From: Methanohalophilus halophilus
GTDB lineage: Archaea; Halobacteriota; Methanosarcinia; Methanosarcinales; Methanosarcinaceae
Assembly (NCBI RefSeq): GCF_001889405.1
Contig: NZ_CP017921.1
Location: forward strand, 1,192,057-1,256,056
Direction of reading: 5' to 3'
DNA length: 64,000 bases
Below the pieces are notes generated by a model. The model was not told the DNA's origin. It did not search any database and was given only the letters and a program-made list of their open reading frames with translations. The stretch's first letter is position 1; each line of letters begins with the position of its first letter. The translations under genes were made by a program, and so were the position numbers. This document shows, piece by piece, positions 1-64,000 of this stretch.

Positions 1-348
1 GGTGACTCCCGCCAGTCCTTCAGCAGTTGCAGCAAGCAGCATATTTTCTATGCAGGCATATGTTGAGCCTACCGCCTCATCCCCGAATTTCTTGTCATAA
101 CAGACCACGACAATAACGGACGCGGTCTCGATGGCCTTCTGCTGCTCTGGAGCTTTTTTTCTCATATCAGCAAGACGAGCCCTTAGTTTTTCATCTTTGA
201 CAATTATAAACTCCCAGGGTTCGCTGTTAAAGGCGTTCGGTGCCTGGGTGCCTGCATAAAGTATTTTGTCCAGTGTATCGGCAGGGACCTCGCGGGAAAG
301 AAACTGCCGGGTGCTGGTGCGTTTCTCTATTGCTTCAAGAACTTCCAT
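1..348 (-). CDS. Nitroreductase family protein, partial (C-terminus outside window)
   Basis: An FMN-dependent nitroreductase-fold oxidoreductase; its substrate cannot be told from sequence. The reverse strand encodes 116 residues from an ATG at 346-348 and runs off the left edge. The opening EAIEKRTSTRQFLSREVP carries the family's N-terminal R-x-S-x-R FMN-phosphate motif. It is followed by an AGTQAPNAFNSEPWEFIIV segment, the usual APSA-N-QPW signature. A strong Shine-Dalgarno GGGGGT lies five bases before the ATG. The absence of a stop reflects the window edge, not truncation. Confidence 0.85.
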   Translation of the reverse strand, partial: MEVLEAIEKRTSTRQFLSREVPADTLDKILYAGTQAPNAFNSEPWEFIIVKDEKLRARLADMRKKAPEQQKAIETASVIVVVCYDKKFGDEAVGSTYACIENMLLAATAEGLAGVT

Positions 349-830
349 TAAATACCCCCATTATAATGACTGCAAACAACCTCTGTTTTTAAATGTAAAT
401 AACTTTTCCTGAAAGGCTCCTTTGCACTCTTTTTATTGATTCTACTAAAACAAAATGAAGAAATGAGTTTAGAAACATTGTTTTTTTGAGTAAAAGAAGT
501 CATATTGCATGCTTATTGATAAAACACATTGCTGCGAAGTTGTTGAAACATATGAAATATAATATCCGGCAATTGCTGAATATTTAGTAGTAATACCTGA
601 AGATTTGCCTGAACAATATAATCATAATCATATAGATATTATATAGGCAGGCATAGATGACCCAAAAACGCAATGCTGCTAATATGGCGAGTGTATTTTG
701 ATAAATCTGCTTTTTTTGACTCCCCTATTATAGATTCGTACTTATGGTACTAATCAGCGGTTCTTAGGAATATATAACCATTCGTGATGTAGATTAATGT
801 GAAGTGGTAAGGGGTATGGTGGTGGTACCC
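349..830. other. AT-rich intergenic region with promoter signals
   Basis: No convincing gene is present. The region holds the promoter of the leftward nitroreductase and the start of the rightward transcript for the calcium-loop surface protein. A TATA-like AATATATAACC at about 767-777 would place the rightward start near 800, giving a leader of roughly 210 bases. A copy of the TTTAGAAACATTGTTT motif lies at 468-486. Short open frames on either strand have no ribosome-binding site and no recognisable product. Confidence 0.5.
468..486. promoter_or_regulatory. TTTAGAAAC-type motif, copy 1
   Basis: The sequence reads TTTAGAAACATTGTTTTTT. Its core AAACATTGTTT is an 11-bp palindrome. It matches the left arm and core of the perfect palindrome at 7118-7140 and the copies upstream of the two VPxxxP surface genes. 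It lies about 120 bases upstream of the nitroreductase start and 525 bases upstream of the surface gene. A transcription-factor site is inferred. Confidence 0.4.
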
Positions 831-943
831 GAACAGCTTCACTTGCCAGGGGAAGGAAGTGAGAGCGTTTGTTGTTGAAGGTGTTGACCTCCCGATGTCT
901 ATCGGGACTGTTAATTCCTTCCCTTGAAGCAAGTGGGCTGTTC
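831..943 (+). other. Structured 5' leader element (long imperfect hairpin)
   Basis: Three helices nest on one another: GAACAGC 831-837 with GCTGTTC 937-943, CACTTGC 840-846 with GCAAGTG 929-935, and GGGAAGGAA 850-858 with TTCCTTCCC 915-923. The apical part holds a second small hairpin, CCCGAT 891-896 with ATCGGG 901-906 and a GTCT loop. The element ends 70 bases before the ATG of the secreted calcium-loop protein and lies within its probable 5' leader. It could be a cis-regulatory RNA, a small RNA, or the palindromic end of a decayed IS200/IS605-type element. I recognise no known riboswitch. Confidence 0.55.
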
Positions 944-1013
944 CGGTTAACTGCATCCCTTTTGACCGCTATGAAATGAAAATAAGATCAGATCTCAACG
1001 GAGGTAAAAAGGA

Positions 1014-3317
1014 ATGCAATGGAAGATAAGTGTGTTCTTGCTTGTAGCAATGTTATGCCTGGCCTTCACAGGCGCAGCTGCAGCAGAGGACAACGTTAAG
1101 TGCTGCTGGGAGAAACCCTGTGGCACAGAAGTAGAACAGTGTGATCAGGAGACTACATTTGTACTTAATGAACCTGACACTGAGAATGTAAATATAATCG
1201 TTAACGGCGGACAATGGTATTATGTAGATATGAATGATGACGGTTTAGTAAGTTCTGGTGATGTGAGACTTACAGGCTGGCATGATGAATATGGACCAAA
1301 CACCAAAGTTCTGCCCGGTGACGATGACAACCTGCTTGGTGCGGATGAATTGGATGAACAGGACATAATCACATACTGGGACATCAATGACAATGGAATG
1401 TATGACCTCTATGACCCAGCGTATGTAGATGTCGACAACGATGGTCTTGTTTCTGTGGGTGATATCAGGCTGACTGATGTTCCACCAGTTGATGTATATT
1501 CCCTTGAAAACGCCGATCTCGGTGAACTTGTCATGGAAGCCGGTTCTGTAAACGATGCTAACAACCAGAGATGGAGTGTTGTTACCAGCGCTAACGATGC
1601 AGGACAGCAGGACAAGGGCATGACTCTTGCACACATCGGTAGCGGCTATCTAGAAGACCTTGTCGGCTATGTAGATGTTGATGCTTCCGGTGACTGGACC
1701 TGTCCAGACAAACTTTATATCAACCAGCCAGGAGACTGCTGGTTCGATGAAACCGTAACAATCGGTGACATTAGACTCTACATCCCAGCATATGATGAGC
1801 ACAGCCCATCCTACAACCCAGATGAATGCATACCCGAATGTGGTACCAAGGTTGTACAGGGCGAGCATGACACAACATATGCATTGAAGGTCAACATTGG
1901 TGCAGATCTTGCAGCAGACCCAGATTATGCAATGAACCAGATCTATGTTGATATGGACGACAATGGAAAGGTATCATTCGGTGATATCAGACTTTCCAAC
2001 ATATCCACAACTTATCCACCAAACACAAAGGTTGGACCAAGCAACCAGGCAGACCTGGATAATGGACTTGAGGATTTGTCAAGTCAGGATATCTCTTACA
2101 CAGACATTGACGGCCTTCCAGGATACAGTCTCGGAGATCCACTTTACCTCGACCTTGATGGAAGTAATGACGTAACTGCCGGCGACCTCAGGCTCAGTGA
2201 CGTACCTGTCTTTGAGCAGGATGGATACATGCCAGGCGAAATTGGAGAGGCTTACACTCTTGTTGAAGCAGGTGCTCTCTCAGGAGATGAGGATGTCGGA
2301 ACTGCACTTGCAGTCGCAGGATCCTTCGATGACATGGCTGGATACGTGGATTCTGACTGTACCGGAACCTGGACCTGTCCAGACAAACTCTATCTGCAGC
2401 AGCTCTTCGATGAGCGTGGAGACCTGTGCAATGTAGAGGATGTAGATTATTCCCCTGAGGAATACTACGACTGGTTCGTAACCGCAGGTGACGACAGGCT
2501 GTATGTACCAGTAAATGACCCACTCAGTCCATTCAACGGAACGGAGGAATGGCCAGAATGTGGTACCAAGGTAACCCTTTGCAATGTCGATATTGAGTAT
2601 GCACTTAAGAACATCATGATTGATGTTGGTTTCATCGACAGGGACAAGGATGGAGAGTTTGACCAAACAACTCCCGAAATGTCTGATGCAGCATACCTTG
2701 ACATGGACAGGAATGGACATGTATCAGTCGGCGATATCAGGCTGAACAACTTCACAATCAGTGGAGAACTCTTTGAAGCAAACACAAAGGTTGCAGAGCA
2801 TGACGAGGACCTGAGGTTCGAGAAGCCTCTGAAACCACAGGGTAATGATCAGCTTGATGACCAAAATGATCCAAACTATGTCGGTGACACACTCACTGTT
2901 GATTACATGGGTACAACCCTGGTGTTCAACACAACTGATCAGCATGTCGGCTGGTTCGACACTGACTGCAGCGGAAGCTGGACCTGTGTTGATGCACTGT
3001 ATCTGCAGGACCTTGTTGAAATTCCAGGTGGCTATGATGTTTCAGCAGGCATCGATGGAGATTCCGAAGACCTTGCTGTAACCCACATGGACTTCAGGCT
3101 ATACATCCCACCAGACATGATCTGTGAAGAGGATAATGGAGACACTGGCAACGGTGACACACCACAGTACAACCAGTTTGATGCCAACGAGGATGGAGTA
3201 ATCTCAGGAACTGAACTGTCTAATGCAATTGATGCATACTATGATGGAGCAATCAATGGCAGTGAACTTTCAGAAATAATTGATTACTACTACCTTGGAG
3301 GAGCAGGCTATCTCTGA
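1014..3317 (+). CDS. Secreted calcium-loop (dockerin/EF-hand-like) repeat protein
   Basis: A predicted extracellular or cell-surface protein of 767 residues. An N-terminal signal peptide (hydrophobic residues 5-22) ends in GAAAAED. The mature part is very acidic and is built of three units of about 240 residues, each beginning with Cys-Gly-Thr (near residues 36, 279 and 515). Each unit contains several loops of the type DMNDDGLVSSGDVRL, which match EF-hand/dockerin calcium-binding loops, and a conserved W-T-C-P/V-D-x-L-Y segment. The last 45 residues (DANEDGVISGTELSNAIDAY and a second half-site) resemble the dockerin-like C-termini common in methanogen surface proteins. No membrane anchor is visible. 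GGAGGT lies eight bases before the ATG. A structural role on the cell surface is inferred; function unknown. Confidence 0.75.
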   Translation: MQWKISVFLLVAMLCLAFTGAAAAEDNVKCCWEKPCGTEVEQCDQETTFVLNEPDTENVNIIVNGGQWYYVDMNDDGLVSSGDVRLTGWHDEYGPNTKVLPGDDDNLLGADELDEQDIITYWDINDNGMYDLYDPAYVDVDNDGLVSVGDIRLTDVPPVDVYSLENADLGELVMEAGSVNDANNQRWSVVTSANDAGQQDKGMTLAHIGSGYLEDLVGYVDVDASGDWTCPDKLYINQPGDCWFDETVTIGDIRLYIPAYDEHSPSYNPDECIPECGTKVVQGEHDTTYALKVNIGADLAADPDYAMNQIYVDMDDNGKVSFGDIRLSNISTTYPPNTKVGPSNQADLDNGLEDLSSQDISYTDIDGLPGYSLGDPLYLDLDGSNDVTAGDLRLSDVPVFEQDGYMPGEIGEAYTLVEAGALSGDEDVGTALAVAGSFDDMAGYVDSDCTGTWTCPDKLYLQQLFDERGDLCNVEDVDYSPEEYYDWFVTAGDDRLYVPVNDPLSPFNGTEEWPECGTKVTLCNVDIEYALKNIMIDVGFIDRDKDGEFDQTTPEMSDAAYLDMDRNGHVSVGDIRLNNFTISGELFEANTKVAEHDEDLRFEKPLKPQGNDQLDDQNDPNYVGDTLTVDYMGTTLVFNTTDQHVGWFDTDCSGSWTCVDALYLQDLVEIPGGYDVSAGIDGDSEDLAVTHMDFRLYIPPDMICEEDNGDTGNGDTPQYNQFDANEDGVISGTELSNAIDAYYDGAINGSELSEIIDYYYLGGAGYL

Positions 3318-3326
3318 AAAAGGTTT

Positions 3327-3351
3327 GTTGAGAGGTAAGTCCCCTCTCAAC
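3327..3351 (+). terminator. Intergenic hairpin between two surface genes
   Basis: GTTGAGAGG at 3327-3335 pairs perfectly with CCTCTCAAC at 3343-3351 around a 7-base loop. It lies directly after the stop of the calcium-loop gene. No strong T-run follows, so it may be an RNA-stabilising or processing hairpin rather than a true terminator. Confidence 0.4.
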
Positions 3352-3374
3352 TTACATCTATTTCAGGGGGGTAT

Positions 3375-5372
3375 ATGATGAAAAATATGTTGAAAACAAT
3401 AGGAATCGTAGCTCTATTGCTATTAGTGGCAATACCTTTGATATCCTCTGCTGCTGCAGAAAATGTCAGCAGGGACCTTTCATCACAGACGGTGGCACCT
3501 GGTGATACAATCACTGTGAGTCTTGATGTGAATGATCCCGATGATCGTATTATCATAGATGATATGGTTCCAGCGGGATGGTCCATTACAGATGCTGGTA
3601 CCGGGGACATCTCAGAGACAGATCATATCAAATGGGTTGATTTCGGTGATGTAGCCAGTACAACCTACACCTATGATGTTCAGGTACCAATGAGTGCCAG
3701 TGGCACTTACAACTTTGATGGTAACTACATCCTTACCGGTGGCGTGGCTGAAGCATCCATTCTTGGAGAATCAGAGGTTACAGTCACTGCAGAAGGTAAT
3801 GGAGACGCAATGGATGTCAGCAGGGACCTTTCTTCACAGACAGTGGCACCCGGTGACACAATCACCGTGAGCCTTGACGTGAACAACCCTGACGATCGTA
3901 TCATCGTAGATGATATGGTTCCAGCGGGATGGTCCATCACAGATGCTGGTACGGGGGACATCTCAGAGACAGATCACATCAAATGGGTTGAATTTGATGG
4001 TAGTGTAGCCAGTACAACCTACACCTATGATGTTCAGGTACCAATGAGTGCCAGTGGCACTTACAACTTTGATGGTACCTACATCCTTACCAGCGGCGCA
4101 GCTGAAGCATCCATTCTTGGAGAATCAGAGGTTACAGTCACTGCAGAAGGTAATGGAGACGCAATGGATGTCAGCAGGGACCTTTCTTCACAGACAGTGG
4201 CACCCGGTGATACAATCACCGTGAGCCTTGACGTGAACAACCCTGATGATCGTATCATCGTGGATGAACTGGTGCCATCAGGCTTGACACTCACTGATGC
4301 CGGCACAGGAGATACTTCAGAAGCTGGCCACCTCAAATGGGTTGAATTTGATGGTAGTGTAGCCAGTACAACCTACACATATGATGTACAGGTACCAATG
4401 AGCGCTACTGATGGTACTGTCTACAATTTCGATGGTACTTATATCCTTACCAGCGGTCAAACGGAAACAACCATCACAGGTGAAATGCAGGCAACTGTAG
4501 AAGTAGAAGATGAGGTATCTGCAACCAGGGATATCATCCCCGAACCTGCAGAAGTCGGACCATGCGATGAGTTCAACGTCAGCATCGAAGTGATGAACGA
4601 CGGTGTAGGTTCTCAGGTTGTTGAGACAATCCCTGAAGGATTCGAATATGTCAGTTCCACATTGGGTGTACCCAACAGTATTGTGGATGGAAATGAAGTA
4701 ACGTTCATCCTTGACGGTGAAACAAGCTTCGAATACACTGTACGCGCCTCCAACGAGGAAGGCACACATGCCTTTGACGGTGTAGTAGAAGATACCGAGA
4801 TGAATGAATATCCAGTTGGTGGGGAAACCACAATCGATGTGGTCCTTCCAGAAGGAATTGCAATCCAGCCAGGCTGGAACTTCATGTCAGTACCATCTGA
4901 ACTGAACAACAGCAGTGTTGGCTATGTCCTTGCAGATGTCAACTATGATGCACTGATATACTACAATGCATCCGCAGGCACCTGGGACACTGTCACTGAC
5001 TTCGAACCACTAAAGGGATACTGGATCAAGAGTGCCGAGAACTGCACTCAGGTCATTGCCGAAGACATGCTCGAACCTGAAGTTCCAGCAGTGCCCGCCA
5101 CAATGACAGTCTACGAAGGCTGGAATGCTATTGGCTACACTGATTCAATGGACATACTGTCTGCTGAACTGGTACTCGGCTCGATCGATGAGTCCTACAC
5201 AACCGTGAAGGGACCATACAACCCTGCCACAATGTCTTATGAGCAGGTTGGCCACAACGGTGAAACCGGAGTGATCTCTGGAATCCATGTAGGAACAGAC
5301 GTCTACGACATGGGCCCATACGAGGGACACTGGGTCTACGTGACCGAGGAAGCCACCCTTAGCGGGTTCTGA
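3375..5372 (+). CDS. Secreted tandem-repeat surface protein
   Basis: A 665-residue predicted exported protein. The N-terminal signal peptide runs to about residue 28 (SSAAAEN). Three near-identical beta-rich units (about residues 30-146, 147-264 and 265-380) each begin with V-S-R-D-L-S-S-Q-T-V-A-P-G-D-T and resemble immunoglobulin-like or DUF11-like surface domains. A diverged fourth unit follows (about 385-490). The C-terminal 170 residues contain two related modules starting PGWNFMSVPSE and EGWNAIGYTDS. No C-terminal membrane helix or sorting motif is present, so retention at the surface must be by another route. The start is ATG after a strong GGGGGGT; a second ATG follows immediately. It probably shares its transcript with the preceding calcium-loop gene. 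Function unknown. Confidence 0.7.
   Translation: MMKNMLKTIGIVALLLLVAIPLISSAAAENVSRDLSSQTVAPGDTITVSLDVNDPDDRIIIDDMVPAGWSITDAGTGDISETDHIKWVDFGDVASTTYTYDVQVPMSASGTYNFDGNYILTGGVAEASILGESEVTVTAEGNGDAMDVSRDLSSQTVAPGDTITVSLDVNNPDDRIIVDDMVPAGWSITDAGTGDISETDHIKWVEFDGSVASTTYTYDVQVPMSASGTYNFDGTYILTSGAAEASILGESEVTVTAEGNGDAMDVSRDLSSQTVAPGDTITVSLDVNNPDDRIIVDELVPSGLTLTDAGTGDTSEAGHLKWVEFDGSVASTTYTYDVQVPMSATDGTVYNFDGTYILTSGQTETTITGEMQATVEVEDEVSATRDIIPEPAEVGPCDEFNVSIEVMNDGVGSQVVETIPEGFEYVSSTLGVPNSIVDGNEVTFILDGETSFEYTVRASNEEGTHAFDGVVEDTEMNEYPVGGETTIDVVLPEGIAIQPGWNFMSVPSELNNSSVGYVLADVNYDALIYYNASAGTWDTVTDFEPLKGYWIKSAENCTQVIAEDMLEPEVPAVPATMTVYEGWNAIGYTDSMDILSAELVLGSIDESYTTVKGPYNPATMSYEQVGHNGETGVISGIHVGTDVYDMGPYEGHWVYVTEEATLSGF
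3463..4521 (+). repeat. Three tandem coding repeats of 351-354 bp
   Basis: The unit starting ATGTCAGCAGGGACCTTTC begins at 3463, 3814 and 4168, giving periods of 351 and 354 bases. Copies one and two are almost identical at the DNA level. The third diverges after about 110 bases and again at its end. This level of nucleotide identity indicates recent duplication or gene conversion within the gene. Confidence 0.85.
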
Positions 5373-5401
5373 TGTGAGGGAAAGACAAAAGTAAAAATTT
5401 G

Positions 5402-5429
5402 AGGTGGGTTTGCGAACTCACCTTTTTTT
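5402..5429 (+). terminator. Transcription terminator hairpin with T-run
   Basis: AGGTGGGTT 5402-5410 pairs with AACTCACCT 5415-5423 (one G-T pair) around the loop TGCG. Seven T residues follow directly. It lies 30 bases after the stop of the repeat surface protein and separates it from the next gene. Confidence 0.75.
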
Positions 5430-5468
5430 ATTTAAATAATCTTGCATATAATAACTCAAGGTGATTAA

Positions 5469-6155
5469 ATGATCAAAAAGGGGAGCTTTACCAGATACAC
5501 AATAATCTTACAGGTATTCGTATTATTATTCGCAATAGCAACGATACCGGCATGCAGTGCTTCGCAAGGAGAAATTCCTTCATTGCCTCTTCTAGTAGAG
5601 GGAGAAGTAAGCCAGGGAGATAATGCAGCACCTGCCGGAACGGAAGTTACAGCAGTACTTGATGGCAATCAGGTTGGTTCAACCACCCTGCAATCAGACG
5701 GAATTATTAGCAAAGAAAATCAGCTTGCAATAACCTGTGAACCCGATGACTACAAGAATCTGAAGTTCTATGTAGACGGTACGGAATCAGATATGTATAA
5801 CACAGCTGAAATGGCTGATTCCCAACCAGGTGACGTTATTGAACTCAGCCTTAAAACAGCATCTACAGGAAGTGAAGACACAGGGTCCTCAGATGGATCC
5901 AGTGGTGGAATGGCAAGTTCATCAACTTCAACCGATGGTGTGGATCAGGCAGCAACAAGTGAAAGCACAGGTGATGAGAGCGAGTTAGACGCTACTGCTT
6001 CTGCTGGAACCAGTTCTTCTGAGGAAACTGCAGGGGAAGATGTACCCGCACCTGAATCACAGACCACTTCCATGACAGGAATCGGTGTGATGGCAATAGT
6101 ACTGGTATCACTTCTGGGAATAATTGCCTTCTTGATATACAAAAAAGAGGATTAA
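5469..6155 (+). CDS. Membrane-anchored extracellular protein (paralogue of next gene)
   Basis: 228 residues. An N-terminal signal or anchor segment (about 10-30, ending TIPACSAS) is followed by a compact domain (about 35-135) opening with IPSLPLLVEGEV. A low-complexity Ser/Thr/Glu-rich linker (about 138-195) comes next. The protein ends in a transmembrane helix (about 203-222) and a KKED tail. The layout fits a type I surface protein held by its C-terminus, with the linker spanning the S-layer. The folded domain is clearly related to that of the next gene (shared LPL-V-x-G-x-V, CEPDD/AEPED-(Y/F)-K-N and PGD-x-IEL). The Shine-Dalgarno is AAGGTGAT. I do not recognise the domain beyond this pairing. 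Confidence 0.65.
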   Translation: MIKKGSFTRYTIILQVFVLLFAIATIPACSASQGEIPSLPLLVEGEVSQGDNAAPAGTEVTAVLDGNQVGSTTLQSDGIISKENQLAITCEPDDYKNLKFYVDGTESDMYNTAEMADSQPGDVIELSLKTASTGSEDTGSSDGSSGGMASSSTSTDGVDQAATSESTGDESELDATASAGTSSSEETAGEDVPAPESQTTSMTGIGVMAIVLVSLLGIIAFLIYKKED

Positions 6156-6202
6156 AATAAAGAGGTATACCCAGATATAAGAGCTCCTCTTATTATCGAA
6201 AA

Positions 6203-6226
6203 AGGCCGATCCTTAATGATCGGCCT
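6203..6226 (+). terminator. Perfect hairpin between paralogous surface genes
   Basis: AGGCCGATC 6203-6211 pairs with GATCGGCCT 6218-6226, nine perfect base pairs around the loop CTTAAT. The hairpin lies 48 bases after the upstream stop. It occludes an apparent ATG at 6216, which argues against that start for the next gene. It could be a terminator without a T-run or a transcript-processing site. Confidence 0.5.
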
Positions 6227-6251
6227 AATCTCAATCAAGCGATGTGATACC

Positions 6252-6755
6252 ATGCAATGTACTGGAACCGGGCGTGTGCTGATAATAATACTACAAGTAT
6301 TCATGTTACTTACAGTATCAACAATGTCAGTAGCAGTAGCTGAAGAAAGCCCACAAATGCCATCTTTACCATTAGTTATCAAAGGAAATGTAACAATTGA
6401 TGGTTCACAGGCAGATCCTGGTACAAGCATTACAGCAAAAATAAATGACCAGATAATAGGAAGCGTTCAAACCAGTAATGCAGGGGTTTATGGTGATCTT
6501 TCGGGAAACAGCCTGATTGTGACAGCTGAGCCAGAGGATTTCAAAAATATAGCAATTTATGTGAATGGAAATGAAGCGGAGTATGATGGGGATAAACTTG
6601 TAAATGCAAACCCTGGGGATACTATTGAACTGGATCTTACTGTAAAGAAAGACAGTATGGAAACATTTCAGGATAACTCTATGTTTCAATTTGTCTTGCT
6701 GGGGTTAATAATTATAATAGCTGTATTTGTAGCGCTCAGGTACCGGTCAAAATGA
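6252..6755 (+). CDS. Membrane-anchored extracellular protein (paralogue of previous gene)
   Basis: 167 residues from ATG at 6252, chosen because GTGAT lies just before it, as for the upstream paralogue. The earlier in-frame ATG at 6216 sits inside the loop of a perfect hairpin. A hydrophobic signal segment is followed by a domain of about 95 residues opening with MPSLPLVIKGNV, then a short linker and a C-terminal transmembrane helix with a YRSK tail. It differs from its paralogue mainly in lacking the long Ser/Thr/Glu-rich linker. Extracellular location is inferred; function unknown. Confidence 0.65.
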   Translation: MQCTGTGRVLIIILQVFMLLTVSTMSVAVAEESPQMPSLPLVIKGNVTIDGSQADPGTSITAKINDQIIGSVQTSNAGVYGDLSGNSLIVTAEPEDFKNIAIYVNGNEAEYDGDKLVNANPGDTIELDLTVKKDSMETFQDNSMFQFVLLGLIIIIAVFVALRYRSK

Positions 6756-6833
6756 ATATATGGGGAGTCTGAAATGCTCAGCCTTTACTTTGTGGGGTTT
6801 ATTGAGATTTATTTGTCCCCTTTGAAAGAGTAA

Positions 6834-7079
6834 ATGGTGGAGGTGGTGGCCATTAAACGAAGAAGCAGAATCGATATTTCGGCTGAGATATTAGACGCAG
6901 CAATGAGTGGGGCAAACAAAACCCAGATCGTGTATAATGCAAATTTAAACTTCAGTATTGCAAAAAAATATCTGGAAATGCTGGAAAAAAAAGAATTGAT
7001 ACGTAAGGAAGGAGACCGCTATGTTACTACTGAAAAAGGAAAAACCTTCCACGATCTCGCAATGATACTGAAACTTTGA
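6834..7079 (+). CDS. Small winged-helix DNA-binding protein
   Basis: A predicted one-domain transcriptional regulator of 75-81 residues. The sequence from RRSRIDISAEILDAAMSG through NKTQIVYNANLNFSIAKKYL to a wing (IRKEGDRYVTTEKGK) matches small archaeal winged-helix proteins of the ArnR1/SSO10a type. The start is uncertain. ATG at 6834 is canonical, but GGAGGTG at 6839-6845 overlaps it and is perfectly spaced (six bases) from ATT at 6852. Starting there gives the (I/M)KRRSR opening expected of the family. It sits between the membrane-anchored surface genes and a palindrome at 7118-7140, so control of local surface genes is a reasonable guess. Confidence 0.75.
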   Translation: MVEVVAIKRRSRIDISAEILDAAMSGANKTQIVYNANLNFSIAKKYLEMLEKKELIRKEGDRYVTTEKGKTFHDLAMILKL

Positions 7080-7117
7080 AACTGCATTAAAATCATAAAA
7101 ACAAAATTAAAAACAAT

Positions 7118-7140
7118 AATTAGAAACAATGTTTCTAATT
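7118..7140. promoter_or_regulatory. Perfect 23-bp palindrome of the TTAGAAAC motif
   Basis: Arms AATTAGAAACA (7118-7128) and TGTTTCTAATT (7130-7140) are exact reverse complements around a single A at 7129. It lies 39 bases after the winged-helix gene and about 130 bases before the DUF116-like gene. It is the most complete member of a motif family also seen at 468, 8071, 8095, 11594, 11784 and 11808. A dimeric regulator site is inferred. Confidence 0.6.
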
Positions 7141-7268
7141 TTAATTACGATGGATTTTATTAGTCAGACATGTGTTAGTTAAAAAACCCAGTTACAGACA
7201 TATAATAAATCCATTAAATATATAATATTTTAGATAGAAATAGATATATAATAATACTTATTATAATT

Positions 7269-8000
7269 ATGAGCATGACACAACCCACTCCCCCAAACTG
7301 CACGAAACAACAAAGTTCCCTTACTTTTAGAGAATTAGTGTATGCTTTGACTCCCTATTCAATCAGCAAATTTATGGTGGCAAGGAAATGCGGATTGAAC
7401 AGGCAAAAAACAATACCCAAAAACCCGAACGTTGCTGTTTATCCCCCATCAATGGACATAAACAGGGTTGTTGAAAAAGAGTTGGATAAATGTGTGTCAT
7501 TCCTTCCTTATTGTGCAAAACCCCTGGGTGAAAATTGCTGCCCTTTGAATACTCCTTCTGATGGCAGGAAAAGTCAGGATTGCCTTAAATTAAATGGCAA
7601 AAAATGTAATATTCCATGTTCTCTGGGAAAAATGATTGATGTCCTAAAGGAGCATGAATTTACAAGTGACAGGATATTCATTATTGATAGTGATTCGAAC
7701 CTTTTTCCTTGGCTTAAACAAAAGAAAGAAGAAGGATACAGATATTTCATGCCGGGTGTTGGCTGTCCCTATGGAGTTAACTATGCACTGGATCATGTGG
7801 AAAAAGATCTGGGTTTTACAGGATGTGTTATCTTTATTGAGGACTATGACCCCTCCGATCCCAAAAACGGTGTCTGTAGGAATCCTTCGGATTATTTGAA
7901 TATGGAATACGGCGATAAAGGAAAAAAGACACAAATACCGGATAATGCTATAAAATTAATGAGCCAAATTTTTGATGGTTCGGTTTTTACCAAAGTATAA
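7269..8000 (+). CDS. Cysteine-rich DUF116-like protein
   Basis: 243 residues with twelve cysteines, no signal peptide and no membrane helix, so probably cytoplasmic. LPYC at about residue 79 is followed by a C-rich stretch (ENCCPL, QDCLKLNGKKCNIPCSLGK). A Rossmann-like half with PGVGCPYGVN and GFTGCVIFIEDYD comes next. This pattern resembles DUF116 proteins of methanogens, suggesting metal or iron-sulfur binding (inference). There is no Shine-Dalgarno before the ATG at 7269; the upstream DNA is very AT-rich with several TATA-like runs, so the message may be leaderless. It stands alone between the regulator and the VPxxxP surface genes. Confidence 0.5.
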   Translation: MSMTQPTPPNCTKQQSSLTFRELVYALTPYSISKFMVARKCGLNRQKTIPKNPNVAVYPPSMDINRVVEKELDKCVSFLPYCAKPLGENCCPLNTPSDGRKSQDCLKLNGKKCNIPCSLGKMIDVLKEHEFTSDRIFIIDSDSNLFPWLKQKKEEGYRYFMPGVGCPYGVNYALDHVEKDLGFTGCVIFIEDYDPSDPKNGVCRNPSDYLNMEYGDKGKKTQIPDNAIKLMSQIFDGSVFTKV

Positions 8001-8070
8001 TTAATTGTTCATTGAACACTTTTGAACCTGACTTGTCTTCCAATCTGCCTACTTTTGCGTGCAATTTTTT

Positions 8071-8113
8071 GTTTAGAAACAAAGTATACGAATAGTTAGA
8101 AACTTAGTTTACT
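8071..8113 (+). promoter_or_regulatory. Paired TTAGAAAC motifs upstream of TATA box (copy A)
   Basis: GTTTAGAAACAAAGTATAC at 8071-8089 and GTTAGAAACTTAGTTTACT at 8095-8113 form a direct repeat with 24-bp spacing. A TATA-like AGTATAAACC follows at 8119-8128, about 60 bases before the ATG at 8187. Position just upstream of the TATA box on direct repeats favours an activator site, but this is inference. Confidence 0.5.
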
Positions 8114-8967
8114 ACATAAGTATAAACCATCCACTTCATAGTTTTAATCATCCTATAATAACGGTGGTATGAATGGAGTGGATACGATGAATCAAATGAA
8201 GATAGCGCTGGCTATATGCGCAGCACTAATGTTAATTATTACAATTCCCGCAGCCTCGGCTATAACGGTTGATGGGGATAAAAGTACGGATGAATGGAAC
8301 GATAACTGGAGCTATGGTCAGATTAATGGTACTGGCTATGACATTTATAACACAGGTGACAGGCTGGAAATAAGACAGGGTGCATTCGGTCAAGATACCA
8401 CTACATGGTATGAAGAAGACCCTAAGAATGATTCAGGAACCAGTCATAATGAATCAATGGCCCAGCTTGGAGACTCAAGTGGATACGATATTAAGCAGAT
8501 TTATGGTCACTACGATGTAGTCAATGATACTCTCTATGGTATGAGTACAGTTTATGGAATCCCTGGAGATCTTGACGGTGATGGCAGCATAAGCACAGAT
8601 TGTGACAATTATGGTGACTGTGTTGGAGATGTGGGTCCGGCAGGTACAGGTATGGGTGATCTTGAAACATGGAAGATCAGAATTAGTCAGGATGGAAACC
8701 CCACTGTAACACTCAGAATTAAGAACAATAACTGGACAGTAGATGAAGGGCCACTTGGTTATGATGATGTAGAAGCTGCATTTAGTCCAACAGAAGATGG
8801 CGTCTATGAAATTTCAATAAGTGGAGTTAGTGAAATATGGGATGTTGGTCCCTGCCAACCAGATCTGAAAGTGGAAGTATATGCAGGTGGTCTGGATGAC
8901 GGTCCGGGGGAAGACACTGCAACTGCATTTATTCGTCTTCCATGCCCTGACATCATGATCGAGAAAT
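8071..8967 (+). repeat. Segmental duplication, copy 1 (promoter plus N-terminal domain)
   Basis: This block of about 0.9 kb is repeated with high nucleotide identity at 11784-12682. It covers the paired upstream motifs, TATA region, ribosome-binding site, signal peptide and the N-terminal domain of about 255 residues. Homology stops abruptly after the codons for PCPDIMI, where the two proteins diverge into different C-terminal parts. Confidence 0.85.
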
Positions 8968-11429
8968 CAACCAATGGTGAAGATGCCGATATTCCTACAG
9001 GTCCGTTTATATCTGTCGGGGATGAAGTTACATGGACATATAATGTAACAAACACTGGGGATGTACCTCTCAACAATATTGTTGTAACCGATGATCAGGG
9101 AGTTGTAGTAGATTGCCCTAAAACAACACTCAATGTCAGTGAATCAATGATATGTACTGCTGTGGGTACTGCAGAAGAAGGTCAGTATGCCAACATCGGC
9201 AATGTCACAGGTGAATTTGGTATAATTGTGGTAAATGACAGTGATCCAAGCCACTACTTCGGTGTGAATTCCTCAATCGATATTGAGAAAGCAACCAATG
9301 GAGTAGATGCCGATGATCCAACCGGACCTTACGTTACTGTTGGTGGAGATGTTGTATGGACTTACAATGTCACAAACACCGGTAATGTGAATCTGACTGA
9401 CATCGTTGTTCAGGATAACATGGGTGTAACTCCAGCATACATAAGTGGAGATACAAACAGTGACAATATACTCCAAACAGATGAAGTCTGGATGTACAAT
9501 GCCACAGGTGTGGCAGAAGAAGGTCAGTATGCCAATCTCGGTAATGTTACAGGAACTGATCCAACTGATGCCGAGGTTACCGATGAAGATCCAAGCCACT
9601 ACTTCGGTGTGAATTCCTCAATCGATATTGAGAAAGCAACCAATGGAGTAGATGCTGATGATCCAACCGGACCTTACGTTACTGTTGGTGGAGATGTTGT
9701 ATGGACTTACAATGTCACAAACACCGGTAATGTGAATCTGACTGACATCCTGGTTCAGGATAACATGGGTGTAACTCCAGCATACATAAGTGGAGATACA
9801 AACAGTGACAATATACTCCAAACAGATGAAGTCTGGATGTACAATGCAACAGGTGTGGCAGAAGAAGGTCAGTATGCCAATCTCGGTAATGTTACAGGAA
9901 CTGATCCAACTGATGCAGAGGTTACCGATGAAGATCCAAGCCACTACTTCGGTGTGAATTCCTCAATCGATATTGAGAAAGCAACCAATGGAGTAGATGC
10001 CGATGACCCAACCGGACCTTACGTTACTGTTGGTGGAGATATTGTATGGACTTACAATGTCACAAATACCGGTAATGTGAATCTGACTGACATCCTGGTT
10101 CAGGATAACGTTACTGGAACTATCGATAATCTAGTCGATAATGGAAATGGTGACTCTATACTGGAACCTGGTGAAGTCTGGATGTACAATGCAACAGGTG
10201 TGGCAGAAGAAGGTCAGTATGCCAATCTCGGTAATGTTACAGGAACTGATCCAACTGATGCCGAGGTTACCGATGAAGATCCAAGCCACTACTTCGGTGT
10301 GAATTCCTCAATCGATATTGAGAAAGCAACCAATGGAGAAGATGCCGATGATCCAACCGGACCAACCATTGAGGAAGGCAACACTGTAAACTGGGAATAC
10401 GTTGTTACCAACAACGGTAATGTGAATCTTACCGATATTAACGTAACAGATGACCAGGGTGAGATTCCGGTATTCCAGAGCAGTAATCTCAATGGAGACG
10501 ATATTCTCGAACCTGGTGAAGTATGGACATACACTGCCAGCGGTACAGCTGGAATTGGCCAATACGCCAATGTTGGTAACGTTACAGGAGAACACAATGG
10601 ATATACTGTCACAGATGAGGATCCCAGCCACTACTTCGGTGAAGAACCACCCCGGTCAACTCTGGGTAACTATGTCTGGGAAGATCTGGACAAGGATGGT
10701 ATCCAGGATGAAACTGACACTGGAATTGCTGATGTAACTGTCAATCTCTACACAGAAGGTGGGGTGCTTGTAGACAGTACAACCACAAATGAAACAGGGT
10801 ACTACCTATTCACAGGCCTTGTTGCAGGAGATTACTTCGTCGAGTTCTTGCTGCCGGATGATTATGAATTCAGTCCTGCTGACCAGGGAACTGACGACGC
10901 AGTAGATAGTGATGCCAATGTAGCAACCGGAAGGACTGTAACAACTTCACTGTTTGCAGGTGAAGTCGACCTGACATGGGACGCTGGAATGTATCTGCCT
11001 ATTTCAATCGACATCGAAAAGTCGACAAATGGCCAAGATGCAGATGATCCACAAGGCCCTAAGGTTGAAGTTGGATCAACAGTTGAATGGGAATACGTTG
11101 TTACAAATACTGGAGGCGCTAACCTGACCAACATCAATGTAACTGATGATCAGGGTGTGATTCCTGTATTCCAGAGTAGTGATCTCAACAATGACACTAT
11201 TCTGGAACCTGGAGAAACGTGGACTTATACAGCCAATGGAACTGCAGAAGTTGGCCAGTATGTAAACAATGCAACTGCAACAGGTGAATATGAGGGAGAA
11301 ACCGTAGAAGATATTGATCCAAGCCACTACTACGGAGAGGAGAAAGATGTGCCTACAGCGCATCCGTTGCTAACAGTGGCCCTCATAGGAATGGGGATAG
11401 TATTGTTCCTGAGGAGAAAAGACGAGTGA
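8187..11429 (+). CDS. VPxxxP-anchored surface protein with DUF11 repeats and SdrD-B-like domain
   Basis: About 1080 residues from ATG at 8187, preceded by GGAG eight bases upstream; the same start fits the paralogue at 11902. Domains in order: signal peptide ending PAASA; a domain of about 230 residues with a calcium-type DLDGDGSIS loop; a DUF11-like unit; four near-identical DUF11-like units of 115 residues; an SdrD-B-like collagen-binding-type unit (NYVWEDLDKDGIQDETDTGI); and a sixth DUF11-like unit. The C-terminal tail is VPTAHPLL plus a transmembrane helix and RRKDE. VPTAHP fits the VPxxxP-CTERM signal processed by an archaeosortase, and an archaeosortase gene lies 1.8 kb downstream. Rich in N-x-T/S sites. 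Probably a long adhesin- or fibre-like S-layer protein. Confidence 0.8.
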   Translation: MNQMKIALAICAALMLIITIPAASAITVDGDKSTDEWNDNWSYGQINGTGYDIYNTGDRLEIRQGAFGQDTTTWYEEDPKNDSGTSHNESMAQLGDSSGYDIKQIYGHYDVVNDTLYGMSTVYGIPGDLDGDGSISTDCDNYGDCVGDVGPAGTGMGDLETWKIRISQDGNPTVTLRIKNNNWTVDEGPLGYDDVEAAFSPTEDGVYEISISGVSEIWDVGPCQPDLKVEVYAGGLDDGPGEDTATAFIRLPCPDIMIEKSTNGEDADIPTGPFISVGDEVTWTYNVTNTGDVPLNNIVVTDDQGVVVDCPKTTLNVSESMICTAVGTAEEGQYANIGNVTGEFGIIVVNDSDPSHYFGVNSSIDIEKATNGVDADDPTGPYVTVGGDVVWTYNVTNTGNVNLTDIVVQDNMGVTPAYISGDTNSDNILQTDEVWMYNATGVAEEGQYANLGNVTGTDPTDAEVTDEDPSHYFGVNSSIDIEKATNGVDADDPTGPYVTVGGDVVWTYNVTNTGNVNLTDILVQDNMGVTPAYISGDTNSDNILQTDEVWMYNATGVAEEGQYANLGNVTGTDPTDAEVTDEDPSHYFGVNSSIDIEKATNGVDADDPTGPYVTVGGDIVWTYNVTNTGNVNLTDILVQDNVTGTIDNLVDNGNGDSILEPGEVWMYNATGVAEEGQYANLGNVTGTDPTDAEVTDEDPSHYFGVNSSIDIEKATNGEDADDPTGPTIEEGNTVNWEYVVTNNGNVNLTDINVTDDQGEIPVFQSSNLNGDDILEPGEVWTYTASGTAGIGQYANVGNVTGEHNGYTVTDEDPSHYFGEEPPRSTLGNYVWEDLDKDGIQDETDTGIADVTVNLYTEGGVLVDSTTTNETGYYLFTGLVAGDYFVEFLLPDDYEFSPADQGTDDAVDSDANVATGRTVTTSLFAGEVDLTWDAGMYLPISIDIEKSTNGQDADDPQGPKVEVGSTVEWEYVVTNTGGANLTNINVTDDQGVIPVFQSSDLNNDTILEPGETWTYTANGTAEVGQYVNNATATGEYEGETVEDIDPSHYYGEEKDVPTAHPLLTVALIGMGIVLFLRRKDE
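9271..10650 (+). repeat. 345-bp tandem coding repeats (DUF11 units)
   Basis: The sequence CCTCAATCGATATTGAGAAA begins at 9271, 9616, 9961 and 10306, an exact 345-base period (115 codons). The first two units are nearly identical in DNA. The third differs in an internal stretch of about 60 bases, and the fourth diverges beyond its start. Such repeats can change copy number by recombination. Confidence 0.9.
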
Positions 11430-11430
11430 G

Positions 11431-11467
11431 AATGGATTTGTAAAAATCCATTCTTTATTTTTTTATT
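11431..11467 (+). terminator. Terminator hairpin with T-rich tail
   Basis: AATGGATTT 11431-11439 pairs exactly with AAATCCATT 11444-11452 and is followed by CTTTATTTTTTTATT. It starts two bases after the stop of the large VPxxxP protein and should end that transcript. Confidence 0.75.
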
Positions 11468-11783
11468 GGCAACTTATGGATATTGATAATTTAAAAATAA
11501 TTCCATTTTAAGGTGAAATCACTACAATGTTATTATTTTGCAATAACATATGGGTTTAAACTTCTTTTTACCTCTAGCAAAAACAAGTATTTATTTTTAG
11601 AAACTGTGTTTTGCTGATAACTTAATCACCAATGTAAAAACCTGCTGGAAATAAGCTAGATTCCAAAATACCTTTAATATGGCAGAAATACTAGAGTTAA
11701 TTCTAACTAATAAAGAGATAATTAATATTGACACGAATTGTTTGAATTATCTCTTTGAAGCTCCTTTTAACGTCCAACTTCTT
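11468..11783. other. AT-rich intergenic spacer between duplicated surface genes
   Basis: No gene is evident. A TTTTTAGAAACTGTGTTTTG stretch at 11594-11613 is a further imperfect copy of the palindromic motif of 7118-7140, about 180 bases upstream of the paired copies. The rest is AT-rich sequence without recognisable structure. Confidence 0.45.
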
Positions 11784-11826
11784 GTTTAGAAACAAAGTAT
11801 ACGGATCGTTAGAAACTAAGTTTACT
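11784..11826 (+). promoter_or_regulatory. Paired TTAGAAAC motifs upstream of TATA box (copy B)
   Basis: GTTTAGAAACAAAGTATAC at 11784-11802 and GTTAGAAACTAAGTTTACT at 11808-11826 repeat the arrangement found upstream of the first VPxxxP gene, again with 24-bp spacing. A TATA-like ACTATAAATC follows at about 11832-11841. Conservation of both sites in the duplicate supports a shared regulator. Confidence 0.5.
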
Positions 11827-12682
11827 ATAGAACTATAAATCATCCACTTCATAGTTTATACTATCCTACTATAATATGGTGGTATAAATGGAGTGGATAC
11901 GATGAAGCAAATGAGAATAGTGCTGGCTATGTGCGCAGCATTGATGTTAATGATAGCAATTCCCGCAGCATCGGCTATAACGGTGGATGGGGAAAAAAGT
12001 ACGGATGAATGGAACGATAACTGGAGTTATGGTCAGGTTAATGGTACTGGCTATGACATTTATGACGTAGGGGACAGGCTGGAAATAAGACAGGGTGCAT
12101 TCGGTCAAGATACCACTACATGGTATGAAGAAGACCCTAAGAATGATTCAGGCCCCAGTCACGATGAAACAATGGCTCAGCTTGGAGACTCAAGTGGCTA
12201 CGATATAAAGCAGATCTATGGTCACTACGATGTAGCCAATGATACTCTCTACGGTATGAGCACGGTTTATGGAATCCCCGGGGATCTTGACGGTGATGGC
12301 AACATAGGCACAGACTGTAGTGAGTATGGTGACTGTGTTGGAGATGATGGCCCGGCAGGTACAGGAATGGGCGATCTTGAAACATGGAAGATCAGGATAA
12401 GTCAGGATGGAAACCCCACTGTCACACTCAGAATTCAGAATAATAACTGGACAGTTGAGGAGGGGCCACTTGGTTATGATGATGTAGAAGCTGTATTTAG
12501 TCCAACAGAAGATGGCGTCTATGAAATTTCAATAAATGGAGTTAGTGAAATATGGGATGTTGGTCCCTGTCAACCAGATCTGAAAGTGGAAGTATTTGCT
12601 GGTGGTCTGGATGACGGTCCCGGAGAAGACACTGCAACCGCATTTATACGTCTTCCATGTCCTGACATCATGATCAAGAAAT
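11784..12682 (+). repeat. Segmental duplication, copy 2 (promoter plus N-terminal domain)
   Basis: Counterpart of the block at 8071-8967, with mostly silent or conservative differences in the coding part and small changes in the upstream region. It ends at the same codon position, after which the protein has an unrelated, shorter C-terminal half. Confidence 0.85.
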
Positions 12683-13104
12683 ATGTATCACCGGATAACT
12701 CAACCTGGTACGATGCACAAACACAGGCATCAGGACCTATACTTGAAAATGCAAGTGATGTTTACTGGAGATACAATGTGACCAATATAGGGGACGAACC
12801 ACTCGTCGATGTGAATGTTACAGACAACAAGGAAGGCTTTATCTGTGATATCGGCGATCTGGCAGTATCTGAAACAGAGGTCTGCTACTACAGTGGTACT
12901 GTTCCAGACACATGTGTACCTTACTCAAATGTGGGTACTACCAATGGAATCGGATTGGTATCCGGTGTTCAGGTGGATGATAGTGACCCGGCTCACTACA
13001 ATTGTGAAGAAAAACCTCCAAATGGTGTACCTACTATGACACCGATAGGTCTGGTTGCCCTTATTGGTATGCTTGGATTTGTCGCGCTGAGACGCCGTGA
13101 CTAA
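11902..13104 (+). CDS. Short VPxxxP-anchored surface protein (paralogue of the long one)
   Basis: 400 residues from ATG at 11902, preceded by GGAG eight bases upstream. A signal peptide and the N-terminal domain (about residues 25-255) are nearly identical to those of the long protein at 8187. One DUF11-like unit (about 258-365) carries several cysteines instead of the long repeat array. The C-terminus VPTMTPIG plus a transmembrane helix plus RRRD fits VPxxxP-CTERM. The archaeosortase that should process this signal is the very next gene. The pair looks like short and long versions of one surface protein sharing expression signals. Function of the common domain is unknown. Confidence 0.8.
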   Translation: MKQMRIVLAMCAALMLMIAIPAASAITVDGEKSTDEWNDNWSYGQVNGTGYDIYDVGDRLEIRQGAFGQDTTTWYEEDPKNDSGPSHDETMAQLGDSSGYDIKQIYGHYDVANDTLYGMSTVYGIPGDLDGDGNIGTDCSEYGDCVGDDGPAGTGMGDLETWKIRISQDGNPTVTLRIQNNNWTVEEGPLGYDDVEAVFSPTEDGVYEISINGVSEIWDVGPCQPDLKVEVFAGGLDDGPGEDTATAFIRLPCPDIMIKKYVSPDNSTWYDAQTQASGPILENASDVYWRYNVTNIGDEPLVDVNVTDNKEGFICDIGDLAVSETEVCYYSGTVPDTCVPYSNVGTTNGIGLVSGVQVDDSDPAHYNCEEKPPNGVPTMTPIGLVALIGMLGFVALRRRD

Positions 13105-13130
13105 TCCTTTTCTTTTTTCTTTTTTTGACA
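13105..13130 (+). terminator. T-rich terminator tract
   Basis: TCCTTTTCTTTTTTCTTTTT begins two bases after the stop of the short VPxxxP gene, a typical archaeal oligo-T terminator without a hairpin. Some transcription may read through into the archaeosortase gene, whose own promoter is not obvious. Confidence 0.5.
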
Positions 13131-13187
13131 CTAAGTATAAATAACGTAAAGGCATTCTTTTTACGGGGAATTCTGGGGGAATAAAAT

Positions 13188-13721
13188 ATAAGCCACAAAA
13201 ATGATTCCAAATTACTGAAATATAAAATAAAAGAACTTGCGGATAATAGGGTAGCAAGGTTTGTCGCTTTATACCTGTTTTATATAGGACTTTTCACAGG
13301 CATGTATCTTTTCTTTAAGGAAGACCTGGGTTTTTTGAGGAACCTGACCGCAGAAGTGTTCTCCTTTAGTATGAGCCTTCTGGGCGTCACAAATTCGGTT
13401 AATGAAAATGTACTATATTTTACCAGTGGAATAACGGCAATGAAAGTCGTGGATGAATGTACCGGCATATATGAGGTGCTTGTCTATTCTGGCTGTGTGC
13501 TGGCATATTCCACAACTTATCAGAAAAAACTTATGGGAATAGCTTTTGGTGTGCCAGCAATACTTGGTATAAACATGGTGCGTTTGGTATGTCTTGGCTT
13601 TGTAGGTCTCTGGTTTCCTGAAATATTTGATTATGTCCATTATTACTTCTGGCAGGTCACGTTGATTATAATTATAGTACTGGTTGTTCTGATATGGATA
13701 GAGAAAGTAGTGAAAAGATGA
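13188..13721 (+). CDS. Archaeosortase family transpeptidase, probable ATA start
   Basis: A multi-pass membrane enzyme of the exosortase/archaeosortase family. These enzymes cut C-terminal sorting signals of exported proteins and attach the proteins to a lipid. The family's Cys, Arg and His are all visible: DECTGIYE, INMVRLV and DYVHYYFW. The preceding genes carry VPxxxP signals, so this is probably the ArtB-like partner. The first ATG in frame (13302) falls inside the first membrane helix. Upstream there is no ATG, GTG or TTG back to the TAA at 13182. ATA at 13188 is preceded by GGGGGA with seven bases spacing and gives 177 residues, normal for the family. The stop overlaps the next gene as ATGA. 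Confidence 0.8.
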   Translation: MSHKNDSKLLKYKIKELADNRVARFVALYLFYIGLFTGMYLFFKEDLGFLRNLTAEVFSFSMSLLGVTNSVNENVLYFTSGITAMKVVDECTGIYEVLVYSGCVLAYSTTYQKKLMGIAFGVPAILGINMVRLVCLGFVGLWFPEIFDYVHYYFWQVTLIIIIVLVVLIWIEKVVKR

Positions 13722-14101
13722 GGATTTCGGTATTTATAGGTAAATTCCTTTTATACCTGACAATTTTGTTCATCCTGGGGATACCGGCGATCAGGGCATA
13801 TCTTGCCTCCCCGAGCCATGCATTTAACGCATTTGATTTTATCACATTCTATCTGCCTCTGAACCTGGTACCTTTTATTGCACTTATCATGGCTACCCCG
13901 ATAGATAATAAAAGAAGGCTGAAACTTATCTTTGGGGGGTCATTTTTGATCCTCTTATTCACTCTGGTGGTCATAGTACTGCAATTCAATTTCGTCTCTG
14001 TAGCCGGAGAATTGTTCTACATTTATGCTATCGGCAGGACAGCGTTTCCCTTTTTGTTGTGGTTTGCATTTGTATACAAGGATTTGAACTTTGAATTATG
14101 A
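13718..14101 (+). CDS. Small multi-pass membrane protein coupled to archaeosortase
   Basis: 127 residues from ATG at 13718, which overlaps the archaeosortase TGA (ATGA), so translation is probably coupled. About four transmembrane helices are visible (near residues 8-28, 43-60, 71-93 and 103-122 of the product) with short charged loops. No family is recognised. Its position suggests an accessory of surface-protein sorting or anchoring, such as a partner membrane subunit or a lipid-carrier function, but the sequence alone does not show this. Confidence 0.7.
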   Translation: MRISVFIGKFLLYLTILFILGIPAIRAYLASPSHAFNAFDFITFYLPLNLVPFIALIMATPIDNKRRLKLIFGGSFLILLFTLVVIVLQFNFVSVAGELFYIYAIGRTAFPFLLWFAFVYKDLNFEL

Positions 14102-14267
14102 ACAAACTGCACTTAAAGGAAAGGTAAATTGAGATAAAAAAGTAATTTTCTGTAATCATTCTCAGAAACATTTTTATTCAAATGCCGACATTAAGAGGAT
14201 GGCTCGATGATTAATTATATATGATAGTTACGGTAACATATTGCATTCATATTTACGAGGAAGTGTT

Positions 14268-15371
14268 ATGGAGAATATAAAGATCGCAATTGCAGGGATT
14301 GGCAACTGCGCTAGCTCTCTCATTCAGGGTCTGGATTACTACAGGGATAAAACCGAGACAGATGCTATCGGTCTAATGCATTGGACCATTGGAGGTTACG
14401 AACCCTCCGATATTGAGGTTGTAGCTGCGTTTGATATTGATAAAAGAAAAGTAGGGAAAGACATATCAGAGGCCATCTTTGCAGAACCAAATTGCACTGC
14501 TGTATTCTGTCCGGACATTCCTGAAAAAGGCATAAAAGTTACAATGGGCAGCATCCTTGATGGTGTTTCTGGACACATGACGGATTATGAAGATAAATAT
14601 AAATTCATAATCAGCGATGAAAGCGAGTCCACCAAAGAGGATATCGTGCAGGTTCTAAAAGATTCCGGTGCTGAAATGCTCTTGAATTTCATGCCTGTAG
14701 GGTCAGAAAAAGCTGCATGTTTTTATGCAGACTGTGCTCTGGAAGCAGGAGTGGGTTTCATTAACAATATGCCGGTTTTCATTGCAAGTAATCCTGAATG
14801 GGCTAAAAAGTTCGAAGAGAAAAACCTGCCGATAATTGGTGATGATATAAAGGCCCAGCTCGGAGCCACTATCACTCACAGGACACTGGCAGACCTTTTC
14901 AGCAAACGTGGTGTCAAACTGGAAAAAACCTATCAGCTAAACACCGGTGGGAATACCGATTTCCTTAACATGCTTAATCGCAGCAGGTTGTCTTCCAAGA
15001 AAACATCCAAAACAGAGGCTGTACAATCTGTACTCAAAGACCGTCTGGATGATGAAAATATCCATGTCGGTCCAAGTGACTATGTGCCTTGGCAAAAGGA
15101 CAACAAAATTTGTTTCCTGAGAATGGAAGGAAAACTTTTCGGCGATGTTCCCATGAATATCGAACTACGTCTTTCAGTTGAGGATTCTCCTAATTCTGCA
15201 GGTGTTGTAATTGATGCCATACGCTGTTGCAAACTAGCACTTGAAAGAGACACCGGAGGAATTCTCTATTCCCCTGCATCTTATTTCATGAAACATCCAC
15301 CGAAACAATACAACGATGACGAAGCCTTCCTCATGACAAATGATTTCATTGAAGGCAACAGGGATAACTGA
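14268..15371 (+). CDS. Inositol-3-phosphate synthase
   Basis: Converts glucose 6-phosphate to myo-inositol 3-phosphate with bound NAD, the first step to archaeal inositol phospholipids. Residues from ATG at 14268 open with a Rossmann nucleotide loop, IAIAGIGNCASSLIQG. Family signatures follow: VVAAFDIDKRKVGKDI, NNMPVFIAS, DDIKAQLGATITHRTL and LNTGGNTDFLNM. The length of 367 residues is normal for the archaeal/actinobacterial type. GAGG lies seven bases before the ATG; the in-frame TTG at 14241 has no ribosome-binding site. A TATA-like TTAATTATATATG lies near 14211-14223 with a GTTAC-G-GTAAC palindrome just downstream (14227-14237). Confidence 0.9.
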   Translation: MENIKIAIAGIGNCASSLIQGLDYYRDKTETDAIGLMHWTIGGYEPSDIEVVAAFDIDKRKVGKDISEAIFAEPNCTAVFCPDIPEKGIKVTMGSILDGVSGHMTDYEDKYKFIISDESESTKEDIVQVLKDSGAEMLLNFMPVGSEKAACFYADCALEAGVGFINNMPVFIASNPEWAKKFEEKNLPIIGDDIKAQLGATITHRTLADLFSKRGVKLEKTYQLNTGGNTDFLNMLNRSRLSSKKTSKTEAVQSVLKDRLDDENIHVGPSDYVPWQKDNKICFLRMEGKLFGDVPMNIELRLSVEDSPNSAGVVIDAIRCCKLALERDTGGILYSPASYFMKHPPKQYNDDEAFLMTNDFIEGNRDN

Positions 15372-15379
15372 AACGCAAG

Positions 15380-16183
15380 ATGCCTTATAATATAAGGAAA
15401 ATATTTGGTGTGGATTTTAGCGGATCTAAAAAAGCCTGCAATAAGATATGGGTAAGTGAAGGAAGCATTTACGATAACTTCCTCAAAATCCACACCTGTC
15501 ATCCTGCTCACTTTTTTTCTGAAAGCCATGATACTCAGAGTTGTATTACTGCTCTTTATAGCATGATCGCCAGGGAAAAATATGCTATTTTTGGAATGGA
15601 TTTTCCTTTTGCACTCCCATCTTCCCTAACAGAAGAAAACAACTGGAAGGAGTTCATAATCAATTTCCCTCTTAAGCATGCCTCTGCAGAAAGTTTCAGG
15701 GATTACTATCGCCAGAAAACAGATGGAAAAGAATTCAAACGTAAAAAGGAAAATGAAAAAGGTGCACCATTTGCTGCATACAATCTCTGGCTATACAAAC
15801 AGACTTATTATGGTATCTCAAGAATAATTAATCCACTTATAAGGAATAACCTTGCCTGTATTCTCCCTATACAAACTCCGAATCCTGAAAAACCCTGGGT
15901 AGTTGAGATATGTCCGGCCTGCACCCTGAAAGAAAAGGGTTTATATGTGCCGTATAAAGGAAAAAAGAGTGATAGGGAAGCTAACAGGAAACTTATTGTG
16001 GATAAGTTAGAAGAATTTAATATTATGCTTGATAATGAAATAAAAGATATATGTATTTTAAATACTCAAGGTGATGCTCTGGACAGTATTCTGGCAGCGT
16101 ATGCCGTATTCAGGAATATGCAGATCCTGGAAGAAAAAAACCCGGATGAAATTGAAAAAAGAGAAGGTGATGTTTATTATTAA
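15380..16183 (+). CDS. DUF429 family protein
   Basis: A 267-residue cytoplasmic protein of the DUF429 family (RNase H-like fold, function unknown). The N-terminal FGVDFSGSKKA and the internal FGMDFPFALPS are the acidic strand motifs of that fold. The C-terminal DALDSILAAYAVFR matches the conserved DALDA helix. It starts nine bases after the inositol-phosphate synthase stop, so co-transcription is likely, though a functional link is not evident. Its last bases overlap the convergent AfpA gene by four. Confidence 0.65.
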   Translation: MPYNIRKIFGVDFSGSKKACNKIWVSEGSIYDNFLKIHTCHPAHFFSESHDTQSCITALYSMIAREKYAIFGMDFPFALPSSLTEENNWKEFIINFPLKHASAESFRDYYRQKTDGKEFKRKKENEKGAPFAAYNLWLYKQTYYGISRIINPLIRNNLACILPIQTPNPEKPWVVEICPACTLKEKGLYVPYKGKKSDREANRKLIVDKLEEFNIMLDNEIKDICILNTQGDALDSILAAYAVFRNMQILEEKNPDEIEKREGDVYY

Positions 16184-16731
16184 TCCTCTTTTCCTTCTAT
16201 ATTCAACAGCTCATAAATATCATCAGGTTTTGTCAATATGTACATGTTTTCCATTTCAGCCAGTTTTTCTGAATTGGTAACATCAATGTCCCGCATCTTC
16301 AACTTCATTTTTCTTCCACTGGGTGCATAGGTGGTAACATCACCACGTACCTGATCAACAGGCAGGACATAAATTGGTGTTTGCCCTTTTGCGGTCTGGG
16401 CCACAACATTTGTTACAAGGGTATCGGCAATACCGTGTGCTATCTTGGCAACAGAATTGGCTGTGGCTGGTGCGATAATCAAAGCATCATAATGACCAAC
16501 CTGCAATGGGCCGGCAATAAAAGGTGAGTTAGGGCCCGCATCTGTTTTGAAGTTAGGGAAATCTTTCTGTATGTCATCCCACATTCGATACCATTTCATT
16601 ACAGTTTCCCCTTCTCTTGAAAGAAATACCATAAACTCAATATCGGTTTTTTTCTTTATGTCTACCATTATGTCATACGTCTCTTTTATAAGGTCACCTG
16701 AGCCTGTAATACCCCATGCGATTCTTTTCAT
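16180..16731 (-). CDS. afpA: Archaeoflavoprotein AfpA
   Basis: A flavoprotein of the flavoprotein/Dfp-like fold found in archaea; the Archaeoglobus homologue accepts electrons from ferredoxin-type donors. GITGSGDLIKETYDIM forms the flavin-phosphate loop, and ALIIAPATANSVAKIAHGIADTL is the conserved cofactor-binding helix with the PATANS motif. The start at 16731 is fixed by AGGAGGA before MKRIAWG; the longer frame to 16752 adds only seven residues that contain this ribosome-binding site. It is the last gene of the nine-gene redox operon, 17 bases after the FNR-like reductase, which is a plausible electron-donating partner. Confidence 0.85.
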   Translation of the reverse strand: MKRIAWGITGSGDLIKETYDIMVDIKKKTDIEFMVFLSREGETVMKWYRMWDDIQKDFPNFKTDAGPNSPFIAGPLQVGHYDALIIAPATANSVAKIAHGIADTLVTNVVAQTAKGQTPIYVLPVDQVRGDVTTYAPSGRKMKLKMRDIDVTNSEKLAEMENMYILTKPDDIYELLNIEGKED

Positions 16732-16748
16732 AACATTCCTCCTGGGAT

Positions 16749-17447
16749 TCAATAACCTGTAAATAGCTCATACTTAACTTTAGATTTATCCACATTCATT
16801 TGATATAGTATTTCCTTAACAGCCTCTACCATAGGTGGAGGACCACATATATAGAATGTCCTTTCCCTGTAATCCGGAATCTCCCGCAATATCATGCTTT
16901 CACAGACACGTTCTCTGCAACCTTCCCACTCCTCGGAAGCCCGGGTGAGGGTATGTACGACTTTCAGGTTAGGATTGCGCTTTTGCATAGTATCCAGCTC
17001 ATCGCGAAAGGCAATATCCTGTTCTGTTTTATTGCTGGATATCATAACAATATTCGTATCCATACCTTTGTCTGTACAGTAACGTGAGATACTAATCATG
17101 GGTGTGATCCCGATTCCTCCGCTAATAAGCGCAATTTTGTCATATTCTCCTGAATAGGTCATTTTCCCGAAGGGACCTTCAATCCCTGCCGTATCACCGG
17201 CTTGAAGTGAAAGTAAAGCATCGGAAAACTCATGGCCTGTGAGTTTCTTGGTAAATTCAATGATATCCTTGTTGGTCGGACTGCTGGAGATAGTAAATGG
17301 TTTGCGTACCTTTTTTTCTCCTATTTCCAGTTCCACGAAAATATACTGGCCCGCCAGGTAATCAAAACCATCAGGTCGGGGAAATAGAAAACTTACCACA
17401 TCTTCGGTCCTGGGAATGGTTTTCAGAAGCGTTGCATCAAATTGCAA
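16749..17447 (-). CDS. FNR-like FAD/NAD(P)H oxidoreductase
   Basis: A 232-residue two-domain flavoreductase of the ferredoxin-NADP reductase superfamily. The FAD part shows RKPFTISSSP (the RxxS/T motif) and GIEGPFGKM. The nucleotide part shows GGIGITPMISI and the C-terminal YICGPPPMVEAV. There is no 2Fe-2S module, so the partner redox centre must be another protein, probably the adjacent iron-sulfur flavoprotein, ferredoxin or AfpA. The start is TTG at 17447 with GGAG eight bases upstream. Confidence 0.85.
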   Translation of the reverse strand: MQFDATLLKTIPRTEDVVSFLFPRPDGFDYLAGQYIFVELEIGEKKVRKPFTISSSPTNKDIIEFTKKLTGHEFSDALLSLQAGDTAGIEGPFGKMTYSGEYDKIALISGGIGITPMISISRYCTDKGMDTNIVMISSNKTEQDIAFRDELDTMQKRNPNLKVVHTLTRASEEWEGCRERVCESMILREIPDYRERTFYICGPPPMVEAVKEILYQMNVDKSKVKYELFTGY

Positions 17448-17461
17448 TTTATGATCTCCTT

Positions 17462-18085
17462 TTATTGCTCCAGTTTCTTCATCTGCAGGGCTGTCAGGAT
17501 AAGTTTTTTCATTGTACGGCGCAGACTGCGCAATCCTTCTTCGTCCTCATCTATACCTTCTGCTCCTTTGTCCTTGGACCACAGGGTGCCGCCAAGGTTT
17601 GACCCGAATGAACCACCACCAACAGGGATCATTTCATTGATCACATAGAAGTTTAGTATAGTCTGGAGGGATGGCTCCTGTCCACCCATTCGATCACCTC
17701 CATCTGCCAGTGCAGCCCCTACCTTATTGTGGAATGCCTTCGGGTCTGCCGCTACAACTGCCCTGCACCTGTCCATTATGGTTTTGGTCTGTGCACTGAG
17801 GTTTCCCTGATACACCGGTGTCCCTATTACCCAAGCATCCGCCCACTACATTTTCTCATACAGGTCAGAAATGTCATCTTTGTGGATGCATCCCTTCTTG
17901 GTTCTTATACAATGATCACAATGGATACAGAATTTCAATTCTTTCCCGCTTGCAGAAAAATACTCCACTTCAGCATTGTATTTTTCCTTTGCATAATCCA
18001 ATGCATATTGCACGGCACGAGCAGTTGCCTTTTTGCGAGGACTGCCCGAAATTCCAAGTATTTTCACAATGTCCTTGTCGGACAT
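17462..18085 (-). CDS. Iron-sulfur flavoprotein with in-frame TAG (possible pyrrolysine)
   Basis: An NADPH-dependent FMN reductase-fold iron-sulfur flavoprotein of methanogens, which reduces O2, H2O2 or other acceptors using ferredoxin electrons. The N-terminal part has the FMN-phosphate loop GISGSPRKKATAR and the compact cluster motif CIHCDHCIRTKKGC. Frame is kept through a TAG at 17846-17848 and continues WADAWVIGTPVYQGNLSAQT, the conserved core of the family, to TAA at 17462. The product is 207 residues with codon 80 as TAG. No frameshift is needed. TAG differs from CAG by one base. In a pyrrolysine-decoding methanogen, read-through with pyrrolysine is plausible; a recent nonsense mutation is the alternative. 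ATG at 18085 has GGAG upstream. Confidence 0.85.
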
Positions 18086-18100
18086 CAATTCACACTCCTT

Positions 18101-18292
18101 TCACTCAAGTACAATGGCATCAGCCGGACAGGCATCCACACAAAGCTCACATTCTATACAGTCGTCAGGCCGTGAAACTACTGATTTTGTATCCCCGTTG
18201 GAATCTTCTTTCAGATCAAAAACGTCTGTGGGGCATACCTCGGCACATTCACCGCTTCCTATACATTTATCTTTGTCTACAACTGGTGGCAT
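18101..18292 (-). CDS. Ferredoxin with one altered cluster site
   Basis: A 63-residue bacterial-type ferredoxin. The second motif CIECELCVDACP is complete for a [4Fe-4S] cluster. The first, CIGSGECAEVCP, has Ser13 where the second Cys is usual, leaving three ligands, so the protein may carry one [3Fe-4S] and one [4Fe-4S] centre. A charged insertion (KEDSNGDTKS) separates the halves. The ribosome-binding site is GGAGGA. It lies between the cytochrome and the iron-sulfur flavoprotein genes and could pass electrons to the latter. Confidence 0.9.
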   Translation of the reverse strand: MPPVVDKDKCIGSGECAEVCPTDVFDLKEDSNGDTKSVVSRPDDCIECELCVDACPADAIVLE

Positions 18293-18303
18293 ATTCTTCC
18301 TCC

Positions 18304-19677
18304 TTACATTTTCCTTCTAAACAAATAAATTGTTAATAATGCAATCAAGCCAACAAAACTTCCAAATCCTGGTGTTCCTTCAGACTCTACCTCACCGTTT
18401 ATTCCGCCTTTAACGGACTCCATCTCTACAATCGGAACATCGTACTCTCCTCCAAACAGTTCATCTATAAGTGACTGGGGAGCAGACCTGTAGAGCAATT
18501 TCGTATCCACAATGATGGGATCTACTGCACCTTCTGGTACCGTAAAATTATGAACTTCAACGGCAGTTGATTCAGGAGCAATCCTGTTATCAGATATCAC
18601 ATCTGTAATTTCCCATAATTTTAGAGTAGGATTGCCGTCAGCATCGGAATATACGGCCCAGTAAATAATTCCATTTTCGATATTGCCATCCTTATCCAGA
18701 TTTCCTGTACTGTAAATTTCGCGTCCTTGGCTGTCTTTTATATCCACCTGGGTCCACATTTGTCTGGCTTCAGTAAGTCCTGTAGGCAGATTATGGCCTG
18801 CCCCGGAATTCGTAATTGACACTTTAATGGCAACTTCTTCACCCGGTTGTGCATTATCAGGAAGGCTTACTTCAAGTGTTGCCGCTTCCTGAAGTCTTTC
18901 AATTGCCATTTCCCTATGTTCGTCCTCTTCCAGTATCCCTGTAACAAAAACATTGGCTCCTGCGAAGTTGTGCACCGATATATGGTCTCTTTTGGGTGCA
19001 CCTGATCCCGCACGTCCGGGATTTGCCTCAAATTCAGTGATTCCTGGTGTCATATGGCAATCTTGGCATTGGACTTCTTCTTCTTCAGCATAGGGGCCTT
19101 CACTCCATGCCTGATAAGTGTCATCCAGCACTACACCGGATGCTGGGTGGGTAATCTGGTGACACATTCCGCAATACTCTGATTTTGTATAGAATTCACT
19201 GTACTGTGATTCATGGTAAGTAGATTCTGAATCATCGAAGGGGCCATATTTGGTCTCAGAAGGAGTCACCGCATAACCTCCGTTGCCTATTTCAGAGGAT
19301 TCCTTTACACTGTGGCAAAAATCACAGCCTACTCCTTCATCAGCCTCTTCACTTATATTAGGGTTATCTATAGGAGGGACCTGCCCTGAAACCACACTGA
19401 CAGGTATGTGACAACGTGTACAGAAAACGTCAAGAGAGCCATTTGACTCTTCACTTGCAAGCTTTAGTTCTTCCTGGTAAAATGGGTCATCGAAAGCATG
19501 GTAATGCATACTGCCTTCCCACTGGCTTGTCGTGATGGCATGGCATCTGTTGCAGGTAGAATATGAAGTGAAATCTTCATGCGATAATGTGCCTGCTTCA
19601 GTGGGAGAAGCACCAGCTACAACCCCTGCACAGGCAAATAAGAATGTCAAAAGGATAAATATGGATATAATTTTCAC
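18304..19677 (-). CDS. Secreted five-heme cytochrome c with C-terminal anchor
   Basis: A membrane-anchored extracytoplasmic multiheme cytochrome c. After a signal peptide come five CxxCH heme sites: CNRCH, CTRCH, CDFCH, CGMCH and CQDCH, all in the N-terminal half (about residues 42-220), with extra histidines for axial ligation. The C-terminal half is a beta-rich domain. The tail, TPGFGSFVGLIALLTIYLF plus RRKM, looks like a PGF-CTERM archaeosortase A signal. The start is GTG at 19677 with GGAGGGG six bases upstream. Multiheme cytochromes of methanogens are linked to extracellular electron transfer; a similar role is inferred. Heme would come from the Ahb pathway encoded at 57-64 kb, and CcdA at 40 kb may help maturation. 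Confidence 0.88.
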   Translation of the reverse strand: MKIISIFILLTFLFACAGVVAGASPTEAGTLSHEDFTSYSTCNRCHAITTSQWEGSMHYHAFDDPFYQEELKLASEESNGSLDVFCTRCHIPVSVVSGQVPPIDNPNISEEADEGVGCDFCHSVKESSEIGNGGYAVTPSETKYGPFDDSESTYHESQYSEFYTKSEYCGMCHQITHPASGVVLDDTYQAWSEGPYAEEEEVQCQDCHMTPGITEFEANPGRAGSGAPKRDHISVHNFAGANVFVTGILEEDEHREMAIERLQEAATLEVSLPDNAQPGEEVAIKVSITNSGAGHNLPTGLTEARQMWTQVDIKDSQGREIYSTGNLDKDGNIENGIIYWAVYSDADGNPTLKLWEITDVISDNRIAPESTAVEVHNFTVPEGAVDPIIVDTKLLYRSAPQSLIDELFGGEYDVPIVEMESVKGGINGEVESEGTPGFGSFVGLIALLTIYLFRRKM

Positions 19678-19745
19678 TACATACCCCTCCTGAAAATCCC
19701 CCGTCAATATTAATCAGAAGGAGGCTTATATGCCTCCTTGCTGCT

Positions 19746-20096
19746 TTACTCCTGCAGTAACTTAAGTGCTTCCCTACATGCTGCAACTGCAGGTGCACCT
19801 GAAGTGATAGAGATCACTTCCATTGTTTCCATGATTTCCTCTGCTGTGGCGCCATTTTTCAGAGCGCTCTTCATCTGGGAGACTGTACAGGCCTCACATT
19901 GTTTGGAGGCAACGACTGCCAGTGCCATCAGTATCTTGTACTTGGCAGGCATAGCCCCATCTGACAACAGTTTGTCGTGACATCTCCTGTATTTCTTAAC
20001 GAAGTTGGGATCTATTTCCTTCAGGGTATGGAGAATGTTTGGGGCAAACCCCATCTTATCCTCGATATCCTTTACTACTTTCTCATGTTCTGTCAT
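19746..20096 (-). CDS. Carboxymuconolactone decarboxylase/AhpD-like protein
   Basis: A 116-residue all-helical protein of the CMD/AhpD superfamily, whose members often act as peroxidase-linked disulfide reductases. The core [20 protein letters not shown] holds the CxxC pair, but the His normally four residues after the second Cys is Gln here, so the proton-relay residue of AhpD appears to be missing. [14 protein letters not shown] is the conserved second helix. It lies in the redox operon, consistent with an oxidative-stress role, which remains inference. Confidence 0.85.
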
Positions 20097-20118
20097 CTTT
20101 AGTACCTCCTATGTGGAA

Positions 20119-20337
20119 TCAATCAAAGGCATCTTCCATCGTGTTATCAAAACAGTAGTTGCACATAAAGTGAGGAAGGCCTTTATGAAGGCGTTTGACC
20201 TCGGGCGGTTTACCCACTGAAACCTGCAATTTTACTTCCTTGGAGTGATCCATACATAGCCCTTTCCCGCACACAATACATAATGCAGCGGCTTCTACAT
20301 CTTTTCCTGTTTCAGAACAGTCATAACATTTCATCAT
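20119..20337 (-). CDS. DUF2180 zinc-binding protein, copy 1
   Basis: A 72-residue protein of the methanogen DUF2180 family. It opens MMKCYDCSETGKDVEAAALC and continues with IVCGKGLCMDH, giving CxxC pairs and a Cys-x3-His that should bind zinc, resembling B-box or AN1-type fingers. A further pair (CNYC) lies near the C-terminus. The start at 20337 has GAGGTGA upstream. Function unknown; it may be a redox-sensing adaptor. It is paralogous to the gene just upstream. Confidence 0.8.
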   Translation of the reverse strand: MMKCYDCSETGKDVEAAALCIVCGKGLCMDHSKEVKLQVSVGKPPEVKRLHKGLPHFMCNYCFDNTMEDAFD

Positions 20338-20347
20338 GAAATTCACC

Positions 20348-20584
20348 TCAGAAATTTTCCTTCAAAGCCTCATGACATGGTTTGCAAAGTATTTTCAGGA
20401 GAGGTTGCATGTCTTTTAATTCGCAGGCATCTCCCATGCACTTAAGCCGCACTTCATATTCACCTTCCAATATGGGAACCTTCTCCCTTACAAGGTGGTC
20501 CATACAGACACCTCTGCCACATACGATGCAAATACCAACGGTGTCGGTAGTTTTATTTTCTTTTTCACATTCAAAACATTTCAT
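20348..20584 (-). CDS. DUF2180 zinc-binding protein, copy 2
   Basis: A 78-residue paralogue of the following gene. It opens MKCFECEKENKTTDTVGICI and then has VCGRGVCMDH; later cysteines (GDACELKD, LCKPCH) supply extra metal ligands. The start at 20584 is supported by GGGAGTGA; a longer frame to 20611 would overlap the upstream spacer. The tandem pair suggests duplication inside the redox operon. Confidence 0.8.
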   Translation of the reverse strand: MKCFECEKENKTTDTVGICIVCGRGVCMDHLVREKVPILEGEYEVRLKCMGDACELKDMQPLLKILCKPCHEALKENF

Positions 20585-20632
20585 TATTGATTCACTCCCG
20601 TATTGCTCCAAAAATCTACATAAACAGTATGG

Positions 20633-20755
20633 TCACTCCATGAGTTCCATATCTTCCCCGCAGCAAATAAGTACTCCGCCGCCAACTTCAGTGACTTCAA
20701 CTTCGTTGCCACAGATATTACAAATGTATTTTTCACCTACTTTCTGAACTCCCAT
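20633..20755 (-). CDS. Desulforedoxin-type small iron protein
   Basis: A 40-residue protein matching the N-terminal domain of desulfoferrodoxin (desulforedoxin). After [20 protein letters not shown], the segment [15 protein letters not shown] supplies the second Cys pair, giving a C-x2-C and adjacent C-C iron site. The superoxide-reductase domain is absent, so it is a stand-alone rubredoxin-like electron carrier. GGAG precedes the ATG at 20755. It is the first gene of the nine-gene minus-strand operon and points to a superoxide or peroxide defence theme. Confidence 0.85.
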
Positions 20756-20934
20756 AGATTTAACTCCTTGTATTTATTTGCATAATAAAAGAGGAGAGAT
20801 GATTATTTATGCATATCGGTGATGGGGGGAAAGATAGCAGCCTGTATCATATGCGTGCCATTCGAAGTAAGCTTGGAAGATTATTGGTATAAAAGCAAAC
20901 AGGAAAATGCCGTTCAAAATCAATAAGGTTTTAA

Positions 20935-21974
<1,040 letters not shown>

Positions 21975-21975
<1 letters not shown>

Positions 21976-23003
21976 TGGTTCATCCGAAGATACTAGAGGT
22001 CATTGATTATGACGTCTGTACCGCTTGTGGGGCATGTGTTTCGGCATGCCCTGCCGGTGCCATCGTCATGAACAAAAGGGCCGAAGTAAGAGACCCGGAC
22101 AATTTGGAGCTATACACCAAAGGTGCTGCCCCAAATGTCTGTGAAGGTTGCTATACGTGTGGGCGCATCTGTCCTGTAGTGGATGGGTATGTCGAGGACG
22201 AATTCGCAAATGTCAGGAGTTTCTTTGGTGCAAAAAGTAACATCGAAGGACAGGACGGTGGTGTAACAACTGCAATTGCAAGCAAACTGCTTGAATTGGG
22301 AGAAGTGGACTGCTTTGTGGGAATCACCCGCAATGACAACTGGGAAACCGAACTGGAAGTCTTCACCGATCCAGAACAAATCAAGAGAGCCAAAGGTACC
22401 AAATATACATATGATTCCGTACTTTCTGCCCTGAAGGACCCCTTCGAACAATATGATAAAATCGGTGTAATCGGCGTACCCTGCCAGGCTCACGGTGCAC
22501 GTCTGATCTCTGAAAATGTCAATGACAAGATCGTGGTTATTATAGGGCTTCTTTGTATGGAAAGTTTCTATCATGATGTAATGTCTGAAAAAATCATAAA
22601 AGAGATAATGGAACTCAATCCTGAAGATGTTGTAAAATTCGACTTCGCAAAGGGTAAATTCTGGGCATATACAAAGGATGGCGAAAGTCACAGTGTCAAG
22701 ATTCCACAAGTTGGCCCGCATGCAAGGAATCCCTGCCACCATTGCTGTGATTACACATCAGTTTCAGCAGATATATCAATAGGTTCTGTGGGTGCACCGG
22801 ACGGATGGAACAGTGTCATGATCCGTACAGACGAGGGTGAAAAATACTTCAAGATGGCCGAAGATGAGCTTGAGATAATGGAAGATCCAAAACCTGGAAT
22901 TGACCTTGTCAAGAAACTGGCAACCATGAAACACAACAACAATTCACAACATTATCTTGAAGTTTGCGAGAAGTTTAGCTTCGATGAATGTGGCATCAGA
23001 TGA
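21975..23003 (+). CDS. fpoF: F420H2 dehydrogenase subunit FpoF
   Basis: The F420H2-oxidising input subunit of the membrane Fpo complex, which transfers electrons toward methanophenazine; it can also act as a soluble F420H2:ferredoxin oxidoreductase. The 342 residues start with two [4Fe-4S] motifs (CTACGACVSACP and CEGCYTCGRICP) and continue with the FrhB-like flavin/F420 domain (VIGVPCQAHGARL, ARNPCHHCCDYTS). Its ATG shares one base with the mer stop. Pairing with Mer links methyl oxidation to F420H2 re-oxidation. Confidence 0.95.
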
Positions 23004-23007
23004 AACT

Positions 23008-23529
23008 ATGCATCTTAAAAGGGCATTCTATATCGGGCGCTTCCAGCCATTCCATAAAGGCCATTATTCGGTCATAAAAACGATTGGAAAGGATATTGAT
23101 GAACTCGTAATAGGTGTCGGAAGCGCTCAAAGAAGCCACGAAACACCGAACCCCTTTACTGCCGGTGAACGCATAATGATGATTCGCCATTCTCTTGCAG
23201 ATACGGATATCAAACATTATGCAGTTCCCATCGATGATATCCAGCAAAACGCAGTTTGGGTTTCCTATGTCACAGCACGGACTCCTCCTTTTGACATAGT
23301 CTATTCCAACAATCCTCTAATCCTCGAGCTTTTCGAAGAAGCAGGCATAGAAACAAAGCAACCTCCCATGTATCATCGGGACAAGTATTCAGGCACCCTA
23401 ATCCGTGAAAAGATGATTGCCGGTGAAAAGTGGGAGCAACTAGTCCCTGAATCTGTTACAGAAGTTATTGAAGAGATTGATGGTGTCAGGAGATTAAAAC
23501 ATGTCTCCGGCAGCGATCAAACTTTCTGA
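23008..23529 (+). CDS. nadM: Nicotinamide-nucleotide adenylyltransferase
   Basis: Joins NMN and ATP to give NAD. The product of about 173 residues opens AFYIGRFQPFHKGHYSVI, with the GRFQPFHxGH nucleotidyltransferase signature, and carries YSGTLIREKM, equivalent to the second ISSTxIR-type motif. The start at 23008 matches the usual length of archaeal NadM and falls five bases after the fpoF stop. The Shine-Dalgarno (GATGA) is weak, and ATG 22984 inside fpoF is an alternative. Probably the third gene of the mer transcript. Confidence 0.92.
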   Translation: MHLKRAFYIGRFQPFHKGHYSVIKTIGKDIDELVIGVGSAQRSHETPNPFTAGERIMMIRHSLADTDIKHYAVPIDDIQQNAVWVSYVTARTPPFDIVYSNNPLILELFEEAGIETKQPPMYHRDKYSGTLIREKMIAGEKWEQLVPESVTEVIEEIDGVRRLKHVSGSDQTF

Positions 23530-23604
23530 CAAACTCCTGTCCTTAATTTTTTATAGTACCTCCGTTGAATATTATACAGTGTAAGAATATACAGGGGGCA
23601 TCTA

Positions 23605-23805
23605 ATGACTGAGAAAGCACCGGTATTTTGTGAAAAATATTGTATTGTATGCAGGGGAGCAAGAGCTGGAAACCCTATTTGTAAGGCAATCCAGAATCTT
23701 GAACTCAAGATATTTGGTAAGGAAGGTTGCATATGGGGAAAAGCAAGGACCAGATACTACGGCGTAACACCTGATGAGGAAATACCTCCGGAAAAGAAAA
23801 AGTGA
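23605..23805 (+). CDS. Small Cys-containing protein, unknown
   Basis: 66 residues with a very strong ribosome-binding site (AGGGGG). Cysteines at about 9, 13, 16, 26 and 42 lie in FCEKYCIVCRG, NPICKAIQ and EGCIWGKAR; the tail is charged and Pro-rich (PDEEIPPEKKK). This could be a small metal- or cluster-binding protein. I do not recognise a family. It has its own spacer after nadM and converges tightly with the AK6-type kinase. Confidence 0.7.
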   Translation: MTEKAPVFCEKYCIVCRGARAGNPICKAIQNLELKIFGKEGCIWGKARTRYYGVTPDEEIPPEKKK

Positions 23806-24345
23806 TCAGAATATTTCCCCGCTCCAATCAAAAGCACCGGGTTTGAATTTATCAAGGGGCGGATGTCCTGGGGATATGCTATCGATTATCTCTCTTACAT
23901 CCTCCGCAACTTCACTCATACTTCGACCTGTGGTATCAACTTCAAATACCATTTCACAGTTCTCAACTGATTCTACAAGTATAACATCGAGACATTCTGC
24001 TTCTATATTCTCATCAACTTTTGCAGGTTTATATCCCCTTTTCTCAAGTCTTTTTTTGAGTTCACCGGGAGCCGTACGTAACACGATGGAAATATCTGCA
24101 ATCAGATGGGCCATGTGGCTGTCAATGATTACAGGATTTTCAAATTCTTCTATGGGTGACAGTCGCTTTTGTACCACATCAAGGTCAGTAACTACACAGT
24201 CCCGTTGCTTATCTTCTTCTATGAAAAGATTCTCGGATTTTATGAGTTCGTTCAGATGAACTACCCGATACCCAAATTCATTCTCAAGCAGTCCGGATAC
24301 AGATGTTTTCCCGCATCCCGGAGTGCCGGTTAAAGCAATAAACAT
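23806..24345 (-). CDS. AK6/Fap7-type adenylate kinase family protein
   Basis: An NTPase/adenylate kinase of the AK6 (Fap7) type, linked in archaea and eukaryotes to small-subunit ribosome maturation. The P-loop GTPGCGKTSVSGLL follows the N-terminal MFIALT directly. The NMP region has VHLNELIKSE, DLDVVQ is the family's Walker-B-like strand, and IIDSHMAHL gives the DSH motif. At 179 residues it is standard length. ATG 24345 fits family starts; TTG 24360 in the same frame has no better site. Confidence 0.88.
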   Translation of the reverse strand: MFIALTGTPGCGKTSVSGLLENEFGYRVVHLNELIKSENLFIEEDKQRDCVVTDLDVVQKRLSPIEEFENPVIIDSHMAHLIADISIVLRTAPGELKKRLEKRGYKPAKVDENIEAECLDVILVESVENCEMVFEVDTTGRSMSEVAEDVREIIDSISPGHPPLDKFKPGAFDWSGEIF

Positions 24346-24379
24346 ATGTCCCGAATACAATTGCCTCTATTATTAAGGA

Positions 24380-24964
24380 TTAATCCTCCTGGATGGTCAG
24401 GGCCAGAAAATTTTCAATAATTTTCAAACCATTATTCATCAGGACAGATTCAGGATGGAACTGGATGCCATAGATTGGATATTCTTTATGCTTAATCGCC
24501 ATTATTGAGCCATCTTCTGTATGGGCAATGGGTTCCAGGGGTGGGGCAAGTTCTTTAATTTCCAGTGAATGGTATCTTCCTCCTTCAAAAGGATTGGTAA
24601 ATCCCGAAAAAAGAAGTGAATCATTGTGAATGATTGATGAAGCCTTACCGTGGACTGGGCCGTTTGTACATCTGCCCGTACTACCTCCGTAAGCCCGATT
24701 TATGGCCTGATGGCCAAGGCAAACTCCCAGTATAGGAGTGTTCGGGCCGTATTCCTTAATAATTTGGAGGCAGTTGCCGATATCCTCAGGTCTTTCAGGA
24801 ATGCCCGGACCGGGTGATATGACAATGGCGTCTGGTTTTATATTCCTGACATCTTCCATTTCCACTGTATTTTGAACAACTACGGTTTCAACACCCAATA
24901 TGGAAAAGGCATCCACAAGATTCCATACAAAGGAATCCCGGTTGTTTACAAACAGTACTTTCAT
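24380..24964 (-). CDS. trpG: Anthranilate synthase glutaminase subunit
   Basis: Provides ammonia from glutamine to TrpE. It shows the class I glutaminase triad: Cys in GVCLGHQAI and His-Glu in FHPES near the C-terminus, with the oxyanion region SPGPGIPERPEDIG. The start at ATG 24964 follows GAGGTG and begins one base after the trpE stop. The longer GTG start at 24973 would include this ribosome-binding site. The length of about 194 residues is normal for free-standing TrpG. Confidence 0.95.
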   Translation of the reverse strand: MKVLFVNNRDSFVWNLVDAFSILGVETVVVQNTVEMEDVRNIKPDAIVISPGPGIPERPEDIGNCLQIIKEYGPNTPILGVCLGHQAINRAYGGSTGRCTNGPVHGKASSIIHNDSLLFSGFTNPFEGGRYHSLEIKELAPPLEPIAHTEDGSIMAIKHKEYPIYGIQFHPESVLMNNGLKIIENFLALTIQED

Positions 24965-24965
24965 A

Positions 24966-26531
24966 TCATTCACCTCTTACTGCTTTGAGCATGGCAGCCA
25001 TTTTGCGCTCGGTTTCCTCATATTCTTTCGAAGGTACCGAATCTGCAACTATACCGGCACCTGCCTGTATCATTACATGCCCCTCTCTCATAACAACCGT
25101 ACGTATTGCAATTGCGAAGTCTGCATCCCCGTTCCAAGAAAAGTAACCGATTCCTCCTCCGTAGACGCCCCTGCCGACTCCTTCAAGTTGTCTTATGATT
25201 TCCATTGCCCGTATTTTGGGCGCACCGGAAAGGGTTCCTGCAGGAAGAAGTGCCTTGATGGCATCGAACTGGTCACATTCTGGTCTTAACTTACCTTCCA
25301 CCGTGCTTTCGATATGCTGTACATGAGAATAACGTACCACTTTCATAAAATCGGATACTTTTACAGAGCCACCTTCACAAACCATGCGTACATCGTTGCG
25401 GGACAGATCAACAAGCATCACATGTTCTGCCCTTTCTTTTTCGTCATGAAGCATTATTTCGGCATACCTGCAATCCTCAGTTTCATTTTCACCCCTGGGG
25501 CATGTCCCTGCGATAGGATTGGTGATCACTCGCCCATTATCCACAGTCATCAGGGTTTCAGGACTTGCACCCACCACGGCCATATCCTTAAACGAAAGCA
25601 GATACATGTAAGGACTCGGATTAATAGAGCGTAGTTTTCTGTAAAGGTAAAGAGGACTATTGTGGTAGGGTAGCTCATAGCGCCGCGAAAGGACTACCTG
25701 GAAAATATCACCGTCCAGAATATGTTCCTTTGCCTTGCTTACTGCATCTTCATATTCTGCCCGATCCATTGTGCAGGAAATATCCTCATTCTTCGCACTT
25801 CCCGCTGATTCATTTTCCTTGATCAATGATGATCGGTTAAGTACTACCTGCATGCTGCGGGTTTCTTCAAGTACATCATCATAGACCTGTGCTGCATTTG
25901 AAGAACTTGCAAGTGGAGTTTTTACATAATAAATTCTATTTTCCAGATGATCAAAAACAAAGGTACTTGTAGTGAACATAAATTGCATGTCCGGCTCCTT
26001 TGCCCCTGCTGGAATATCCTGTTTTAACCAGCAGTCATAGATAATGTCATATCCCGCATATCCCATTGCACCTCCCAGGAAAGTCTGCCTGTCAAATCTA
26101 TTTGCATTTAGAAGAGGCAGTGACTCATCGGCCACAAATACTTTCCTGAGGGCATCTAACACTTCATATCCTGTTTTTATGATTCCTTCAAAATGACAGG
26201 ATTTGGATTTAAGAGAATCGCAGACATCCCCCACTCTTTTTTCCATCAGATCTGTCAGGGCCGATTCATGTGACATTGTCAGACAAACACGTCTGCCCTT
26301 TACGGAAAGTAAGGCAAGGGGATCTGCACCTACAAAAGAAAAACGTGCGTGCCGGCTCTCTTTTTCCACAGATTCCAGAATATATGAGTAATCAAAATGA
26401 TTCTCCAGAAGAGTATATAGGTCAAGGGGGGAAAGGGAAGTTTTCACCTCGGCTACCAGCTGTACAAGGGCAGAACTATCCTCCTTATTTACAAGTGAAA
26501 TGAACTCATCCCTTCCAATATCAAATTCCAT
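24966..26531 (-). CDS. trpE: Anthranilate synthase component I
   Basis: Makes anthranilate from chorismate. The 521-residue protein has the N-terminal regulatory region with an SYILESVEK segment equivalent to the LLES tryptophan-feedback motif. The catalytic half shows DGDIFQVVLSRR, NPSPYMYLL, GTCPRGENETED, DLSRNDVRMV, LSGAPKIRAMEIIRQLE and GGGIGYFSW. ATG at 26531 shares one base with the trpF stop and has GAGGTG upstream, so translation is coupled. Confidence 0.96.
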   Translation of the reverse strand: MEFDIGRDEFISLVNKEDSSALVQLVAEVKTSLSPLDLYTLLENHFDYSYILESVEKESRHARFSFVGADPLALLSVKGRRVCLTMSHESALTDLMEKRVGDVCDSLKSKSCHFEGIIKTGYEVLDALRKVFVADESLPLLNANRFDRQTFLGGAMGYAGYDIIYDCWLKQDIPAGAKEPDMQFMFTTSTFVFDHLENRIYYVKTPLASSSNAAQVYDDVLEETRSMQVVLNRSSLIKENESAGSAKNEDISCTMDRAEYEDAVSKAKEHILDGDIFQVVLSRRYELPYHNSPLYLYRKLRSINPSPYMYLLSFKDMAVVGASPETLMTVDNGRVITNPIAGTCPRGENETEDCRYAEIMLHDEKERAEHVMLVDLSRNDVRMVCEGGSVKVSDFMKVVRYSHVQHIESTVEGKLRPECDQFDAIKALLPAGTLSGAPKIRAMEIIRQLEGVGRGVYGGGIGYFSWNGDADFAIAIRTVVMREGHVMIQAGAGIVADSVPSKEYEETERKMAAMLKAVRGE

Positions 26532-27190
26532 CAATTACTACACCTCACAGCTCTTATAAAATCACAAACTTGACTGAAATCTTTTTTACCTTTCACTTCA
26601 ACTCCGGAGGAAACATCTACTCCATAAGGGGAGACGATATTCACACATTCACCCACATTTTGTGGATTTAGGCCTCCTGCCACAATCAATGGAACAGGGA
26701 TTTTTTTTGCCACTTCGCCGCTTATTTTCCAGTCATGGGTCAAGCCACTGCCTCCTCCGCTGCTACAGGCAGTATCCAGAATTATGGAATCAATCAGGTT
26801 ACTTTCTGCAAGTTCATTGATGATTTTAATCGTTTCCGGGACTTTTGTTTCATCAGAAATCGAAAATTTCTGTATTATCCGGACATTCATTGCCCGCAGT
26901 GCAGTGAGTAATCCCATGTCAGCAGTTGAATGTACCTGCACCATGTCCGGTCTTGCATTGCTTACAAGTTTCCTGGCATGTGTGATCGACTCTGGCATTA
27001 TTACCATAACCGTAGTGACAAAAGGAGGGGTGGAGTTTATCAGCTCAGTGCTTAATTCCATATCCAGGTTGCGAGGTGTATTCACCGGCACTTCTGTTAT
27101 AAAGCCTACCGCATCAGCACCACATTTTACTGCAATACCTATATCATCCACAGACTTCATTCCGCAGACTTTCACCCTTATTGCAGGTTG
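26531..27190 (-). CDS. trpF: Phosphoribosylanthranilate isomerase
   Basis: A TIM-barrel enzyme of tryptophan synthesis. From ATG 27190 (after GGGGATC) it reads MQPAIRVKVCGMKSVDDIGI, containing the catalytic-Cys motif VKVCGM. Later come ILDTACSSGGGSGLTHDW (general-acid Asp and phosphate loop) and LIVAGGLNPQNV. It overlaps the end of trpD by 47 bases, unusually long but consistent with coupled genes in this operon. 219 residues, normal. Confidence 0.93.
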   Translation of the reverse strand, partial: QPAIRVKVCGMKSVDDIGIAVKCGADAVGFITEVPVNTPRNLDMELSTELINSTPPFVTTVMVIMPESITHARKLVSNARPDMVQVHSTADMGLLTALRAMNVRIIQKFSISDETKVPETIKIINELAESNLIDSIILDTACSSGGGSGLTHDWKISGEVAKKIPVPLIVAGGLNPQNVGECVNIVSPYGVDVSSGVEVKGKKDFSQVCDFIRAVRCSN

Positions 27191-28205
27191 CATTTGATCC
27201 CCTGGAGTTTGTGAAATGGGCAAGTTCTTCGAGCTTTTCAAGAGCTTTGCCATTGTCTATTACCTTTTCAGCAATTCTTGCGGCTTCATTGAGAGACGAT
27301 GCCTTATCTGCAACATAGATAGCAGCGGCAGCGTTAGCCACCACTATATCCCTTTTGGGTCCCTTTTCACCCTGCAGTATATAACGTATGTCCGTTGCAT
27401 TTTCTTCTGGAGTCCCGCCTACAATATCAGGTGCAGATACCCTTTTAAAACCAAGATCTTCAGGTTTAATCTCGTAGGTAGTTATTACTCCGTCCTTTAG
27501 TTCTGCTACATAGGTTTCCGAGAGGGTGGATATTTCATCCATCCCGTCACCATGGACCACCAGTACTCTTTCTTTGCCAAGTTTCCTGAGGACCTGCGCA
27601 AAGGGTTTGCAGAGGGCTTTATCGTATACACCAACTACCTGCCTGGAAGCAAGTGTCGGATTTGAGAGAGGGCCTAGGAGATTAAAGATTGACCGGAATC
27701 CAAGTTCTTTCCTGATTGGAGCAACCCTCTTCATGGCAGGATGGAAATATGGGGCAAAGAGAAAACCGATTCCTACGGACTCCATACATTTTTTCACTTC
27801 TGCCGGAGAACAGTTCAGGTCAACACCGAGAGATTCAAGCACATCGGCACTTCCCGAAAGAGACGTCACTGCACGATTCCCATGTTTAGCGATTGGTACA
27901 CCGGCAGCTGCAGCTATAATGGCTGCGGATGTGGAAATGTTGATTGTGTTATGGCGGTCTCCCCCCGTCCCAACAATATCTACAAGTGGTCCGGCAATTG
28001 CAGGTTTTATTATGACAGCTTCATCAAGCATTCCTTCTACAAAACCACTTATTTCTTCCACTCTTTCCCCTTTGACGCTCAAAGCTCCAAGAAAAGCTCC
28101 TATCTGGGCATCCGTTGCCTCATGTAGGATATATTTCAGAGTTTTCTTTGCTTCAGTAGCAGTCAGGTCTTCTCCGTTTACTATTTTTTGCAGGCACCGT
28201 TGCAT
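27144..28205 (-). CDS. trpD: Anthranilate phosphoribosyltransferase
   Basis: Transfers phosphoribose to anthranilate. The 353-residue product from ATG 28205 (GGTGATT upstream) shows DIVGTGGDRHNTINIST (the GTGGD phosphoribosyl motif), KHGNRAVTSLSGSADVLESL and FRSIFNLLGPLSNP. It is the first gene of a trpD-F-E-G operon; trpC, trpB and trpA are not in this window. Upstream are three TGTACA-like boxes at 10-bp intervals next to the TATA element, indicating tryptophan-dependent repression. Confidence 0.95.
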   Translation of the reverse strand: MQRCLQKIVNGEDLTATEAKKTLKYILHEATDAQIGAFLGALSVKGERVEEISGFVEGMLDEAVIIKPAIAGPLVDIVGTGGDRHNTINISTSAAIIAAAAGVPIAKHGNRAVTSLSGSADVLESLGVDLNCSPAEVKKCMESVGIGFLFAPYFHPAMKRVAPIRKELGFRSIFNLLGPLSNPTLASRQVVGVYDKALCKPFAQVLRKLGKERVLVVHGDGMDEISTLSETYVAELKDGVITTYEIKPEDLGFKRVSAPDIVGGTPEENATDIRYILQGEKGPKRDIVVANAAAAIYVADKASSLNEAARIAEKVIDNGKALEKLEELAHFTNSRGSNATCNKGESLRNEVCG

Positions 28206-28223
28206 ATAATCACCAAACATCAA

Positions 28224-28249
28224 TGTACTAAGTTGTACAATTATGTACA
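28224..28249 (-). promoter_or_regulatory. Three TGTACA-type TRP boxes at the trpD promoter
   Basis: TGTACT 28224-28229, TGTACA 28234-28239 and TGTACA 28244-28249 are spaced exactly 10 bp, one helical turn. TGTACA is the known TRP-box of the TrpY repressor in Methanothermobacter. A TATA-like ATTTTTATAC on the minus strand (28261-28270) places transcription start within the boxes, so a bound repressor would block initiation. That a TrpY-like protein acts here is inferred. Confidence 0.7.
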
Positions 28250-28339
28250 GGTATTTCATAGTATAAAAATATGCCTCTCATAATGCAACACCCAAAATAA
28301 AAATACAATAAAACGAATAATACACAGAGGAGCAATTAA

Positions 28340-29407
28340 GTGAGAGATTACAATTCTGAATTGTCCATAAAGGCAGGGATGGGCCCCGGCACATTGGTCC
28401 ATGTTGGGGATAAAAAGGTGAAAGAACCTATACTGACATTGATAGAGTACAATGAAGAATATCTGGAAGTACATGTCAATCAGGACATCGACATAATTAA
28501 AAATCTGGAATTTGCAGAAGACAGGAAAATATGGATCAATGTAGATGGTCTGCACCAAACAGAATTAATTGAAAGTCTTGGAGAGGTATTTGGGGTTCAC
28601 CCCCTTGTGCTGGAAGATATCCTGAATACCACCCAGCGGCCCAAAACCGAATCCTATGAAGATTATATCTATGTTACAATTCGAACTCTGTTTTACGAAC
28701 GTCTGGAAAATGCAGTCGACTCAGACCAGATAAGCATAATACTGGGAAATAATTTCATTCTCTCATTTCAGGAAATGAGGACTGATTTATTCAAGAAGAT
28801 CAGCCAGAGAATGGAAAGACCTGCAGGCAACATTCGCAAAAAGGGAGTAGATTATCTTACCTATTCCCTCATAGACTCTATTGTGGATAATTATTACCTG
28901 CTTCTGGAAGATATCGGAGAAGAAATTGAGAGGCTGGAAGATGAATTGATAAAAGAGCCAGATCCTGCCACCTTACAAAGCATCCATGAGCTAAAAAGGG
29001 AAATGATCATTTTACGCAGGTCCCTCTGGCCACTCAGGGAAACAATTGCATCTCTGCAACGTGATGAATCCGGTTTAATCAAGGAAAGTACTGGCATATA
29101 TTTGCGTGACCTTTATGACCACTCTATACAGGTAATCGAAGCCGTGGAAACTTACAGGGAAATGTTATCCGGCATGCTGGACCTTTATATTTCAACGGTC
29201 AGTAACCGGATGAATGAAGTGATGAAATTACTGACAATCATTGCTACCATCTTTATCCCTCTTACTTTTATTGCAGGTATTTACGGAATGAACTTCGATT
29301 ACATGCCCGAATTGAAATGGGAATGGGGTTATCCTGCAGTTATGATTTTTATGACCACAATATCTGTGATTATGCTGTATTATTTCAAAAAAAAGACCTG
29401 GCTGTAA
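28340..29407 (+). CDS. corA: CorA-type magnesium/divalent-cation channel
   Basis: A homopentameric Mg2+ (or Co2+/Ni2+) channel. The 355 residues begin at GTG 28340 after AGAGGAG. A large cytoplasmic N-terminal alpha/beta and long-helix domain (about 1-290) precedes two C-terminal membrane helices. The selectivity signature GMN appears in IYGMNFDYMPELKW at the pore mouth. The usual LEDILNTTQRPK segment is present. Cobalt import would suit the nearby corrinoid genes, but the substrate cannot be read from sequence. It is divergent from trpD. Confidence 0.92.
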   Translation: MRDYNSELSIKAGMGPGTLVHVGDKKVKEPILTLIEYNEEYLEVHVNQDIDIIKNLEFAEDRKIWINVDGLHQTELIESLGEVFGVHPLVLEDILNTTQRPKTESYEDYIYVTIRTLFYERLENAVDSDQISIILGNNFILSFQEMRTDLFKKISQRMERPAGNIRKKGVDYLTYSLIDSIVDNYYLLLEDIGEEIERLEDELIKEPDPATLQSIHELKREMIILRRSLWPLRETIASLQRDESGLIKESTGIYLRDLYDHSIQVIEAVETYREMLSGMLDLYISTVSNRMNEVMKLLTIIATIFIPLTFIAGIYGMNFDYMPELKWEWGYPAVMIFMTTISVIMLYYFKKKTWL

Positions 29408-29530
29408 AATTTTTGGAAAATCTGGGTATAACTATGAACGTCAAATAACATTAAATAGAACATATAGGAATATATATCAAATAAAAAACATTGGAAATAT
29501 TTTATTGCTTGTGTAGAAGGGGTATTTCAC

Positions 29531-31801
29531 ATAAAGTGGGAAAACATAAATCTTGAAACCAAACTGATATTTCTGATTACAGTCGGAACTATAATTGTTT
29601 TACTGGGTGCCACGCTGGCTATCACTTCCACTGTTACGGATCAGGAAAGGGAACTTGCATACGACAAATCGGTCAAGACTGCAGAAACTTATGCCAGTCA
29701 GTTCAATACGGATATGCAATCAAGTATGTCCATTGCGCGTACCCTTGTAAGCAGCATGGAAAAATACGATACAAGGAATCGGACTGAAGCCAATGCTATG
29801 CTGGAACAAATACTGCGGGACCATCCAGATTTGATAGGTACCTACGTCTGTTTTGAACCAAATGCCTTCGACGGAATGGATGCAACATATATAAACACAA
29901 CCGGCCACGATGAAACCGGACGCTTTATTCCGTACTGGAATACAATTGGGGGCGAGGTGAAACTCGATCCACTTATAGATTACCAGACTTCCTCCTACTA
30001 CCAGTTGCCCAAAAGACTGAAAAGAGATGTAGTTACCGAACCCTACCTGTATGAAGGGGCACTGATTGTCAGTTTAGTCTCACCAATAATGAAAAAAGGA
30101 AACTTTCAGGGAATTGGTGGAGTGGACATATCTTTGAATTATATTGATAGTATTGTCAGTGATATAGAAATATTCAATACCGGTTATGCTGCCGTGGTGA
30201 GCAGGACAGGAATCCTGATGTCCCATCCCACCGAAAAGGAATGGATTGGCCACAAATCATTGAACTCGTTTGACATACCAAACATACAGAAATTGAAAGT
30301 CGACATATATAATGGAAGAAGCGGCCATATCGAGACCCTTGACCCGATTACCGGAAAAGAAGTAATTATGTTCTATGAACCTGTAGAGACAGGCAAATTC
30401 TCATTTGTGCTGGTTGTCCCTAAAGAAGAAATGCTTGCAGGAATAACTACACTCCAAAAACAACTTGCAGGTATTTCCTTTGTAGCAATCTGTTTCATGG
30501 GAGGAGGGGCATTATTAATAGCCCGCTCCATAACAAAGCCAATAAAACGAATAGTTGGCAATTTCAATAAGATATCGGATGAAGCAATCGAAGGGAAACT
30601 GGATACACGGGCAAATACCGATGTAGACATTGATTTCCGGAAAATTCCGGAAGGGTTAAACAGCATACTTGATGCCCTTGAAGAATCAAATGCTTCGATC
30701 CAGGAAATGAAGACAGTTATAGACAGCAGCCCGGCTATTGTTTTCAAATGGAAAGCTACACCCAGCTGGCCGGTAGAGCTTGTATCCAATAACATCAATT
30801 TGCTGGGATATTCAGCAGAAGAATTTAATTCAGGGTATCTATGGTATGGTGACATTGTACACCCGGAAGATCTCGGTAGAGTTCAGAAAAATCTGGATAA
30901 ACAGATGGCAGAAGGACAGAATGATTTCACACAGGAGTACAGGATAATCACCAAATCCGGGCAGGTCAGGTGGGTTGATGAAAGAACACTCATTAAGAGA
31001 GACACAAAAGGTAACATAAAATATCTGCAGGGAATCGTTCTTGACATCACTGAAAAGAAGGAAGCTGAAAAAGCAATTATGGAAGCAAAAATGATGGCAG
31101 AAGTGGCAAACCATACCAAAAGCCAGTTTCTGGCGAATATGAGCCATGAATTGCGCACACCATTAAATTCTATAATAGGTTTTTCAGATGTGCTGCTGGA
31201 GGAGGCTTTCGGGAAACTAAATGAAAAGCAAAAGAAATATGCTCATAACATAAACACTAGTGGGCAGCATCTTCTTGAAATCATCAATGATATACTGGAC
31301 CTTTCCAAAATTGAAGCTGGAAAAATGGAATTAAAACCTGAACAATTCGGACTCGAAGAAATAATTTCCGAATTGAAAAATACACTGGAACCCCTTGTCA
31401 AAAAGAAACAACTAATTTTGGATGTAGATACCAATCTGGAATATCCTGTTTATGCGGACAAGCTGAAGATCAAACAGGTGCTATATAATTTACTTAGCAA
31501 TGCAATCAAGTTTACACCTGAAAAAGGAAAGATTACAATTGATATTGATTACGGAGGTGAAGAAATTACTATTAGTGTGTCTGATAGTGGGATTGGTGTT
31601 TCTCCAGAAGAACAGGACAAACTTTTCAAACCTTTCAGACAACTTGATTCTGATTCCAACCGGCAATATCAGGGCACGGGTCTGGGATTGGCTCTGGTAA
31701 GGAATATTATAGAGATGCACGGTGGTCAGATATGGGTTGAAAGTGAAGCCGGAAAGGGAAGCACCTTCAAGTTTACCCTTCCCCGGCAAAATGACATTTA
31801 A
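29531..31801 (+). CDS. Sensor histidine kinase (Cache-HAMP-PAS-HisKA-HATPase), probable ATA start
   Basis: Membrane sensor kinase. The first in-frame ATG (29714) lies inside the extracellular sensor and would remove the first helix. Upstream there is no ATG, GTG or TTG before TAG 29465. ATA at 29531 follows GAAGGGG by eight bases and restores [20 protein letters not shown], giving about 756 residues. Order: TM1 (about 14-36), Cache-type extracellular domain (about 40-300), TM2 (about 313-335), HAMP, PAS (about 395-510), HisKA with [20 protein letters not shown], and HATPase with [21 protein letters not shown] and [10 protein letters not shown]. The signal is unknown. Likely partners are the single receiver protein at 32906 or the FilR1 regulator at 33334. 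Confidence 0.85.
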
Positions 31802-32712
31802 GCGGCTAAACCTATACCCGTAGCAACTATCAACAGCCCACCCAGTATTATAAACTGGCCATCTGCCATTAGGTCACACAGTGAATTGTTTCCTGCAATC
31901 CTCCCAAAGAAAATAACATAGCAGAGTGCATAAATAACTCCTGCTGTTAGCACTAACAAAGATGCAATACCCAACTGTTGTATACCGGTATTTATCATGA
32001 AATAACCTGCTATAAGTGTCAGGCAGATTAATAGTATGCGGGTTTTTTCTGCACCAAGCAGCACTGGTATGGTGTCAATTCCTGAAATACTGTCACCTTC
32101 GATATCTCTCATATCAAAAATTACAGTATTGACAAATACCAAGGAGAAAAAGTAAATAAACGTTACAAATACCAGATCTCCCATTGCTTGTCCATATACC
32201 AATGAAGGAAGAAAGGCAGGAGTTGATGCCCATGCAGTTGCGATAACCAGATTTTTTACAGATGGGATTTCCTTAAGCCTACGATAACGAAAACCTGAAG
32301 GAAGCCATGCAAAACTGTAAAGCAAGCCACTGATAAGAGGTATAGCAGTGACAAGAAGAGCTTTTAATCCGTAGGGATAAGCAAGCATGAAAGCAAAAAT
32401 ATAAGCAAGAATTGAAGATAGGAACAAGAACTTTTCATATTTCTTGGTAAACGAATAACGTTCCGAGTGATTTATGGAATCTTCATCTTCGTCTGCTTTA
32501 CGATCAATATTATAGACAGAATATGTGACAAGGAACATTATAGCCATCGTCTGCCAGGAGAGGACAAGACCCTGTAACTGACAGGCCATATATGCCATTA
32601 CAGCTCCGGCTATCGAAAGATAAACCGAACTGTAGGTCAGGAAATCAAGAATTCTTTTGACAACTGTACTATCTAGATTCACTCTGTATGCAAGAGACTT
32701 ATATTCACCCAT
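31798..32712 (-). CDS. UbiA-family prenyltransferase
   Basis: An intramembrane aromatic or isoprenoid prenyltransferase with about eight helices and 304 residues. Both Asp-rich Mg-diphosphate motifs are visible: [11 protein letters not shown] (about 69-79) and [15 protein letters not shown] (about 200-214). Its substrate is not determinable; methanophenazine assembly or lipid synthesis would be plausible in this group (inference). It converges on the kinase gene with a four-base overlap. No clear Shine-Dalgarno precedes ATG 32712. Confidence 0.8.
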
Positions 32713-32905
32713 GCATGCAATGTTTATGATAGGGGTAAACGTTAGTTGCGGTTCTTAATATTAATCGATCTGGTTAATCTTAGTCATAATAATATATGTA
32801 TAGTTTTCATCTTATATTGTATCTCATAGGTCAAAGTTCATCCGGGAGATTTACATAATGTAGACTTCCGGAGGTTCCTTCAAAAACGACAGGTGTGTAA
32901 AAAAC

Positions 32906-33328
32906 ATGCTAAAAGAAGATCCCAGAATTTTGATAATCGATGACGAACCCGACATAATCGAATTGCTGGAAATTTTTCTTGAAAACTTCAAGACAATGTC
33001 ATCCCTTTCTCCATTAGAGGGACTTGAGATCGCAAAAACTGAACATCCTGATCTAATTATACTTGACGTTATGATGCCTCAGATGAATGGTTATGAGTTA
33101 TGCAGGGAGATTAAGCAGAATTCCTCTACACAAAACATTCCGGTTTTTATGTACTCAGCTCTTTCTGATAGTTCTGATATTAAAAAAGGACTACAGGCCG
33201 GTGCAGATGAGTACCTGAAGAAACCAATCCATCCCTGTGAACTTGAAACAAAGGTGCAGGAGACTCTGCTAAAAAAAAAAGTATTTGAATGCAGGGGTCC
33301 TACCAACAAGCCTGTACTACAAAGTTAA
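32906..33328 (+). CDS. Single-domain response regulator receiver
   Basis: A 140-residue CheY-like receiver without output domain. Phosphorylation-site features are complete: acidic pair in LIIDDEPDI, the phospho-acceptor Asp in LIILDVMMPQMNG, Ser in FMYSALSD and Lys in EYLKKPIHP. It probably passes phosphate from the nearby sensor kinase to a downstream partner, or acts by protein contact. AGGTGTG lies upstream of the ATG. It converges with the FilR1-type regulator. Confidence 0.9.
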   Translation: MLKEDPRILIIDDEPDIIELLEIFLENFKTMSSLSPLEGLEIAKTEHPDLIILDVMMPQMNGYELCREIKQNSSTQNIPVFMYSALSDSSDIKKGLQAGADEYLKKPIHPCELETKVQETLLKKKVFECRGPTNKPVLQS

Positions 33329-33333
33329 TACAG

Positions 33334-34149
33334 TTAGATCAAATCCAATTCCACTGCGTCCTGCACATAGTACTCAAACATTTTTTCACCCCATTTGATG
33401 GCAGTTTCATCATAACTGAAAAGGTCTGTTGTAGTATCATATGTAACTCCATCACTCTTGTACAAACCAAGAGAAAGACATTTATCAGTGACAGTAAACC
33501 CTAGATTTATATCATTATCGACCATGAATACCTGAAAATTGGGCAATTTCTGAAGTTGGTGAATTTCCTCAATGTATGGTTGTTGTCTTAATTCCTCAAC
33601 TACACTTTTTGTGACTATTAATTTTACAGGGATGCCTTCCTGAATCCTGTCTCCAAGTATATCAGCATGTCCGGAACTCATAATCGCAGTTATTCCATAT
33701 ATATGGCATGCTTTTTTGATCATATCCAGAAAGTGGTGGTACACATTAAAAATTTCCACATTAGTATCACTGATGATCTCCGAATTATAAAGACTACCTA
33801 TGGACTCGAGTAAGGGTTGTGGTATAGCCTCCATGTAATGGGACTGCCAGAATTCTTTATGTTCCAATACAGTACCCATGGTCATGACAGAATCTGCAAT
33901 TTTGGAGGCTACAATTTTTCCTAGGGGTGTTAGCCTGTATTCATGTTCCACACTTTCGATCAACTTTTTCGATTCAAGAATCCTTATCTTTGGAAGCAGG
34001 GCCTGTGAAGTACTTCCTGTCACTTCACGTAGTCTTGCCAGTGTGTTATTGTCTTCATAGAGCGACAAAAGCATCTGTGCCTGCAATCTTGACCTATAAA
34101 TAGCCTGCACGTCCTTTTGTACATCCTCATATATGTCCAGTATATCCAT
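33334..34149 (-). CDS. Winged-helix regulator with FilR1 (DUF1724) domain
   Basis: A 271-residue transcriptional regulator of a family expanded in Methanosarcinales, including the methanol-specific Msr regulators and FilR of Methanothrix. An N-terminal ArsR-like winged helix (about 15-85: RLREVTGSTSQALLPKIRIL, then KLIESVEHEYRLTPLGKIVA) is followed by the FilR1 ligand or response domain (about 120-260). The partner kinase FilI in Methanothrix is a membrane histidine kinase, and the kinase and receiver genes lie nearby here, so a related signalling route is plausible. Target genes unknown. Confidence 0.82.
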   Translation of the reverse strand: MDILDIYEDVQKDVQAIYRSRLQAQMLLSLYEDNNTLARLREVTGSTSQALLPKIRILESKKLIESVEHEYRLTPLGKIVASKIADSVMTMGTVLEHKEFWQSHYMEAIPQPLLESIGSLYNSEIISDTNVEIFNVYHHFLDMIKKACHIYGITAIMSSGHADILGDRIQEGIPVKLIVTKSVVEELRQQPYIEEIHQLQKLPNFQVFMVDNDINLGFTVTDKCLSLGLYKSDGVTYDTTTDLFSYDETAIKWGEKMFEYYVQDAVELDLI

Positions 34150-34216
34150 CCGATCTCACTCTCTTAGGAAGAAAGTGGTATTTAATCTATTTAATAATTT
34201 CATATTAGATAATTTT

Positions 34217-34292
34217 GGATATTGCAGCCGCTTTTCATGGACAAATCCAAAAAAAAAGAAAATGGCAAACCAAAAGCGGTCTTTGTATATCC
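34217..34292 (-). terminator. Inverted repeat with internal T-tract after cbiP
   Basis: GGATAT 34217-34222 pairs with ATATCC 34287-34292, and CCGCTTTT 34228-34235 pairs with AAAAGCGG 34272-34279. On the minus strand the loop contains a run of nine T residues. It starts just after the cbiP stop and probably ends that transcript, with the helices forming a stable 3' end. Weak evidence beyond the pairing and T-run. Confidence 0.4.
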
Positions 34293-34296
34293 ACAT

Positions 34297-35769
34297 TCAA
34301 TTTTTTTCCAGACCCAGAATAGAATATATTGTACCAATATCCAGGTACTCTTCCATTAACTGTGCCAATTCTTCATAGGGGTCGTCTTCGAGGTCTTCTT
34401 CATTGTACTTTATTCCCTTTTTCTCCAGGAGATAGGAAACAAAGGCTTTCCTTATGTTGGCATTGGAAAATAAACCATGAAGATAGGTTCCCACTACCAT
34501 TCCGCTTTCATCTACGCAACCGTCGTCTCCAAATACAGGAGCAGTTGAACCAGTATCTCCCATGTGAATTTCATAACCACCGATGGTTTCACCTTTTATT
34601 GAATCAAAAAGGGGACTTGCCATGTTTACTTTCTTTGTCACCTGAACGGTTTTTTTCTTATATGCATCAAATATGGTATGGATATCCAGCAGCCCCAGTC
34701 CTTCATAAGTCGCATCTGCTTCACCCTCAATCGCTGCATCTTCTATTTGTTTACCCAGCATCTGGTAGCCACCACAAATTCCCAGGATAGGTACCTTCCC
34801 GGACAGGGATTGGATCTTTTCAGCCATGCCGCTATCAAGCAAATCCTGTAAATCACTTATGGTGTTTTTAGTACCCGGAATAATCACAGCATCAGGCGTG
34901 CCTAATTTATCATCCATATCCACATAGCGTATATTTACAATGCGCTCCAGGGGTTCAAAATCTGTAAAATTGGAGATTCTGGGAAGCCGGATCACAGCCA
35001 CATCGACATCATACATTCCTGATGGAGATGACTTATCCCCGATGGATACCGAATCTTCGGAAGGAATTCCGAGTTTTGAATATGGCATGACTCCCAGTAC
35101 AGGAATGCCGGTTATCTGTTCCAGCTCTTCTACACCAGCCTGAAGGATGGTGGGATCCCCTCTGAATTTATTAATTATCATTCCCTTGACATTTTGCCTG
35201 ACATCTTCAGGCAGAAGCTGGATAGTACCATAAAGACTTGCAAAGACTCCTCCTCTTTCGATATCGCCGACAAGTATTATTGGCGCATTAGTAATCCTTG
35301 CAGTACCCATGTTTACAATATCCCTTTCATAAAGATTTATTTCAGCTGCTCCGCCTGCACCTTCCATTACGATTACTTCATAATCTTTTCCCAGTGTTTC
35401 AAGTGCCTGGCGAAGTACGCCATGAGTTTCCTCTATTGAATCGTAGTAGGAACCTGCACTTTTGTCGGCATAAGGTTTGCCCATAAGTATTACCTGTGAA
35501 ACCCTGTCACCTTTTGGTTTCAGAAGCACGGGGTTCATCTCAGCTGTGGGTTCAACACCTGCAGCCATGGCCTGTATTGCCTGTGCGATTCCTATTTCCT
35601 TGCCATCCGTTGTAATCCACGAATTCAAGCTCATGTTCTGTGCCTTAAACGGGGCAACCCTGTATTTGCGGGAAAATATCCTGCAAAGTCCGGTGACTAT
35701 CGCACTCTTGCCTACATGCGACGCTGTACCCAGAACAAGTACACTTTTGGGAATACCTTCTCCTTCCAT
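34297..35769 (-). CDS. cbiP: Cobyric acid synthase
   Basis: Amidates four side chains of adenosylcobyrinic acid diamide with glutamine and ATP. 490 residues. The N-terminal dethiobiotin-synthetase-like ATPase part has VLGTASHVGKSAIVTGLCRI, PFKAQNMSLNSWIT and VVIMEGAGG-type strands (EVIVMEGAGGAAEINL). The C-terminal glutaminase-like part has Cys in GICGGYQMLG and His in TYLHGLF. It is divergent from cbiT with an 82-base shared promoter region that contains a perfect palindrome. Confidence 0.95.
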   Translation of the reverse strand: MEGEGIPKSVLVLGTASHVGKSAIVTGLCRIFSRKYRVAPFKAQNMSLNSWITTDGKEIGIAQAIQAMAAGVEPTAEMNPVLLKPKGDRVSQVILMGKPYADKSAGSYYDSIEETHGVLRQALETLGKDYEVIVMEGAGGAAEINLYERDIVNMGTARITNAPIILVGDIERGGVFASLYGTIQLLPEDVRQNVKGMIINKFRGDPTILQAGVEELEQITGIPVLGVMPYSKLGIPSEDSVSIGDKSSPSGMYDVDVAVIRLPRISNFTDFEPLERIVNIRYVDMDDKLGTPDAVIIPGTKNTISDLQDLLDSGMAEKIQSLSGKVPILGICGGYQMLGKQIEDAAIEGEADATYEGLGLLDIHTIFDAYKKKTVQVTKKVNMASPLFDSIKGETIGGYEIHMGDTGSTAPVFGDDGCVDESGMVVGTYLHGLFSNANIRKAFVSYLLEKKGIKYNEEDLEDDPYEELAQLMEEYLDIGTIYSILGLEKN

Positions 35770-35795
35770 TTACAACAACCTTTTATGTAGCTAGT

Positions 35796-35817
35796 GATAT
35801 TGTATAGGTACAATATC
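35796..35817. promoter_or_regulatory. 22-bp palindrome between cbiP and cbiT
   Basis: GATATTGTA at 35796-35804 is exactly mirrored by TACAATATC at 35809-35817 around the spacer TAGG. It lies 27 bases from the cbiP start and 35 from the cbiT start, so one bound dimer could control both divergent operons. A corrinoid- or metal-responsive repressor is inferred; no known consensus is recognised. Confidence 0.6.
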
Positions 35818-35851
35818 CAATCAATTCCAATAAACTTTACTTGGGAGAACA

Positions 35852-36427
35852 ATGTCTGAGCTACTACAAATAAGCGGCGGGCCTACTAAACCCGAAATAA
35901 TAGCTGTATCATTATCTAAACTTGACTTGAGTGAAGGATGCACCTTTTATGATATAGGATGTGGTACAGGTGCAGTTTCCATTGCTGCTTCAAAGATGGC
36001 AAGGAATATAAAATTCACTGCCATTGATGCACGCCAGGAAGCCATTGAAGTTGCAGAAAAGAATTTCGAAAATTTCGGACTCGGTTGTGTAAGGCTCATA
36101 CACGGTGAATCATCGGAAATTCTTGAACAACTCCCTCCCGAAGAAAGAATTGATTGTGCCTTTGTAGGCGGTACAAAGAATATCGATGCTATTCTCAAAT
36201 CTCTGGTAAAACATAAAGCAGAAAGCATCATCGTCAATGCAGTAAGGATTGAAACTGTGGTTTCTGTAATGAACCAGATGAAAGAACTTGGAATTTTTGA
36301 CACTATTATTAATATATCAATATCAAGAGGATATCCAATTACCGGGGAAACCATGTTTAAACCAGAAAATCCCGTGTATATGATATCCGGAAAATACAGT
36401 AACATTCAAGGTGATAAAAAATGTTGA
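35852..36427 (+). CDS. cbiT: Cobalt-precorrin C15 methyltransferase/decarboxylase CbiT
   Basis: Methylates C15 and decarboxylates the C12 acetate of the corrin ring in the anaerobic cobalamin pathway. The 191 residues form a class I SAM methyltransferase with GGPTKPEIIAVSLSKLDL at the start and FYDIGCGTGAVSIAASKMA as the SAM loop, followed by ARQEAIEVAEKNF. GGGAG lies before ATG 35852. It is the first gene of the cbiTLFGHC operon; the partner CbiE is not in the window. Confidence 0.93.
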   Translation: MSELLQISGGPTKPEIIAVSLSKLDLSEGCTFYDIGCGTGAVSIAASKMARNIKFTAIDARQEAIEVAEKNFENFGLGCVRLIHGESSEILEQLPPEERIDCAFVGGTKNIDAILKSLVKHKAESIIVNAVRIETVVSVMNQMKELGIFDTIINISISRGYPITGETMFKPENPVYMISGKYSNIQGDKKC

Positions 36428-37038
36428 TAGGAGTAGGACTTGGACCGGGTGAGCCGGATCTTCTTACGCTTAAGGCTGTAAATGCACTTAAGGACAGTGA
36501 CAAGGTATATGTGCCCGGCAAAATGGCAGAAGAACTGGTTAAACCATATACTGATTCGGAAATACTGGATTTCCCGATGTTGCGTGATTATGATGTGCTA
36601 AACGAAATATGGAAAAAGAATGCTGACATCATTGCCAATGAAGCAAGGAATGGAACCGTCGTATTCGGTCTGATAGGGGATCCTAACTTTTTCTCAACAT
36701 TTACACATTTAAAGAGAGTCATGCATAAATACTACCCCGATGTTGAAACCGCAACAATACCTGGTATCAGCTCAATTACTTCTTTTGCCTCACGTACCGA
36801 TTCAGAAATTGATTCATCTTTTGAAGTATCTGATGGCTCTGACAAAAAATCAAAGATTGTACTCAAAGCAAAACATACACAGGACATTATCCGTAACCTT
36901 ACAGAAGAAGGATATGATAATTTTATATTTGCCGAAAGGCTGTTCCTGGACCGGGAAAGGATTATAAAAGGCAAAGAGAATATTCCTGAGAAAGGTAATT
37001 ATTTCAGTATTATCTATGCTGAAAAGGGAGAGAAATAA
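36421..37038 (+). CDS. cbiL: Cobalt-factor II C20-methyltransferase
   Basis: SAM-dependent tetrapyrrole methyltransferase acting at C20. It opens [20 protein letters not shown], the characteristic P-loop-like motif of the family, and shows [18 protein letters not shown] and [13 protein letters not shown]. 205 residues, slightly short but complete. Its start overlaps cbiT by seven bases with GGTGAT upstream, indicating coupled translation. Confidence 0.9.
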
Positions 37039-37039
37039 C

Positions 37040-37768
37040 ATGGATGACAAAATTGCTTTTGTCGGAGCCGGTCCGGGAAATGCCAAATTGATCACTGTGC
37101 TTGGCAAGGAAAAACTGGAGGAAGCCGATCTTGTGGTATATGCCGGTTCACTGGTAAACCCCGAAGTGCTTGAATATTCAAACGGGAAAAAGATAGACAG
37201 CTATGGAATGACTCTTGAAGAAACTACCAAAGTGATGGTTGATGCACTTAATGAAGGCAAGAAAGTTGTCCGGCTGCACAGTGGAGATCCATCCCTTTAT
37301 GGTTCTATCATCGAACAGATGGAAGAATTGAAAAAATACGATATTGAAGTTGAAAGGGTGCCGGGAGTATCCTCCGTATTTGCTGTTGCTTCAGCTCTTA
37401 ACACCCAGCTGACATTAAACGGTGTTTCCGATTCCCTTATTATAACCCGGCCTGCGGGCAAGACATTGGGAGATGACCAGATTCCTGCCCTTTCCAGACA
37501 CGGCCAGACCATGGCTATCTTTTTGGGCACCCAGAAGATTGAACAGATCATGGAAAAACTGGAATGTCCTTCAGACACTCCGGTTGCTGTAATTTACCAT
37601 GCATCCTGGGATGATGAACAGGTAATCTACGGAAATGTGGAAACAATTGCCCAAAAGGTCAAAGAAGCAGGAATCCAGCGCTCTGCCATGATTATTATCG
37701 GAGGTGTGGTGGATCCGAAAAATTACAGGAGGTCACACCTATACGGAGTACACCAGCCACCGCTGTAA
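37040..37768 (+). CDS. cbiF: Cobalt-precorrin-4 C11-methyltransferase
   Basis: A tetrapyrrole methylase family enzyme adding the C11 methyl group. [19 protein letters not shown] is the N-terminal signature, [16 protein letters not shown] the substrate/SAM loop and [15 protein letters not shown] the third motif. The start is ATG 37040 (GGAGAG upstream), one base after the cbiL stop; the frame open to 37016 overlaps cbiL without support. 242 residues. The 3' end carries the AGGAGGT that serves the cbiG gene inside it. Confidence 0.94.
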
Positions 37769-38277
37769 TAACCTTCAATCGCAATATGGATGTGGCTCGC
37801 AAGATCACAGAACATGTGGGAGCAGACCTGCTTATCTATAGCAAAAACATATTTAAGGAAGCCTTTGAAAAATATGACCGGATAATTGCTGTTTTTGCTA
37901 CAGGTATAGTTGTCCGGGATATTGCTCCTCTCATTAAAGATAAGTGGACCGATCCGGCGGTTGTGGTGGTGGATTCGAATCTCAATTTTGCAATCCCTGT
38001 CCTGGGTGGACACCACGGAGGCAATGAACTGGTCCGAAAGATTGCTGAAATTGGTGCGACACCCGTAATAACAACAGCAACTGAAGTCCACAATCGCAAC
38101 TCTGTTGAAGGTATTGCCAAAAAAATGGGGTGCGACATAGTGAACAAGGAATCCACAAAGGATGTGAATTGTGCACTGCTGGATCAGGATGTCGAGGTTT
38201 TGAAAATAAAGGGGCCAAAAATTGTGATCGTGGATAGTGATGTGTCCGTACTTAAAATGGAACAGGAAGATACATGA
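37741..38277 (+). CDS. cbiG: Cobalt-precorrin 5A hydrolase, N-terminal part (split CbiG), probable ATA start
   Basis: Opens the delta-lactone ring of cobalt-precorrin 5A, releasing acetaldehyde. The conserved first strand [20 protein letters not shown] lies upstream of the first ATG (37786), so the true start is earlier. ATA at 37741 follows AGGAGGT by seven bases, inside the end of cbiF, giving 178 residues. Core motifs: [40 protein letters not shown] and HHGGNEL. The C-terminal CbiG domain is encoded separately by the next gene, with an ATGA overlap. Either the enzyme works as two subunits or the gene was split recently. Confidence 0.82.
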
Positions 38278-38627
38278 TTATAGGAATCGGTGCCCGCAGG
38301 GGGATCCACGAGGAAGAAGTCCTCGAAGCCATCGCACAGGCACTGGAAACAACAAATACCAGAAAGGAAGATATAGAAGCGCTGGCCTCAGCGGAACTTA
38401 AAAAAGATGAACAGGGGCTTAAAAACGCAGCCGAAATTATAGGCGTGCCCATTCACTTCCTGCCCCACTCCAAACTTAATGAAATTGATGTGCCTTCTAA
38501 ATCCAGGGCATCAAGATTTGGTCTTAAAGGTGTGGCAGAACCCTGTGCACTTGCACTTTCTACTAACCAGAATCTGATAATGAAAAAGAAAGTATATGGA
38601 AGGATTACAATTGCAATCGCAGACTAA
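38274..38627 (+). CDS. cbiG: CbiG C-terminal domain protein (second half of split CbiG)
   Basis: A 117-residue stand-alone CbiG/CobE-type C-terminal domain. IGIGARRGIHEEEVLEAI is the hallmark opening, followed by ALASAELKKDEQGL, IPIHFLP-like VPIHFLPHSKLN and VAEPCALALS. ATG 38274 overlaps the stop of the N-terminal piece (ATGA), which favours stoichiometric synthesis of two interacting halves. In many organisms both are fused in one CbiG of about 320 residues. Confidence 0.85.
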   Translation: MIIGIGARRGIHEEEVLEAIAQALETTNTRKEDIEALASAELKKDEQGLKNAAEIIGVPIHFLPHSKLNEIDVPSKSRASRFGLKGVAEPCALALSTNQNLIMKKKVYGRITIAIAD

Positions 38628-39393
38628 TAAAAAAGGAAAACTCTATGTAATCGGGATTGGACCCGGTTCGGTGGAACAACTTACCATTGCATCCAGGGAT
38701 GCTATCCTGAATTCTGATTATATAATCGGCAATGGTACATACCTGGACCAGGTCAAGGAACTTCTCAATGGCCAGGAAATCATCAGGAGTCATATGGGAA
38801 AGGAAGTTGAACGTGCCAAAAAGGCAGTGGAACTTGCAGCTGACAATGTTGTCTCAATGGTAAGCGGTGGAGATGCCAATGTATATGGCATGGCCGGCCT
38901 TGTGCTGGAAGTTGCTGAACATCATGAACTTGATGTGGATATTGAAGTCCTGCCCGGCGTTACTGCTATTACGGCAGGAGCAAGTGTACTGGGTGCACCC
39001 ATTGTCAATGATTTTGCAGTGATAAGCCTCAGTGACCTGTTAACTCCATGGGAACGTATCGAAAAGAGACTCAGGGCTGCTTCAGAGGCGGATTTTATCA
39101 TATCCCTCTACAATCCGAAGAGCAGGCAACGCAACTCCAATTTCAGGAGAGCTATTGAAATCATACAGGAAACAAGGGAAGGCTCATCTCCTGTGGGACT
39201 TGTGAAGAATGCATTGCGCGGAGATTCCCAGGAAATGAAGGTAACGACCCTTGGCAAGGTGCTGGATTATGACGACTGGGTGGATATGAGGACTATGATA
39301 TTGATCACAACCCCTGAATCCCGCATATGGGGCAAAAAAGGCATGGAAAAGATAATAACTCCCAGGGGGTATCAGAGAAAATATGACTACTGA
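38596..39393 (+). CDS. cbiH: Cobalt-factor III C17-methyltransferase
   Basis: Catalyses ring contraction and C17 methylation. KLYVIGIGPGSVEQLTIAS is the family P-loop, VSMVSGGDANVYGMAGLVLE the second motif, and LPGVTAITAGASVLGAPIVN with ISLSDLLTPWE follow, all typical of CbiH/CobJ. The start is uncertain between ATG 38596 and TTG 38611. The latter has GGAAGGA six bases upstream and gives a first methionine nearer the conserved region. Overlaps the CbiG C-terminal gene. Confidence 0.93.
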   Translation: MEGLQLQSQTNKKGKLYVIGIGPGSVEQLTIASRDAILNSDYIIGNGTYLDQVKELLNGQEIIRSHMGKEVERAKKAVELAADNVVSMVSGGDANVYGMAGLVLEVAEHHELDVDIEVLPGVTAITAGASVLGAPIVNDFAVISLSDLLTPWERIEKRLRAASEADFIISLYNPKSRQRNSNFRRAIEIIQETREGSSPVGLVKNALRGDSQEMKVTTLGKVLDYDDWVDMRTMILITTPESRIWGKKGMEKIITPRGYQRKYDY

Positions 39394-40096
39394 AGAAAAA
39401 AACGGTCAGGAACTTGAGAACCTTGTGGAAATCACAATGGAAGCAGAACCTGAACTCGTAGAAATGTGCAGGGATATGGGCGCCCAGACAGAAGAAGCAA
39501 AAGCCATTTACATGACCAGCAGGCGTATTGCTAGCAAACTGGTTGGAGATGATTCTCCTCAGGGACGTGTCAGGCAGAGGTGCATGATATCCACAGGCGA
39601 CCCTGAAGTTGCCGAAATAATGCGCTTCAAGAATGATCCAATTAAGGCAGGGGTAGAAGCTATCAAAAAAGGTGCTCCCATTTTTGTTGATATCAATATG
39701 GTCAAAGCCGGTGTTACTAAAAAGGGCCATGATTGCCCGGTAATTTGCGTCCTTGATGAAGACAAAGATGCACAAATCGCTCACAAATATGGCATTACAA
39801 GAACAGCAGCCGGGTTTTTGAATTGTCGTGACAGGCTTGAAGGAGCAATCGTAGCCATAGGAAACGCTCCTTCAGCTGCATTTGCAGTATGCCGCATGAT
39901 CGACCATGGGATAAAACCTGCTCTTGTGATTGGAACACCTGTAGGATTTGTCAATTCCGCTGAATCCAAGGAAGAGGTTCGCAAACGGGACATTCCTTCA
40001 ATAACCTGTGTAGGTACACGGGGTGGGACACCTATAGCTGTAGCCTGTGTCAATGAAATTGTGGCGATCAAAAGAGATGAAGAAACCTGTGACTGA
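39383..40096 (+). CDS. cbiC: Cobalt-precorrin-8 methylmutase
   Basis: Moves the methyl group from C11 to C12 to give cobyrinate. 237 residues with an extra N-terminal tail. Conserved stretches include MISTGDPEVAEIMRFKN, FVDINMVKAGVTKKGHDCPV, GNAPSAAFAVCRMI, PALVIGTPVGFVNSAESKEE and TRGGTPIAVACVNEI. It overlaps cbiH by 11 bases and is the last gene of the operon, converging directly on ccdA. CbiD, CbiE, CbiJ and CbiA are not in the window. Confidence 0.94.
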   Translation: MTTEEKNGQELENLVEITMEAEPELVEMCRDMGAQTEEAKAIYMTSRRIASKLVGDDSPQGRVRQRCMISTGDPEVAEIMRFKNDPIKAGVEAIKKGAPIFVDINMVKAGVTKKGHDCPVICVLDEDKDAQIAHKYGITRTAAGFLNCRDRLEGAIVAIGNAPSAAFAVCRMIDHGIKPALVIGTPVGFVNSAESKEEVRKRDIPSITCVGTRGGTPIAVACVNEIVAIKRDEETCD

Positions 40097-40738
40097 TCAG
40101 AAGGTCACAAAAGGGTTGATGCTGAGCATCCAGATACCTGCGATAATCAGCACTAACCCTGCTCCTTTTTTTATATAATTCTGATATTTTGCAACATTGC
40201 CAAAATTGCCCGTAAAATGGGCGGAGTAGGCAACCAATAGCATCGGTATCGCAAATCCCAGGGAATAAACGGAAAGCATTGCTGCCCCGTAATATATATT
40301 CCCTTCAACAGCTATCCTGGTGAGCACTGCGCCGAGAATCGGGCCGATACAGGGAAGCCACACAACACCCAGGGAAAGGCCCAGGAGCAACCCCCCGCTT
40401 ACTCCCCGATTTGCGCTGGCAGGCACAGATATTTTTGAAAAGATATTGAATATTTCCACATTGCTGACCATAATGATACCAAAACCAATAATGACAGCAG
40501 CAGCCAGGATGTTCAGGTAGGCCAGGTAGTCGCGCAGCGCATAACCAAACGCAGATGTCACAATTCCCATCAATACAAAGGATATGCACAACCCTACAAC
40601 AATGGCAAGGGGTCTGAAACGACCCCTGTCTGTGGATGAGGCGAATAGGGCGGGTAGCAGGGGGAAAACGCAGGGTGAAGCAATGCTAACAATACCTGCG
40701 ACAAAGATTGCAATGGGAGTAATATTATCAGTGACCAC
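40097..40738 (-). CDS. ccdA: CcdA-type thiol-disulfide transporter
   Basis: A six-helix membrane protein that carries reducing equivalents across the membrane, used for cytochrome c maturation or extracytoplasmic thiol repair. The two Pro-flanked cysteines of the family are present in IASPCVFPLLPALF and VVWLPCIGPILGAVL. 213 residues from GTG 40738. Its partner is probably the thioredoxin-fold lipoprotein encoded 18 bases upstream. The multiheme cytochrome at 18-20 kb is a likely beneficiary. Confidence 0.9.
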   Translation of the reverse strand: MVTDNITPIAIFVAGIVSIASPCVFPLLPALFASSTDRGRFRPLAIVVGLCISFVLMGIVTSAFGYALRDYLAYLNILAAAVIIGFGIIMVSNVEIFNIFSKISVPASANRGVSGGLLLGLSLGVVWLPCIGPILGAVLTRIAVEGNIYYGAAMLSVYSLGFAIPMLLVAYSAHFTGNFGNVAKYQNYIKKGAGLVLIIAGIWMLSINPFVTF

Positions 40739-40756
40739 TTGTATCCTGTCCTTATA

Positions 40757-41260
40757 TCATGATGTATTATTCTGTCTGTAGGCGATAGCATTGTCCAGTG
40801 CCTGCCTGAGGATGTTACCATCCGTCAGTCCCACATAACGCGTGGATCCCCTGTCAAAGGAAACATTGCCATCAGGGCCCATGAACAGATACCTGTCATC
40901 TTTGATTCCTGCAATGACACTCATGTCGGGTATTGAATATACTCCGAAGAACGAAGCTGCATCACGCTCTTCATTAATATTGACCATGATCACAGAGGCC
41001 TCACCCTCATAATCATCTGCAATGATATCCAGAATAATATCCTGGTCTCTACAGGGAGCACATGTCGGTGAACCGAACTTGATTAGCACAGGTTCCTCTT
41101 CCAATAACGTGTTCAGCTGCTCGATATCTTTAATGTTTGATTCCTGTACAATAGTTTCCTGTTGCTGGTTAACTTCAGGAGTTGTGCAGCCAGCAGCCAT
41201 AAATGCCAGTAGCATCACAATCAGCACAAATCCATATATAATTCTGTTACCCGCTATCAT
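40757..41260 (-). CDS. Thioredoxin-fold lipoprotein
   Basis: A 167-residue extracytoplasmic thiol reductase-like protein. A hydrophobic signal ends in a lipobox-like AFMAAGCTTPE, so the protein is probably lipid-anchored. The thioredoxin domain has the active site GSPTCAPCRDQD and cis-Pro in VYSIPDMSV. It would receive electrons from CcdA, its downstream operon partner, and reduce disulfides such as those of apocytochrome heme sites. Confidence 0.85.
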   Translation of the reverse strand: MIAGNRIIYGFVLIVMLLAFMAAGCTTPEVNQQQETIVQESNIKDIEQLNTLLEEEPVLIKFGSPTCAPCRDQDIILDIIADDYEGEASVIMVNINEERDAASFFGVYSIPDMSVIAGIKDDRYLFMGPDGNVSFDRGSTRYVGLTDGNILRQALDNAIAYRQNNTS

Positions 41261-41340
41261 ACATTAAAAGAGTGTTATATTAAAATATAAGTATTATGCA
41301 TGGTATGCCCAAATTTACACAAAACCGTGGTGTAAAAAAA

Positions 41341-42021
41341 TCAGGCACTTTTAAGTTTCCACTTCAACAGTACCCCTTCCTCCATCTTTTCAGCACTTAT
41401 AAGAGAACATGCGGGGATGTCGGCTTCATCAAACCCATCACCGTCAATAAGAGTAGGAGCGGTTGAACCTCCTATTATGAGATTTCCGATAAAAGAATAT
41501 ATTTCATCCACAAGCCCGTTTTTTATAAGTCCCCAGTTAAGGCCAGCACCACCTTCAACCATAAGTCGGTGTATGCCCATTTCATCAAGTATGGATAACA
41601 ATTCAGAAAGATCCACCTGATCTCCGCCAACCATTATGACCATGGCATTTTCTCTAAGTGATTCGACCCTGTCAAAAGCTGCACTTTCGGAAACTGCAAT
41701 TATTCTTTTGCCAGCACCCTTCATGAATATGTCAGCATCTGTTGGAATACGTGCCTTGCTATCTACCACTATTCGTACGGGATTTTCATCAAGTCCTTTT
41801 TCAAGCCTTTCAGACCGCCTTCCATCGGACTTGACAGTGAGGCTGGGATCATCAGCAAGAACCGTTCCAATTCCTACCATTACTGCATCAGAACTTGCTC
41901 GCAATTCGTCCATTCTTTCAAAATCCACATCCCCTGATATCCTTACCTGACGTCGCTGTCGGGTGGATATTTTCCCGTCAATGGACATTGCAGCATTTAT
42001 AAATGTAAAGGGAGTGGGCAT
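41341..42021 (-). CDS. Riboflavin-pathway pyrimidine reductase (RibD C-terminal type)
   Basis: Archaeal 2,5-diamino-6-ribosylamino-pyrimidinone 5'-phosphate reductase, a step toward riboflavin, FAD and F420-type cofactors. 226 residues beginning FTFINAAMSIDGKIST, the family's N-terminal signature. It also shows SSDAVMVGIGTVLADDPSLT and HRLMVEGGAGLNWGLIKNGL for NADPH and substrate binding. It overlaps no neighbour and shares orientation with the CBS protein upstream. Confidence 0.9.
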   Translation of the reverse strand: MPTPFTFINAAMSIDGKISTRQRRQVRISGDVDFERMDELRASSDAVMVGIGTVLADDPSLTVKSDGRRSERLEKGLDENPVRIVVDSKARIPTDADIFMKGAGKRIIAVSESAAFDRVESLRENAMVIMVGGDQVDLSELLSILDEMGIHRLMVEGGAGLNWGLIKNGLVDEIYSFIGNLIIGGSTAPTLIDGDGFDEADIPACSLISAEKMEEGVLLKWKLKSA

Positions 42022-42049
42022 GAAAATCCCTTCAGCTTCAATTATAAGA

Positions 42050-42907
42050 TCAGCTATTGATCAGTGCTTTCATGAGATAACGGTCCCTCAGCAGGCCAAT
42101 GAATACACCGTTTGCATCCACCACAGGAACCTGATCGACCCTGTTTCTTTTCATTTTAAGAGCACATTCACTAACACTCATATTACTGGACGCCTTGACC
42201 AGATCGGTGACCATCACTTCTTTTACAGGCACATCCGGAACTTTTATTCTGGATACACTATAATATATGCTGAGAGTATCGCGCATGGATTCCCATGTCC
42301 ATTCATCATCGTCAGAACCAGCAGACATATCCGACATTTCAAGGGAATCCTCTATGACACTTGCACTGATTATATCACGATCAGATATTATACCTACCAG
42401 ATCAAGTTCTGAATTAAGAACCGGAACTGCTTTTATATGTGCAAGTTCCATGTTCCTGGCGACTAAGGGCAAAGGTGTTTCACACCATACCGGGCCAATA
42501 CCTCTTCTGCCCAGATATTTACTTATTGGATCATCGAGTTGCAGAGAGGCCATACTTGCAACAATATCGGCAACTGTTATCATACCTTCAAGTTTGCCGT
42601 CATCATCCACAACCGGCAACCTTCTGAAGCCATAATCAATTAGGTATTGCGCAGCTTTTTTGATATTATCTTCCGGTTTTACCTTTATGGGATCCCGTGT
42701 CATAAGCAAAGCAATCTGTTCTTCTTCAGGATTGCTCAGAAGATTACTTCTACTTACGATACCAACCACTCGATTATCTTTGATCACCGGCACACCGGAT
42801 ACCTTTTTATCTTTCAGGATACTCAGCACCTCATCTCGTGAACCGGGCAGAGTGGCTGCGGCGACATTAGTCACCATGATGTCCTTAATAAGGGTTTTTT
42901 CTGGCAT
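42050..42907 (-). CDS. Four-CBS-domain protein
   Basis: A 285-residue cytoplasmic protein made of four CBS motifs (about 8-58, 68-120, 135-185 and 225-280), each with the G-x-P-V-x-D-x-x-G or V-P-V pattern such as VSGVPVIKDNRVVGIVSRSN and RRLPVVDDDGKLEGMITVAD. These bind adenine nucleotides or SAM in regulatory proteins. No catalytic domain is attached, so it probably senses energy state for a partner protein. The partner cannot be named. Confidence 0.88.
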   Translation of the reverse strand: MPEKTLIKDIMVTNVAAATLPGSRDEVLSILKDKKVSGVPVIKDNRVVGIVSRSNLLSNPEEEQIALLMTRDPIKVKPEDNIKKAAQYLIDYGFRRLPVVDDDGKLEGMITVADIVASMASLQLDDPISKYLGRRGIGPVWCETPLPLVARNMELAHIKAVPVLNSELDLVGIISDRDIISASVIEDSLEMSDMSAGSDDDEWTWESMRDTLSIYYSVSRIKVPDVPVKEVMVTDLVKASSNMSVSECALKMKRNRVDQVPVVDANGVFIGLLRDRYLMKALINS

Positions 42908-42942
42908 TTTTAAATAACCTCAATAAAATCTTTTATTGATTT

Positions 42943-43392
42943 TTATTCCTTTCCATTTCCCCTTACTACCATAACGGGGACATGTGAGTTGCGGGTGACC
43001 TTTTCTGCAACGCTTCCAAGAAGGAACCTGTCAAGTCCACTTTTACCGTGGGTACCCATAACTATAAGGTCAACTCCATTGTTTTCAGCAAAATCAATTA
43101 TCTCATGACCCGGATGGCCTTCAAGCAATTTTGATTCTATTTCAATATCCTTTCCGGTGTCAGATATCACTTTATCGGTTATTTCCTTCCCTTCCTTTTC
43201 AAGAAGTTCATACATCATTTCCCATCCGCCATCCATGGGAATGGAATCAAATGATGCGGTATCCACGACATATGTCACGTATACTCTGGCACCACTGAGT
43301 TTTGCCAGCTCAATTCCATAAGAGACCGCTTTTTTGTTCTCTGTGGAACCATCGGTAGCGATCAGTATTTTTTTGTAGATTTCACTTGCCAT
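42943..43392 (-). CDS. Universal stress protein (UspA family)
   Basis: A 149-residue nucleotide-binding stress protein. KILIATDGSTENKKAVSYGI is the first strand, and MGTHGKSGLDRFLLGSVAEK is the ATP-binding G-x2-G-x9-G-S signature, so an ATP-binding type. It lies 35 bases upstream of the CBS protein on the same strand, a pairing consistent with joint energy-stress sensing (inference). Confidence 0.92.
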   Translation of the reverse strand: MASEIYKKILIATDGSTENKKAVSYGIELAKLSGARVYVTYVVDTASFDSIPMDGGWEMMYELLEKEGKEITDKVISDTGKDIEIESKLLEGHPGHEIIDFAENNGVDLIVMGTHGKSGLDRFLLGSVAEKVTRNSHVPVMVVRGNGKE

Positions 43393-43419
43393 GTTTGATC
43401 TCTCGAATAAATGAATAGA

Positions 43420-44529
43420 TTAATGGATTATTGATAAAATATCGTCTGGCCTTGCCCGACGAACAAGACCACTTAATACATCCTGTATTCCTTTAAGATT
43501 ATTTGACGTTCCATCCAATACCATCAGGTTTGCCTTATACCCTTCCCGAAGAGGGCCTTTTCCCTCCAACTCCAATATTGATGCCCCATTAAGTGTGCAC
43601 ATTTTAAATACTTGTCTATCCTCAAGTCCAAATACCTTTGAAAGGAACTCCATCTCAGAGAACATATTTACAGAATTCAGCATAACATTGTCAGTACCTA
43701 TGCCCACATTTATGCCGGATTTCAACATTTCAGCAACAGGTGCCATTCCTACCCCTGTAAGGAAATTGGATCTGGGGCAGACAACCACCGGAATAGATGC
43801 ATCGGCAACGTTTTTGAGGTCTGACTGCACTGCCTGTGTCAGATGGACAAGCATATCCGGCTGCAGTGATAGGGCATCTTTAATATCGTGACGGGATTTT
43901 TCACCGGCATGTATACAAAAAGGGCGTCTGGATTTGTGACAGGTATCTGCAATCTGTTCCAGTAGATTCAAATCGATATCATGTGCACCGCTCATACCTA
44001 TACCATCGGCCTGGGAAAGGAGTAAGGAAATTCCCTCCTGCATAGGCATACTGAGCTCCCTGCTGTCGGGTCTTGCAAATATTCTGGAATCAATATCCGT
44101 ATCTTTTAATGCATCCTTCAGTGCCAGCACACCTCTGTTTCCCCCTTCCCGGAAATCTGCAAAACCGGTGGTCCCAGTGGCAAGCATATCCCTGATGGAA
44201 AATTTCATGTATTCTACAAGTTCCCTGTCAGAAGTTTTTGCAAGGATGCGGTGTTTTAAGCCATCCGGTGGCCTGACCAGACTGTTCAGGTCTCTTTGTA
44301 TCACAAAATCCTCAGCCGGGCCTATACAGGGGTCTTTACAAACCGAGTCTCCTATATGGGTGTGACAGTTGGTAAAACAGGGAGCAATAATATTTTCAGA
44401 AGATGTCGGCTCCTCACACACTTCATGTATGATGCCATCCCGGACACATACATAACCTTTCACCAAAGACAGATCATCCCCATAGAGGATGTTGCCATAA
44501 ATAATCTGTTCACGTGCCATTGAAGACAT
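43420..44529 (-). CDS. Amidohydrolase family protein (deaminase/chlorohydrolase-like)
   Basis: A metal-dependent hydrolase of the cytosine/adenosine deaminase-chlorohydrolase group. Metal ligands are visible: HTH in FTNCHTHIGDS, HAGE in FCIHAGEKSRH, a His in DMLVHLTQAV and Asp in VGIGTDNVMLNS. 370 residues from ATG 44529 (MSSMAREQ). The frame is open to 44637, but that tail overlaps the DNA glycosylase gene and is Lys-rich and non-conserved in character. The substrate is unknown; nucleoside or pterin deamination is possible. Confidence 0.82.
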   Translation of the reverse strand: MSSMAREQIIYGNILYGDDLSLVKGYVCVRDGIIHEVCEEPTSSENIIAPCFTNCHTHIGDSVCKDPCIGPAEDFVIQRDLNSLVRPPDGLKHRILAKTSDRELVEYMKFSIRDMLATGTTGFADFREGGNRGVLALKDALKDTDIDSRIFARPDSRELSMPMQEGISLLLSQADGIGMSGAHDIDLNLLEQIADTCHKSRRPFCIHAGEKSRHDIKDALSLQPDMLVHLTQAVQSDLKNVADASIPVVVCPRSNFLTGVGMAPVAEMLKSGINVGIGTDNVMLNSVNMFSEMEFLSKVFGLEDRQVFKMCTLNGASILELEGKGPLREGYKANLMVLDGTSNNLKGIQDVLSGLVRRARPDDILSIIH

Positions 44530-44584
44530 AATCCTGTATTCATATGTATTAATAATTAAAAAATTAACGCTGGATATATCCTGT

Positions 44585-44914
44585 TTAAATTTTGCAGTTA
44601 CATCCTTTTTTCCTGAGGGCTTCTTTTTGCTCATCAATGGATGTTATAAGAGTGTCCTGCCTGGATTCCCCTGTCGCAAAGGTAGGTTCAAGGGGACTGT
44701 GGTGGTTATACCCCCGCTTCTGCATTTCGCTAACAAGGTTTTCATGGCGCAGGTACAGGGCGTGTAATTTACCTTTCCAGCGAAGAGTTTCAGGATGATT
44801 GGAATAAGCCTTTTTATTTTTAGTGATAATGGACCAGAGAGCGTGCAATTCCCTGTGTTCTCCAAGCAGATGCTGTCTGCAAAGCTCGGATGGTGGCAAA
44901 TCCCATATTCTCAT
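44585..44914 (-). CDS. Pyrimidine-dimer DNA glycosylase/endonuclease V-like protein
   Basis: A 109-residue protein matching the T4 endonuclease V (DenV) family that excises UV-induced pyrimidine dimers. The N-terminal MRIWDLPPSELCRQHLLGEH and RELHALWSIIT correspond to the catalytic N-terminus and helix with the conserved Glu. KLHALYLRHENLVSEMQKRG and NHHSPL follow. It ends in CNCKI. The first four bases of the amidohydrolase extension overlap it, another reason to prefer the shorter amidohydrolase. Confidence 0.8.
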   Translation of the reverse strand: MRIWDLPPSELCRQHLLGEHRELHALWSIITKNKKAYSNHPETLRWKGKLHALYLRHENLVSEMQKRGYNHHSPLEPTFATGESRQDTLITSIDEQKEALRKKGCNCKI

Positions 44915-45050
44915 GTAATATAGATTAATTTATTCTTATTTGAAATTAACAATATGTGATTCAGGCATCCAAAACAAAAAATATATTTAACAATGATGTA
45001 ACCTACTCAATCTTCAATTACAATCATTAATTCATATCAGGTTAGATACG

Positions 45051-46292
45051 ATGAAAATCAGCAAACCAAGAGGAACAAGGGATTTCCTTCCTGAGAATAC
45101 GCGATTGAGACGTTTTGTTGAAAACAGGATGAGAGACGTAGTTTCCAGATGGGGATACAGCGAAATAATCACTCCTACCTTCGAAAATCTCGAACTATTC
45201 ACCCTCAAGTCCGGAGAAGGAGTTACAGGTGAGATTTACAATTTTTCCGATAAGGGTGACAGGGAACTTGCCCTGCGTCCGGAACTCACCGCACCTGTCA
45301 TGCGGATGTATGTGAATGAAATGCAGGCAACACCCCGTCCGTTAAAACTCTTCTATTTTGAGAATTGTTTCCGCTATGAGAGGCCCCAAAAGGGACGTTT
45401 CAGGGAATTCTGGCAATTTGGAGTTGAGACCATTGGCAGCAGCCGTCCTGATGCTGATGCCGAAGTAATAGCTCTTGCAGAAGAAATGATCGAATCTGTA
45501 GGGATCAAGGGGGACCTGCGTGTAGGGCATCTGGGGATTATCCGTCATATACTTGAAGAACTCGAACCGGAGCAACAAACAAAGATCATGAGGCTTGTGG
45601 ATAAAAAGGACGATACCGGGCTTGATGATTATCTTGAACAAATCAATGCATCAATAGAGCTTCGCAACGAGCTGTTTGAACTTGTTAGCATCACCGGAGA
45701 TGATGCAATAGAAAAAGCAAGGCAAATTGTGGGGGATATTGAAGAACTCCAAATTTTTGAAGAACTGACACAAATCCTGGATGCCTATAATGTGGAATAT
45801 TCCGTTGACTTTGGTATTGCCAGGGGTCTTGACTATTACACAGGCATGGTTTTTGAGATATATGCCCGCAATCTAGGAGCCCAGAACCAGATTTGTGGAG
45901 GTGGCTCCTACCAGTTGATACAGCTTTTCGGGGGAGGAGATGTCCCTTCAACCGGATTTGGACTTGGTTTTGATCGTATAATGGAGATATGCGAACTGGA
46001 ACCTGGGCAAAAAAGGGAAGTTGTGCTTGTGGCAACAGATGACACCCGTCTGGATGCAATAGGGATTGTGCGCGAATTACGTAGGGAAGTGCCTGTCTAT
46101 CTCGATATAATGAAACGAAACTTCAAGGGCCAGCTTTCCCACGCCAATAACATCGGTGCCAAGTATGTGGTGATAGTGGGCAAAAGGGAAATGGAGGCTG
46201 GCAAGGTTACCCTGAAGGATATGGAATCCGGCGAACAACACCAATTGACCGTTGAAGAGGCCAGGGAACATATTCTCAAAAGTGGATTGTAA
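45051..46292 (+). CDS. hisS: Histidyl-tRNA synthetase
   Basis: Class II aminoacyl-tRNA synthetase charging tRNA-His. 413 residues: motif 1 region [17 protein letters not shown], motif 2 in [20 protein letters not shown], histidine loop [12 protein letters not shown], and motif 3 in [12 protein letters not shown], then an anticodon-binding domain (about 325-410). AGGTTAG precedes the ATG, and a TATA-like AAATATATTTAAC lies near 44977-44989. Monocistronic in appearance. Confidence 0.97.
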
Positions 46293-46455
46293 TGGCTATC
46301 GTAGATTCCATGCATACAGCCGTAATGGCACAAAATATATAACCAATGTGCCTTTAATTAGCACCACTTCGCCACTACAGGGAATCTCCCAACGTTCATA
46401 CCTGTAACTTTATCGCCACTTTAAATTCAAATCAAAATAATAAGGAGTAATCATA

Positions 46456-46914
46456 ATGGCAAAAATGCACACTCGCAGAAAAGGCCAGGCAGGGTCCACA
46501 AAACCCATTCGTACAGAAGTACCCGCATGGTCTTTGCAGGATGCAGAAGAGATCGAAAAGGTGGTTCTTGACTTGTGGAAGCAAGGCAACCCCACCAGTG
46601 TCATCGGAATGAAGTTGAGAGATAACTATGGAGTTCCTGATGTCAAACTCGCTACAGGAAAGAAGCTCACTGCTATCCTGAAAGAAAGTGAAGTAGCACC
46701 TGGTGTTCCTGAGGACCTGTACAATCTTATCGTAAAAGCTATTGGTTTGAGAAAACATGTTGCAGCCAATAACAAAGATGTACATAACAAGCGTCCTCTT
46801 CAGCTTACCGAATCCAAAATTCGCAGACTGGTTAAATATTATAAGGCAAACAAAGTCCTCCCCGCCGAATGGAAATATAAACCAGAAACCGCAGAAATGC
46901 TTATTACTAAGTAA
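46456..46914 (+). CDS. rps15: 30S ribosomal protein S15
   Basis: Archaeal/eukaryotic-type S15 (eukaryotic uS15) of 152 residues with the archaeal N-terminal extension [17 protein letters not shown]. The conserved region [20 protein letters not shown] and the C-terminal rRNA-binding helices ([18 protein letters not shown]) are present. AAGGAGT precedes the ATG. The next gene, an archaeal RecJ-like nuclease, is a common neighbour of S15 in archaea. Confidence 0.97.
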
Positions 46915-46916
46915 AC

Positions 46917-46947
46917 GGGAAGTTGCATAATTTCCCAACTTTTTTTA
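46917..46947 (+). terminator. Terminator after rps15
   Basis: GGGAA 46917-46921 pairs with TTCCC 46932-46936, followed by AACTTTTTTTTAA. It begins two bases after the S15 stop. A further T-rich stretch lies near 46950-46965. Confidence 0.6.
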
Positions 46948-47124
46948 ATTTAGTTCTTTTTTTCCTGCTGTATGTCTTCGTTCAATTGCCATTTATTTAA
47001 GGCAATGTGAAGACAATCATGATACAAATCAATAGAAGTATAAATGTGTGCTGCATAATGAATCCTTTAATATCAAAATCACTCCATGTATAATTAGCAT
47101 ATGTGGACTGGCAGGTGAAAGTTT

Positions 47125-48447
47125 TTGGAAAAATTGCGACCCATTGCAAAAATGGCATCTGAAAAAATCAGTGAATACTCACGTGTAAGACTCATATCCC
47201 ATAATGATGCAGACGGGATTACCGCAGCAGCTGTAATGTGCCATGCCCTGCTGAGGGAAGACATAGTTTTCCATGCAAGTATTGTAAGCCGGCTAGATGA
47301 AAATGTTGTGGAAACAGTTAACAACAGCACTGATAATGGTGATCTCGTACTTTTCTGTGACATGGGGAGCGGCCAGCCTGAATTGATTGAAAAAGTCAAA
47401 AATGACATCATTATAATAGACCACCATGCACCCGTGGGTGACACAACGGCACACGTAATGGTAAACCCTCATCTTGCAGACATTGATGGTGCTTACTATA
47501 TGTGCGCCTCAACAACTGCTTATGTTGTTGCAACAGAACTAAATCCCGAAAATAAAGAGCTTGCAGGACTTGCAATTGCAGGTGCCATAGGGGATAAACA
47601 ACTTTTTGACAGGGAGAATGGCCTGATCCTGAAAGAAGGAATTGAAAGCGGCTCTGTTTCCATAAGGAAAGGATTAAAGATCGGAGATGGTGACTTGGCA
47701 GAAGTGCTGGAAAGAACACCTGAACCCTACCTTGACATAACAGGTGAAAAAGAAAAGATCGAAAACTTCCTTAATATCCTGGGTATCAGTGGCCCTATCG
47801 AAGAACTTGATGAAAACCAGATGAAAAAACTTACTTCCGCTGTGGCACTTAAACTGACAAAAAAAGCCAGTCCTGAAGCGGTTGATGCCAGCATCGGTGA
47901 AGTCTGCATTCTCAACCACGAGACCATACCTAATGTATACGATATGGTAACCCTCCTCAATTGCTGTGGCAAACTTGAACGTGGAGGTCTTGCCCTTACT
48001 GCCTGCCTGAGGGATGAAAAGGCTGCAGAAGAAGGCTGGAAGATTGCGGAACAATACCAGCAAGTTTTGATGGCACAAATCAAAAAGGCAGAGAAGAAGA
48101 TCCAAAAACGGCACCATCTCAGGTTTATTCAGGGAGAAGACATGGAAGCCACCGGCATGATCGCAGGTGTTGTCATCAGGTACATACACCCTGATCTGCC
48201 CTTCATTGCCCTGAACAAAGTTGATGATATTGTTAAAATTTCAGGAAGAGGAACCCGCAAACTTGTAGAAGGCGGACTGGATCTTGCAGTTGCCTTAAGA
48301 GAGGCAGCCTCCGGAGTAGGAGGTAGCGGAGGGGGACATAACATAGCATCCGGTGCGGCCATACCGCCGGGAAGTGAAGAAGAGTTCCTGGAAGCCCTGG
48401 ATTCCATTATCGCAAAACAGATGGGATACAATGCAGATGAAAATTAA
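47125..48447 (+). CDS. Archaeal RecJ-like DHH phosphoesterase/exonuclease
   Basis: Single-strand-specific exonuclease of the DHH family, related to archaeal GAN that associates with the replicative helicase complex GINS. 440 residues from TTG 47125 with AGGTGA upstream. Metal motifs: ISHNDADGITAAAVM, FCDMGSG and IIIIDHHAPVGD. The DHHA1-type C-terminal motif is GVGGSGGGHNIASGAAIP. It leads a tight cluster with pcc1 and uracil-DNA glycosylase, linking DNA repair and tRNA modification genes. Confidence 0.92.
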   Translation: MEKLRPIAKMASEKISEYSRVRLISHNDADGITAAAVMCHALLREDIVFHASIVSRLDENVVETVNNSTDNGDLVLFCDMGSGQPELIEKVKNDIIIIDHHAPVGDTTAHVMVNPHLADIDGAYYMCASTTAYVVATELNPENKELAGLAIAGAIGDKQLFDRENGLILKEGIESGSVSIRKGLKIGDGDLAEVLERTPEPYLDITGEKEKIENFLNILGISGPIEELDENQMKKLTSAVALKLTKKASPEAVDASIGEVCILNHETIPNVYDMVTLLNCCGKLERGGLALTACLRDEKAAEEGWKIAEQYQQVLMAQIKKAEKKIQKRHHLRFIQGEDMEATGMIAGVVIRYIHPDLPFIALNKVDDIVKISGRGTRKLVEGGLDLAVALREAASGVGGSGGGHNIASGAAIPPGSEEEFLEALDSIIAKQMGYNADEN

Positions 48448-48667
48448 AAGCACACTTAACCTGCCTGTCGGTCAAAGGGGCAAAATAATTATTGAATCAT
48501 TAAGACCGGACAATCTAGCGAATATGGAAAGTAAAACCCTCTCCGATGAAAATTCCATAACTTTGAGGACAGAAAAACTTTCTTCTCTGATATCTGTTAT
48601 GGACGATCTTCTTATGAATGCCAAAATTGCCGAAGACCTGGATCTCAATGGGACAAAAAATGATTAA
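48431..48667 (+). CDS. pcc1: KEOPS complex subunit Pcc1
   Basis: A dimerisation subunit of KEOPS, which makes the universal t6A37 modification of ANN-decoding tRNAs. 78 residues: IIIESLRPDNLANMESKTLS and ITLRTEKLSSLISVMDDLLM match the small KH-like Pcc1 fold. The start is ATG 48431, overlapping the RecJ-like gene by 17 bases (ATG 48437 is an alternative). The catalytic Kae1/Bud32 genes are not in the window. Confidence 0.85.
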   Translation: MQMKIKSTLNLPVGQRGKIIIESLRPDNLANMESKTLSDENSITLRTEKLSSLISVMDDLLMNAKIAEDLDLNGTKND

Positions 48668-49196
48668 TTCATTCGAAGATTTAGAGGAGGAAATAAATTC
48701 ATGTACTGCGTGCCAGCTCCATGAATCCGCAACCCACAAAGTAATAATGAAGGGTGGGCAAAATCCAAAAGTACTTTTCATAGGTGAAGCCCCCGGCAAG
48801 AATGAGGATGCAAGCGGAATACCTTTCTGTGGCAGGGCCGGCAAAATCCTGGATGGTATGATAGAAGATATGGATATTCAGCAGAAAGATTGGGCTGTGA
48901 TCAATACAGTCAAATGCAGACCTCCTGATAACCGCAGGCCCCGTAAAGGAGAACTTGCCGCATGCCGGGCTTTTTTTGAAAGGCAAATCGAAATGCTTGA
49001 TCCTGATGTGATTATTCTGCTCGGAAATACTGCTGAGGAAGCTTTTTTGGGAAACAGGCAACTTCAGTGGGGAGAATGCAGGGAAATAGACGGCATAAAT
49101 GTGGTGAAATTCTATCATCCTGCAGCCCTCATATATACCAAAAGTCGCCAGCCTGAACAGCAAGAGTTTATAGAAAAAAACAGTGCATTATGGTAA
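48660..49196 (+). CDS. Type-4 uracil-DNA glycosylase
   Basis: Removes uracil from deaminated DNA. 178 residues with the [4Fe-4S] cysteine pair CTACQLHES near the N-terminus and CR motifs later (VKCRPPDNRRP, AACRAFFERQ). Catalytic loop GEAPGKNEDASGIPFCGRAG is typical of family 4, and the C-terminal FYHPAALIY is the HPS/A-type loop. ATG 48660 overlaps the pcc1 stop, with GGGAC upstream. Confidence 0.93.
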   Translation: MINSFEDLEEEINSCTACQLHESATHKVIMKGGQNPKVLFIGEAPGKNEDASGIPFCGRAGKILDGMIEDMDIQQKDWAVINTVKCRPPDNRRPRKGELAACRAFFERQIEMLDPDVIILLGNTAEEAFLGNRQLQWGECREIDGINVVKFYHPAALIYTKSRQPEQQEFIEKNSALW

Positions 49197-49319
49197 ATCC
49201 ATTCGTTCTTCCAATATGGTGGTTTGTGCCATCAGGTAAAACTTATAATAATTAATAACAATAACTGAGTCGCTGTAAGGACTTCACTAATCATTATTTA
49301 ATCATTTCGAGGAAATATA

Positions 49320-50828
49320 ATGGATCTGGAATTCAGGTTAAAAGCTGCCTTCAAAACTAGCGGGGACCCCGCACCCGCCGTAGATGCTATTCAGGAGTTT
49401 CTTGAGGAAGAAGCCCCAAAGGTACTCGCCAAGGGAGCACCAGAAGGGGAAGAAGCAAAAATTAAGAGCTGGAATGTAAGGGATAACCGGATAGACATTG
49501 AGATAGTCTCCGGCAGGTATGTCCGATCCCATGATGCAATTATAAGGCTGCGTAAACCTCTTGCTGGCAAAATTGGAAAGGAATACCATCTGGGCATCCG
49601 GGGTATTGATGTTGATGAGTTTGTCATAAAAATGGCTTCCGAAAAATCAGTCGGAGATCTGAAGATACCGCATGTCAGTTCAATGGATTATGACGGAGAA
49701 TACATCACACTCAATCTGGATGTCGGACAGGCAGAACTTGAAAACCGTGTTCCTGACAGGATACTGACCCTTATGGAGGACAAGATAAGGGAAAAGGTCT
49801 ATGGCGGCAAGACCGAACACTGGAACCTTCTATGGCAGAGTGAAAAAAAGGCACACCCATTTGAGAAGGACCCAACGCAGGAAATGTTAGAAAAAGGGTG
49901 GATCAAAAGAGGGGCCAGCAGAGGGCAGTGGATTCACGGGCCACAGTCCACGAAGTTGTTCCGCACTTTTGAAAAGATAGTTCTTGAAGAACTTCTTGAA
50001 CCTCTCGGATATCAGGAAATGATCTTCCCGAAACTTGTTCCCTGGGATGTATGGAAGAAATCCGGGCATGCCAAAGGCGTCTATCCGGAAATATATTATG
50101 TATGCCCCCCGAAAACCCGCGATCCGGAATACTGGGAAGAGGTCGCTGATCACTACAAGGTTACAAAAGAAGTACCTACTGAACTAATAAAGGAAAAGAT
50201 AGGTGATCCTATAGGTGGCCTGTGCTATGCCCAGTGTCCCCCCTTCTGGATGTATTTACAGGGTGAAACCATACCTACAGAATCATTCCCCCTGAAAGTC
50301 TTTGACCGCTCCGGGACATCCCACAGGTATGAAAGTGGTGGCATCCACGGCATGGAACGTGTTGATGAGTTTCATCGTATCGAGATTGTCTGGCTGGGTA
50401 CAAAGGAACAGGTAGTCAAAGCCTCAGAAGAGCTCCACGAACGCTATATGCATATCTTCAATGAAATCCTCGATCTTGAATGGAGAAAAGCCTGGGTCAC
50501 ACCATGGTTCATGGCACAGGAGGGACTTGCAGGTGTATCGGATGAGCAAAGTGCCGGTACTACAGATTATGAAGCGCCCCTGCCGTACAGGGGAGATGAT
50601 GGCGAATGGCTTGAGTTCCAGAACGTGAGTGTCAACGGGGATAAATATCCTTCCGGTTTTAATGTGAAAAGTCAGTCAGGAGATGAACTCTGGTCCGGAT
50701 GTTCGGGTGTTGGACTGGAAAGATGGACCTCAGCTTTCCTTGCGCAGAAAGGCCTGGATCCGGAAAACTGGCCGGAAGAATTCCGCAAGCGTTTTGGAGA
50801 AATGCCTGAAGGAATAAAGTTCTTCTAA
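49320..50828 (+). CDS. serS: Seryl-tRNA synthetase, rare methanogen type (type 2)
   Basis: The atypical zinc-dependent SerRS confined to some methanogenic archaea, recognisable by its own N-terminal tRNA-binding domain (about 1-165) instead of a coiled coil and a length of 502 residues. The catalytic core includes [38 protein letters not shown] with a zinc-ligand Cys, [20 protein letters not shown], and motif 3 in [23 protein letters not shown] precedes the ATG. No canonical SerRS is present in this window. Confidence 0.96.
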
Positions 50829-50864
50829 AATGGATAACCGATTTGTTTATATATGGACATGTCT

Positions 50865-50895
50865 AGTATAGAGGGCCACTAATAGCCTATACTAT
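50865..50895 (+). promoter_or_regulatory. Inverted repeat in the rps3ae promoter/leader
   Basis: TAGTATAG 50865-50872 pairs with CTATACTA 50888-50895 around a 15-base loop. A TATA-like TTTATATATGG lies at about 50847-50857, which puts the start of transcription inside this repeat, 60-80 bases before rps3ae. It could be an operator or a leader hairpin for autoregulation, or merely a 3'-end structure for serS. Confidence 0.35.
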
Positions 50896-50958
50896 AGAAT
50901 TTATTAATTACATTGATCATCTACAGAGAAATATCACACTAACACTGGAGGAAATTTA

Positions 50959-51561
50959 TTGGCAAGAAAAGTACAGAGAAAACTGGATAAATGGAAGAAC
51001 AAAACCTGGTATAACATTGAGACTCCTGAATTTATTGGCAGGACCGTTATTGGGACAACCACTACTGATGAAAGTGAAAAACTGGTTGGAAGGACGATCG
51101 AAACCACTGTAGGAGACATTACCAATGATTTCTCAAAACAGAACATCAAACTACGTCTGGCTATCGACAGCGTAACCGGTGACACTGCAAACACTGCTTT
51201 CATTGGTCACGAGATCACTACAGATTACCTTCGCTCCATTGTAAAACGCCAGACATCCCGTATAGACAACAACCTTGAGGTAACAACCAAGGACGGACGT
51301 AAGCTCCGCATCAAGCCCATTGCATTTACTGTAAAGAGGGCAAGAAGCAGCCAGATAAGAGCAATCCGGGAAATTATGGCAAAAATCGTCCTTGAAAGAG
51401 CTGCAGAACTTGACTTTGAACACATTGTCGAGGAAATCGTAACCGGTAAACTTGCAGCCAATATTTACAGGAATGCAAAAACTATCTATCCAATCAGAAG
51501 GGTAGAAATACGCAAGACAGAAGTTCTTCCTGTAAAGGCTAATGCTTCCGCAGCAGCCTGA
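50959..51561 (+). CDS. rps3ae: 30S ribosomal protein S3Ae
   Basis: Archaeal/eukaryotic-specific small-subunit protein (eS1). 200 residues from TTG 50959 with GGAGG upstream: ARKVQRKLDKWKNKTWYNIE, then KLRLAIDSVTGDTANTAFIG, LRIKPIAFTVKRARSSQIRA and the C-terminal YPIRRVEIRKTEVL. Monocistronic, with its own TATA element, and converging on gltX. Confidence 0.97.
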   Translation: MARKVQRKLDKWKNKTWYNIETPEFIGRTVIGTTTTDESEKLVGRTIETTVGDITNDFSKQNIKLRLAIDSVTGDTANTAFIGHEITTDYLRSIVKRQTSRIDNNLEVTTKDGRKLRIKPIAFTVKRARSSQIRAIREIMAKIVLERAAELDFEHIVEEIVTGKLAANIYRNAKTIYPIRRVEIRKTEVLPVKANASAAA

Positions 51562-51576
51562 AATTAAAAATAAAAA

Positions 51577-51610
51577 AGTAGCCTTTCACTTATGAGTGAA
51601 ATAGGCTACT
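51577..51610. terminator. Shared hairpin terminator between rps3ae and gltX
   Basis: AGTAGCCT 51577-51584 pairs with AGGCTACT 51603-51610, and TTCACT 51585-51590 with AGTGAA 51595-51600, leaving a TATG loop and a two-base bulge. A-rich sequence on the left gives T residues on the minus strand, and CTCTTTTCTTTT follows on the plus strand, so it can serve both convergent transcripts. The hairpin includes the last codons and stop of gltX. Confidence 0.65.
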
Positions 51611-53298
51611 ACTCTCTTTTCTTTTACATCATCTATCCTGCAGAACCCAAAGCGCTCAAACTGCACAACTTTATCAATTTCATCTGCAATCTGTAATTCT
51701 CCTATTCCTGTGAATACACCTTCAGGAGAAAGGACATCTACATGCAGATTATCTTCTGCTACCCACTGGACAATAGGAGGGCGTTTTTCCCTGACCTCAT
51801 CCATTGAATCACCAATATGTTTTGCCCGGAGAGGCTGGGTCGATACAATTTCAATGTTATATAGATCCTTGAGTCTTAAGAGGGATCCGGGGGATAGTTC
51901 CTTTGCATCCTCACCACTAATATAAACAATATTATCCACATCTATACTCCTGTTTCCCATATTTTCCACGGGATGCAGAGGTGGGGTGGCAACAGTGTGT
52001 TCCCCGTCTATAATCTCAACTTTTTGAGGGTTGGGGACAAAGAAGAAACGCTTTGCCTGTGAGTCAATAAGTTTACGGTTTTCAGAATAAAGGGAATCCA
52101 TGCTGATACTCACATCGGTTTCCCCCACACCCATGTCTACCATAAATTTACGCAGGGCCTGTGGTTTGATGCCACGTCTGCGAATTGCCCTTATTGTTGG
52201 AAGCCGTGGGTCATCCCAGCCGGTGTATTCGCCTTCTTCTATAGATTTCCTGAGTGCACTGGTGCTGAATTTACCGAATTCATGCATTTTAATGCGACCC
52301 CAGTGTGTGGTCTTTGGATATTCCCAGCCAAGGTAATCATAGATATACTTCTGACGCTTTTCACTGTCCATCAAATCTTTGCCCCGGATGATATGGGTCA
52401 TGCCAAGTTCATGGTCCTCGATGGCTCCCTCAAAATCAAGAAGCGGCCATACTACGTATTTATCACCCACTTCCGGGCGGGGATGTGTAGCTTTTACTAT
52501 CCTGAAAGCACCAAAATCCCTTAGTGCAGGGTCCTTATGGTCGATCTCTGTCTTGATACGCAATACAGCGGATTTTTCTTCGTAATCGCCCTCAATCATC
52601 TTATGCCAGTATTCCAGATTTTCCGCAGGGTCCCTGTCACGATCAGGACATGGGCTACATGAATCTTTATACTTCTTGAAATCAGCCCCCTCACAGAAAC
52701 AGACATAAGCGTGCCCCATTTCGATAAGCTTGCGGGCATACTCATAGTAAAGATTTATTCTGTCTGATGCCTTTACCACCCTGTCCGGTTTGATACCAAG
52801 CCACTGACAGTCATCAAGGTACCATTCATAGGCTTCAAGAAGGGGGCGCTTGGTCTGGGGATCAGTATCATCAAAACGTATTATGAAATCCCCGCCATAC
52901 ATTTTGACATATTCGGAGTTGATTATCATCCCCCTTGCACTGCCCAGGGTAGCGGGCCCGTTGGGATTGGGAGCAAAACGCATAACAACCTTTTCCCCTT
53001 CTGCAACATCAAGGGGTTTGAGGCCTTTATCGGGCTCTTTCTTTGTATTTAGTTCTTCAATAAGTTCAGGTGCGACTTCCTCAAGTCTCTGCTGCCATAC
53101 ATCCGGGTTGCCTTCTGCAACCTGGTCTATGATTTTCTGTACTTGCGCCGTGACGTCTTTGGCTTTAGGACGCAGGTGGGGACACTGTCCCATCACCCGA
53201 CCCATGACAGCTCCAACCTGGGGAGGTTGTCCGTATTTTACAGCATTCTGCAATGCAAATTTTTCAATCGTTTTTATATCTTCATCCTTTAATGTCAT
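51586..53298 (-). CDS. gltX: Glutamyl-tRNA synthetase, archaeal type
   Basis: Charges tRNA-Glu (and tRNA-Gln before GatDE), and so also feeds heme synthesis through glutamyl-tRNA. 570 residues from ATG 53298, where GAGGTC lies upstream. The class I signature appears as RFAPNPNGPATLGSARG, with TLGS at the HIGH position. The GlnRS/GluRS KMSKS-equivalent is KFSTSALRKSIEEGEY. Archaeal GlxRS-type beta-barrel anticodon domains occupy the C-terminal half. Third gene of a short FAH-HTH-gltX run. Confidence 0.96.
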   Translation of the reverse strand: MTLKDEDIKTIEKFALQNAVKYGQPPQVGAVMGRVMGQCPHLRPKAKDVTAQVQKIIDQVAEGNPDVWQQRLEEVAPELIEELNTKKEPDKGLKPLDVAEGEKVVMRFAPNPNGPATLGSARGMIINSEYVKMYGGDFIIRFDDTDPQTKRPLLEAYEWYLDDCQWLGIKPDRVVKASDRINLYYEYARKLIEMGHAYVCFCEGADFKKYKDSCSPCPDRDRDPAENLEYWHKMIEGDYEEKSAVLRIKTEIDHKDPALRDFGAFRIVKATHPRPEVGDKYVVWPLLDFEGAIEDHELGMTHIIRGKDLMDSEKRQKYIYDYLGWEYPKTTHWGRIKMHEFGKFSTSALRKSIEEGEYTGWDDPRLPTIRAIRRRGIKPQALRKFMVDMGVGETDVSISMDSLYSENRKLIDSQAKRFFFVPNPQKVEIIDGEHTVATPPLHPVENMGNRSIDVDNIVYISGEDAKELSPGSLLRLKDLYNIEIVSTQPLRAKHIGDSMDEVREKRPPIVQWVAEDNLHVDVLSPEGVFTGIGELQIADEIDKVVQFERFGFCRIDDVKEKRVVAYFTHK

Positions 53299-53340
53299 CT
53301 GGCTGACCTCTATAAAGTAAAAAAGTGATTCAACATACAA

Positions 53341-53640
53341 TTAAATAGAATTTCTTATCTGCTGGATATGAGATGCTTTTGTAATGATGGCTGATATTTG
53401 CCCGTCAAAATCCTCAAGGAATTTTTCGGTATTCTCACCTGCAACTGCTCCGTGTGATGAAGGCTTTATGAGATGTTCCTGTTCAAGTACCCTCAATGAA
53501 TATCTCACTTTATGGGTTGGCATCCCCGTTTCATCCGAAAGTTTAAGGATACCAATCGGCCCTTCCTCAATAACCTTCCTGAGGACGATAAGGTGTCTTT
53601 CAGTTAATTCAAGTTCCCTGTAAATTTGATCAAAAAGCAT
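53341..53640 (-). CDS. Small helix-turn-helix regulator
   Basis: A 99-residue predicted DNA-binding protein. LTERHLIVLRKVIEEGPIGI and KLSDETGMPTHKVRYSLRVL form a winged-helix N-terminal half, with a wing around EHLIKPSSHGAV. The C-terminal part is a short amphipathic helix likely for dimerisation. It overlaps the upstream FAH-family gene by one base and lies 42 bases before gltX. Targets unknown. Confidence 0.75.
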   Translation of the reverse strand: MLFDQIYRELELTERHLIVLRKVIEEGPIGILKLSDETGMPTHKVRYSLRVLEQEHLIKPSSHGAVAGENTEKFLEDFDGQISAIITKASHIQQIRNSI

Positions 53641-54365
53641 TATGATACCTCATTGGATAATGTGCCTATGCCCTCAATGGTTACGTCTACGGAATCACCG
53701 GAATTAAGTTCACCCACTCCCTGAGGGGTACCTGTGGCAATTACGTCCCCCTTTTCAAGGGTCATGACGGAGGATATGAATTCTATCAGATAATCAACAT
53801 CGAATATCAATCTGGAAGTTGATGAATTTTGTCTGGTCATGCCATTAACACTGCACTTAATGTTTGATTCACAGGCATCGAAATCTGCCGCAGGAGTTAT
53901 GAAAGGACCAATCGGGGAAAAAGTATCAAAACCCTTTGCTCTGGTCCACTGTCCATCCTTTTGCTGGAGATCACGGGCTGTTACATCATTAAAACATGTG
54001 TATCCTTTGATGACACTTTGTGCACTTTCAGCATGAATGCCATGGCATTGCTGTCCTATGACAACAGCAAGTTCTGCTTCATAATCAACACGATTGCTGC
54101 AGGAAGGATAGATAATTTTTGCATCATGCCCAATTACAGAAGATGGGGGTTTCATGAAAATAATTGGTTCATCCGGGATGTCCATATCCAGTTCTTTGGC
54201 GTGATCAATATAATTCAGCCCCACACAGATAATTTTGGAAGGACTTGAAGGTGGGAGTATATCAAGTGAATTAAGATCGTAAACATCTCCCTCGGCAGAT
54301 GTTACCCTTTCATCCTGTACATTTCCCTCAAAACTCTCTGTACCGTGTTTGAATTTTCCGATCAT
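53640..54365 (-). CDS. Fumarylacetoacetate hydrolase family protein
   Basis: A divalent-metal enzyme of the FAH superfamily (hydrolysis, decarboxylation or isomerisation of a 2-oxo or enol acid). IICVGLNYIDHAKELDMDIP is the lid and first active-site segment. Metal ligands appear in DYEAELAVVIGQQ and in GYTCFNDVTARDLQ, and the C-terminal VIATGTPQGVGELNSGD is a family hallmark. 241 residues from ATG 54365; GTG 54374 is also possible. The true substrate in methanogens is unknown. Confidence 0.87.
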   Translation of the reverse strand: MIGKFKHGTESFEGNVQDERVTSAEGDVYDLNSLDILPPSSPSKIICVGLNYIDHAKELDMDIPDEPIIFMKPPSSVIGHDAKIIYPSCSNRVDYEAELAVVIGQQCHGIHAESAQSVIKGYTCFNDVTARDLQQKDGQWTRAKGFDTFSPIGPFITPAADFDACESNIKCSVNGMTRQNSSTSRLIFDVDYLIEFISSVMTLEKGDVIATGTPQGVGELNSGDSVDVTIEGIGTLSNEVS

Positions 54366-54427
54366 GTTATCCACTTGTTAATAATAAGGAGATGCATTGT
54401 CCTAGCAGACAAATTATGAAGATATGG

Positions 54428-54481
54428 TATAAATATAAATCCTTTTTCTTATCAATTCCGGCAAATGAGCGCCGGTTTGCC
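54428..54481 (+). promoter_or_regulatory. TATA box and hairpin directly before the start of an unknown gene
   Basis: A TATA-like GTATAAATATAAATCC at 54428-54443 is followed by GGCAAA 54460-54465 pairing with TTTGCC 54476-54481. The predicted transcript would begin at the hairpin and reach the ATG at 54487 five bases later. No Shine-Dalgarno is present. Either the message is near-leaderless or the hairpin controls translation. Confidence 0.4.
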
Positions 54482-54486
54482 AGAGT

Positions 54487-54873
54487 ATGACCAATCGGGA
54501 AAACTTATTTGACTGTTTGGAAAGAATACTTTATTGGGGAGTGGATATGAACGATCTTTACTGCATAGAAGAAAAAAATCATGTACTTAGGTATGTGAAT
54601 AACATCCCGATTTCGGGTAGATACAGGACCGAATTGGTACGATGGATCAATACCTACCTTGATGAAGAATCTGTCGAAAAACACCTTTCAAGCGCAAACG
54701 ATGCGTTTGATCTGTCGGTAAAACAGGCGGCTGAAAGGGATCTTGAACTAACCATCCTTTTTGCCAAAAAAGAAGATAGGACAAATTCAGGAATAATTTT
54801 CCTGGAAGGGGAATTGCTGTTTCTGTTTAACCTGCTCTATGAAAAAGTGAAGGCACAAAAACCTGCTGCCTGA
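54487..54873 (+). CDS. Conserved-looking small protein, unknown
   Basis: 128 residues, acidic, without signal peptide or membrane helix. The sequence is helix-rich (NLFDCLERILYWGVDMNDLY, VKQAAERDLELTILFAKKED) and ends in a hydrophobic helix FLEGELLFLFNLLYEKVKAQ. I recognise no family. It is isolated on the plus strand between two minus-strand operons, with its own TATA box but no ribosome-binding site. Coding is supported by length, composition and the absence of a better frame. Confidence 0.6.
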   Translation: MTNRENLFDCLERILYWGVDMNDLYCIEEKNHVLRYVNNIPISGRYRTELVRWINTYLDEESVEKHLSSANDAFDLSVKQAAERDLELTILFAKKEDRTNSGIIFLEGELLFLFNLLYEKVKAQKPAA

Positions 54874-54876
54874 TAA

Positions 54877-55653
54877 TTAAAAATGGCATTTGCAACCTGA
54901 AGAATCACGTTCATAATGTCCGAATTCAGATCCTTCAAGTTCACTGCCATTGAATACAGGGCCGTCCCTGCAGACACGCAGGCCTTCGGGATCCATACTG
55001 CAGGCTCCGCATACTCCTATGCCGCATTTGAAATACCGGTGCAGGCTGAACTCTGTCTTTACATGAACATCGCGCGTTTTCAAAATTTCAAAGACCTTAT
55101 ACATCATAATTTCCGGGCCACACACATATATCCTGTCGTAATCAGAGGTATCTGTTTCTGCCAGCTGGTCGGTCACAAAACCGCTCCGGCCTTCAGAACC
55201 GTCATCAGTGGTAATATCCACCCTTCCACAGGCAAAGCGTTCCCTGAACAAAATTTCATCACAGCATCTGGAACCCAGGATTGTGTGGCCTTCAATTCCT
55301 CTTGCCTTTATAATATCTGCAAGGGGTGCAATCGGTGCGGCACCGACCCCTCCTGCAATGAAAAGCACTTTTTCATCCTTTTCTGGGGGAGTAAAACCTC
55401 TGCCAAAAGGACCCCTGAGCCCCATATGGTCACCTATTCCAAGTTCGAACATACGGGAGGTGGCATCCCCTACTTTCTGGACGGTAATGGAATTCTTGCC
55501 GGACAAGGTCATAGGGACCTCATCGGTGCCGTGTACCCATACCATTACAAATTGGCCGGGGATGGCTGTCTCAAAATGTGTGTCAAAGAAAAAAGTACGC
55601 ACATTGGGTGACTCTTCGATAATTTCGGTTATTTTTGAATGAATGGGACGCAT
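54877..55653 (-). CDS. pyrK: Dihydroorotate dehydrogenase electron-transfer subunit
   Basis: FAD/2Fe-2S subunit that lets class 1B dihydroorotate dehydrogenase use NAD. 258 residues: FAD part with [13 protein letters not shown] part with [19 protein letters not shown] and [15 protein letters not shown]. The C-terminal cluster motif is [20 protein letters not shown]. It shares one base with the pyrD stop. A long antisense open frame (54916-55611) is a shadow. Confidence 0.94.
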
Positions 55654-56552
55654 CAGATCATCTCATGTGACAGGCCTGCTATATCTTCAGTTTTTGAATA
55701 GCCATACTTTTGCAGGTATGCATCAATACCTTTGTTTATTGTTTCAAAAATTTGCGTATCGTCATGTACAGCGGATCCGATCTCAACAGCGCTTGCCCCG
55801 GCAAGTATCATTTCAATTGCATCTTGAGGACAGGTAATACCTCCCACACCAATTACAGGTACATCAAGCGCTTTATACAGGTCATAAACACATTTTACAG
55901 CCACCGGTTTTACTGCAGGACCGGATAGTCCTCCAAAACGGTTGCCGAGTATCGGATACCCGGAATGGATATCAATGGCCATACCCCGCACTGTATTGAT
56001 AGCAACGACTGCCGATGCCCCTGCTGTTTCTGCTGCCCGGCCAATGGAAGTAATATCCGTAACATTGGGTGTGAGTTTCACCCATACAGGTACATCCACA
56101 GCATCAACTACCGAAGCCGTGATTTCATGTACCAGATCAGGATCAGTTCCCACCGAGGCCCCATAACCTTCAGCATGGGGACAGCTTACATTAAGTTCAA
56201 AACAATCAGGTTTTGAGGAAAGTAACCCTCTCGCAACTTCAGTGAATTCTGCAGAGTCCCCGCCGAATATGCTGGCAATTAACGGTGCATCCGTTTTGCT
56301 TTTCGCAATTCCGATTTCCTCACAGAAACCCGAGTAGGAAGGATTGGGAAGCCCCATCGCGTTAATATATCCACATTCCAGCTCCACCATGGAAGGATTA
56401 TTATGGCCTTTCTTGGGAACCGGGCCAATTGATTTGGTTACCAATGCACCAGCACCGTTGCGTCCCATTCTTGCAAGGGCTGCTCCTGTGGTTCCCATTA
56501 TACCTGAAGCCAGAATTGTAGGATTTTTGAGTTCTATACCTGCTATATTCAT
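55653..56552 (-). CDS. pyrD: Dihydroorotate dehydrogenase, class 1B catalytic subunit
   Basis: Oxidises dihydroorotate in pyrimidine synthesis with FMN. 299 residues: [20 protein letters not shown] at the start, [20 protein letters not shown] with the catalytic Cys of class 1B nearby, [15 protein letters not shown], and the phosphate loops [16 protein letters not shown] and [11 protein letters not shown]. It overlaps hemC by four bases, so pyrimidine and tetrapyrrole genes share one transcript. Confidence 0.95.
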
Positions 56553-57484
56553 GAATGATCAATTATTTTTTGGGACAACTGGGAGATGGCTTCTTTTACC
56601 AGTTCTTTTCCGCCCATAGCAACAAGTTTCTGACCCAGCTCTTTAGCATGTTCACGATAATTATCCACGGGGATAATCTCGTCCAGACGGATGTCCCGCT
56701 TCCCGTCAAGGGATAATATCTCGGCACGTATGTGTATCTTGTTACCATTGTCCACAAATTCTGCAAATGAACCGACCGGTACAATACATCCGCCTTCCAC
56801 ATCCCTGATCACCAGTCTCTCTACCTCTGTAGCGATACGGGATTCAGCATGATCGATCTGGGAGCAAAGTAATTCCGCTTCCCCGCCTGCCAGGGTAACC
56901 ACGGCAATGGTTCCCTGGTTGGCCGAGGGACAGAAATTATCGGCGTCCAGTCTGTGACATTCGATGTCCCATCCCATGCGTTGTAGACCCGCTTCTGCCA
57001 GTATAATTGCGTCATACATACCGGATTCAAGTTTTTTAAGGCGGGTATTTATGTTCCCACGCAGGTCCTGGATATCCAGATCCGGGCGGTAGCGCAAAAA
57101 CTGGGCCCGCCTGCGCATGGATGTTGTCCCTACAATCGCCCCTTCAGGCAATTCGTCAAGGGTTGAACCATCGTTTGTGAGAAGTACGTCATGAGGAGAA
57201 TCACGTTCGATCACTGCTGCGATGGAAAGTTCTGCCGGTCTTTCAGTGGGTAGGTCTTTCATCGAATGGACTGCAATATCGATCTCCCCGGAAAGCATCC
57301 GGTCATCCAGTTCCCTCACAAAGGCACCAACGCCCTCTACCTCGTGGAGCGGGCGGTCTGTGAAGGTATCACCGCTTGTTTTTATGATCTTGCGGGTGGT
57401 GGGGAAACCGCGGCTATCCAGAAGACCCCCAACGGTCTTTGCCTGTGCAAGAGCCAGATCGCTTCCCCTTGTACCAATTATCAA
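56549..57484 (-). CDS. hemC: Hydroxymethylbilane synthase
   Basis: Polymerises four porphobilinogens into hydroxymethylbilane. 311 residues with IIGTRGSDLALAQAKTV at the N-terminus, HSMKDLPTERPAELSI, TTSMRRRAQFLRYRPDL, RGNINTRLKKLE, and the dipyrromethane-cofactor Cys in VEGGCIVPVGSFAE. It follows hemL by 14 bases. Uroporphyrinogen III synthase and methyltransferase genes are not in the window. Confidence 0.96.
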   Translation of the reverse strand: MIIGTRGSDLALAQAKTVGGLLDSRGFPTTRKIIKTSGDTFTDRPLHEVEGVGAFVRELDDRMLSGEIDIAVHSMKDLPTERPAELSIAAVIERDSPHDVLLTNDGSTLDELPEGAIVGTTSMRRRAQFLRYRPDLDIQDLRGNINTRLKKLESGMYDAIILAEAGLQRMGWDIECHRLDADNFCPSANQGTIAVVTLAGGEAELLCSQIDHAESRIATEVERLVIRDVEGGCIVPVGSFAEFVDNGNKIHIRAEILSLDGKRDIRLDEIIPVDNYREHAKELGQKLVAMGGKELVKEAISQLSQKIIDHS

Positions 57485-57498
57485 ATCAACACATCCTA

Positions 57499-58761
57499 TT
57501 ACAGGCAGGATTCATAAGCTTCAAAGGTCGCTTCCAGATCATCTTCGGTATGTGCCAGAGAGAGGAAATTCGTCTCAAACTGGGAAGGGGGTATAAAAAT
57601 TCCCTGATCCAGCATTTTATGGAAGAAATTAAAATAGCCTTCCTTGTCACATTTGAGTACATCCTGATAATTCGTTGGCATATCTCCAAAGAAGATCTTG
57701 AACATGGAACCGATACCTGAAACACTGTAATCCAGTCCTTTGTCAGTGACCATATCGGAAAGTCTGCTGCGTACATTCTGCCCCATCGTATTGAGTTTTT
57801 CATGAGCATTTTCCTTCTCAAGCACATCAAGCACTGCATTTCCTGCAGCAACAGATGCCGGGTGACCACTAAAAGTCCCTGCCTGGTATACCGAACCGGA
57901 AGGTGCTATCATTTCGATGATATCTTTCCTGCCTCCGAAAACCCCTATGGGCATTCCTCCACCGATAATTTTGCCCAGCGTTGTCAGGTCAGGTGTCACA
58001 CCATAATATTCCTGTGCACCGCCCATTGCAAGTCTGAAGCCGGTTATTACTTCATCGAATATGAGCAGGGTATCATATTCCTTTGTAAGTTTCCTGATCT
58101 CTTCCAGATAACCTTCCTGTGGCAATACCGGTCCGACATTACCCATTACCGGTTCCATGATGACAGCTGCTATATCATCGCTTGATTCAAGCAGGTCTGT
58201 CATGGCTTCGATATTATTATAGGGTGCCTGAAGAGTATGTTTGGTAAAATCCTGTGGTACACCCAGAGAGTCGGGTTTACCTAATGTGGAAGCACCTGAG
58301 CCGGCTTTGACAAGTACTGAATCGTGAGCACCGTGGAAACCGCCTTCTATTTTGACGAATTTGTTTTTTCCTGTATAACCACGTGCTGCCCGCAGGGCAC
58401 TCATTGTAGCCTCCGTACCTGTGGATACAAAACGAAGCATATCGATTCCAGGATATGCGGCTGCAATCCTTTCGGCCAGTTTGAACTCGGACTCAGTGGG
58501 GGTCCCATAGAGCCATCCCTTTTCAAGTTGATCACTTATTGCTTTCTTGACCACGGGATTTGCATGACCCAGCATATTTGGGCCGTAACCGAGGCAGTAA
58601 TCTATGTACTCATTACCGTCAATATCTGTAATACGGCATCCGGAAGCTTTCTCGGTGTAGAAAGGATAGGGTTTGATTGCTCGTACCGGACTGCTAACAC
58701 CACCAGGGAGATATTCCCTGGCCTTTTCAAACATTGCTTTTGATTTTTCCAGATTGACCAT
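57499..58761 (-). CDS. hemL: Glutamate-1-semialdehyde 2,1-aminomutase
   Basis: PLP enzyme forming 5-aminolevulinate by the C5 pathway. 420 residues from ATG 58761 ([17 protein letters not shown] upstream). Signatures: [57 protein letters not shown], the PLP lysine in [19 protein letters not shown], and [20 protein letters not shown]. Located between hemB and hemC as in other methanogens. Confidence 0.97.
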
Positions 58762-58788
58762 GTAATCACACCAATAAATTTCATTCAT

Positions 58789-59766
58789 TCATTCATTCAG
58801 TAATTGTGCCATTTCCTTGGCAAAGTAAGTAATTATCATGTCGGCTCCAGCCCTTTTTATTGACATCAGGGATTCGTACATGACTTTTTTCTCATCCAGC
58901 CAGCCCTGCTGGGCAGCTGCCTTGAGCATGGAATATTCCCCGCTGACATTGTAAGCCGCAGTTGGCATACCAAACTCCTGTTTTATCCGGTAGATAATAT
59001 CAAGGTATGGAAGAGCCGGTTTTACCATAACGATGTCGGCACCTTCCATGATGTCCAGTTCTACTTCCCGCAGGGCCTCATCCGAATTTGCAGGGTCCAT
59101 CTGGTATGTCGAGCGATCCCCGAAACAATAACATGAATCAGCAGCATCCCTGAAGGGGCCGTAAAATGCGGAACAGTATTTTGCAGCATAGGACATAATT
59201 GGCACATCACTGAAATTTCCCTGATCCAGGGATTGCCTGATTGCATCCACCATGCCGTCCATCATACCCGAAGGTGCCACCATATCTGCTCCCGCCCTGG
59301 CATGGCTTGCCGCGATCTCGCCCAGAATGGGTAGAGTCTCATCATTTATCACATCATGGGTTTCATTATCAATAATGCCGCAATGGCCATGGGATGTGTA
59401 TTCACACATGCAAACATCTGTAATCACAACCATGTCACCACCAAGTTCCTCCTTGATAGCCCGCGTTGCCTGCTGGACAATATCTTCATCCCCACAAGCA
59501 CTGCTTCCCTTTTCATCCTTGTCCGAAGGAATACCGAAAAGCATCAAAGAACTGATGCCCAGGTCCGCCACATTCCTGGCCTCATTGACAACTTCGGAAA
59601 GGGGTAACCTCAGAACACCTTCCATGGATGGTACTTCAACTATGGATTCTGCAGTTTCGTCAACAAACATAGGGTATATGAGGTCATCAACCCCTAGGGA
59701 AGTTTCACGTATAAGATTACCTATTTTTCCGTTCCTGAGCCTGCGCATTCGAATATTTGGGTACAT
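58789..59766 (-). CDS. hemB: Delta-aminolevulinic acid dehydratase (porphobilinogen synthase)
   Basis: Condenses two 5-aminolevulinates. 325 residues from ATG 59766. The zinc-site cysteines are in DVCMCEYTSHGHCG, so a Zn-type enzyme. Schiff-base lysines sit in SYAAKYCSAFYGPFRDAADS and DIVMVKPALPYLDII. The stop lies in a short run of TTCATTCATTCATTCA between hemB and hemL. Confidence 0.97.
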   Translation of the reverse strand: MYPNIRMRRLRNGKIGNLIRETSLGVDDLIYPMFVDETAESIVEVPSMEGVLRLPLSEVVNEARNVADLGISSLMLFGIPSDKDEKGSSACGDEDIVQQATRAIKEELGGDMVVITDVCMCEYTSHGHCGIIDNETHDVINDETLPILGEIAASHARAGADMVAPSGMMDGMVDAIRQSLDQGNFSDVPIMSYAAKYCSAFYGPFRDAADSCYCFGDRSTYQMDPANSDEALREVELDIMEGADIVMVKPALPYLDIIYRIKQEFGMPTAAYNVSGEYSMLKAAAQQGWLDEKKVMYESLMSIKRAGADMIITYFAKEMAQLLNE

Positions 59767-59781
59767 TGGTATCACAAGTCC

Positions 59782-61053
59782 TTATTTGCAATTTTCCTTT
59801 TCTTTTTTAGCATAGGGTTTGATGTTAAAAAGCTTGCAGGCCGAATCAAGGAAAGCCTCATCATTGTATTCAGCTGCATTGCGCAGCACCTTGGTAGGTT
59901 CTGCCAGAACCTTATTTGCTATGGCCCTTGTCAGGTCATCCAGGACCTTGCATTCCACATCCCCAATTGTGTGATAAGCTCCCAACCTGTTCACAGCCCT
60001 ATCCATCTCATGTTTTCGCAGAGTATATATCTGGCTGTAAAGTTCGGACAAAAGAGCGTCTGCTTTCTGTCTTTTGTACTGGTTAATGAGCATTTTGTAT
60101 TCTTCATCAATTATAGTTTCAACTTTCTTTGCCTCTTCCATTCTCATCTGTAGATTGCGCTCATTAATAACCCGAAGATTATCGATGTTACGCAGGATAA
60201 CTTTTGGAAGGCTTTCAACTTCGGGATCTATGTCCCGGGGACTGGCGATATCTATCAGCAGAAGATTATCGCTCCTGTTCATAAGGGATCTTTCCACTGT
60301 TGCTTTCTTCAGGACATAATGGGGAGCAGATGTAGCACTGATTATGACATCGGCCTGCTGTGTATAGCGATCAAGACTCACGAAATCCACGGCCTCCCCT
60401 CCCAGCTCATCTGCAAGTACTTTTGCCTTTTCATATGTGCGGTTTGCCAGATACACAACATTCATGTCCCTGTGCGATAATGCCCGGGTCACAAGAGTGC
60501 CCATCTCGCCGGTTCCAATTACAAGTATATTACGTCCTTGAAGGCCTTTTAACATTTCATCGGCAAGATCCACTGCAGCAGATGCAATCGATACGGAACC
60601 CCGATTGATGTTGGTTTCAGTACGAGCCCTTTTACCTACCTGGATAGCCTTGCTAAAAGCGGTCTCCAGGATTTTGCCCATGGTGCCTGCATTTTTGGAG
60701 ATGGTGAACAAATCCTTTATCTGTCCCAGGATCTGATCTTCTCCTATGATCATGGATTCAAGGCCACAGGAGAGCTTTAAAAGATGATATAAGGATTCTT
60801 CATGGTCATAAAATTCGACAATTCGGGAAGAAACCCCCATGCTTTTTGCAAAATGGAAAAGGACACTGCTTCCCCTGGGGGATACCACATACATTTCCAG
60901 TCGGTTGCATGTCTTAAGGACTGCACATTCGTACACGAGCTCATGGGAACTTAGCTGGGAAAGTATATCCTCGATTTCACCCTGCCAGGCATCTTCCATT
61001 TCCTCCACTGTTGCCTTTGCATGGGAAATAACCATGCTAGATATTTCAGTCAA
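59782..61053 (-). CDS. hemA: Glutamyl-tRNA reductase
   Basis: Reduces glutamyl-tRNA to glutamate-1-semialdehyde, the entry to tetrapyrroles. 423 residues from TTG 61053 with GGAGG six bases upstream. The catalytic Cys lies in AVLKTCNRLEMYVV, the SGLESMIIGEDQILGQIKDL motif is present, and NADPH binds at NILVIGTGEMGTLVTRAL. A helical dimerisation domain forms the C-terminus. It follows sirC by two bases. Confidence 0.97.
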   Translation of the reverse strand: MTEISSMVISHAKATVEEMEDAWQGEIEDILSQLSSHELVYECAVLKTCNRLEMYVVSPRGSSVLFHFAKSMGVSSRIVEFYDHEESLYHLLKLSCGLESMIIGEDQILGQIKDLFTISKNAGTMGKILETAFSKAIQVGKRARTETNINRGSVSIASAAVDLADEMLKGLQGRNILVIGTGEMGTLVTRALSHRDMNVVYLANRTYEKAKVLADELGGEAVDFVSLDRYTQQADVIISATSAPHYVLKKATVERSLMNRSDNLLLIDIASPRDIDPEVESLPKVILRNIDNLRVINERNLQMRMEEAKKVETIIDEEYKMLINQYKRQKADALLSELYSQIYTLRKHEMDRAVNRLGAYHTIGDVECKVLDDLTRAIANKVLAEPTKVLRNAAEYNDEAFLDSACKLFNIKPYAKKEKENCK

Positions 61054-61055
61054 TG

Positions 61056-61772
61056 TTATCCTCCGTTATTCGAGCAATGATCCAGCTGTTCTTTTGAATC
61101 GTCATCTGCGCTATTCTCAATCTGCTCCAACATTATATCGTATGCTATATTATACGCTTTTTCATAGGAATCTTCAAAAGCATCCCATATTCTGTCATCT
61201 TCAAGCACATCCCACAGAATTTGTTTCCTGAGGGGCTGGCTAGCAATCCGTTCTTTCAGATTAGTGCGTAATTCATCCTGCAGATGTGCCATATCTGCGT
61301 AATTAGGAGTGATAGTATGCTCGACTTTTATGCGCGTATATCTGGAAAGGGCGGGACTGTGCCCCAAAGTAGATATTCCAACAGTTACCGGCCCTCTTTG
61401 TATCACTGACGGGACTATAACATCCCCTTTGGAATCCACGGAATTTACAAATATATCCATGCCGGAAGCAATCCGGCTAATCTTCATATTCAGTTTTTGG
61501 TCACTTGTGGCCGGGATTACGATAAATGCCCCTTTAAGGTATTCATGAATTGTATCAGAAGACATTGCACTGATATCTGCCTGCACTATATCTATTACTT
61601 CAGAGGTATAAAGGGAAAGGATTTTTTCAGAAAAATCTTCACTTATAACGATTACTTCTCCATATTTATAAAAAAGTGATGCTTTGCGCTGGCCGACGTG
61701 TCCTCCTCCGAAAATCACGATTTTCCGGGAAGACAAATCAAGGAAAAGTGGCATATATCGGCGATCAGACAT
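61056..61772 (-). CDS. sirC: Precorrin-2 dehydrogenase (SirC/Met8 type)
   Basis: Oxidises precorrin-2 to sirohydrochlorin, the branch to siroheme and, through it, heme in this pathway. 238 residues: MPLFLDLSSRKIVIFGGGHV is the NAD loop, and RGPVTVGISTLGHSPALSRY is the conserved mid-section. No methyltransferase domain is fused. It sits between ahbB and hemA, consistent with supply of siroheme to the Ahb enzymes. Confidence 0.93.
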   Translation of the reverse strand: MSDRRYMPLFLDLSSRKIVIFGGGHVGQRKASLFYKYGEVIVISEDFSEKILSLYTSEVIDIVQADISAMSSDTIHEYLKGAFIVIPATSDQKLNMKISRIASGMDIFVNSVDSKGDVIVPSVIQRGPVTVGISTLGHSPALSRYTRIKVEHTITPNYADMAHLQDELRTNLKERIASQPLRKQILWDVLEDDRIWDAFEDSYEKAYNIAYDIMLEQIENSADDDSKEQLDHCSNNGG

Positions 61773-61795
61773 TATTGGTACCTCACATATTACAG

Positions 61796-62266
61796 TTACA
61801 GCCTTACACCTGTTTTCTTGAACTCATGCTCACTGAACAAAAGACGATAGTCATATATCCCGGTTGCATCTGCAATTTTCCCGGCAATTGTTTCACAGTC
61901 TTTTTTACTGTAAGAATGGACCATTGTAAAAAGATTGTATGGCCAATCAGGATATCTGGGTCGCTCGTAACAATGAGTTACTTCGCTAAAATTGGACATC
62001 ACTTTGCCTACATCTTCCACCTGTTCATCCGGTACATTCCAGATACACATGGCGTTGGCAGTTATGCCGATGGTACGATGGCCAATTGATGCACCAAAAC
62101 GACGTATGATTCCCTGGCTTTGCATTTCCTTTAGCCGATCTACAATTTCCTGTTCACTTAATCCCGTTTCTTCTGCGATTTTCTTGAATGGGGAATGGGT
62201 ATATTCGATTCCGTGTTGTGTTACTTCCAGGATTTTACGGGAAAGAGGATCAAGCTTATCGGACAT
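61796..62266 (-). CDS. ahbB: Siroheme decarboxylase subunit (AhbB type)
   Basis: One of two Lrp/AsnC-like subunits that decarboxylate siroheme to didecarboxysiroheme in alternative heme synthesis. 156 residues: winged helix SEQEIVDRLKEMQSQGIIRR, then RFGASIGHRTIGITANAMCI with His implicated in the family, and HCYERPRYPDWPYNLFTMVH. It overlaps ahbA by 11 bases with GGGGTGA upstream. Assignment of A versus B between the two paralogues is by order only. Confidence 0.88.
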   Translation of the reverse strand: MSDKLDPLSRKILEVTQHGIEYTHSPFKKIAEETGLSEQEIVDRLKEMQSQGIIRRFGASIGHRTIGITANAMCIWNVPDEQVEDVGKVMSNFSEVTHCYERPRYPDWPYNLFTMVHSYSKKDCETIAGKIADATGIYDYRLLFSEHEFKKTGVRL

Positions 62267-62711
62267 CGAATTTCACCCCTATCTTGAAAAGACGTTTTGT
62301 GGGTAAATCCAGTATAGGACATCCGGTTTCATCTACAATCTGCCTGATTATGGTGTCGAGGCGTTCACGATCTGCTGCAGATATGGTAAACCATATATTA
62401 TACTCCGCCGGGCGCAAATAGTTGTGAGAGACTTCCGGATGTTTATTAATGATTTCTCCAATCTCATGGGTTTGTGAATAGGGGGCTTTCAGGGCTATGA
62501 GGGTACTTGTCCCCCCGATCTTGCGGGTATTTATTATAGGACCAATGCGCCTCACGGCTCCCCGATTATTGAGTCTCTGCAGTCTTTTTAGCAATTCCTC
62601 TTCAGGAATATCTATCCTTTCAGCCAGTACTTCATAGGGATTAACGGAAAGGGGAAATTCAAGCTGGATCTCATTCAATATCCTTTTGTCCATTTCATCA
62701 AGCCGGATCAT
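62256..62711 (-). CDS. ahbA: Siroheme decarboxylase subunit (AhbA type)
   Basis: Paralogous partner of the next gene and of the same Lrp/AsnC-like siroheme decarboxylase family. 151 residues: LAERIDIPEEELLKRLQRLN, VRRIGPIINTRKIGGTSTLI and SHNYLRPAEYNIWFTISA. It is the first gene after a 243-base AT-rich spacer, which probably contains the promoter for the whole ahbA-ahbB-sirC-hemA-hemB-hemL-hemC-pyrD-pyrK run. Confidence 0.88.
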   Translation of the reverse strand: MIRLDEMDKRILNEIQLEFPLSVNPYEVLAERIDIPEEELLKRLQRLNNRGAVRRIGPIINTRKIGGTSTLIALKAPYSQTHEIGEIINKHPEVSHNYLRPAEYNIWFTISAADRERLDTIIRQIVDETGCPILDLPTKRLFKIGVKFDVR

Positions 62712-62954
62712 GGGAACTCACATTTATTCTTGAGAATAGAATAGGTTACGAGATGTAATCATGGATTATAATGTTTTCTTTCATATTATCTGGAATATTT
62801 GCAATAATGGTATTTTATACGGCAATCCAGTCCTAAATTATAGATTCATAGGTGGAAACCATATTATATGCTCAAAACAGTGACAGAAGGCAATAAAGTA
62901 CCGCATCTACTATAAAAAATAAAATGGGAATTTTCGCCCACTTAAAACCTGTTT

Positions 62955-64000
62955 TTATTTTTGGCGTGGATGATAGATACAATAAGGTTCTTCTTCCAGA
63001 TAATCCCCGGTTGCTGCATATGCCCGGGCACGGCACCCACCGCAAACATTCTTGTATTCACATTTGCCGCATTTTCCCTTTAGGAGACTGAAATCCCTGA
63101 GTTCATTGAACAAAGTTGAATTGTTCCATATTTCTCCGAAAGATTGCTGTCTTATATTGCCGGCAATTGCAGGAAGGTAGCCGCAGGGCTGCACATCCCC
63201 GGTACTTGAAACAAAACAAAAGGCAGTCCCTCCCAGACACCCTCTGCTCACAGCATCAAAGCCATGGGTTTTGATTGAAACTTCCACTCCTTCCTTTTCC
63301 GCACACTGGCGCATAATACGGAAATAATGGGGCGCACAGGTAGCTTTGAGTTCAAGGGAAGTATGCTTTTTCTGTTCATAGAACCAGTGCAGTATCCTTT
63401 CATACTCTGCCGGGGGTATCTCCTCATCTGCAAGGTTTTCCCCTCTGCCTGTAGGCACAAGCAGGAAAATATGGAGGGCTTCGGCTCCCAATGAAGTAGC
63501 CATTTTAAGGATACGTGGAATCTCTCCAAGATTTCTTTTGGTTATTGTAGTATTAATTTGAAAATCCATGCCTTCTGCTTTGAGGGCATCAATTCCCTCC
63601 ATGGCTTTGTCAAAGGCACCTTTAACTCCCCTGAACCCATCATGGGTTGCAGAGTCTGCCCCATCAAGACTTATACTGACCCTCTTTATTCCTGCTTCTT
63701 TGAGTTTTCTTACAGTTTCCCTGTCAAGGAGGGTGCCGTTTGTAGCAAGTACCACCCTGAGGCCTTTATTTGTGCCATAACGGGCAAGTTCATATACATC
63801 AGGGCGAACAAGTGGTTCACCTCCACTGAGAATTAATATTGGGGAACCAAAGGAAGCGACCTGGTCAATGAATGTTTTTGCCTCGAATGTGTCCAGTTCA
63901 CCAATAGCTTTTTCGTCGGTGGATGCACCTCTGCAATGCATGCATGAAAGGTTGCATCTGGATGTCAATTCCCAGGCAATTAATCTTGGAGGGTTGGGTT
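62955..64000 (-). CDS. ahbD: Radical SAM heme synthase AhbD, partial (N-terminus outside window)
   Basis: Converts Fe-coproporphyrin III to heme by two radical decarboxylations. The radical SAM motif CNLSCMHC follows [12 protein letters not shown], which reads through to the right edge, so the apparent TTG at 63968 is internal. Later: [33 protein letters not shown], and a C-terminal SPASM region with CGYLPA and [18 protein letters not shown] for a second cluster. AhbC is not in the window. The length and SPASM spacing favour AhbD over AhbC. Confidence 0.88.

Follow-up and report, generated by a model that had tools for sequence, protein, structure and literature searches.

We propose that an in-frame UAG codon in an iron-sulfur-flavoprotein-like gene of Methanohalophilus halophilus is decoded as pyrrolysine, and that this residue replaced a leucine uneventfully; we assign this reading a probability of roughly 0.82. 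From sequence comparisons we infer the incorporation of pyrrolysine, the origin of the base change and its neutrality. The gene is under strong constraint after the TAG (dN/dS ~0.06) and has no signs of decay.

The flavoprotein gene and its internal TAG

The gene occupies 17462..18088, minus strand, of the window, by which we mean the whole 64,000-nucleotide stretch of DNA analyzed. Based on its frame, Pfam matches, orthologues and alignment, it comprises 208 codons plus a TAA when one TAG is read through. This TAG (17846..17848, minus strand), a probable pyrrolysine codon on orthologue comparison, is codon 80 counted from the ATG at 18085. In a longer reading the TTG at 18088 is codon 1 and the TAG is codon 81, but the ATG is the likelier start because it is conserved in all sister genomes.

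A first-pass annotation of this DNA described a single frame kept through the TAG, conserved residues on both sides of it, and no frameshift or degenerate sequence, and our analysis bears out all three. The frame is open after the TAG up to the TAA. Homology continues on both sides of the TAG in the orthologue alignment and in the PF03358 (FMN_red) match: a genome search returned one match spanning both sides, with 116 bits and one TAG inside, and the read-through protein scored 117 bits over residues 8-163. An invariant cysteine motif precedes the TAG, W82, A83 and D84 follow it, and the protein retains all residues that are invariant in the family. Comparison with the sisters revealed no frameshift, indel or further stop in the gene besides the single TAG. 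Relative to the sisters, dN/dS was 0.03-0.05 before the TAG (dS 0.35-0.46) and 0.04-0.07 after it (dS 0.80-1.07, dN 0.044-0.057). Part of the constraint after the TAG may be older than the TAG itself. Private residues in this portion, such as those in INEMIPVGGG, agree with the wider family consensus where the sisters differ, and therefore need not be changes on the M. halophilus lineage.

Two simpler or more elaborate arrangements were rejected. If the locus were two split genes restarting at the GTG at 17815, the start would fall within the conserved PVYQGN core, and the restart fragment would therefore lack half the fold. A downstream pyrrolysine insertion structure was also not found, as the 100 nucleotides after the TAG fold worse than shuffled sequences (z +1.36). 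UAG decoding is not known to need any cis element (PMC8211752).

The only Pfam matches of the protein are FMN_red and Flavodoxin_2, and the MtmB/MtbB/MttB fold is absent, which confirms that this is not one of the classical pyrrolysine methyltransferases. The predicted model has a WrbA/flavodoxin-like fold. A compact cysteine motif, C-X2-C-X2-C-X6-C (17888..17929, minus strand; codons 54-67 counted from the TTG), is evident in the alignment, with C54, C57, C60 and C67 invariant in all aligned family members; we take these four cysteines to be probable [4Fe-4S] ligands. The combination of fold and motif is presumably that of the iron-sulfur flavoproteins of methanogens.

The neighboring genes are all on the same strand. 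Directly upstream is a ferredoxin with two 4Fe-4S sites (18101..18292), preceded by a multiheme cytochrome c (Cytochrome_C554) with a PGF-CTERM (18304..19707). The next gene downstream encodes an FAD/NAD-binding oxidoreductase (16749..17447); these three genes were assigned by family search. It is followed by the archaeoflavoprotein AfpA (16180..16752; TIGR02699, above cut-off). It is plausible that these genes form a redox cluster, from which the flavoprotein would be produced as a full-length iron-sulfur-flavoprotein-like electron carrier. The flavoprotein and reductase genes are separated by an insert of ~1.65 kb in M. profundi (G035:C2:1569597-1571248) and are contiguous in the other genomes. 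Elsewhere in the window, ~9243-10363 matches a 345-base tandem array of M. mahii, aligning there in many shifted registers; the copy number of this array seems to vary among species.

Codon 80 in related genomes

The continuity of the frame exceeds what chance would give: a colinear orthologue running through the TAG point was found in 96 other Methanosarcinaceae genomes, at 67-93% identity, and none of these has TAG at the site (0/96), so that the TAG is private to M. halophilus among 97 genomes. The five closest sisters encode leucine, two with TTG and three with CTC, while the residue in more distant orthologues is I, E, Q, K, T, P or L. This variability contrasts with the conservation of the neighboring Y77, W82, A83 and D84. 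The orthologue comparison proposed with the first-pass annotation therefore has a divided outcome, in that relatives do carry a sense codon but the gene in this genome has not decayed. Were UAG an ordinary sense codon, conservation of TAG among orthologues would be unneeded, although its absence removes one usual line of support.

CAG had been named as the codon one base away from the TAG. We reject CAG as the ancestral codon; TTG is the likelier ancestor because the sisters have leucine as TTG or CTC. The codon would then have originated, probably, by a single change from leucine TTG. The position is variable, probably non-catalytic and located at a helix end, and UAG there would be read by tRNA-Pyl and pyrrolysine inserted. 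Since lysine occupies the site in some relatives (Methanohalobium and Methanoperedens in the alignment), a long lysine-like side chain is plausible there.

The first-pass annotation also suggested that the residue could matter for regulation or activity, being next to the flavin-binding strand. The location holds: in the predicted model the site is the second-to-last residue of helix 74-82, ahead of strand 85-91, and is followed immediately by WADAW, a conserved strand in the flavodoxin fold. This is also what favors the idea that pyrrolysine was recruited for a special function, either to tune the flavin site or to tie the level of the protein to the supply of pyrrolysine. A special role fits poorly with the remaining evidence, since the site is variable, with leucine in the close sisters, the orthologues accept seven different residues, TAG is not conserved, and there is no sign of a catalytic role for this alignment column. 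We consider such recruitment very improbable.

UAG decoding in Methanohalophilus

The genome, a single contig of 2,022,959 bases, encodes PylS, tRNA-Pyl (anticodon CTA), PylB and PylC/PylD-like open reading frames (ORFs) in one cluster, with pylC and pylD assigned from their position and ORF sequence. All five components of pylTSBCD are therefore present, and the absence of pylT or pylS that would have spoken against pyrrolysine was not found. As a positive control, two mtmB genes of the genome have one TAG each. A search for release factors returned a single full-length aRF1 together with a weak, partial second match, and so gave no hint of how UAG is read.

TAG is rarely used as a terminator in this genome. 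In a 464 kb sample of stretches from it, TAG ends 4 of 374 ORFs of at least 150 amino acids; raw TAG:TAA:TGA trinucleotide counts, with TAG at ~17%, predict that it would account for ~17% of terminators. Two of the four are internal UAGs (mtmB and an AMP-ligase), and one of the other two has a second stop directly after the TAG. Scans for internal stops are prone to artefacts from antisense ORFs and N-terminal extensions, and antisense ORFs still pass a two-sided filter; we therefore relied only on individual genes verified through a family search or their orthologues, and no claim here rests on the ratio of internal TAG to TAA or TGA.

Three such genes outside the methyltransferases have internal TAGs. 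An AMP-binding ligase outside the window (G000:C1:1524418-1526031) has one in-frame TAG, at codon 372, and when read through is a complete enzyme of 538 amino acids; its orthologues in the sisters, at 94-95% identity, are intact and have a sense codon at the site. A DUF6951 protein (G000:C1:1386405-1386749) also has one in-frame TAG, at a codon that is CAG in one of two sisters and CGG in the other. A TPR protein, also outside the window (G000:C1:1368701-1369324), carries TAG in frame in every one of the eight Methanohalophilus genomes. In the six close genomes there are two TAGs each, at codons 91 and 94, three codons apart within one repeat, and the same codons are used in at least five of the six. 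The two distant congeners have TAGs at other codons, and one TAG common to both is codon 50 of their reading, where the close species have lysine; two of ten rows (RSK and Methanococcoides) were left out of this comparison of codon positions. The TPR protein is a stronger case for pyrrolysine than the flavoprotein.

UAG is probably an ordinary sense codon in the genus, because TAG terminators are rare, the AMP-ligase, TPR and DUF6951 genes have internal TAGs, UAG decoding has no known required cis element, and mass spectrometry has detected pyrrolysine in M. portucalensis MttB (PMC4928046). The TAG in the flavoprotein gene would be maintained for this reason, and the change would in effect be a missense substitution. 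Together with the pyl genes and the lack of decay, these observations give good support to the pyrrolysine reading suggested in the first-pass annotation. We think it reasonably likely that Methanohalophilus has fully reassigned UAG to pyrrolysine, with pyrrolysine residues coming and going in ordinary proteins such as the flavoprotein and the three above, sometimes conserved across the genus outside the methyltransferases, and movable between species on recombined alleles.

The main alternative is that the TAG is a recent nonsense mutation at which UAG mostly terminates, leaving a new pseudogene in which decay has yet to set in. The restriction of the TAG to one genome among 97 is consistent with this, as is the low dN/dS, given that a young stop would have had no time for decay. 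However, the genome has a charged tRNA-Pyl with a UAG-reading anticodon and UAG inside other intact genes, one of them conserved through the genus, and the flavoprotein gene is otherwise retained in nearly every family member. We regard a nonsense mutation as unlikely.

A divergent tract surrounds the codon

The TAG lies ~70 bases inside one edge of a divergent tract of ~1.2 kb (16734..17918) that extends across three genes. The tract, delimited by identity windows and private differences, is ~82% identical to the sisters, compared to a median of ~94%; within it, windows fall from ~94% to 78-86%, and it contains 3 of the 7 lowest identity windows among 1,770 sampled. Its edges are sharp, as private differences are dense between 17918 and 16734 and sparse just beyond. 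No close donor was found among eight Methanohalophilus genomes, in which the best match was 84%. These features suggest recombination from an unsampled relative, and homologous import is favored over locally fast evolution because the tract crosses three genes. The TAG would thus be located on an allele probably gained in this way, and could have been imported with it or have arisen afterwards.

The tract also bears on whether the TAG is a sequencing or assembly error, or a strain polymorphism, with TTG as the true codon. The base call rests on one assembly, and TAG is one base away from the TTG of two sisters; the tract, however, shows dozens of real differences, which means that the region is no misread copy of a sister, and other internal TAGs exist in the same genome. 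An error or polymorphism is accordingly highly improbable.

Comparison with known systems

An archaeal code in which TAG is generally read as pyrrolysine has reportedly been described recently, with TAG terminators scarce or absent and many ordinary proteins carrying internal TAGs. Methanohalophilus resembles that code in both respects. Compared with the iron-sulfur flavoprotein (Isf) of methanogens, the protein described here shares the FMN_red fold and the compact N-terminal four-cysteine motif, a likeness known from sequence and the predicted fold, and differs in having a UAG codon inside its gene. With MtmB, MtbB and MttB it shares an in-frame UAG, a genome with pylTSBCD and the lack of a needed downstream element. 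In those enzymes pyrrolysine is catalytic and conserved, whereas here it would occupy a variable site in a flavoprotein, encoded by a UAG private to one genome. The flavoprotein would extend the known pyrrolysine proteins to include a probable redox protein and could serve as a test case in which pyrrolysine stands in for an ordinary residue where the family is variable. Together with the TPR protein, it argues for annotating in-frame UAG as sense in Methanohalophilus, rather than as the mark of a pseudogene or split gene.

Two further observations concern methyltransferase genes. A third MtmB-family gene in the M. halophilus genome (G000:C1:1308926-1310275), located elsewhere from the TAG-bearing copies, lacks any in-frame TAG. 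In two sister genomes, methyltransferase-like ORFs (MSGLxFKERLLNTLKGKPVDRVPVI...; G033:C1:1474427-1475296 and G034:C1:478594-479463) have their terminal TAG in the same place and are followed by 57-63 further codons of similar sequence, and may represent another pyrrolysine gene.
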